Shown here: piece after piece, positions 1 to 25,225 of the stretch | Layout: every line of letters starts with the position of its first letter | How positions within the stretch are numbered: position 1 is the first letter of the stretch | From: a virus | Direction: 5' to 3' (one strand) | Virus record (IMG/VR): IMGVR_UViG_3300027969_000398 | Location: 1 to 25,225 of that record | Length of the DNA: 25,225 nt | Notes under the pieces: generated by a model | The model's database searches: none | What the model was told of the DNA's origin: nothing | Seen by the model: only the letters and a program-made list of their open reading frames with translations | Made by a program: the position numbers and the translations under genes

Positions 1-1449
1 CTCAATTGCATTGATTGCCGCCTGTTCACATTGCCCCCACAAAGCTTTAACTTTGGTATACGACTGCCGGTAACTTTGTACTGCCTTTTCTGATTCGCCG
101 ATTGACATAGAGACACCCATGCCTTTTGCGTAATCCACAAGTCCCTTGGATCCTTGGCCAAACATGCAGCCTAAAACTGCGGATTTCGCAATTTGTCGCT
201 GTTCTTTTGTCACCTCTTCGTATGGGATGCGATAAAGTGCGCTAGACGCAAACATTTTGTACTCATCTAATCCTTTGCGAAACATCTCTACTTTGTCATT
301 TTGTCCGGCCAAATAGACACCCACTCTATTTTCGATCGAGCTAAAATCGACGTCCACGAAGGTTTGTCCGTCAGGAGCTTTGATAGCACTTCTAACGAGT
401 GATGACAGTTCTCGCATGGTGCCAGTTCCTTGGCCAAAGACTCGCGGAATCGCATCCTCAATCTCGCTATCGCTAAGTGTAGGTCTTGCGATATTTTGTA
501 GGTTGAGTCCACCGCGAGAAGCCCAACGGCCAGTACTCGCCCCATGATAGACCAGCGTATTTCTAATTCGTCCATTCCTTTGTATCTCCAATATTTTAGC
601 GTACTTAGCCACGCTAGTTTGGCTTCCTTCTTGACGCAATTCTAAAGCGCGTTTTACTTTTGGGTGAACTCCGGGTGATGCTAATTTTGCTGTCACCGTC
701 TCAGCTGTTAAATTTTCTAAGTTGGCGCCATGATCGTTTAACCAATTCAATAATCTCAGTCTCTCAGACGGTTTGCATCCTGTAAATGCCAATAATTCAT
801 CATCAAGTGCCTTTTGTGCATTTTTTACGGCACTCACCGCATTTTCGACCTCCACAATCGACACAGGAACGCCGATTACATTGATCCTGTTAGTAAGGGT
901 CCAGATCTTCTGCTCGATCGGTATTAGGGGCCTTAGCGTGCGTCCTATGGCCATCTCAGTCTTTACGTCGGTTTTACAGTACTCAAATAGCTGTTTTAAG
1001 AGCTCTGGATCATAGTTGAACGCACCTTTGTGCGGTTTGCATAGTTTTTGAATGAGTAGTTTGCCAATGGGGTCTTTTTGGTAGCTAGAATTCATTGCGG
1101 CGCCGGCGTCTTCCAAACTTTGTGGAATATTATTGGCTGCAGCGATACCCATCGTGTCGATGCATTGTTCTAGTTTAAGTGGAGGCCAACCATATTTAGG
1201 TACACAGACGCAATTCCAAATGGAGTACTCAAACATGGCATTCCACGCTTGGATCTGTCCGCCGTTTGCTACATGTTTTAAGAGGTATTTAAGTGTGTCA
1301 CTGTTTGGCTCATTGACAAGAACGTTTTCAGGTTCCGTGCCGTAAGCAATGCAGATAACTTCGGTAGATGGATCGTTGGCGTAAACATCTAGGCCACGAT
1401 CTTTAAGGTCGATAAAACTTCGTGTCTCAAAGTCGATTGAATAAATCAT
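1..1449 (-). CDS. polA: Family A DNA polymerase with 3'-5' exonuclease domain, C-terminus beyond the window
   Basis: Replicative phage DNA polymerase. The first 483 codons are present and the gene is open at the left edge. The N-terminus starts MIYSIDFETR, with D6 and E8 forming the exonuclease I motif (DxE) of DnaQ-like proofreading domains. Polymerase motif A reads VDVDFSSIENRV, with the metal-binding Asp at residue 368. Motif B (O-helix) reads RQIAKSAVLGCMFG, with Arg418 and Lys422. Motif C (HDE) must lie outside the window. The position equivalent to E. coli Phe762 is Leu426, and the Tyr766 equivalent is Phe430. The ATG at 1449 starts directly at the exonuclease motif and lies downstream of a tRNA gene. 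The family assignment is firm. The complete length and thumb/palm end cannot be judged. Confidence 0.93.
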   Translation of the reverse strand, partial: MIYSIDFETRSFIDLKDRGLDVYANDPSTEVICIAYGTEPENVLVNEPNSDTLKYLLKHVANGGQIQAWNAMFEYSIWNCVCVPKYGWPPLKLEQCIDTMGIAAANNIPQSLEDAGAAMNSSYQKDPIGKLLIQKLCKPHKGAFNYDPELLKQLFEYCKTDVKTEMAIGRTLRPLIPIEQKIWTLTNRINVIGVPVSIVEVENAVSAVKNAQKALDDELLAFTGCKPSERLRLLNWLNDHGANLENLTAETVTAKLASPGVHPKVKRALELRQEGSQTSVAKYAKILEIQRNGRIRNTLVYHGASTGRWASRGGLNLQNIARPTLSDSEIEDAIPRVFGQGTGTMRELSSLVRSAIKAPDGQTFVDVDFSSIENRVGVYLAGQNDKVEMFRKGLDEYKMFASSALYRIPYEEVTKEQRQIAKSAVLGCMFGQGSKGLVDYAKGMGVSMSIGESEKAVQSYRQSYTKVKALWGQCEQAAINAIE

Positions 1450-1486
1450 GTAATGCTCCTAAGGCTGTGGGACGTATCCCTGTTGA

Positions 1487-1560
1487 TGGAGCGGGATGCG
1501 GGAATCGAACCCGCGAATTCAGTTTGGAAAACTGAGGTTTTGCCATTAAACTAATCCCGC
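1487..1560 (-). tRNA. tRNA-Gly (anticodon UCC)
   Basis: On the minus strand the 74 nt fold as a full cloverleaf. The acceptor stem GCGGGAT pairs with ATCCCGC. There is a D-arm, an anticodon stem TCAGT/ACTGA around the loop TTTCCAA (U33, anticodon TCC), and a T-arm GCGGG/CCCGC with loop TTCGATT. The 3' end has discriminator T and an encoded CCA. It reads GGA codons. It lies between the polymerase and the small gene upstream, so it is probably cut from the same leftward transcript. An encoded CCA suggests the phage copy is matured without host CCA addition. Confidence 0.95.
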
Positions 1561-1567
1561 TGTACTA

Positions 1568-1807
1568 CTATTCTGTTACCATAAATATGGGTGTTCCTTC
1601 ACCCAAGTAAGATCCTAACATATTATACTCAAACCAGTCAAGTGCTTCTTCATCCGTCATCCCTTGGTCTTCCATTAAGGACTGCAAGACTAGGTGCGTG
1701 TCATAGATTACCTTGGATCCGTCGTATGTCATGCCGGCAATACATTTGTCATAATATTCCCGAGGCTCCATTAACATTGCCTCGGGATCTAGGTTGTCAA
1801 GATCCAT
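1568..1807 (-). CDS. Hypothetical acidic phage protein, 79 aa
   Basis: Not recognised. The start MDLDNLDPEAM is preferred because GAAGGAG lies 7-8 nt upstream; an in-frame start at 1840 has no such site. The protein is acidic, has a central YDGSKVIYDTHLVLQSL segment and a DEEALDWFEYN helix, and ends MVTE. It overlaps the end of the upstream gene by 11 bp and is the last gene before the tRNA-Gly. The tight spacing within the RNR transcript supports a real gene. No function can be inferred. Confidence 0.7.
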   Translation of the reverse strand: MDLDNLDPEAMLMEPREYYDKCIAGMTYDGSKVIYDTHLVLQSLMEDQGMTDEEALDWFEYNMLGSYLGEGTPIFMVTE

Positions 1808-2021
1808 AGTCTTTATCTCCTTCTGCGTAAATGTCCTCAAGGCTGTAGCCTACCGGACCGTTTTGGCCAATGATGTCCTGACGTTTTTCGTCTTCCTCAG
1901 TCCACAACTCAGGCGCTTCCTCTTTCACCTTGCGGAAGATCCGGTCAAAGTTATCCTCAAACGCCTTGTTGTTTGTCTTGGACTGAATTAGGTCTCCAGT
2001 GATGTCATTCTTCGCTACCAA
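1797..2021 (-). CDS. Hypothetical protein, 74 aa, TTG start
   Basis: Not recognised. The highly charged sequence (e.g. KVKEEAPELWTEEDEKRQD) has no cysteine cluster and no membrane segment. The start is a TTG with AAAGGA about 9 nt upstream; no nearby ATG extends the frame. It overlaps its neighbours on both sides (16 bp and 11 bp), as expected for a translationally coupled phage gene. It probably belongs to the RNR/polymerase transcript. Confidence 0.65.
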   Translation of the reverse strand: MVAKNDITGDLIQSKTNNKAFEDNFDRIFRKVKEEAPELWTEEDEKRQDIIGQNGPVGYSLEDIYAEGDKDYGS

Positions 2022-2232
2022 TTTTCGATTCCTTTCTTTTTTCTATTGACCTTTTGCGCCCAGATTCATATTGAGATATTAAGATCCCTGGCATCGAATA
2101 AAAGTCAGCTTTTGAATACTCTTTTATCCTTCCATCGTATCTTATTTGATACCAAATTGGCTCTTTATTACCGGGCGGGAATGCTAACACTAACCTAATA
2201 TGTTTTTCATTCCAGGTCTCTTTGTTTATCAT
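2005..2232 (-). CDS. Hypothetical basic protein, 75 aa
   Basis: Not recognised. The ATG at 2232 (MINKETWNEKH) lies 5 nt after the RNR stop, so I prefer it over an upstream start at 2265 that would overlap RNR. The middle (IWYQIRYDGRIKEYSKADFY) looks like a small beta-sheet domain. The C-terminus is strongly basic (SGRKRSIEKRKESKIG), which would suit nucleic acid contact, though this is only a guess. It probably depends on coupling to RNR translation because no strong Shine-Dalgarno site is visible. Confidence 0.6.
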   Translation of the reverse strand: MINKETWNEKHIRLVLAFPPGNKEPIWYQIRYDGRIKEYSKADFYSMPGILISQYESGRKRSIEKRKESKIGSEE

Positions 2233-2237
2233 GGAAC

Positions 2238-4112
2238 TTAGATCTCGCAAGCGCCGCTTGTGCAAGCAAGCATCTGTGCACCCTCTACGTTATCTGTTAC
2301 CTCAGCAAAGTTATCCCAATTGATTACAGGCATTTTAGCTTTCAGTGCCTCGTACTCTTCTTCAGTGCACTCTTCATATGGTGCCTGACGGTAAGAGCCA
2401 CCATCATACGGTAAGTATGACACGCCGCTGATCTCGTCAAAGTTTTCCCAAGTCCACGCACCTACGCTCGGCCAGTCCTTTTCTTCGACGGAGATGGTGA
2501 CCGAGGGTTTGTGTTCGCACCACTCACGCTGGTAAGTAAGCCAGAGTCCGAGGTGACTGATGGGGGTGACGTCGGCTCTAGTGAGACCTGATGGTGCTCG
2601 CTGAGGGAAACTGAAGACGGTTGTTTGGGCTGATTTGATGACGCAGTCTTCGGCTGGGACTCCACTGTCAATGAGGAATTGGGTGAGAGGATCTTTTTTG
2701 TCTCCTCTAACTCTTCGGATATAGTACGGGCTATGGCGAGGATGGATACCTGAAGCGGAGTCAGTAAGTTGTGATACGGTTCCTGATGGCTTAACGCAAG
2801 TGATAGCTGCGCTTGGAGGGATTCCAAGTGCTTCAGCCCACTCTCGATTTGTTTCTCTAGCTGCATCTCGTAGCTTGTTGAGGAGTTCATTTAGTTTTGG
2901 TCCTTGTGTTGTGAGCATAACATTATCATAGATTCCGGTGAGCGATACGCCAAGTAGACGCTCTTCTTCGGTGTTCTTCTGCCAAACTTTCCGGAGGTAT
3001 GGAAACTTGGTGAACGTCGATTGGATTGTACCAAGGATCGCGGCAAGTTTGACCTTTTCAATAAGCGTCTCTTCTGTATCTTCATATCTAACGACAACTT
3101 CGCTAAGGTTGCAGAATTGGTATGGGCGTAAAATGATTTCTGAGCAAGGGTTTGTTCCGAACTCATGGTCAGGGTCACGGTGCCCGAATTTAGCAACTGT
3201 CTTCTTAGCTGCTTCACGGTTAAAGATTCCTCGTTCGCCAGAGTGTGAGTTGTAGAGTGAAAGCCACTCTTCCATAAACTTACCCACTGTAGGAGTCTCT
3301 GTGTAAACGGCACTATTATTGGCGAGTGCTCGGTGTGGAGCGGTTTCCCACCAAGGGCCTGCTTTGGCATGACGGATCCTTTCATCGTCTAGGTCTGATA
3401 GTGAGATCATGGCTGATCGGCGCACGCCGCCTACCACTACTACCTCACCAATTTTACACATGATGTCGTGACACTCAAGTGAGTTTAGTCTACGGCCCTG
3501 TGCGTGTTTAAATGTGGCAACAACAAACTCAAACAGGTCTACCAAAGGCTCTGGGCCGGATGCACGTCCGCCAAATGTTTTAAGGCGTGTACCCGCAGCT
3601 CGTACCTTAGACACATCCCACTTTGGGATCTCACCAGCCCATAGGTTGGCTAATAGCAAACGTAGCGACTTTGCCCAGCCTTCTTTGGAATCGTGCACAA
3701 CGATGGTGTTGTCTGATTTGTAAAGCTTCTCAGGGATCTCTGGTAGCTTACCAATGTTCGTAGCCTCAACTGAGAAGCCTACGCCGGTACCACAAAGCAA
3801 GATAAACATCGCCTCGTCAAATGACTTAGGATCATCCACAGGCAAGTATGAGCAATTGTATACGCATGTGTTGTCACGGTCTGCGCTCTTGCCGGCTGTC
3901 ATCATGGCACGCATGGACGGCATCGTCTCATGGTTTTTGATGGCGTTAAACATCTTTTGTTTTAGTTCGGTGTTGTTCTCAATAGCTGGAGTGCGACTAA
4001 AAATATAATCTACAAAGCGTTGGGTGGTTTCGTCCCAAGTCTCACGGCGGTTGTTCTCATCGATGTATCGGGCATATCGACTAGCGGCAATATATTCTCT
4101 ATATTGATCCAT
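2238..4112 (-). CDS. nrdJ: Adenosylcobalamin-dependent (class II) ribonucleoside-triphosphate reductase, monomeric type
   Basis: Reduces ribonucleotides to deoxyribonucleotides to feed phage DNA synthesis. The 624 residues carry the class II signatures. Cys87 (in NCSYLPV) and Cys334 (in CNLSE) are the active-site redox pair. Cys323 in NPCSEI is the thiyl-radical cysteine, with Glu325 two residues on. The conserved GGVRRSAMISL lies at 228-238. The C-terminus ends ACTSGACEI, giving Cys617/Cys622 as the swinging-arm reducing pair. The shape matches the monomeric, triphosphate-using Lactobacillus leichmannii type, somewhat shortened. Use of B12 makes the enzyme independent of oxygen and of a second subunit but dependent on host cobalamin. 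The gene overlaps the upstream kinase by 14 bp. No intein or frameshift is seen. Confidence 0.93.
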   Translation of the reverse strand: MDQYREYIAASRYARYIDENNRRETWDETTQRFVDYIFSRTPAIENNTELKQKMFNAIKNHETMPSMRAMMTAGKSADRDNTCVYNCSYLPVDDPKSFDEAMFILLCGTGVGFSVEATNIGKLPEIPEKLYKSDNTIVVHDSKEGWAKSLRLLLANLWAGEIPKWDVSKVRAAGTRLKTFGGRASGPEPLVDLFEFVVATFKHAQGRRLNSLECHDIMCKIGEVVVVGGVRRSAMISLSDLDDERIRHAKAGPWWETAPHRALANNSAVYTETPTVGKFMEEWLSLYNSHSGERGIFNREAAKKTVAKFGHRDPDHEFGTNPCSEIILRPYQFCNLSEVVVRYEDTEETLIEKVKLAAILGTIQSTFTKFPYLRKVWQKNTEEERLLGVSLTGIYDNVMLTTQGPKLNELLNKLRDAARETNREWAEALGIPPSAAITCVKPSGTVSQLTDSASGIHPRHSPYYIRRVRGDKKDPLTQFLIDSGVPAEDCVIKSAQTTVFSFPQRAPSGLTRADVTPISHLGLWLTYQREWCEHKPSVTISVEEKDWPSVGAWTWENFDEISGVSYLPYDGGSYRQAPYEECTEEEYEALKAKMPVINWDNFAEVTDNVEGAQMLACTSGACEI

Positions 4113-4542
4113 TGTTATTTTCCTTGTTTAATAAGTTTTCGGTAATTTGTTTAGCATGCCATTCGGCATCCTGTTCAATTAACCTGTATTGATAATTAGT
4201 TGGGGGTACAAATTTATCGTCAGTGTCTTCAAACCGACTTTTAATTATAGTGTCAACCCAGATGTTGTAGTGAGGATTGTAAATTGCTCTTAACAAAGGG
4301 GTTGGACATACAAAATCACATACTACAAAATCGACATCTGACTCTTTGGCTAAGTGATTCATTCGGTGAGCTTGACGCATACGACCAGCATCTGAAAAAT
4401 CCCAATCGTCATTGTCTTTACGCACTTGATCTGCGTTAAACCATTTAACTGTCTTGCCTGCCTCTATTAATTCATTTATTAAAGCCTTGGCTAGTGTTGT
4501 CTTACCGGCGCCGGGCAATCCCATAATGAGTACTTTTTGCAT
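4099..4542 (-). CDS. P-loop kinase of the adenylylsulfate-kinase-like type
   Basis: A small kinase of 147 aa. Walker A is GLPGAGKT at residues 8-15, followed by the FNADQVRKDNDDWDFS segment (from about residue 35) that resembles the GDNVR region of APS kinases. There is a WVDTIIKSRFEDTD segment near residue 96. It is shorter than bacterial CysC (about 200 aa). Similar CysC-like kinases occur in many phages with unproven substrates, so nucleotide, polynucleotide or APS phosphorylation are all possible. It lies immediately upstream of RNR and overlaps it, which hints at nucleotide metabolism. A terminator separates it from the SSB gene upstream. Confidence 0.75.
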   Translation of the reverse strand: MQKVLIMGLPGAGKTTLAKALINELIEAGKTVKWFNADQVRKDNDDWDFSDAGRMRQAHRMNHLAKESDVDFVVCDFVCPTPLLRAIYNPHYNIWVDTIIKSRFEDTDDKFVPPTNYQYRLIEQDAEWHAKQITENLLNKENNNGSI

Positions 4543-4552
4543 ATTTTAGAGA

Positions 4553-4580
4553 CAAAAAGGCCGCTTATTAGGCGGCCTTG
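4553..4580 (-). terminator. Rho-independent terminator after the SSB gene
   Basis: On the minus strand the stem AAGGCCGC/GCGGCCTT with a 7-nt loop is followed directly by TTTTT. It begins 11 nt after the stop of the SSB gene and precedes the kinase. Ending the SSB message here would let SSB be made in excess of the kinase/RNR genes by partial read-through. Confidence 0.85.
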
Positions 4581-4590
4581 TTCCGGTTAA

Positions 4591-5112
4591 TTAGTTTGCG
4601 AAGTCTGCAGCTGCTGATGTGCCACCGCCTAAGCGTTCGCCGTCTGCAACTTTCATTACATTGTTTAAGCCACAAGCGATGCCCTTAGAACCGCTTGCAT
4701 TATATGGATAAAATGTTACTGAAACGCGACCATAACATCCAGAGTACACTTCGTTCGGATCAATGATCTCATTCATGTCAGCATCGACAACACCCGGCTT
4801 TTGAACTGAGTTGGCATTGATGAAGTATGAGTTAGCATATGCCGCGTCGTCTTTCTCTTCATCGCCATCACGCAAACCGCCTTTAAGACCCTTAGGTACC
4901 GCACCACCAAAGAATGCTGCATTTGTTGTCTTAGCCTCCTCAAAAGCTTTGTTAAACTTTTCAATGGTAGCTGTATCGCTTTTAGGGATAATGATAGACA
5001 CTGAATACTTAGGTGTGCCGCCTTCCATTGCCGCTTGTGGTTGGAACAAGTGGGCAAATGATAAACGAACTTTACCTGATACTACTTTAACTTTGTTTGA
5101 CGTTGTAGCCAT
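4591..5112 (-). CDS. ssb: Single-stranded DNA-binding protein, DUF2815 family
   Basis: The 173-aa protein matches the DUF2815 family of phage ssDNA-binding proteins. It has an N-terminal KVRLSFAHLFQPQAAMEGGTPKYSVSIIIPK-like strand pattern (SGKVRLSFAHLFQP at about residues 12-25), a GLRDGDEEKDD acidic loop, and a C-terminal YPYNASGSKGIACGLNNVMKVADGERLGG-like region with Gly-rich end. It coats ssDNA during replication and recombination and works with the nearby DUF2800 nuclease; these two families commonly sit together. The ATG is preceded by AAGGAAG. It has its own candidate promoter and a strong terminator, so it is probably a highly expressed near-monocistronic unit. Confidence 0.85.
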   Translation of the reverse strand: MATTSNKVKVVSGKVRLSFAHLFQPQAAMEGGTPKYSVSIIIPKSDTATIEKFNKAFEEAKTTNAAFFGGAVPKGLKGGLRDGDEEKDDAAYANSYFINANSVQKPGVVDADMNEIIDPNEVYSGCYGRVSVTFYPYNASGSKGIACGLNNVMKVADGERLGGGTSAAADFAN

Positions 5113-5135
5113 AATTAACTTCCTTTTTAACGATA

Positions 5136-5162
5136 GATACGGACTTCAGTAGGGGCCGTATC
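5136..5162 (-). repeat. Inverted repeat in the SSB mRNA leader
   Basis: GATACGG at 5136-5142 pairs with CCGTATC at 5156-5162. It lies between the candidate promoter at 5178-5206 and the SSB ribosome-binding site. It is not followed by a T-run, so it is not a terminator. It could be a leader hairpin or an operator, for instance for SSB autoregulation. Confidence 0.4.
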
Positions 5163-5177
5163 GTCAACCCTTAAAAC

Positions 5178-5206
5178 AATATACTACTTATTTATGCATC
5201 GTGCAA
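5178..5206 (-). promoter_or_regulatory. Candidate sigma70-like promoter for the SSB gene
   Basis: On the minus strand TTGCAC (-35, 3 of 6 consensus) and TATATT (-10, 5 of 6) are separated by exactly 17 bp. It overlaps the end of the upstream gene and leaves a leader of about 60 nt before the SSB start. With the terminator behind SSB it would define a single-gene transcript. Assigned by eye only. Confidence 0.45.
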
Positions 5207-5449
5207 CAACTTTAAATCAGTTAGTGCTTGTTTCATTGCTATTGCTTCTGCAAATTTCATTACGTGGTCTGATTTATCTAATAGTTTAGGTTCCAACTCG
5301 ACCAACATCATCATATCATAAATTGATTCTCTTATGGTATTTAGATCTTCACGCATGTCAGAATCTTTAAATACTTCAAAATCAGATCTGTAATCTTCTA
5401 TCATTTCGTTTGGGATGTCAAACGAAAAATCTAAAAATTCAAATCTCAT
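5192..5449 (-). CDS. Hypothetical acidic alpha-helical protein, 85 aa
   Basis: Not recognised. The predicted protein is acidic and likely all helical after a short N-terminal strand (MRFEFLDFSFDIP). Its stop lies inside the SSB promoter region, and its start overlaps the DUF2800 gene by 4 bp, so the two genes are translationally coupled. The company (SSB downstream, Cas4-like nuclease upstream) suggests a replication or recombination accessory role, but no motif supports a specific job. Confidence 0.65.
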   Translation of the reverse strand: MRFEFLDFSFDIPNEMIEDYRSDFEVFKDSDMREDLNTIRESIYDMMMLVELEPKLLDKSDHVMKFAEAIAMKQALTDLKLLHDA

Positions 5450-6582
5450 TTAAAGTCATCACTTACATTGCCGGCTCTATCGCGGACTAATTTGGGTGAG
5501 CCCTCTGGGCGCTGAACTAGGTCACCGAGCCAAGTAATGATCTGCCCCTTGGCGGCCAGCTTCTCTAGTGACGCAATAGACTTCATCTTTGGCTGTTCCC
5601 AGATCTCGCTCTTTGAGATGCCCTTGGAGATCAACACCTCTGAGGCAAGTGCGATGTCTGATATCTTACGATGTGTCACTGTGGTTGTCAATTTGTAACC
5701 CTTTGGTACGGCGCCTGTGTCTATTGCTTTGTTAAGTGCGTAGTCTTCCACGTCGCCAACCCATGATTTGAGGTCTTGTGCCTTGTCTAATACATTTGAC
5801 ATCTCTTCGTCAGACAGGAGTGGTGGGTCTCTGAACTCCATCTTAGCAAGCGCAAGATTGTGTTCTGCTCGTTCTCTACAAATAGATTTAGCTCTACACC
5901 AACCGCAATGCTCTCCAGCAATAAATTGCCCTGTCCCAATCCAAGCCATTTTAGCTTTTTTAGCAACAAAGTTTTTACCCCAGTCAATTAGCTTATCAAT
6001 TGTCGACTCTTCAGATGAGATTGATTGTAGTCTTGGTTGAACAATAGTCCAAGTTACATTTTTAATATTTGGGAATTCATCTTTAAATTTCTCGTAGGCT
6101 CCTAATGCGTACAATTTTAATTGTGAATTTGACTTGGCATTTACTGCAACCCCTTTTCCCGCCTTAAGATCAATAACCTTAATTGAATTAGGGCTAATAA
6201 TAACGCAGTCGGCGCTACCGAAGGCTTCTACCACATATTCAGTTAAATCTAGTTTCTGTTCAATAAATGCTTGGTCTTCAGATCCAATCTGCGACCTTAC
6301 ATAAACAACATAGCTATCTGCGGCCTCATCAATCTCTTCTGAGTATAATGGGTTTGCTTTGCAAATCTCTATTTCAGCATTGTACTCTTCTTCAGATATC
6401 TGTCCAAGCTGAAATCTTAGTTTTGCCTCGGAAATTGAATGACACAATGTCCCCTCACCAGAAAAATCAAATGCTGATGGGTTCCGTTTAGGTTCTGGAA
6501 GTGTGGATTCTAACCGTGGCGCAGGTGTGCAAACTAACCAGCGGTGGGAAGAGCTAGGGCTTAGTAAAGCATGTGCGGCCAT
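5446..6582 (-). CDS. Cas4/RecB-like PD-(D/E)XK exonuclease, DUF2800 family
   Basis: A 378-aa nuclease-fold protein. The PD-(D/E)XK core is visible as GSAD (Asp125), then VIDLKAGKG with Asp138 and Lys140, then QLKLYALGAY with Gln154 and Tyr158 (the QxxxY motif of RecB/Cas4/AddB nucleases). Four cysteines are placed as in iron-sulfur members: Cys18 near the N-terminus and Cys226, Cys229, Cys235 near the end of the domain (GWCRAKSIC). It would resect DNA ends during phage recombination or degrade host DNA, acting with the SSB two genes downstream. Its ATG overlaps the upstream gene's stop (TAATG). Confidence 0.85.
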   Translation of the reverse strand: MAAHALLSPSSSHRWLVCTPAPRLESTLPEPKRNPSAFDFSGEGTLCHSISEAKLRFQLGQISEEEYNAEIEICKANPLYSEEIDEAADSYVVYVRSQIGSEDQAFIEQKLDLTEYVVEAFGSADCVIISPNSIKVIDLKAGKGVAVNAKSNSQLKLYALGAYEKFKDEFPNIKNVTWTIVQPRLQSISSEESTIDKLIDWGKNFVAKKAKMAWIGTGQFIAGEHCGWCRAKSICRERAEHNLALAKMEFRDPPLLSDEEMSNVLDKAQDLKSWVGDVEDYALNKAIDTGAVPKGYKLTTTVTHRKISDIALASEVLISKGISKSEIWEQPKMKSIASLEKLAAKGQIITWLGDLVQRPEGSPKLVRDRAGNVSDDFK

Positions 6583-6995
6583 TATTGATCCTTTAATGAG
6601 TGGAGCTTAAGGTATTCTACAGCATTTTCAAGTATTTGTACAGAATCTTTTGCGTGCCCTAACACTAAATTACAATGATTACACAAAAGGCCCCTTACGT
6701 TATTATTTAAGTGGCAGTGATCTACTTGGGTATTTTTAGATGTCACAAAATGTGTTGCACAGATAGCACATTGACCGGATTGATCTTCAATCATATCATT
6801 AAATTTTTGCCAAGTAATACCGTATCTTCGTATCAACTCATTGTTTTTATATCTTTCAACATTATCTTCTGCCCATTTTTTTGACTTTTTCATATGGCAA
6901 AATTTGCAATGAATAAAATATCCGTCTTTTCCTGTGGGGTTTTTATAAAACTCAGATAGAGGTTTAACCTCATTGCAAGTGGCGCAAGGTTTCAT
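6582..6995 (-). CDS. Recombination endonuclease VII-like HNH nuclease
   Basis: The 137-aa protein has an N-terminal zinc-binding CATC and a HCKFCHMKK segment, then QCAICATH and QVDHCHLNNNVRGLLCNHCN. The DHCH-x-G-LLCxxCN arrangement is the His-Me finger core of endonuclease VII (T4 gp49 family), which resolves branched DNA before packaging. It could equally be a free-standing homing nuclease of the same family. I chose MKPCATC at 6995 because GGAGAG lies just upstream; the in-frame ATG at 7007 lacks a good site. It ends overlapping the DUF2800 start. Confidence 0.8.
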   Translation of the reverse strand: MKPCATCNEVKPLSEFYKNPTGKDGYFIHCKFCHMKKSKKWAEDNVERYKNNELIRRYGITWQKFNDMIEDQSGQCAICATHFVTSKNTQVDHCHLNNNVRGLLCNHCNLVLGHAKDSVQILENAVEYLKLHSLKDQ

Positions 6996-7022
6996 GATAC
7001 TCTCCATAGTAGGGGAGGACTA

Positions 7023-7042
7023 GCCAACGATGGAGCGTTGGC
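7023..7042 (-). repeat. Short intergenic hairpin
   Basis: GCCAACG and CGTTGGC form a perfect 7-bp stem with a 6-nt loop in the 78-nt gap between the terminase-like gene and the endonuclease VII gene. No U-run follows on either strand. It may be a processing or attenuating hairpin. Confidence 0.35.
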
Positions 7043-7073
7043 AGGGAGCGACCCTTTTCATCCTTTGGTTCTG

Positions 7074-7457
7074 CTATACTTTTAAAGCTTTGATTAAATC
7101 AGAGATCTCTTTGTCGAAATCAATTTTCACTTCTGCTTTGACATCCACCTTAGTTTCGCGGCTGTCTTTATAATCCATTGGATATTGGCCTCTCAGCGCA
7201 ATCTCCGCCACTCGACTATTGAATGACTTGTTCTCGATGTTAGCCAGCATGAGATTCTCCCAATACGCTTGGCCGTACACTGTAGCCAAGTCCATTGTTT
7301 CAGCGAATACGGGATCATCTTTTTTAAGACGTTCTGCAGTAGCTCGACTGATGCCGATTGCCGCGTACATTGCCTTTTGAGACGCCCCTTGTTGTCCCAT
7401 TGCTAGGATAATGTTAGCGTCAGCTTCAGAGAATTTGTATTTTTTAATAGTAGCCAT
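7074..7457 (-). CDS. Helix-turn-helix protein resembling a small terminase subunit
   Basis: The 127 aa begin with a helix-turn-helix (QQGASQKAMYAAIGISRATAERLKKDD, about residues 22-48), with recognition helix SRATAERL. A helical middle (DLATVYGQAYWENLMLANIENKS-like) follows, then EIALRGQYPMDYKDSRETKVDV and a charged tail. This order (HTH, oligomerising helices, then an RGQYP..YKD segment) is typical of phage small terminase subunits that recognise pac/cos DNA. The large subunit would be expected near the right edge, about 17 kb away on the other strand, so the separation is unusual. It could instead be a transcription regulator. A shared motif lies 4 nt upstream of its ATG. Confidence 0.6.
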   Translation of the reverse strand: MATIKKYKFSEADANIILAMGQQGASQKAMYAAIGISRATAERLKKDDPVFAETMDLATVYGQAYWENLMLANIENKSFNSRVAEIALRGQYPMDYKDSRETKVDVKAEVKIDFDKEISDLIKALKV

Positions 7458-7460
7458 ATG

Positions 7461-7474
7461 TATACTAATGCAAA
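7461..7474 (-). promoter_or_regulatory. Shared word TTTGCATTAGTATA upstream of the terminase-like gene
   Basis: On the minus strand the 14-mer ends 3 nt before the ATG at 7457. The identical 14-mer lies upstream of the gene starting at 8495, and a close relative with TATAAT lies upstream of pqqA. It may be a promoter -10 element of a phage-specific class or a shared operator. Confidence 0.35.
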
Positions 7475-7681
7475 TTACTCTTGGCTTTCGCCCTTGGTAT
7501 CTTCAAAGATCTTCTTGCGTGCTTGCATCTCTCGAAGCGCGTCATTGACAACTAAGCGAGTAATCGCGCCGGCTAACTCTTGACGCTTTTTCTCTGCCTT
7601 CTCTTCATTGTCTTGACGCATCTTCGCAATGGTGTCATTGGTTGAGATGCCGGCAATCAGTGACTTAACTAAATCACTCAT
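7475..7681 (-). CDS. Hypothetical helical protein, 68 aa
   Basis: Not recognised. The composition (NEEKAEKKRQELAGAITRLVVNDALREMQARKK) predicts a long, charged, possibly coiled-coil helix. It overlaps the upstream gene by 8 bp and precedes the terminase-like gene. Small helical proteins next to terminases can be packaging accessories, but nothing here proves it. Confidence 0.65.
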   Translation of the reverse strand: MSDLVKSLIAGISTNDTIAKMRQDNEEKAEKKRQELAGAITRLVVNDALREMQARKKIFEDTKGESQE

Positions 7682-7874
7682 CTGCTTTTTCTTCTTTTGC
7701 TAATTCGTCCATCTTAGCTTTGATTTTTTCAAATTGACTTTCACCTTGCGCTTGGATCAAGCCAATTAAATTAGCTGATTGAACAAATGGTGCCTGTCCC
7801 AAGATCGCCAAGATTGAGTTGATTTGGTCTACTGAAAATGAAAAGTTGATTCTTTCGTTGTTAATTTCGTCCAT
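7674..7874 (-). CDS. Hypothetical protein, 66 aa
   Basis: Not recognised. It has a hydrophobic central segment (FSFSVDQINSILAILGQAPFVQSANLIGLIQAQ) that reads as amphipathic helices rather than a membrane span, and a lysine/glutamate-rich tail. Short proteins with this pattern (SVDQINxILxxLGQxP) are common in phages. It overlaps its downstream neighbour by 8 bp and is 1 nt from the upstream gene, so it is translated as part of the same run. Confidence 0.65.
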   Translation of the reverse strand: MDEINNERINFSFSVDQINSILAILGQAPFVQSANLIGLIQAQGESQFEKIKAKMDELAKEEKADE

Positions 7875-7875
7875 G

Positions 7876-8178
7876 CTATTGCCCTTTAAGTTTGTTAAGT
7901 CTATCTAATTCCGCGTTTGCGTAAAACAAAATCTTTTTGATATCTCGTATCTCAGGGCTATGTGCTACTTCGCCATATCGATAACAAGCTCTAAAGATTT
8001 CACCAATCTGTGCATTCATATTTTTAGCACCGATTAAGTCCTGTAATTCAGTTGATCCTTCAGGCAATTCATAATAGCTTGCTGTCGATCCATCTGACTG
8101 TTCTTTTGGCACCCAACCAATTGCTGGCTGTCGTCCCGCACCTTGTGTTTTAATATGCTTTTCAAAATATTCACTCAT
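7876..8178 (-). CDS. Hypothetical protein, 100 aa; C-terminus weakly resembles DUF3310
   Basis: The C-terminal half (AQIGEIFRACYRYGEVAHSPEIRDIKKILFYANAEL) weakly resembles the helix pattern of DUF3310 phage proteins (GNxIKYxxRYxxK..EDLxKAxWYLxxL). The resemblance is by eye and low. The N-terminal half is polar and not recognisable. It overlaps the upstream region-4-like gene by 4 bp (ATGA), which indicates translational coupling. DUF3310 proteins have no settled function. Confidence 0.6.
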   Translation of the reverse strand: MSEYFEKHIKTQGAGRQPAIGWVPKEQSDGSTASYYELPEGSTELQDLIGAKNMNAQIGEIFRACYRYGEVAHSPEIRDIKKILFYANAELDRLNKLKGQ

Positions 8179-8495
8179 ACATCTAGTTCCTTCTTAATAA
8201 TTTCAAGACCCTTAGCAAAATGATACCTCCAATACTTTTCGGTAACAGATATGTCTATGTACGTCATGCCATCTAAATATGCGTCAAAAATAAACTGTTC
8301 TTTAGGTTCCATCCTAGCAATGATGTTTCGGATATCAAGCAAGTCTTCTGCCGTCCAAGGTGCCCATCCCTCTATTATTTCATTGTTAAGGGATCCATCC
8401 TTTATGTCTTCGCGCTCCATTGGATCTGGATCCTCATCACTAAGGTGAGGATTGGCAGAAAATATTTTATGTTCGACTACGATTGTTTTGGTCAT
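8175..8495 (-). CDS. Small protein with a sigma-region-4-like helix-turn-helix
   Basis: In this 106-aa protein, residues from about 50 on read LLDIRNIIARMEPKEQFIFDAYLDGMTYIDISVTEK and then YWRYHFAKGLEIIKKEL. This follows the plan of sigma-70 region 4.2 (a LPxxExxIFxLYLxGMxYxEI segment, a turn, then a recognition helix and KxLxxLRKEL). The N-terminal half is polar and unlike a sigma region 2. The match is degenerate, and a LuxR-like or other HTH is possible. It matters because the sigma-like protein at 16012-16584 lacks region 4. Start ATG at 8495 lies 5 nt after the helicase stop. Confidence 0.55.
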   Translation of the reverse strand: MTKTIVVEHKIFSANPHLSDEDPDPMEREDIKDGSLNNEIIEGWAPWTAEDLLDIRNIIARMEPKEQFIFDAYLDGMTYIDISVTEKYWRYHFAKGLEIIKKELDV

Positions 8496-8499
8496 TGTC

Positions 8500-9855
8500 C
8501 TATACTAATGCAAAATCTAGCGCATTTAGTACGGCCTGTTGAACATTTATTTTTCCCTCTAGTACTTGCACGACGTGCTCATCAATACTTTCATCTATCA
8601 CAAGGTGGTGAATGATCACCGGCTTCTCTTGTCCTTGCCTGTGGATACGGGCGTTGGCTTGAATGTAGTTCTCACTGCTCCACGGTAAATCAAACCATAC
8701 CATCTGCGCGGTGTCTGCCACATTGCATTGTAAGTTAATGCCAATGCCTCCAGATTGAGGATGTGCCACTAACATCTTGATCTTGCCAGCTCGCCAATCA
8801 ACCAAGGTCTGAGGATTGTCGTCTAACACTCTGATATCTTTGAATCTTGTCTTTAGACTCTTCAACGTGTTTTGATAATGGTAAAACACCAAGGTCGGTG
8901 TCTCTTCATCCCAAAGGTCTTCCAAATAATCTAGTTTTGCATCGTGCTGGTGGACTGCCTCTTTGCCCTCATTATACAAAAAGCCGGACGTAAACTGTAG
9001 CAGCTTGTTTGTTAGAGCCGCGGCGCTAACCGCTGTAATAGTTTCTCGGCCTGTCTCAAGCACCAATTCTTTACGCAAGGTGTCGTATTGTTCTTGCATG
9101 TGTACATGCATCTGAACTCTATGATATACCTTGGTCACTTCCGGCAACTTCAAATAATCTTCGGCTTTAAGTGAGAAGCAGATGTCCTTGATCTTGTCTT
9201 GGATCTGTTTGTCTGCGTTTTCAATAAGACCCCATTTATAAATTACGTTGGTGTGGTAGTTTCGTTCGGTGGGGCACATGTACTTAGCTTTAAACTTTGT
9301 ATAGCTTGTCTCTAAACGTTGTCCTAGATCTAAGATCCCAACTTGCGACCATAGATCAGCGTACCCTTGAGGGGTAGGTGTACCCGTCAGTATTATTTTG
9401 CGTTTAAACGTCTTTAAATAACTCTTGAGTGCTTTGAATCTTTTTGTACTTGGGTCTTTGAAGCGTGAACTCTCATCAATCACTAAGTTGTCAAATATAT
9501 TTGACACCATGAAGTCTTTGAATAACCAAGCCACGTTCTCCAAGTTAATGATGTAGATGTTGGCCTCGGACTTAAGCGCGGCAGTTCTCTGTGCCGGTGT
9601 GCCTAAGACCTTAACAATAGTAAGGTCTTTTGTATGCGCCCACTTTGGTATCTCGTCCGACCATACCGACTCGGCCACTCGCTTTGGTGCGATGATTAGT
9701 GTTTTACCTTTAAACTGCTCGGCGATGATGGTGAGGGTGGTTGCTGTCTTACCAAGGCCGGGGGGTAGGAATAGGCCAAGGTTTGGTATCTCCTTGGCCT
9801 TTTCTACGATCTCTTTTTGGTAGTCATGTAGGTTGGATCTCGTTAATGAGGGCAT
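8500..9855 (-). CDS. SNF2-family (SF2) DNA helicase/translocase
   Basis: The 451-aa ATPase shows the SF2 motifs in order: motif I LPPGLGKT at 30-37, motif II DESS at 127-130 (VIDESSRFKD), motif III LTGTPTPQ at 156-163, a SGGIGINLQ motif V, and motif VI QANARIHRQGQ at about 399-409. The RIHRQGQ form is typical of SNF2/Rad54-like translocases. This short type is common in phages next to VRR-NUC nucleases and primase-helicases, and probably remodels replication forks or recombination intermediates. Its start overlaps the VRR-NUC gene by 32 bp. No accessory domain is visible. Confidence 0.92.
   Translation of the reverse strand: MPSLTRSNLHDYQKEIVEKAKEIPNLGLFLPPGLGKTATTLTIIAEQFKGKTLIIAPKRVAESVWSDEIPKWAHTKDLTIVKVLGTPAQRTAALKSEANIYIINLENVAWLFKDFMVSNIFDNLVIDESSRFKDPSTKRFKALKSYLKTFKRKIILTGTPTPQGYADLWSQVGILDLGQRLETSYTKFKAKYMCPTERNYHTNVIYKWGLIENADKQIQDKIKDICFSLKAEDYLKLPEVTKVYHRVQMHVHMQEQYDTLRKELVLETGRETITAVSAAALTNKLLQFTSGFLYNEGKEAVHQHDAKLDYLEDLWDEETPTLVFYHYQNTLKSLKTRFKDIRVLDDNPQTLVDWRAGKIKMLVAHPQSGGIGINLQCNVADTAQMVWFDLPWSSENYIQANARIHRQGQEKPVIIHHLVIDESIDEHVVQVLEGKINVQQAVLNALDFALV
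8501..8514 (-). promoter_or_regulatory. Second copy of TTTGCATTAGTATA
   Basis: This 14-mer is identical to the one at 7461-7474. It lies inside the last codons of the helicase gene and 5 nt before the ATG of the region-4-like gene at 8495. Confidence 0.35.
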
Positions 9856-10114
9856 CTACTTCTTCCTTAGACCGAATCACTACGACTGGAAACCCGAGCT
9901 GTTCGAGTTGTTGAAACACTATCTTTTGTCTCGGACTGATCACTCCCTTTTGCGTTTTTAGCTCGACGAACTGTAGGAAGTTTTGGAGGAGCACTATCCG
10001 ATCCGGTACTCCCGTGATCGTTGATATCCACTTCAAGCACATCCCCTGCCTTTCCTTTACCCTTTTTATTAGATACGCTTCGATCTCTTTTTCTAGCAAT
10101 CTCTTTCCTTTCAA
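9824..10114 (-). CDS. VRR-NUC domain nuclease
   Basis: A compact 96-aa nuclease domain. The sequence GVPDRIVLL (Asp38), FVELKTQKG (Glu51, Lys53), SPRQKIVFQQL (Gln63) and VVVIRSKEEVDALI is the standard VRR-NUC layout of the PD-(D/E)XK superfamily. Phage stand-alone VRR-NUC proteins are often encoded beside an SNF2 helicase, as here, and act on branched or flapped DNA. Much of this gene (9867-10114) also encodes the C-terminus of the upstream protein in another frame. Confidence 0.88.
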   Translation of the reverse strand: MKGKRLLEKEIEAYLIKRVKERQGMCLKWISTITGVPDRIVLLQNFLQFVELKTQKGVISPRQKIVFQQLEQLGFPVVVIRSKEEVDALINEIQPT

Positions 10115-10514
10115 TTAGGCTGGCAGAATATACCTGTTCAACAAATGATTGAGATAAATATGCGCGAGTCTCGCCGGCAATGTTATCTTCACCAATGAAG
10201 TGACCCAGCTTTTCAACTGCGTGCGACACCTCGTGTGAGATAACACCAACCCACATGGCATCGTCTTCTTCATCTTCATAATTTGCTAAATCAAATACCA
10301 TGATGACTAAATCCCCAACGTGCGTGTGGATGGTGTGCGTCTCTGCCTCACCACGTTCAAACGCATGGATGTTGACTGCCAACATGTTCTCTGCAAAAAT
10401 TTGTTGCAACGCCTCGTCGCTAAAACAGAGGTATACGATCTGTGGAAAAAAGCCCGTGTCTATCGAGTAGTACTTAGGCTTTTTGATCGAGGATTTCTTT
10501 ATGGATAGATCCAA
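9867..10514 (-). CDS. Putative zinc metallopeptidase with an overprinted C-terminal tail
   Basis: The 215-aa protein carries a zincin motif SHEVSHAVE (His94, Glu95, His98 in this numbering) and a downstream GETRAYL whose Glu115 can be the third zinc ligand. The N-terminus reads KPKYYSIDTGFFPQIVYLCFS. From about residue 133 the sequence becomes lysine, serine and threonine rich (e.g. SVSNKKGKGKAGD) and is encoded on the same 248 bp as the VRR-NUC gene in another frame. I chose the TTG at 10514 because AAGGAG lies 6 nt upstream; an alternative TTG at 10574 has no such site and would overlap the cupin-like gene more. Substrate unknown. Confidence 0.65.
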   Translation of the reverse strand: MDLSIKKSSIKKPKYYSIDTGFFPQIVYLCFSDEALQQIFAENMLAVNIHAFERGEAETHTIHTHVGDLVIMVFDLANYEDEEDDAMWVGVISHEVSHAVEKLGHFIGEDNIAGETRAYLSQSFVEQVYSASLIERKEIARKRDRSVSNKKGKGKAGDVLEVDINDHGSTGSDSAPPKLPTVRRAKNAKGSDQSETKDSVSTTRTARVSSRSDSV

Positions 10515-10968
10515 CGGGATCTCCTTTCCAATTAATGGTGACTGAAGTAGGGTCTTGGTCTTTCCAATACTCAAAGCTTAGGAATGCCGCTCCGTCTTTA
10601 CCTATGTCTAGCCAATGTGCTAACCCATCGGGTGAACTTGACGACGCACCAAACATGCGGTGTGCGCCATCGGCTCTGGCATAATGCATCTTGTTATCAA
10701 TTTGCGTGCCCTTAGATTCAATATCGAATTTGATATCACCTGTTAAATATACAAACGCTGACTCAACCCCGGGGTGCGTGTGTGGAGGCGAGTTTGCAAA
10801 AGGTTTGGTTAAATATAACTCAACTTGAAAGCGTCCCTCCCTAAATAAACACAATGACATTGCATTGTCTGTGTGGTAAACAGGGTGTAAAAATGGAGGG
10901 CGCATAGGGTACCCTTTAGCCGTGTACCAATCCCTAAATTCCTCAACTGTTTTCCATGAGTTTTGCAT
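10474..10968 (-). CDS. Cupin-like protein B (tandem paralogue)
   Basis: The 164-aa protein contains PPHTHPGVESAFVYLTG, a HxHxxxE...G pattern that matches cupin motif 1 (two His and one Glu as metal ligands). It is a clear paralogue of the next gene upstream: both share RPPF, an H-T..-S-L-C/V-L-F/Y opening, FQVELY or YQVELY, HP.VES...YLTG, a P.GAH segment, and TSV.(I/V)NW.GD near the end. The start is the ATG at 10968 with GGAGAAG upstream. It overlaps the paralogue by 26 bp. The function is unknown; dioxygenase, sugar-modifying or structural metal-binding roles are possible. Confidence 0.65.
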   Translation of the reverse strand: MQNSWKTVEEFRDWYTAKGYPMRPPFLHPVYHTDNAMSLCLFREGRFQVELYLTKPFANSPPHTHPGVESAFVYLTGDIKFDIESKGTQIDNKMHYARADGAHRMFGASSSSPDGLAHWLDIGKDGAAFLSFEYWKDQDPTSVTINWKGDPVGSIHKEILDQKA

Positions 10969-11431
10969 GCTCTTCTCCAATTAAATCACCTACCCAATTG
11001 ACGGACACGGATGTTGGTGTTTGTTTTAGCCACTTTTCAAATACTATAATAGCACCTCCTTGATCGCCTACTTTAAGCATGTGGGGCGATCCCTTGTTTT
11101 CTTCGGCGCGAGTCCAAAGTAATTCATGCGCACCGTTTGGTTTTGCTTTTTGATACGCTGAATTATCTGAGAAGTTTACCCCATCTTTAGAAAAACACAT
11201 GTTTCCGGTCAAGTACATCGTAATTGATTCTACATCGGGGTGACTGTGCATAGGCGTTTGAGTGTTTGGTTTACTGATATACAGTTCAACTTGATACTGC
11301 CCCGCACGATACAACACCAATGAGTGTGCAATTTCAGTCGTGTGAATGGCATTCTCAAACGGCGGGCGCCAAGGGCGATTTTTCATCCACGCTCTAGCAA
11401 ATGTCTCTACATCTCCAAATTTATCTACCAT
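10943..11431 (-). CDS. Cupin-like protein A (tandem paralogue)
   Basis: This 162-aa paralogue of the gene immediately downstream has the cupin-type motif TPMHSHPDVESITMYLTG. Two His and a Glu are retained, so metal binding is plausible in both copies. The surrounding identity (RPPF, VELYISKP, ANGAHELLW-like segment, TSVSVNWVGD) runs almost the whole length, indicating a tandem gene duplication rather than a shared motif. The ATG at 11431 overlaps the end of the upstream small gene by 11 bp. No phage role is known to me for this family. Confidence 0.65.
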   Translation of the reverse strand: MVDKFGDVETFARAWMKNRPWRPPFENAIHTTEIAHSLVLYRAGQYQVELYISKPNTQTPMHSHPDVESITMYLTGNMCFSKDGVNFSDNSAYQKAKPNGAHELLWTRAEENKGSPHMLKVGDQGGAIIVFEKWLKQTPTSVSVNWVGDLIGEEHAKLMENS

Positions 11432-11579
11432 TTTCTTTGCGTGCCTCCATCATTGCATTGGCTAATTCATAGCTGTACTCAGCAAGTTCTTCGTAAGTGA
11501 TATCTTTAATGTTGGGATTGCTGAGATGTCCATGTAAAGACACCATGGCAAACAAGTCTTCTAAATCAATATCATCCAT
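11421..11579 (-). CDS. Hypothetical acidic protein, 52 aa
   Basis: Not recognised. The start MDDIDLEDLFAMV is chosen for GTGGAG upstream; an earlier in-frame start at 11618 would overlap the previous gene more. The protein is acidic and helical (DITYEELAEYSYELANAMMEARKENGR). It overlaps the neighbours at both ends (8 bp and 11 bp), consistent with coupled translation into the cupin-like genes. Confidence 0.6.
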   Translation of the reverse strand: MDDIDLEDLFAMVSLHGHLSNPNIKDITYEELAEYSYELANAMMEARKENGR

Positions 11580-11724
11580 GTTTTTTCTCCACGGCGGTAG
11601 CAAGTATGTATTTGTCACCCAAGTAATTGAGAGCGGCTTTTAATTTGTCTTCGTATTCGTTTGTATGATTAATTTGCATACCATACAGGCATGTGATTAT
11701 TTCTGATTGTCCATCAAACATCAT
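11572..11724 (-). CDS. Hypothetical protein, 50 aa
   Basis: Not recognised. The start is one of two adjacent ATGs (MMFDGQSEII) with AAGGA just upstream and an ATGA overlap with the stop of the preceding membrane peptide. The longer reading from 11790 lacks these signals. A predicted strand-helix layout (IITCLYGMQINHTNEYEDKLKAALNYLG) is all that can be said. Confidence 0.55.
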   Translation of the reverse strand: MMFDGQSEIITCLYGMQINHTNEYEDKLKAALNYLGDKYILATAVEKKHG

Positions 11725-11843
11725 GTATCCTTCCGTAAGTGGTGGTATAAATCGCATAAGTAAACCCATGCTATCATAAATGGTAACCAAAGTACAATGG
11801 TAATTGCGGCAATTTTAAGCTTAGTTTTCAGTGTCAGTTTCAC
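11721..11843 (-). CDS. Single-span membrane peptide, 40 aa, GTG start
   Basis: A short basic N-terminus (KLTLKTKLK) is followed by one hydrophobic segment (IAAITIVLWLPFMIAWVYL, about residues 11-29) and a charged tail (HHLRKDT), predicting a single inner-membrane span. I propose the GTG at 11843 because GGAGG lies 10 nt upstream; the longer frame from 11909 would overlap the previous gene heavily. Its stop overlaps the next ATG. Size and topology would suit a holin-like or superinfection-exclusion peptide, but its position among replication genes argues against lysis. Confidence 0.5.
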   Translation of the reverse strand: MKLTLKTKLKIAAITIVLWLPFMIAWVYLCDLYHHLRKDT

Positions 11844-12003
11844 GGACTCTGTACCTCCACATTGGTGGGTTGGGTCTACGACCATACTCTCGGCGTATCT
11901 CAAAGGCATTGTATCTAAAAAACACCTCGTACTTTTTCATATGATTGCGCCTTGTGGATGCCATGACGCCCTTATAAAACCGTCGTCTGATCTGTAGCAT
12001 CAT
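11821..12003 (-). CDS. Hypothetical arginine-rich protein, 60 aa
   Basis: Not recognised. Strongly basic (QIRRRFYKG, IRREYGRRPNPPMWRYRVRE), which suggests nucleic acid binding. The start at 12003 is supported by an ATGATG that overlaps the stop of the upstream gene. A shorter version from the ATG at 11940 (MKKYEVFFRYNAFEIRREYG) has AAGGCG upstream and may be the conserved core. The choice of start is uncertain. Confidence 0.5.
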   Translation of the reverse strand: MMLQIRRRFYKGVMASTRRNHMKKYEVFFRYNAFEIRREYGRRPNPPMWRYRVRETDTEN

Positions 12004-12224
12004 ATCTTGGGGTCTCCTATAAAGTCATCCTTGGTCAGGATGGGTTTATCAAAGGCGCTTCGCATGCGTTCAATTACTCGGTCAAGTTCTTGGATGTCGT
12101 TACCAAACACCTCGGCGCCGCAGTGTCCATACGGGTTGCCCTCTTGGTCAAAGTACACCTCGCGAATCTCAAGTGATGTCTCGTCGTCATCCCCGTCAAC
12201 GTTTACAATTCTATATCCCCACAT
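12000..12224 (-). CDS. Hypothetical protein, 74 aa
   Basis: Not recognised by function. The sequence MWGYRIVNVDGDDDETSLEIREVYFDQEGNPYGHCG, then GNDIQELDRVIERMRSAFDKP, is a small beta-hairpin plus helix pattern of a kind often seen as a short protein downstream of phage primases. It starts 1 nt from the primase stop and overlaps the following gene by 4 bp, so it is co-translated with the primase-helicase. Confidence 0.7.
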   Translation of the reverse strand: MWGYRIVNVDGDDDETSLEIREVYFDQEGNPYGHCGAEVFGNDIQELDRVIERMRSAFDKPILTKDDFIGDPKI

Positions 12225-14510
12225 TTAATACGCTCCGTCTTCATCAAAGGTTACGATACTGTTAATATACATCTGCGCTTTTTCATTTAACTTGACACCC
12301 ATATACGTATGCACACGTTTGCCATCCGAGCGATCAAGGCCGGCTTCAATACGATGTTCTTGGGTTGCCGCTAAGAATCTGCGCTTGAATGAAAACTCTG
12401 TACCGACTGCAAGTTTCTTCTTCATCGCCCAATGTGAGAAGCATGTAAACACATCGTCTTTAGCGACTGAGCCTGTAGGATCAAATACCAATGTGTCTTC
12501 GACAAACGATCCAATTGGATTGCCAAGCTCTGCCATAAGTTCGAGGTATGACTCACCCGACTTAGGTTGAATAAAATGGCCACCTCGTTCTAGTCGACGA
12601 CGCAGGCCTTCCATTGCCCAATTAAAGATGCCTGACAACTCGGACTCTAGTTTGACTGCGAGCTCGGTGTCCTCATTGCCATAGAATGTTTTGGTCATCT
12701 TCAATACTACCATTCTACCGGTTAAAGCGTTGGAGTTTTCCGTCAATTGCAGTACTTCGTTGGAGTATATGACTATTCGCGTGGGGAGGTATCCGTTCCA
12801 CGCTTCTTTGTTCTTTCGGTTGACGGTAATGGTGTCACCACCAACGATACGAAGCAACTGAGATACGACAGCATTTCGATTACGTTCAGGCGCACGCGCA
12901 TCAGTAAAAGACGCAAGTAATTTGCCAAGCCAAGGTTGAAGACCAAATGTATCACACAATTCTCCTAATTCCGGCGCAACTGTATTATGTTGCCCTAACA
13001 ATGAAACCAATATCTTGTTGATCGTGCCTTTACCAGACCGGCGCGGGCCGATCATGTTAAAGAATTTTTGTTGTTGAGTGTCGCCCGACAATATGTATCC
13101 GAACATCTCTTGCAAGGTGTGGATCGCCTCGATGTCGTCATCCCAAATATCTGTCATGAACTGCTCCCACCTTGGACATGTCGCGTTTGGATCGTAGTCA
13201 AAGTTGAGTGAGTTCTGTGTAAAAAATCCAAGTGAATGAGAGATAAGCGCCTGCTCGTCCACATGGAATAAACCGTTCTTCAAACTAATAAGTTTCGATG
13301 CCGGTGGCTTGGTTGCCACATAGTCCCTTAACCAAATAGGTGGCTTAGTGTTGGCATGGTTTGGTAAGTGAATGATTGATTTTAATGCATCGATCGCGGC
13401 GCTTACTGCGGCTGGGTTTGGGTTGAATGGTAGTATCTCTTGCTTACGACCGAGCTTCTTACACTTGTCTAAGAAGTGATACATGTCTGAGCGGATGGTC
13501 AACTCCTCGATCACCTCGTAGTGCGTGCCGGAGTACAGATAAAAGTCATCGGCATAGTGGACAACCTTAAAGCCTTCCTCGATGCGGTAGTAGTTATCTA
13601 GGAATGTGCGTGCATGTGTCATCACATTTTGATTCAATATGATATCACCGTTATCAAGCGCTTCCTTGATCTTCTTTTGGTTGACCTTGAATATCAGTGA
13701 GCGCAGTGTCACCCCACTGCCCGAGAATGTGCGCCACTTCACCTCACAGCAGTAGTCACCGATCGGTGAGTATTTAGCGGACTGTGATGACCACCTATCC
13801 CATGCCTCACATGCCTCGACATCAGCGCCAAATTGATGGTGAAGTGCCTGTCCAATCCTTAGCCACTCGTCATAACCTGTGTTCGGATCGAGCTCGCTCA
13901 GTATCTCGGTCTCGACCCTGTGTATGTCATACCCTTCCACCACCGGCTTGAAGTCCTCAAACTCGTCACCCGATCTAGTGTACACACGCTCGGGTATAAT
14001 GTTAGTGAGTACTTGCTCACTAGCTGGGACGCTACCTTGCAAAAGTGCGCCTGTGACTGTGAAGTACCGACCTGTGTTATAGCATTCCAATCCGATGGTG
14101 TGGTCGACGTGCGCGTGTGTTAGGTCGGCGCGTGTGAAGATTTTCACTCCGGTATTTGACGGGCTGACCTCGACGTACCCCTCCACGTTGTCGATGATGT
14201 TCTGTGCGAATTCGGTGAGCTCGCCGGTTGTTGGATCTCTGCAGTCGTCGATGTCGATACCTACCAAGTTATCATCTTGGCTGAATACAAACCCTACCCC
14301 GCTGAATTTACCGGACTGATAGGCTTGCTCGACGGCAAAGAAGTCACTCCAATGTTTTGGGTTGGTGCTTGATGCCGATGCCCCATTGGTCTGCATTGGT
14401 ACTTTAGACAGGCGCTTGGATTCACCCTCGCCCACCTCCATAAACTTCCACATCACCCACCGGTTGATCTTCTTGAGCTCGACCGGTATGTTCTCAAATT
14501 GTACGCTCAT
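12225..14510 (-). CDS. Primase-polymerase/SF3 helicase fusion (D5 / phage P4-type)
   Basis: The 761-aa protein primes and unwinds DNA at the phage fork. N-terminal archaeo-eukaryotic primase-like domain: the GIDIDD motif supplies catalytic Asp86 and Asp88, with SPSNTGVKI at 116-124 and ECYNTGRYF near 142-150. A PriCT-like linker follows (GYDEWLRIGQALHHQFGAD, about 212-230). The C-terminal D5/SF3 helicase has Walker A GPRRSGKGT at 488-496, Walker B-like LLASFTDA at 531-538, and motif C VIYSNE with sensor Asn584. It is normally the key initiator/primase in phages and plasmids lacking a DnaB-type helicase. It lies 12 nt after a small HTH gene. The family assignment is firm. Confidence 0.93.
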   Translation of the reverse strand: MSVQFENIPVELKKINRWVMWKFMEVGEGESKRLSKVPMQTNGASASSTNPKHWSDFFAVEQAYQSGKFSGVGFVFSQDDNLVGIDIDDCRDPTTGELTEFAQNIIDNVEGYVEVSPSNTGVKIFTRADLTHAHVDHTIGLECYNTGRYFTVTGALLQGSVPASEQVLTNIIPERVYTRSGDEFEDFKPVVEGYDIHRVETEILSELDPNTGYDEWLRIGQALHHQFGADVEACEAWDRWSSQSAKYSPIGDYCCEVKWRTFSGSGVTLRSLIFKVNQKKIKEALDNGDIILNQNVMTHARTFLDNYYRIEEGFKVVHYADDFYLYSGTHYEVIEELTIRSDMYHFLDKCKKLGRKQEILPFNPNPAAVSAAIDALKSIIHLPNHANTKPPIWLRDYVATKPPASKLISLKNGLFHVDEQALISHSLGFFTQNSLNFDYDPNATCPRWEQFMTDIWDDDIEAIHTLQEMFGYILSGDTQQQKFFNMIGPRRSGKGTINKILVSLLGQHNTVAPELGELCDTFGLQPWLGKLLASFTDARAPERNRNAVVSQLLRIVGGDTITVNRKNKEAWNGYLPTRIVIYSNEVLQLTENSNALTGRMVVLKMTKTFYGNEDTELAVKLESELSGIFNWAMEGLRRRLERGGHFIQPKSGESYLELMAELGNPIGSFVEDTLVFDPTGSVAKDDVFTCFSHWAMKKKLAVGTEFSFKRRFLAATQEHRIEAGLDRSDGKRVHTYMGVKLNEKAQMYINSIVTFDEDGAY

Positions 14511-14521
14511 ACTATTTGCCT

Positions 14522-14854
14522 TTATGCTGATTCAAATAGGCTCATGCTAGATTGCATTGATCCTGTACCACTTCCTGCCTTGTACTTCTTTCTTTGCCAT
14601 GCGTAGTCGCTCGATGGTCGACGTAGGTTTAAGTATATATGAACATTTGAGTTCTGTGCATATTGTTTACCTGTGACTGCGTACACCTTGTTTCGGTAGT
14701 TAATCGATGTCATGGTGACAATCCCATCTTTTTGTAGCTCTTTCAATAAGTAGTATACCTTGTTTTTAGTAAACCCAAGAGCACTAATTAATTGGTTTAC
14801 CGTCTTTGGCTCATTCATTACTGCGTCATATACCATTTGTTTATCTTTAGTCAT
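14522..14854 (-). CDS. Winged helix-turn-helix DNA-binding protein
   Basis: In this 110-aa protein, residues 1-60 form a MarR/Lrp-like winged HTH. VNQLISALGFTKNKVYYLLKELQKDGIVTM contains the HTH with recognition helix NKVYYLLKEL, and the wing follows in SINYRNKVYAVTG. The C-terminal tail is Ser/Gly-rich (GSGTGSMQSSMSLFESA) and probably disordered. It is directly upstream of the primase-helicase and downstream of the inverted element at 15493-15745, so it is a candidate regulator or initiator accessory for that region. Overlaps the upstream gene by 8 bp. Confidence 0.75.
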   Translation of the reverse strand: MTKDKQMVYDAVMNEPKTVNQLISALGFTKNKVYYLLKELQKDGIVTMTSINYRNKVYAVTGKQYAQNSNVHIYLNLRRPSSDYAWQRKKYKAGSGTGSMQSSMSLFESA

Positions 14855-15074
14855 CGAAATTTACCTCTCTTGGTTTCCATGCATAATATTCTGACACTAC
14901 ATCTTCATAGGTAGTCCATGCGGCTCTAAAGCGCATATCATACACCTGTATGATGCCTAGTATTTTATTTTGCATGTCTTCGTCACTTGTCTCATTCACA
15001 AGCAGTTTCAGATCTTCTGTAACTCCCCAACATAATAACACTTCTTGTTCGAGGTCTTGGATTTTGTTACTCAT
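14847..15074 (-). CDS. Hypothetical helical protein, 75 aa
   Basis: Not recognised. The sequence (IQDLEQEVLLCWGVTEDLKLLVNETSDEDMQNKILG, then QVYDMRFRAAWTTYEDVVSEYYAWK) predicts two long helices. It overlaps the winged-HTH gene by 8 bp and its ATG overlaps the stop of the tiny gene upstream (ATGAGTAA), so all are one translational run. Function unknown. Confidence 0.7.
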   Translation of the reverse strand: MSNKIQDLEQEVLLCWGVTEDLKLLVNETSDEDMQNKILGIIQVYDMRFRAAWTTYEDVVSEYYAWKPREVNFDD

Positions 15075-15207
15075 TATCTGTTTTCCCCGTCATCTGATGG
15101 TAATTACCTTGATAGTCTTTTAATGTGATGGTGCAACTCTGATGTAAGCTCACCCACAATGTCATGGTTAAGAATGTGACCATGCATCCTAGTATTGCGT
15201 TATTCAT
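15067..15207 (-). CDS. Tiny membrane-associated protein, 46 aa
   Basis: The open frame starts MNNAILGCMVTFLTMTLWVS and ends in a polar tail (LKDYQGNYHQMTGKTDNE). AAAGGAC lies upstream of the ATG. The hydrophobic N-terminal 24 residues can be a membrane anchor or an uncleaved signal; Cys8 is not in a clear lipobox. It overlaps the next gene's ATG by 8 bp and follows the 15220-15360 gene by 12 nt. Coupling and a good ribosome-binding site make it credible despite its size. Confidence 0.55.
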   Translation of the reverse strand: MNNAILGCMVTFLTMTLWVSLHQSCTITLKDYQGNYHQMTGKTDNE

Positions 15208-15219
15208 CGTCTGTCCTTT

Positions 15220-15360
15220 CTAAAATGGTGGGTTGTCCCAATCCGGATGATCCAATGGCAACTGTGGTGGATCGGGTGGGTACTTAACTGTACCCTCTGC
15301 CGGATAGGTGAAGTATCTCACCGGCTCGCCTAAGTCGTCAAGTATCGCCCACTTAATCAT
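15220..15360 (-). CDS. Tiny proline-rich protein, 46 aa
   Basis: The frame reads MIKWAILDDLGEPVRYFTYP, followed by a proline-rich end (KYPPDPPQLPLDHPDWDNPPF). Its ATG overlaps the stop of the upstream membrane peptide by 4 bp (ATGA). Tryptophan- and proline-rich short proteins like this are common in phage replication blocks, but I do not recognise a family. Confidence 0.55.
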   Translation of the reverse strand: MIKWAILDDLGEPVRYFTYPAEGTVKYPPDPPQLPLDHPDWDNPPF

Positions 15361-15470
15361 ATTTTACTTTCTTTATATCGATAGTATAGGCTCATCATTG
15401 CCATTCCGGTGGCAAGCCCGAGCCCGAAAGCTGAACTATAGCATAAAACGTACTCGATAATCATTCCCAT
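15357..15470 (-). CDS. Tiny glycine-rich membrane peptide, 37 aa
   Basis: First gene of the leftward replication run. Begins MGMIIEYVLCYSSAFGLGLA and continues TGMAMMSLYYRYKESKI. One membrane span with small-residue spacing (GLGLATG) that could pack against itself, then a basic tail. AGGAG lies 9 nt upstream of the ATG, and the stop overlaps the next ATG. It begins only 23 bp from the inverted element at 15493, so its promoter or operator probably lies in that element. Confidence 0.55.
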   Translation of the reverse strand: MGMIIEYVLCYSSAFGLGLATGMAMMSLYYRYKESKI

Positions 15471-15492
15471 TTACATTCACTCCTGTATGTAA

Positions 15493-15745
15493 GTACCCCT
15501 TTGTACCCCTTTGCAAAAAGAAGTGGTACAATCCAATTAAATCAACATCTTACAGACCAACAATGCGGGTTTCAGCCCGATTTCGTGTTAGTGACCACTA
15601 TCATTTTGACCGGCTTGCACCAAGGTCGTGTACCCCTTGTCACACTTGTCACCCTTCTTTTCTCTTTTTTATTTTAATTTAATAAAATAAAAAAGAGATA
15701 GAGGGATAAAGTGAATTTAAGTGTGACAAGTGTGACAAGTGGTAC
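15493..15745. repeat. Inverted long repeat, copy 1: iteron-like words flanking an AT-rich core
   Basis: This element fills most of the 351-bp gap between genes at 15471-15821. Read left to right it has two tandem 10-bp GTACCCCTTT units, AAAAAGAAGTGGTACAA, a conserved ACAGACCAACAATGCGGGTTT block, GTTAGTGACC, then GTACCCCTTGTCACACTTGTCACCC, an AT-only core of about 30 bp, GGGATAAAGTGAA, and AAGTGTGACAAGTGTGACAAG before TGGTAC. The reverse complement of 23660-23905 matches it block by block. The element is also internally symmetric about the AT core. It may be a replication origin/initiator site or a paired operator. No convincing gene is present; a short plus-strand frame from 15711 is not credible. 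Confidence 0.85.
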
Positions 15746-15821
15746 TCAAATCACGAAAGTAATTATAACAACTGTCAACCATATAACTAATAAGTATAAC
15801 AAAGAAAACATTGCTAAATAT

Positions 15822-16019
15822 TTAGTCAACTTTGTATCCTTTCTGTTTCATCATGTGATAAGCCCACTTTCTGAATTCAATACGATTCTCCGAAGTCTGC
15901 TCGTCGTGCTCATCCCATAGTGCGTCGACAATGTGCTCACCATTGGTATCATAGAATTCAATGCGTGTCATATTGCCGTCTTGATCGTATATCTCTTTAT
16001 GTGATGCTTTCTTACTCAT
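15822..16019 (-). CDS. Hypothetical acidic protein, 65 aa
   Basis: Not recognised. MSKKASHKEIYDQDGNMTRI starts the protein, with AGGAGG 7 nt upstream, which is better than the longer frame from 16055 that would overlap the sigma-like gene more. The middle (IEFYDTNGEHIVDALWDEHDEQT) is acidic, the end basic (MMKQKGYKVD). It is the last gene of the leftward small-gene block and stops 77 bp before the inverted element. Confidence 0.65.
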   Translation of the reverse strand: MSKKASHKEIYDQDGNMTRIEFYDTNGEHIVDALWDEHDEQTSENRIEFRKWAYHMMKQKGYKVD

Positions 16020-16584
16020 GGTGATCCTCCTCTTGTTTCTCTTCATTAATAGCATCGAGGCTCACAGGCTCTCGGGTTAAATACGACTGCAACTGCAACA
16101 CCTTGTCTTCGCCCACCCCCATCATTGTCGCCACCTCCGATGTCTTTGGTTTGCGACCGAGCACTTGACCTAGTGTGCGCTCGAGGTAGTTCATCTTCTT
16201 GATCTGCTCTGATATGTTTACCGGCAGTCTGATCATGTGCGTCGTGTTATCAAGCTCTCTGCGTGTGCCTTTTAATATAAAAGATTTGGCAAAGGTGGCA
16301 AAGCGTGCATTATTGGTGGGAGTCCACCTCTTCGCCGCCTTGACCAATTGCTCATTGCCTATGTTAATTAAGTCGTCGACCGGAGTACTGCCATGACTCC
16401 ATGCCGATGTCTGTTTTAATACATATACCACAAAGCGCAGATTATGCTTGACCAACTTCTCTAATGCCTTATCATCGCCGGCTTGAATTCGCCTTGCTAG
16501 TTCGTGCTCTTCTTTAACCGGCAATGGTTCAATGCCAAACAGACCTTGCAAGTATTGGTTTAGTGTGTCAAAATTATCACTCAA
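16012..16584 (-). CDS. Sigma-70 family protein with regions 1.2-3 and no region 4
   Basis: The 190-aa protein would direct RNA polymerase to phage promoters. From the N-terminus it shows a region 1.2-like YLQGLFGIEPLPVKEEHELA, region 2.1 (LVKHNLRFVVYVLKQ), region 2.2 (DDLINIGNEQLVKAAKRW), and region 2.3-2.4 (ARFATFAKSFILKGTRRELDN) leading to MIRLPVNI of region 3.0. A region 3 helix pair follows (ERTLGQVLGRKPKTSEVATMMGV). It stops soon after REPVSLDA in an acidic tail, so the -35-binding region 4 is absent. The TTG at 16584 is preferred because GGAGG lies 7 nt upstream; the GTG at 16623 has no site. A hairpin covers that ribosome-binding site. Confidence 0.82.
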   Translation of the reverse strand: MSDNFDTLNQYLQGLFGIEPLPVKEEHELARRIQAGDDKALEKLVKHNLRFVVYVLKQTSAWSHGSTPVDDLINIGNEQLVKAAKRWTPTNNARFATFAKSFILKGTRRELDNTTHMIRLPVNISEQIKKMNYLERTLGQVLGRKPKTSEVATMMGVGEDKVLQLQSYLTREPVSLDAINEEKQEEDHHE

Positions 16585-16611
16585 GGGGAATCCTCCATTG
16601 TTGGAATCCCC
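16585..16611 (-). promoter_or_regulatory. Hairpin overlapping the ribosome-binding site of the sigma-like gene
   Basis: In the mRNA sense GGGGATTCC pairs with GGATTCCCC, with one central mismatch and a 9-nt loop. The GGAGG Shine-Dalgarno (plus-strand 16592-16596) straddles the loop and 3' arm, and the TTG start follows the stem directly. The structure could hide the start and delay sigma translation. Confidence 0.5.
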
Positions 16612-16622
16612 CGAATATACCA

Positions 16623-16829
16623 CTAATTCATTTGTTTTGCAACATATAAATCGTACTCTGTCGGACTCATGTATTGTGACAGTACTAAATTAAATGCTTG
16701 GACTAATTCTAGTCGCTCAACATTGCCTGTCGACCAATCCGCTTTTGATAAGTATTGATGGTACTCGACCAAGCTTGCGACGATAATGTCGTTTAGCTGA
16801 TCGTTATCTATGTCTAAAAGTATTTTCAT
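16623..16829 (-). CDS. Hypothetical protein, 68 aa
   Basis: Not recognised. It reads MKILLDIDNDQLNDIIVASLVEYH at the start and then a helical stretch (NVERLELVQAFNLVLSQYMSPTEYDLYVAKQ). GGGGAT lies upstream of the ATG, which is 1 nt from the upstream stop. It sits directly before the sigma-like gene and may be translated with it. Short proteins with this ..LDI..DQLN.II...L...Y pattern are common in phages and have no assigned job. Confidence 0.65.
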   Translation of the reverse strand: MKILLDIDNDQLNDIIVASLVEYHQYLSKADWSTGNVERLELVQAFNLVLSQYMSPTEYDLYVAKQMN

Positions 16830-16830
16830 G

Positions 16831-16947
16831 CTATCCCCAATGCCCTGTTAATTTAAGTGCTATGTATACGACTGTCACATATATTAATAACCAAATAAAA
16901 GAATATCCTAGTTTGTCCACAATTGTGCGTCTTTGTCTGCGAGGCAT
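16831..16947 (-). CDS. Single-span membrane peptide, 38 aa
   Basis: The frame starts MPRRQRRTIVDKLGYSFIWL and ends VTVVYIALKLTGHWG. Its very basic N-terminus would stay in the cytoplasm, followed by one hydrophobic span (about residues 15-32). GAGGTGG precedes the ATG, and the start overlaps the end of the next gene upstream by 1 bp. It fits the tight gene packing of this block. Role unknown. Confidence 0.55.
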   Translation of the reverse strand: MPRRQRRTIVDKLGYSFIWLLIYVTVVYIALKLTGHWG

Positions 16948-17159
16948 TATGCCACCTCTACAATGCGAAAGTCTTCACGATCCGGTACATCTTCCATGTT
17001 GCCATCTTCGACTGCCTCTAGCATCTCTTGTAAAAACCAATCGAGTTCTGCCTCTGCTTGTTCTTTGGTTTCGAATGTACTAGCGCCGTCGTCATCCGAC
17101 CAATTGTTAATCCATCCACCACATAAATTAAACTCTTGTACTTCAAACTTTTTACTCAT
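16947..17159 (-). CDS. Hypothetical acidic protein, 70 aa
   Basis: The start MSKKFEVQEFNLCGGWINNW is supported by GAGGAG about 9 nt upstream; the open frame to 17279 has no such site and would overlap the next gene fully. The body (SDDDGASTFETKEQAEAELDWFLQEML) resembles small acidic proteins with a WxNNWxDDDG motif found in phages and plasmids. It ends in DFRIVEV. No function is known to me. Confidence 0.65.
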   Translation of the reverse strand: MSKKFEVQEFNLCGGWINNWSDDDGASTFETKEQAEAELDWFLQEMLEAVEDGNMEDVPDREDFRIVEVA

Positions 17160-17362
17160 GATAGTGACTCCTCTTGTGCAAAATAATTTTCGACCAATTC
17201 GTCGAGGTCTTCGGACTCTTCGTCTAGCTTTAACTCGGCAATTATTATCTTCGCCAAGTCTAATATATGCCATCGCCACATGGCTCTTGTTTGGTATGTG
17301 TCGCAGTCCGGATAGTAGTTTGCCACCTCTAGTGCGACCTCTGCTAATAGTGTTGGATTCAT
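17156..17362 (-). CDS. Hypothetical helical protein, 68 aa
   Basis: Not recognised. Entirely helical by composition (LLAEVALEVANYYPDCDTY, then WRWHILDLAKIIIAELKLDEE) with an acidic end. It overlaps both neighbours by 4 bp (ATGA-type junctions), the usual sign of coupled translation. Nothing indicates a biochemical activity. Confidence 0.65.
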   Translation of the reverse strand: MNPTLLAEVALEVANYYPDCDTYQTRAMWRWHILDLAKIIIAELKLDEESEDLDELVENYFAQEESLS

Positions 17363-17640
17363 AGTAATGCCTCGATCTCTTCGACTGCTCGTAATAATTC
17401 TGCTCGGTCTTCTCTGATCTGATCGCCGTATGCAGTACTTGAGTCTAGGTCGTCTAAGTACTGCTCGTACTTTTCGAGAGCGTACCGGATGTTGCGAGTC
17501 TTGAATGTCATGTCATTAAGTATGTTTTTGACATCTGTGTCGATCAGGTCTGTGGTACATTCTCGCAGTTCATTGCCTCGGATGATCTTAATCAGTCTGT
17601 CTGATTCGTCTCGTACATCGATCTGTATTGTGTAATTCAT
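17359..17640 (-). CDS. Hypothetical protein, 93 aa
   Basis: Not recognised. An N-terminal strand pair (MNYTIQIDVRDESDRLIKII) is followed by polar helices, with a coiled-coil-like end (REDRAELLRAVEEIEALL). Overlaps the upstream gene by 4 bp and the downstream one by 4 bp. It may form oligomers through the C-terminal helix; this is inferred only from heptad-like hydrophobic spacing. Confidence 0.65.
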   Translation of the reverse strand: MNYTIQIDVRDESDRLIKIIRGNELRECTTDLIDTDVKNILNDMTFKTRNIRYALEKYEQYLDDLDSSTAYGDQIREDRAELLRAVEEIEALL

Positions 17641-17891
17641 TTTGATGCCTCCAATTCTTTATATGAATATAGTAAGTTCTCGTAGTCAATCTTTTTGTCT
17701 TTCAGTTCATCGTCTAGCAAGCTTGCGTAAGTCGAGAGATCGTGGTGCTCTAGCACGTCATGCAATGCCTCTAGTTCAAGCTCTGCCTCTTTTAACTTGT
17801 CAATCAATGCCTGTACCACATCCGGTATGCTTTGGTTTGTGTTGCGATATTGTCTCTCAATCGAATCAACATCCATCTGATAAAAGTTCAT
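17637..17891 (-). CDS. Hypothetical coiled-coil protein, 84 aa
   Basis: Not recognised. The middle (VQALIDKLKEAELELEALHDVLEHHDLSTYA, then DDELKDKKIDYENLLYSYKEL) has regular leucine spacing that predicts a coiled coil. Coupled to both neighbours by 4-bp overlaps. Probably a small structural or adaptor protein; no domain is recognised. Confidence 0.65.
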   Translation of the reverse strand: MNFYQMDVDSIERQYRNTNQSIPDVVQALIDKLKEAELELEALHDVLEHHDLSTYASLLDDELKDKKIDYENLLYSYKELEASK

Positions 17892-18130
17892 GCTAACACC
17901 TCCTGTGTGATGTCCATATCATTGCCGTACATAATGTTTAGGTCTTTGACCTCGTACAGTATGACAAACAATGGTTCGTCTGCGCCCTCTTGCCATATGT
18001 TAATCTCATATCCATTTTTGTCATCGACCATGACTGCATCCCAATGGTCTGCCCATTCATTGTCATGGTCTTTTAGGAATTCCCTTGCCTGTTCTATTGC
18101 CTTGGCTTTTAACTCGTCGCTGATAATCAT
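17888..18130 (-). CDS. Hypothetical acidic protein, 80 aa
   Basis: Not recognised. I use the ATG at 18130 (MIISDELKAKAIEQAREFL) because GAGGAGG is upstream; the frame to 18190 has no ribosome-binding site. The N-terminal helix leads to EWADHWDAVMVDDKNGYEIN and a strand-rich end (PLFVILYEVKDLNIMYG). Overlaps the neighbouring genes by 4 bp. Strongly acidic small proteins in early phage blocks sometimes mimic DNA, but there is no specific evidence here. Confidence 0.6.
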   Translation of the reverse strand: MIISDELKAKAIEQAREFLKDHDNEWADHWDAVMVDDKNGYEINIWQEGADEPLFVILYEVKDLNIMYGNDMDITQEVLA

Positions 18131-18348
18131 TCGTCGTCCTCCTCGTCCTGTGGATATAATTGTTCGGCAGTCATTGTGATGACCTCCCAATTGATGCCAT
18201 CATTCGCATCAAACCAATCAGCCATCGCCTCGAGTACATGGACGCATTGGTCTTCGTTTAAGTCCGGTCTCATGCTTTGCACGTCGTCGATATGCCAATC
18301 ATCTGCCAAGTACCATGTACCGTTTTCTGTTTGTTTCATGTGAGCCAT
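18127..18348 (-). CDS. Hypothetical acidic protein, 73 aa
   Basis: Not recognised. Starts MAHMKQTENGTWYLADDWHI after a strong AGGAGG site 7 nt away. The rest (RPDLNEDQCVHVLEAMADWFDANDGINWEVI) contains a helical DWFDAN segment, and the C-terminus is acidic (YPQDEEDDE). The pattern (W-Y-L-A-D-D-W-H-I-D-D-V) recurs in short phage proteins of unknown function. Confidence 0.65.
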   Translation of the reverse strand: MAHMKQTENGTWYLADDWHIDDVQSMRPDLNEDQCVHVLEAMADWFDANDGINWEVITMTAEQLYPQDEEDDE

Positions 18349-18359
18349 TTTGAATCCTC

Positions 18360-18533
18360 CTAGCAAGTTAATAAGTATGGTGTGCCGTATGGCAAATTGT
18401 CTGTGTTGTCTGCATATGCAAAGTCGACATCTTGTACGAATTCGCCGGCATCACATAATAACACAGTAATCTCTTGATTGATGTCCACCTCTGACATGGT
18501 ATCAATGATCCGCTTTAATTGTTTGTATGTCAT
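18360..18533 (-). CDS. Hypothetical acidic protein, 57 aa
   Basis: This small gene begins MTYKQLKRIIDTMSEVDINQ and ends NLPYGTPYLLTC. It has GGAGGCATAATC immediately before its ATG, a leader shared by several genes in this block, and its stop is followed by the AGGAGG of the next gene. The sequence (EITVLLCDAGEFVQDVDFAYADN) has the strand order of a small beta-sheet protein. No family recognised. Confidence 0.6.
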   Translation of the reverse strand: MTYKQLKRIIDTMSEVDINQEITVLLCDAGEFVQDVDFAYADNTDNLPYGTPYLLTC

Positions 18534-18535
18534 GA

Positions 18536-18781
18536 TTATGCCTCCACCAATTCGTAGTCTAAAACCTTAAAATCAAATGTACTGTCCATCAATTCTTTTA
18601 GTTCCGGCTCGCCTCTGTCACAAAAATAATAGATGTCATGGTCTGATATGCCAAATGTGTCTTTTTGTGTGTCGCCGTCTTCGTCGTAGACCTCACCACC
18701 AAAACTAAAATAGCATCCATTCATTACTTGACCACCATCTATGTATTGGATGGTCGCATATGCACCTCTGTATGTTGTCAT
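18536..18781 (-). CDS. Hypothetical protein, 81 aa
   Basis: Not recognised. Glycine- and aromatic-rich N-terminus (MTTYRGAYATIQYIDGGQVM, then GCYFSFGGEVYDEDGD) followed by DTFGISDHDIYYFCDRGEPELKEL. Likely a small mostly beta protein. Carries the block's common leader (GAGGAGGCATAATC) before the ATG. Two nucleotides separate it from the next gene. Function unknown. Confidence 0.65.
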   Translation of the reverse strand: MTTYRGAYATIQYIDGGQVMNGCYFSFGGEVYDEDGDTQKDTFGISDHDIYYFCDRGEPELKELMDSTFDFKVLDYELVEA

Positions 18782-18783
18782 GA

Positions 18784-18945
18784 TTATGCCTCCTCTACTT
18801 CACATATGTCATTCTCGACATGGTCGGGTGCAGTCCAATCGAGCGCATCCCAATTAAATTGGTCTCTTGCATCCTCTTTAGATTCTGCCTTGACCTCTAC
18901 ATAATAAAAGCTTTCGCTCTTTACTGTGACTAAAAATGTTTTCAT
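18784..18945 (-). CDS. Hypothetical acidic protein, 53 aa
   Basis: A small gene reading MKTFLVTVKSESFYYVEVKA at the start, then ESKEDARDQFNWDALDWTAP and an acidic end. The N-terminal beta-hairpin with a following A-ESKEDAR helix resembles small domains that occur widely in phages and bacteria (KxFxVxVxxxSxYYVEVEAxSxExA). It overlaps the upstream gene by 4 bp. No function. Confidence 0.6.
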   Translation of the reverse strand: MKTFLVTVKSESFYYVEVKAESKEDARDQFNWDALDWTAPDHVENDICEVEEA

Positions 18946-19199
18946 AGTGAGTACCTTTCATATGATCTAATCTTACTTGGGCGCTCGTATGCATGCTTTT
19001 CGTTAAATGCAAAGGGAATGCTATTTGCCTCGAGTGCGATGCAAAGCTTGGTAAGGTCGCTATCCTCCTCGAGATATGCATAGTCGCCTCGCTGATAGCT
19101 GTAATGGCTGATCTCTTTATCAATGCCAAGCTTAGATAAGAATTGCTTCTTGACCTTTGCCCATGCGTGACCGGCATCTGAGTATATTGTAATTATCAT
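18942..19199 (-). CDS. Hypothetical protein, 85 aa
   Basis: I start it at the ATG at 19199 (MIITIYSDAGHAWAKVKKQF) because GAGAGAT is upstream and the N-terminal extension to 19307 would overlap the next gene. The sequence continues LSKLGIDKEISHYSYQRGDYAYLEEDSDL, matching a small protein type often seen in phages and plasmids (DAGHxW..VK...L..LGI...IS.YSYQRG...YLEED.D). I know no proven activity for it. Confidence 0.7.
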   Translation of the reverse strand: MIITIYSDAGHAWAKVKKQFLSKLGIDKEISHYSYQRGDYAYLEEDSDLTKLCIALEANSIPFAFNEKHAYERPSKIRSYERYSL

Positions 19200-19203
19200 G
19201 ATT

Positions 19204-19425
19204 TTATCTCTCAATAATGTTGTGAATTGGTTTGCCGGCACGATCAAAAATGTATTGATTATCTCGGCAATGTTCTTGGATATACTCATCATCCCAATCG
19301 CCGACATAAGTACATCCGTCTTCTAATTCGATCGGCTCTTGGTCTAGCCATTGTCTAGCATTTACTTTGGCAAGGTCTGTCAATTCGATATAGTCGAATC
19401 CTGTCACTGTATACATTTTGCTCAT
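19204..19425 (-). CDS. Hypothetical protein, 73 aa
   Basis: Not recognised. The start MSKMYTVTGFDYIELTDLAK is supported by GGAGG 10 nt upstream; the larger frame to 19599 is an out-of-frame shadow of the next gene. Contains NARQWLDQEPIELEDG and YVGDWDDEYIQEHCRDNQ. Overlaps its upstream neighbour by 4 bp. Confidence 0.65.
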   Translation of the reverse strand: MSKMYTVTGFDYIELTDLAKVNARQWLDQEPIELEDGCTYVGDWDDEYIQEHCRDNQYIFDRAGKPIHNIIER

Positions 19426-19739
19426 AATTTGATGCCCTCCAATATAGTGACGACTCGATCGACTACCTCTTGGCTCTTGCCACCAATATGCCAAGTAGTG
19501 ATCTTGGTCTTTGGTGTACCATCTGAGCCTAGGTAGTTTTTGCCGTCTTTCCAATTGTAAACTGTGGCGACTGTACCATCGCTGAATTCGATATCCCATT
19601 CAGCATCGATCTTGTACTCATCGCCACAATTTGGTTTGCCGAATGCCTTTTTAAGCTTGGCATAGTCTGTGGTGATATAGCTTTGTAGTGATGTACCATG
19701 GATGCGTACATATGTATTATTGTGGGTTTTGTATTGCAT
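19422..19739 (-). CDS. Conserved hypothetical protein, 105 aa
   Basis: The core KIDAEWDIEFSDGTVATVYNWKDGKNYLG with TWHIGGKSQEVV is a pattern I associate with widespread small phage and bacterial proteins of unknown function (DAEW.I.F.DGTVATIYNWKDGK). The N-terminus (VRIHGTSLQSYITTDYAKLKKAFG) is strand then helix. It overlaps the downstream gene by 4 bp and follows the SH3-like gene by 2 nt. Confidence 0.7.
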   Translation of the reverse strand: MQYKTHNNTYVRIHGTSLQSYITTDYAKLKKAFGKPNCGDEYKIDAEWDIEFSDGTVATVYNWKDGKNYLGSDGTPKTKITTWHIGGKSQEVVDRVVTILEGIKL

Positions 19740-19741
19740 GA

Positions 19742-20002
19742 TTACTTGCCTCCCTTTTTAACCATTAGCACACCCTCGATGCTGACTGATTGAATCGTGT
19801 CTTTATTGATAGCACGATATCCCTGATCAGCCATTGAATAGATGGTGATGAATTGGTTTGCATCTAGTGTGCTCTTGCCTCCCTTGAGAGGTGATGTCAC
19901 ACCTAGACGACCATTGATTTTGCGTAGTGAGCCGTCTTTTTTGATGAATTCTACTGTCACGAATTTACCGTTTGATTGTTCTACGAATTTGCTTAGATCC
20001 AT
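19742..20002 (-). CDS. Small beta-barrel (SH3-like) phage protein, 86 aa
   Basis: The sequence VTVEFIKKDGSLRKINGRLGVTSPLKGGKS, then FITIYSMADQGYRAINKDTIQSVSIEG, matches a short beta-barrel family common in phages (KDGxLRxINxRxGVxxxLKGG.....GYRxI..xxI). AGGAGAA lies upstream of the ATG. An inverted repeat at 20066-20095, in the 110-nt gap before it, is a possible control site for this gene and those downstream. The molecular role of the family is not established. Confidence 0.7.
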   Translation of the reverse strand: MDLSKFVEQSNGKFVTVEFIKKDGSLRKINGRLGVTSPLKGGKSTLDANQFITIYSMADQGYRAINKDTIQSVSIEGVLMVKKGGK

Positions 20003-20065
20003 TTGTATTCTCCTAGTTAATAAATGTTTTACTACAGTAAAGATTTTACGCTCATTAGCGATATA

Positions 20066-20112
20066 GTCTAATACCGATTATTTATGGTATTAGACCGATC
20101 GATTAGTTTTAC
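20066..20112. promoter_or_regulatory. Operator-like inverted repeat, copy A
   Basis: GTCTAATACC at 20066-20075 pairs perfectly with GGTATTAGAC at 20086-20095 around a 10-nt loop, followed by CGATCGATTAGTTTTACTTA leading into the stop of the upstream gene. The second copy at 20911-20954 shares AATACCGATT, GGTAT and the CGATCGATTA.TTTTACTTA tail. Each lies between two minus-strand genes, upstream of a new ribosome-binding site. Confidence 0.55.
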
Positions 20113-20199
20113 TTATGATGCTATAACCACAAGTACATATACCAACAAACCAATAGCACAAACCCATGCTATTATTTTATCCCATTGATCTGCGCTCAT
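20113..20199 (-). CDS. Membrane peptide, 28 aa
   Basis: A tiny frame starting MSADQWDKIIAWVCAIGLLV and ending YVLVVIAS. A single hydrophobic span follows an acidic/polar N-terminus. AGGAGGCATCAGT precedes the ATG, a strong site of the same style as its neighbours, which argues for translation. The longer in-frame reading to 20355 runs antiparallel in frame across the Gp88 gene and is not credible. Role unknown. Confidence 0.5.
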   Translation of the reverse strand: MSADQWDKIIAWVCAIGLLVYVLVVIAS

Positions 20200-20213
20200 A
20201 CTGATGCCTCCTA

Positions 20214-20849
20214 TTAGTGTTTTGGGTATGAGATATTGGCGATGTCTGTATTCCAACATGCACGACAGTCGCCACATTTGCCGTCGTTTTGGTACGCATT
20301 GCACGATGCGCCGAATGCCTCTGCTTTTTGGTGTACGGTCGATGTGAGCGCCCATGTCGATGTGATAGGCGCTTGGTCGATCATTGGCATCGATAGTCGA
20401 ATCGCTAAATTTGCCGGCATGCTGATGTCCGAGCGCTTAAGCTTTGCCAAGAATGCCTTTTCTTTAGTCGGAAGCCAAAATTTAATCTGTGGCAATGCAT
20501 TGGCGATGCTGATAATGGCGACTAGGTGGTCAAAGCTTTGTAGGTCGCCGGAATCATGCCATCTAAAAAATCCGCTCTTGTCTGCCTTGCGGATGGATTC
20601 AATCATCGATGCCGACCATGCGACTAGGTCGGACTGAATGAGCGCTAAATTGTGGTCTCTTGGCGCTTTGACATTTGGAAAACGGTACATGCCTTTAAGC
20701 GCATAGCAATCAAAGCACACAGAGCCGGCGACCTTGGCAAGCTTTGAGCCTGTGATGCATGCCTGTGCGGGAGTACTGAAAGAGCCACAAGGCATCTTGC
20801 CGGCTTTTGAAAGCTTTGGTACGAATGATACGATTGATGTTGTTGTCAT
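20214..20849 (-). CDS. Gp88-family phage protein
   Basis: The 211-aa protein has the hallmarks of the phage Gp88-like family. There is an N-terminal KMPCGSFSTPAQACITGSK with GSVCFDCYALKGMYRFPNV, a central FFRWHDSGDLQSFDHLVAII, FWLPTKEKAFL, IRLSMPMID, and a cysteine-rich C-terminus (CNAYQNDGKCGDCRACW). The conserved cysteines (Cys21, then CxxCYA, then CxxCxxC) suggest a bound metal or iron-sulfur cluster. Function is not established to my knowledge. The leader AACCTATAAGGATTCATC before the ATG resembles those of three neighbours. An operator-like repeat lies upstream. Confidence 0.82.
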   Translation of the reverse strand: MTTTSIVSFVPKLSKAGKMPCGSFSTPAQACITGSKLAKVAGSVCFDCYALKGMYRFPNVKAPRDHNLALIQSDLVAWSASMIESIRKADKSGFFRWHDSGDLQSFDHLVAIISIANALPQIKFWLPTKEKAFLAKLKRSDISMPANLAIRLSMPMIDQAPITSTWALTSTVHQKAEAFGASCNAYQNDGKCGDCRACWNTDIANISYPKH

Positions 20850-20910
20850 GATGAATCCTTATAGGTTTGTTTAATGAGCCTTAATTATCGTCAATTGGTG
20901 AATCGCCGAC

Positions 20911-20954
20911 CAATACCGATTTTTAATCGGTATCAATCGATCGATTAATTTTAC
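20911..20954. promoter_or_regulatory. Operator-like inverted repeat, copy B
   Basis: ATACCGAT at 20913-20920 pairs with ATCGGTAT at 20926-20933 around TTTTA, followed by CAATCGATCGATTAATTTTACTTA. It is similar in layout and sequence to 20066-20112. It lies in the 105-nt gap upstream of the Gp88 gene and directly after the ArdC gene stop. Confidence 0.55.
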
Positions 20955-21800
20955 TTATGCCACCATCCTTTGCTCTGTCGCATCGAGCGCCAAGATGTAA
21001 TCTGTCGCCTTTTGGGCGAGCGCTGATGCCTTAAAGATCGCCTTGTTATCGTCTTTAAGTACTTTTAACCATGATGCCAAGTACTCGACGTGTTGCAGTT
21101 TGCCGTCGATGCCATGGTCAGCACACAGAAAAGCGCTCGTCAATTCTGCGACCAATTCTTCCATCGCATAATTGGAGTCGCCGAATCGAGCGCCGAATAC
21201 TCGGTCGAGTCGTGATTTTGAGCCTGTCCAATGCGCCAATTCATGGAATGCCGTCGCATAGTATGATGCCTCGCTATTAAAATCGCTCGGGATTGGCATG
21301 CGGATGCTATCTGTCGATGGCTGATAGAATGCTGAATCGCCACCATGATTGATAATTGCGCCGGTCTTAATCATGCGCTCTTCGCATTGTGCGATTGGGT
21401 TAAATTCGCCGGTCGCCTCGACCATTGGCGCTTTGTAGTCGGTTTGGTCGGCATTAAATACTGCAAAGCTTTTCATCATGGCGAATGATGACATCTCGGT
21501 CTCGCCGTCGCTATTTGTGCGCTCTGATGATACCGGTTTGAATAGTACGATGGTCGTCGACTTCTCGCCTTTTTGTACTTGAGCGCCAATTGATGCCCAT
21601 TGATTATAGGTCGCCCACAATGGCGATGTGCGACCTTGCATCCCGAGTAATAGGCGATTGATGCCATTGTACGGACGGTCTGTCGTCACATTACGGTCGA
21701 GACCGGATGTTGTCGCATTCCATGGTTTAACCCATGGTGCAGAGCCGGCTTCGAGCGCCTTGATGATGGTGTCTGTGATTGCTTGGTATTGGTTTGACAT
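20955..21800 (-). CDS. ardC: ArdC-type antirestriction protein with zincin domain
   Basis: The 281-aa protein has the two-domain ArdC layout. The N-terminal ssDNA-binding part starts MSNQYQAITDTIIKALEAGS and has PWNATTSGLDRNVTTDRPYNGINRLLL, WATYNQWASIGAQVQKGEKS and VLFKP. The C-terminal metalloprotease-like domain has FHELAHWTG (His186, Glu187, His190) and a downstream EELVAELTSAFLC helix with acidic residues near 214-219. In plasmids ArdC protects incoming ssDNA and inhibits restriction enzymes. The phage version is expected to act early against host restriction. It is preceded by a hairpin and the shared AACCTAAAAGGATGCA leader. Confidence 0.9.
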   Translation of the reverse strand: MSNQYQAITDTIIKALEAGSAPWVKPWNATTSGLDRNVTTDRPYNGINRLLLGMQGRTSPLWATYNQWASIGAQVQKGEKSTTIVLFKPVSSERTNSDGETEMSSFAMMKSFAVFNADQTDYKAPMVEATGEFNPIAQCEERMIKTGAIINHGGDSAFYQPSTDSIRMPIPSDFNSEASYYATAFHELAHWTGSKSRLDRVFGARFGDSNYAMEELVAELTSAFLCADHGIDGKLQHVEYLASWLKVLKDDNKAIFKASALAQKATDYILALDATEQRMVA

Positions 21801-21825
21801 TTTAATGCATCCTTTTAGGTTAATC

Positions 21826-21843
21826 GGGAGGCATCTGCCTCCC
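21826..21843 (-). repeat. GC-rich hairpin in the ardC leader
   Basis: GGGAGGC and GCCTCCC form a perfect 7-bp stem with a 4-nt loop, 26 nt upstream of the ardC ATG. There is no U-run, so simple termination is unlikely. A similar leader hairpin occurs at 22366-22383. It may act in mRNA stability or as a processing end. Confidence 0.45.
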
Positions 21844-21863
21844 TAGGTCATGATTATATCAGA

Positions 21864-22127
21864 TTATTTGTACTCGCCAAGAAAAATAATGCCGTCGACC
21901 TGTGGCACATAATTATTGATTTGGTACTCTGCCTCTTTGATATTCAAAGGCACGTAAAAAACCCAAAAATGTAATTCGCCATATCGACCGGTCTTCGATG
22001 ATTTGCGAATCTTTTTGACTATGCTCTCAAGGTCGTCGCCGGTCATCCATTCCATCGCATTCGATGCGTAAAAATGGAAGTCTTGGTCTCTGCCGTAGAT
22101 TTGTTTGGTGTCGTCTGTGATTCTCAT
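21864..22127 (-). CDS. Hypothetical protein, 87 aa
   Basis: Not recognised. It begins MRITDDTKQIYGRDQDFHFY and has a central GDDLESIVKKIRKSSKTGRYGELHFWVFYVP. Mixed alpha/beta, slightly basic. The ATG carries the block's common TGGAGGCATAATC leader. It ends 20 bp before the ardC leader hairpin. Confidence 0.65.
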   Translation of the reverse strand: MRITDDTKQIYGRDQDFHFYASNAMEWMTGDDLESIVKKIRKSSKTGRYGELHFWVFYVPLNIKEAEYQINNYVPQVDGIIFLGEYK

Positions 22128-22129
22128 GA

Positions 22130-22333
22130 TTATGCCTCCACCAATTCACGTTTAGCAGAGCGCTTAAAATTCTCGTATTCTGCCTTGGTGTCAAAAAACA
22201 AATTGATCTTAGGATAGGAATAGACCTCGCCTCGCTCGATTACTTCGGTAGTGATGACAAGTACGTGTACACCATTGTCAAGTACTCGTACTTCGAAAAG
22301 ACCGTCATTTACATTGTGAATATTTATATCCAT
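22130..22333 (-). CDS. Hypothetical protein, 67 aa
   Basis: Not recognised. The start MDINIHNVNDGLFEVRVLDN at 22333 follows AAAGGATGCAATACC; the longer frame to 22363 has no site. Strand-rich first half (EVRVLDNGVHVLVITTEVI) followed by a helix (FFDTKAEYENFKRSAKREL). Two nucleotides separate it from the next gene. It is preceded by the leader hairpin at 22366-22383. Confidence 0.65.
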   Translation of the reverse strand: MDINIHNVNDGLFEVRVLDNGVHVLVITTEVIERGEVYSYPKINLFFDTKAEYENFKRSAKRELVEA

Positions 22334-22365
22334 GGTATTGCATCCTTTTAGGTTTGTTGTCATAT

Positions 22366-22383
22366 ACCGGCATCTCTGCCGGT
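22366..22383 (-). repeat. Leader hairpin before the 22130-22333 gene
   Basis: ACCGGCA and TGCCGGT form a perfect 7-bp stem with loop TCTC, about 33 nt upstream of the ATG and just upstream of the shared AACCTAAAAGGATGCA leader. No U-run follows. Same arrangement as the ardC leader. Confidence 0.45.
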
Positions 22384-22416
22384 TTCACGCATTTAGCGAT
22401 CGTCAGTATGACTCGT

Positions 22417-22641
22417 TTACCAAGGCAGTGATGCCTCCCATCCCCCATCGATTGTGTTTTCTGCCTCGAATTTCTCGGCAAAATCGATGACCGATTGAGG
22501 CACGACGATTGTCTCATTCCAATCCGAGTCCGGCAATTCGCCTTGGTGTGCGACCATGTTCAGCGATCCATGAAATTTACCCTTGGATATGAAGCATTGG
22601 TTATTGTCCATCTCTAATTTGAATCCTTTAAATGTTGTCAT
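22417..22641 (-). CDS. Hypothetical protein, 74 aa
   Basis: Not recognised. Starts MTTFKGFKLEMDNNQCFISK, continues GKFHGSLNMVAHQGELPDSDWNETIVVPQSVI, and ends with an acidic helix and tryptophans (DGGWEASLPW). It shares the MTTF opening and its ribosome-binding style with the next gene upstream, but the rest is unrelated. Coupled into the block by an 11-bp gap. Confidence 0.65.
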   Translation of the reverse strand: MTTFKGFKLEMDNNQCFISKGKFHGSLNMVAHQGELPDSDWNETIVVPQSVIDFAEKFEAENTIDGGWEASLPW

Positions 22642-22652
22642 GGTATTGCCTC

Positions 22653-22850
22653 CTAGTCGTAATAGAATGTACGGTTTTGTTTAAGCTTGACGACTGTCTC
22701 AGCGACTGCATTAAGATATCCCTTGAGTACTGCATCTTGGCGACGGCGAGCCTCACGGCGACGTGCCATCTGCTCTGCCTTGTCATTGTCTGCCTTGAGG
22801 TCTGCAGTCGCCTCTTGGATTAGCGCTATTTGTTGTTCGAATGTTGTCAT
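22653..22850 (-). CDS. Hypothetical coiled-coil protein, 65 aa; first gene of the block
   Basis: Not recognised. The middle (KADNDKAEQMARRREARRRQDAVLKGYL) is a very charged helix with strong arginine content, predicted as a coiled coil or nucleic-acid-binding helix. It is the promoter-proximal gene of the 7-kb leftward block. The ATG is preceded by AACCTATATAAGGATTCAAACAT, the same leader type as for Gp88 and ArdC. As the first gene expressed after infection it may have an early takeover role, but no domain supports this. Confidence 0.65.
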   Translation of the reverse strand: MTTFEQQIALIQEATADLKADNDKAEQMARRREARRRQDAVLKGYLNAVAETVVKLKQNRTFYYD

Positions 22851-22891
22851 ATGTTTGAATCCTTATATAGGTTTAAAAGTACTACATACAT

Positions 22892-22900
22892 ATAGTACCA
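22892..22900 (-). promoter_or_regulatory. Candidate extended -10 promoter for the small-gene block
   Basis: On the minus strand TGGTACTAT resembles an extended -10 (TGnTAnnnT) about 40 nt upstream of the first ATG of the block. A matching -35 is not obvious. Some promoter is expected here because genes on both sides diverge from this region. Confidence 0.3.
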
Positions 22901-22971
22901 CATTGACGAATCTGAATGTGAATCTTTTGTGAATGTTTTGTGACAAACCATCAAACCACTCTATCGCAGAG

Positions 22972-23142
22972 TTATCCACAGGAATGGCAAAATGACATGC
23001 CTCTAGGACGCATTTTAAGACGTTTTGAGGCACTTTATTAATTCTGAATAGCAGTACCAAGGTGTGGTTGTGGATATCCTGTGTAGCATTCTGTGGATAT
23101 CTTGTTGATGGATTGTGGATAAGTATGTCTGAGTTATCCACA
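22972..23142. promoter_or_regulatory. Cluster of DnaA-box-like sites (candidate origin)
   Basis: Three exact matches to the E. coli-type DnaA box TTATCCACA lie at 22972-22980 (plus), 23114-23122 (minus) and 23134-23142 (plus). Two one-mismatch ATATCCACA boxes lie at 23069-23077 and 23092-23100 (minus). Five sites in 171 bp is far above chance. No credible gene covers them. Together with the AT-rich repeat element and hairpins to the right they suggest a host-DnaA-dependent origin. Confidence 0.65.
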
Positions 23143-23226
23143 GAAGTGGGGAGTCGACTGTCCGATGTTTAGAGGTCTTTACGCTATCCACCACCCTGTC
23201 ACCCTCGCACGCGCCTTACCTGCCTA

Positions 23227-23251
23227 ATACCCACACAGGCATCATGGGTAT
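23227..23251. repeat. Inverted repeat 1 of the origin-like region
   Basis: ATACCCA and TGGGTAT, 7-bp arms around an 11-nt loop. First of four consecutive inverted repeats. Confidence 0.45.
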
Positions 23252-23255
23252 ATAG

Positions 23256-23312
23256 CCACACTATCAGCATGGTTATCTGTCAGCCCACCTAATAACCATG
23301 CTGATAGTGTGG
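23256..23312. repeat. Inverted repeat 2: 21-bp perfect arms
   Basis: The arm at 23256-23276 (CCACACTATCAGCATGGTTA.) is the exact reverse complement of 23292-23312, with a 15-nt loop. The ATAACCATGCTG end of the arm recurs in inverted repeat 4. No U-run follows, so it is not a standard terminator. Confidence 0.85.
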
Positions 23313-23327
23313 GCATTGCCTCAATGC

Positions 23328-23399
23328 TAATGAGAAGCATTCGCATCTAGGTCAGCCTACCAATCCAGCGCCTCACCTAGATGCGAATGCTTCTCATTA
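23328..23399. repeat. Inverted repeat 3: 25-bp perfect arms
   Basis: The arm at 23328-23352 (beginning TAATGAGAAGCATTCGCATC) is the exact reverse complement of 23375-23399, with a 22-nt loop. This is the longest perfect hairpin in the window. No coding frame explains the conservation of both arms. Confidence 0.88.
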
Positions 23400-23404
23400 C
23401 GGAT

Positions 23405-23475
23405 CTGCTTGTACGATCGTACAGTGCGTGCCTGATAACCATGCTGGTGTCGTGGTTATTGTACGTGCGTACAGC
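23405..23475. repeat. Inverted repeat 4: nested, with GTACGATCGTAC palindrome
   Basis: The inner arms ATAACCA (23435-23441) and TGGTTAT (23453-23459) lie inside outer arms TGTACGATCGTAC and GTACGTGCGTACA, which pair with a two-base internal mismatch. The left outer arm contains the perfect 12-bp palindrome GTACGATCGTAC. Confidence 0.6.
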
Positions 23476-23518
23476 AAGGGGGCTTTTTCTATATCGCATC
23501 ACCCCTTTTAGGTACCAT

Positions 23519-23611
23519 CCGGGTCCGGCCGGGCGGGGGCCCCAAAGAAAGCCAGTTCTTATATTCCAACCCACCCTGGCATTTGTACCCCTTTAAATTT
23601 TTTTTTTTTTT
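23519..23611. other. GC island followed by a T14 tract
   Basis: 23519-23543 is almost pure G/C (only one T), unlike the AT-leaning surroundings, and contains GGGGGCCCC. About 55 nt later there is a run of 14 T (23598-23611) next to another GTACCCCTT word. No gene is seen. This kind of compositional jump is typical of replication or packaging sites. Confidence 0.55.
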
Positions 23612-23659
23612 AAAATTGTCACACTTTTTTGCTTGTAAGTCATTGATCTTAATCACTTT

Positions 23660-23905
23660 GTACCACTTGTCACACTTCTTTTCACTTTATCCCCTTTTTA
23701 TTTCTTTTTATTTTTTAAAATAAAATAAAAAAAGAGAAAAGAAGGGTGACAAGTGTGACAAGGGGTACTCAACCTTGGTACAAGCGGGTCTGCAGGTTAG
23801 CGGTCACTAACATCAAATCGGCCGCAAACCCGCATTGTTGGTCTGTAAGTATATGATTCCATTGGTTTGTACCACTTCTTTTTGCAAAGGGGTACAAAGG
23901 GGTAC
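23660..23905. repeat. Inverted long repeat, copy 2
   Basis: The reverse complement matches 15493-15745 block by block: tandem GTACCCCTTT units, AAAAAGAAGTGGTACAA, ACAGACCAACAATGCGGGTTT, GTTAGTGACC, GTACCCCTTGTCACACTTGTCACCC, AT-rich core, GGGATAAAGTGAA, AAGTGTGACAAG before TGGTAC. The element is symmetric around its AT core. A further hairpin, GCGGGT(C/T)TGC pairing with its complement around GTTAGCGGTCACTAAC, is intact only in this copy. It sits between the DnaA-like boxes and the plus-strand genes. Confidence 0.85.
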
Positions 23906-23956
23906 AAATTTGCTTAACATCTGCTTAAAAAATAGGCAACGGCTAAAACGGCCCAA

Positions 23957-23974
23957 TTTGTGCATTAGTATAAT
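23957..23974 (+). promoter_or_regulatory. Candidate promoter motif upstream of pqqA
   Basis: TTTGTGCATTAGTATAAT contains a perfect TATAAT and the GCATTAGTATA word also found upstream of the genes starting at 7457 and 8495. A weaker AATTAGTATG repeat lies at 24011-24020. No good -35 hexamer is seen 17 bp upstream, so an activator or phage sigma may be needed. It would give a leader of about 85 nt to pqqA. Confidence 0.4.
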
Positions 23975-24061
23975 CATGATAATACTTAGCCAACATGTAT
24001 AGAAATTGTGAATTAGTATGTATATACACAATGACGTGTATACAAACTTAAGGAATCTATC

Positions 24062-24133
24062 ATGTGGACAACACCAGCAGCTACTGAAATGCGTTTTGGC
24101 TTTGAAGTAACAATGTACGTAATGAACAAGTAG
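24062..24133 (+). CDS. pqqA: PqqA-like pyrroloquinoline quinone precursor peptide, 23 aa
   Basis: The peptide starts MWTTPAATEMRFGFEVTMY and ends with a short VMNK-type tail. This matches bacterial PqqA over its whole length: MW.(K/T)P opening, (D/E)(L/M)R.G(L/F)EVT(M/L)Y core, and a 23-residue size. The essential glutamate and tyrosine are present as Glu15 and Tyr19 in the ExxxY spacing that the radical-SAM enzyme PqqE joins to begin PQQ synthesis. AAGGAA lies 6 nt before the ATG. No other pqq genes are in the window, so the phage would rely on the host PqqB-F enzymes and could raise supply of the precursor. It is the first gene on the plus strand and is followed by a perfect hairpin. Chance similarity is unlikely given the full-length agreement. 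Confidence 0.82.
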   Translation: MWTTPAATEMRFGFEVTMYVMNK

Positions 24134-24157
24134 TTTAAATTTTGGTTTAAACCTAAA

Positions 24158-24195
24158 CTCATGGTTTACATTTAGCATGTAATGTAAACCATGAG
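24158..24195 (+). promoter_or_regulatory. Perfect 15-bp hairpin after pqqA
   Basis: CTCATGGTTTACATT at 24158-24172 is the exact reverse complement of 24181-24195, with an 8-nt loop, 24 nt after the pqqA stop. No U-run follows, so it probably stabilises the pqqA message or attenuates read-through into the next gene. A 10-bp palindrome GGTTTAAACC lies just before it at 24144-24153. Confidence 0.65.
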
Positions 24196-24259
24196 AAACA
24201 GTTTGCTTGTAATATTTTGCGTTTTATTAAAGACAAAGTATTTTGTCTGGAACATATTA

Positions 24260-25225
24260 ATGGCAATCACTGCAAATCAATCCGTATTAACCTTGGATTA
24301 TTGGAAGTACGCCCGCCACATTGAGGTGGGGGACTGGGTATTTAACAAGGACGGTAAGCCAGTACAGGTCACCTTGGTGCAGCAGTACCACGCCGAGGAG
24401 TGCTATGAGGTAATGTTTGATGACTACCTGACAATCAGCGGAGACGCGCGGTTATCATTCAGGGCAGAGAACGAGAAGTACAGAAAACGATTGCACGAAT
24501 ACAAGATGGTCAAGAAGAACGGATTCAAACGACCACTTAAGTTCCTGAGTGTGACTGAGATACAAGAGATCGGGTTACTTGGAAGGAACGACAGGAAAGA
24601 ATTCTCAATCCCCACCACCAAACCCATTCAATTTCCGGCACAGACACCGGGCATCCCGCCGTTTATCTTTGGTTATTGGTTTTTTAATAGAAAATCACAC
24701 AAGACATTCACGGCAAATACAGAAGCTAAAGACTTTATCTACCAAAAATTCAAAGACGCAGGGTATAAGACCACAGAACTTAATGCAATACGTGGCGGAC
24801 TGCAAAGATTTTACGAAGATCCGAACATTGAGTGGCAACTTGCACCAAATATTCCGACAAAGATCCCAACAAATTACTTAATGGCGTCTCCGGAAGAGCG
24901 TGTTGAGCTTCTCTCAGGGTTAATTAATGGAAAACCGCGCCAGTATGACAAAAAAACCGACTGGTTTAGGATAACGACAGGCGATTTTCCAACAATTCAG
25001 CAAATCCAAGGGCTCGTGGAGTCACTTGGATGTAGGACAAGGGTAAAACAAGACGCGCACTATGGTTATTACACGTTAAGTTTTAGAACAAAACACACCT
25101 TGGTGCCACACCAGGTGTCAAAACCAGTAAAAGTGCACCATGCACGAAGATACATCAAGCAAATTAGTACATTACCCGCCCAAATGGTGGTTCACATTGA
25201 GACGACGGATGATGATAACTCAATA
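24260..25225 (+). CDS. Intein-like (Hint) protein with degenerate LAGLIDADG motifs, possibly the N-terminus of the large terminase; partial
   Basis: 322 codons are open to the right edge. The N-terminus (MAITANQSVLTLDYWKYARH, then IEVGDWVFNKDGKPVQV) follows intein block A but with no Cys/Ser nucleophile at position 1. GDARLSFRAEN stands where block B is expected. FIFGYWFFN and PEERVELLSGLIN occupy the places of the two LAGLIDADG helices with catalytic acids lost. The last codons, HIETTDDDNSI, look like the approach to intein block F. This is therefore an inactive Hint/homing-endonuclease relic. In related phages I associate such a segment with the front of the large terminase, which would fit its place at the head of the rightward genes. 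What follows is outside the window. Confidence 0.6.
   Translation, partial: MAITANQSVLTLDYWKYARHIEVGDWVFNKDGKPVQVTLVQQYHAEECYEVMFDDYLTISGDARLSFRAENEKYRKRLHEYKMVKKNGFKRPLKFLSVTEIQEIGLLGRNDRKEFSIPTTKPIQFPAQTPGIPPFIFGYWFFNRKSHKTFTANTEAKDFIYQKFKDAGYKTTELNAIRGGLQRFYEDPNIEWQLAPNIPTKIPTNYLMASPEERVELLSGLINGKPRQYDKKTDWFRITTGDFPTIQQIQGLVESLGCRTRVKQDAHYGYYTLSFRTKHTLVPHQVSKPVKVHHARRYIKQISTLPAQMVVHIETTDDDNSI

Follow-up and report, generated by a model that had tools for sequence, protein, structure and literature searches.

Phage-borne pqqA has been described in the Lake Baikal virus VP_266, which carries the gene together with a viral methanol dehydrogenase (PMC7678222), and virus-encoded pqqA is listed, without detail, in a 2026 reservoir study (PMC13188868). 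The first-pass annotation of the DNA analysed here had been unsure whether phage pqqA was known; these two papers settle the point. On the host side, Beck et al. described 3-12 pqqA copies versus a single pqqBCDE (PMC4109929). Phage P19250A is said to encode none of the pqqA and methanol dehydrogenase genes of VP_266 (PMC7678222). Contrary to this statement, tblastn and inspection of the locus demonstrate that P19250A does encode pqqA. In the papers on Melnitz, MEP301, Venkman and MEP401/402 we found no mention of pqqA.

In PQQ biosynthesis, PqqE acts with PqqD to cross-link a Glu and a Tyr of PqqA, and the remaining peptide is discarded. One PqqA is spent per PQQ, and PqqB-E are reusable catalysts. 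Hosts answer by multiplying pqqA alone. Here, we describe a pqqA gene in a 25,225-base virus fragment, referred to as the window.

The pqqA gene and its surroundings

The pqqA ORF of the window encodes a 23-aa PQQ precursor peptide, MWTTPAATEMRFGFEVTMYVMNK, and ends with a TAG stop. The ORF, the peptide and the motif proposed in the first-pass annotation (MW..P, RFGFEVTMY, Glu15-x3-Tyr19) agree exactly with the sequence, and Glu15 and Tyr19 show the E-x3-Y spacing used in cross-linking by PqqE. The suggested comparison with PqqA profiles gave matches that exceed the curated cut-offs in two libraries, which is the criterion for family membership: Pfam PF08042 (PqqA) with E 3e-10 and 40.3 bits (cut-off 21.1) over the full length of the model (1-19/19), and the NCBIfam equivalog TIGR02107 with E 5.6e-10 and 38.8 bits (cut-off 20). 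An independently run six-frame PqqA search recovered the same ORF and was negative in the controls (0/14 genomes). A degenerate PqqA DNA pattern matched the window once and none of 100 shuffled versions. Hence the observation is confirmed, and the ORF is a true, full-length PqqA gene.

The leftward block of the window encodes a family A DNA polymerase, ribonucleotide reductase, an Enc34-type ssDNA-binding protein, a PD-(D/E)XK exonuclease, an SNF2-type helicase, a PriCT-2/D5 primase and an ArdC-like antirestriction protein. On the minus strand at 10474-11431 lie two adjacent, similar-looking ORFs of 168 and 162 aa, the second with a weak cupin-type match (PCO_ADO) below the cut-off. The rightward block begins with pqqA. 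Its position at the head of a rightward transcript, as claimed beforehand, is borne out by the gene order in L250, the closest relative with 98% in the ORF after pqqA, where pqqA is followed by a 354-aa Hint/homing-endonuclease-like ORF, a 479-aa terminase large subunit and a 957-aa portal-like ORF. The Hint-like ORF (1533-2597 in L250) appears to be a free-standing Hint/LAGLIDADG-like, i.e. intein-like, protein that stops right at the start of the terminase gene. Compared with solved intein-type "replicative DNA helicase" chains, its sequence gives only weak matches (E 0.05).

A near match of the window at the DNA level was not found in the phage collection. Five related loci (L250, L251, L252, L271 and L276) carry pqqA at the equivalent place, and a 66-kb relative (G200) has a pqqA too. 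Among the five, the pqqA coding sequence is nearly constant, and the palindrome before it and the hairpin after it are swapped. Compared with the window, pqqA differs by three synonymous and no nonsynonymous changes in L271, by five and one in L276, and by six and none in the cultured phage P19250A. Thus, of the frame and hairpin that were to be sought together in related contigs, the frame is kept and the hairpin is replaced. The majority of distant (primase) relatives of the window phage are without pqqA, perhaps owing to other hosts.

Features at the pqqA locus of the window (strand "." where none is assigned).
Feature	Position	Strand	Remark
Two TGNATTAGTAT copies	23961-23971, 24009-24019	+	5' of pqqA
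Imperfect palindrome GTATATACAC-aatgac-GTGTATAC	24020-24043	.	between TGAATTAGTAT motif and Shine-Dalgarno sequence
Shine-Dalgarno sequence AAGGAA	24050-24055	+	6 nt 5' of pqqA ATG
pqqA	24062-24133	+	PF08042 and TIGR02107 matches; purifying selection judged from codon changes
Stem-loop, perfect 15-bp inverted repeat 24158-24172/24181-24195	24158-24195	.	3' of pqqA
Hint/homing-endonuclease-like ORF, runs off window	24260-25225	+	precedes terminase large subunit in L250; context only

The good ribosome-binding site claimed for the gene is present, and a Shine-Dalgarno core is found at -20 to -4 in 112 of 117 viral pqqA copies. The claim that pqqA has flanking structures of its own holds for the 3' stem-loop and the 5' palindrome. 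A T-run is absent from the plus strand of the stem-loop, and a terminator scan calls it on the minus strand only. The stem-loop is a probable 3' end or stabiliser of the pqqA transcript; in L250 its place is taken by GCACCC-TTCG-GGGTGC. The palindrome is inferred to be an operator or a 5' mRNA hairpin. L250, L251, L271 and P19250A have different palindromes at the equivalent position. Fold z-scores at the window pqqA are about -3 on the 3' side and about -2 on the 5' side, and in 63% of viral pqqA copies the fold of the 3' flank is significantly more stable than in shuffled sequence. An Rfam search around pqqA gave no match.

A scan of the plus strand 5' of pqqA revealed no sigma-70-like promoter. 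The TGNATTAGTAT pair may represent promoter elements, a function that has not been shown. Exact copies occur four times in the window, the other two on the minus strand (7462-7472 and 8502-8512) directly upstream of ORF starts, and the motif may be a promoter or operator element of the phage. With one mismatch allowed, it is not overrepresented across the entire window, as the observed count is attained in 8 of 100 shuffles. ATTAGTA as a general promoter of viral pqqA was ruled out, with only 1 of 117 viral copies having this motif. About one third of viral pqqA copies are flanked on both sides by opposite-strand genes and therefore probably have their own promoter, which remains unidentified. 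The intergenic region in which the window switches from leftward to rightward genes contains strong hairpins (one of 21 bp, perfect, and one of 28 bp, 96%) and paired TTGTACGnnCGTACAG palindromes (23256-23312, 23328-23399 and 23409-23474).

Spread and selection among phages

A tblastn search of a phage collection of 50,697 records detected PqqA in 9/9 of the Methylophilales/Methylophilaceae-host records found: P19250A, MEP301, MEP401, MEP402, Venkman and four Melnitz phages. This fraction refers to the records brought up by the search, as a complete Methylophilales list of the collection was not obtainable. MEP431-434, Venkman EXVC038S, MG-MtP1 and RSA-MfP1, which appear in the taxonomy or in publications, were not among the records recovered. 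PqqA was also present in one uncultured podovirus from spring water (Manatee Spring). A Pseudomonas-type PqqA as second query returned the identical record list, and neither query revealed a further true phage record with PqqA among the 50,697. Two contigs labelled Acinetobacter phage MD-2021a (CAKLQF020000010.1 and CAKLQH020000055.1) hold pqqA and were set aside; the one inspected, CAKLQF020000010.1, clearly contains pqqABCDE and ppk from a bacterial chromosome and is hence mislabelled or contaminated.

The taxonomy lines of the phage carriers vary (Kyanoviridae, Zobellviridae, unclassified). When the 5-kb end region of MEP401 served as blastn query, pqqA was the sole segment that P19250A, MEP301, Venkman, Melnitz and the Manatee phage had in common with it. 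The gene is not annotated in P19250A, MEP301, Venkman, MEP401 or MEP402 and is hidden by an antisense ORF in Melnitz and Manatee. In IMG/VR, two pattern scans yielded at least 169 distinct pqqA loci, in records of up to 356 kb. Carriage is patchy: of the P19250A-like and Venkman-like records longer than 32 kb, 8/13 have pqqA and 5/13 lack it. Prevalence within a group can be estimated from such long records only, and the clustering of contigs by shared proteins (partial loci, single linkage) does not count lineages. One 72-kb virus record, L058 (IMGVR_UViG_3300025120_009955), encodes, along with pqqA, a PQQ-dependent alcohol/methanol dehydrogenase of 624 aa whose start resembles a signal peptide (L348, 1084-2958), an observation that supports the Baikal report.

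None of pqqB, C, D or E is encoded in 176 viral loci (1.45 Mb), versus 21 of 120 host pqqA loci, and contamination of the viral contigs by host fragments was rejected on this ground. PqqE above the curated cut-off was absent from all 49 viral records searched, 26 of which contain a phrog_2 terminase. The location of pqqA in phage genomes is further evident from neighbouring polymerase, primase, RNR, ssDNA-binding and terminase-linked genes, from synteny in relatives and from the cultured carriers. We thus observe a conserved PqqA-family gene spread through unrelated methylotroph phages, without other pqq genes at the loci examined.

The first search pattern forced several residues, and pN/pS values derived from it are partly forced as well. 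Therefore, two unforced tests were made. When the codons of Glu15 and Tyr19 were left free in the search, both residues were kept in 109/109 distinct viral sequences among the matches listed, with Tyr19 encoded by TAC in 60 and by TAT in 49. Because all other positions of this pattern were held to the Methylophilaceae consensus, the set favours intact copies. At the 12 codons that were free in the first pattern, the pooled pN/pS was 0.32 and dN/dS about 0.17. Loss of Glu15/Tyr19 or of the frame, which would have refuted the proposal, was encountered neither in close relatives nor in these 109 sequences, and dN/dS lay below 1. As far as codon changes can tell, pqqA is under selection in phages.

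This bears on whether pqqA is merely a host cassette that recombination brought into the phage and that confers no benefit. The sense codons of the window gene are identical to those of the operon pqqA of Methylotenera oryzisoli, the cassette flanks are exchanged between closely related phages and carriage is patchy, all as expected for passive cargo. However, the low dN/dS over viral copies, the retained Shine-Dalgarno core (112/117) and the repeated occurrence in phages that are unrelated but share one host family, with absence from other phages, point to selection and render passive carriage unlikely.

Host and proposed role

In Methylophilaceae, pqqA is found in 120/120 genomes with 1-12 copies each, and full PqqE in 22/25 genomes. 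The check that the host carries PQQ genes, and with it the requirement that the host of an auxiliary metabolic gene has the pathway, is therefore met for the host family; the exact host of the phage is inferred. Three streamlined, small Methylophilaceae assemblies (G011, G013 and G024) have pqqA without full PqqE and are either incomplete or represent PQQ-importing hosts; G011 consists almost of one 1.0-Mb contig. The window pqqA and the operon pqqA of M. oryzisoli (L200) differ in the stop codon only (TAG versus TAA). The GC content of the window is 43.6%, compared with a median of 42.9% for host loci and 33.6% for P19250A. Because of the matching sense codons and the GC content near the host-locus median, we infer that the host is probably a Methylotenera-like member of the Methylophilaceae.

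The many scattered pqqA copies of these hosts also raise the question of whether the phage gene is an integration site, i.e. an attP block identical to the multicopy pqqA of the host. Phages do have such att identity blocks. Yet the phage copy is a complete gene with Shine-Dalgarno sequence and start, it diverges synonymously from most host copies although att cores need identity, and pqqA occurs in the T4-like Melnitz genomes. We regard this explanation as scarcely tenable.

We propose, with a probability of roughly 0.8, that pqqA of this Methylophilaceae-host phage is a substrate-only auxiliary metabolic gene which supplies extra substrate to the single-copy PqqB-E of the host. During infection the phage would produce additional PqqA, in which host PqqD/PqqE would join Glu15 to Tyr19. 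A host protease, PqqB and PqqC would then complete PQQ. The periplasmic methanol dehydrogenase XoxF/MxaF may thereby remain loaded and active late in infection, and energy and formaldehyde carbon flow could continue during phage replication. Expression, cross-linking, a rise in PQQ and a benefit to the phage are inferred. Since PqqA is consumed one per PQQ and PqqB-E are reusable, pqqA alone would suffice as cargo, and the hosts follow the same logic with many pqqA copies versus a single pqqBCDE.

Expression of standalone pqqA copies has been observed in a methylotroph, where it increases with PQQ output (PMC9851590). A cell extract is reported to turn added PqqA into PQQ at 70-80%, a value available to us only as cited in PMC9851590. 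In Acetobacter, extra pqqAB raised PQQ modestly, by 29%, versus eightfold for full pqqABCDE (PMC7936290). From these methylotroph and Acetobacter data it follows that a phage can add substrate with 72 nt and that the effect depends on enzyme capacity. The modest effect of pqqAB, the patchy carriage within phage groups and the lack of a consensus promoter are points against a supply role. The auxiliary-metabolic-gene reading of the first-pass annotation is nevertheless supported as the best one, the effect on the host being inferred and not shown.

That annotation had also left open a decoy. In this case, phage PqqA would saturate PqqD/PqqE, lower PQQ and stop host methanol oxidation or a PQQ-dependent competitor. 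Phages often turn off host functions, and a short leader-bearing peptide could titrate PqqD, which is a general inference without direct evidence. For a decoy, loss or change of the reacting residues or of the core would be expected, but Glu15 and Tyr19 are invariant among the matches listed (109/109), and viral peptides are identical to those of hosts, among them the peptide that hosts carry most often. The related virus with a PQQ dehydrogenase along with pqqA likewise fits boosting. With the cross-linked residues and the whole peptide remaining host-like, a decoy is improbable.

Under the preferred supply reading, pqqA is probably a common and overlooked means for such viruses to keep host methanol metabolism going. 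A more far-reaching version, for which we see even odds, is that pqqA is a recurrently acquired near-hallmark of Methylophilaceae phages of unrelated lineages. It would then be a 72-nt mobile host/phage cassette, skipped by gene callers, that controls PQQ supply and methanol oxidation solely via the consumable substrate of a RiPP pathway.

Significance and comparison with known systems

Coastal seas and lakes harbour abundant methylotrophs of the OM43 and LD28 types, which use PQQ enzymes to oxidise methanol. If phages of such methylotrophs routinely carry pqqA, viral infection has a direct input into methanol turnover, and the phage genomes published so far would need re-annotation. Cultured phage-host pairs make the role of pqqA directly testable. 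Viral pqqA also exemplifies very small auxiliary genes (RiPP precursors) that are missed by standard pipelines. Judged against the open-access literature only, the breadth and near-ubiquity in cultured methylotroph phages, the host restriction and the evidence for selection appear to be new.

The chromosomal pqqABCDE of M. oryzisoli encodes the identical 23-aa peptide with Glu15/Tyr19. In contrast to this operon, the window pqqA stands alone in a phage genome, with other flanks and no adjoining pqqBCDE. The cultured phages P19250A, MEP301, MEP401/402, Venkman and Melnitz share the PqqA family, the Shine-Dalgarno sequence and the absence of neighbouring pqq genes, and the P19250A peptide is identical over 23 aa; they differ in phage family and genome position, and none is annotated as carrying pqqA. 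With Baikal VP_266 the window has in common a phage-borne pqqA, predicted infection of Methylophilaceae and the interpretation as an auxiliary metabolic gene. VP_266, however, is T4-like and a single representative, whereas the window carries a terminase-linked cassette in another phage group that is widespread and, by its codon changes, under selection. Cyanophage psbA is an auxiliary gene that resupplies a fast-consumed host component during infection. Phage pqqA would resemble it in keeping such a component supplied, but what it would provide is the ribosomal precursor peptide of a cofactor rather than an enzyme or photosystem protein.
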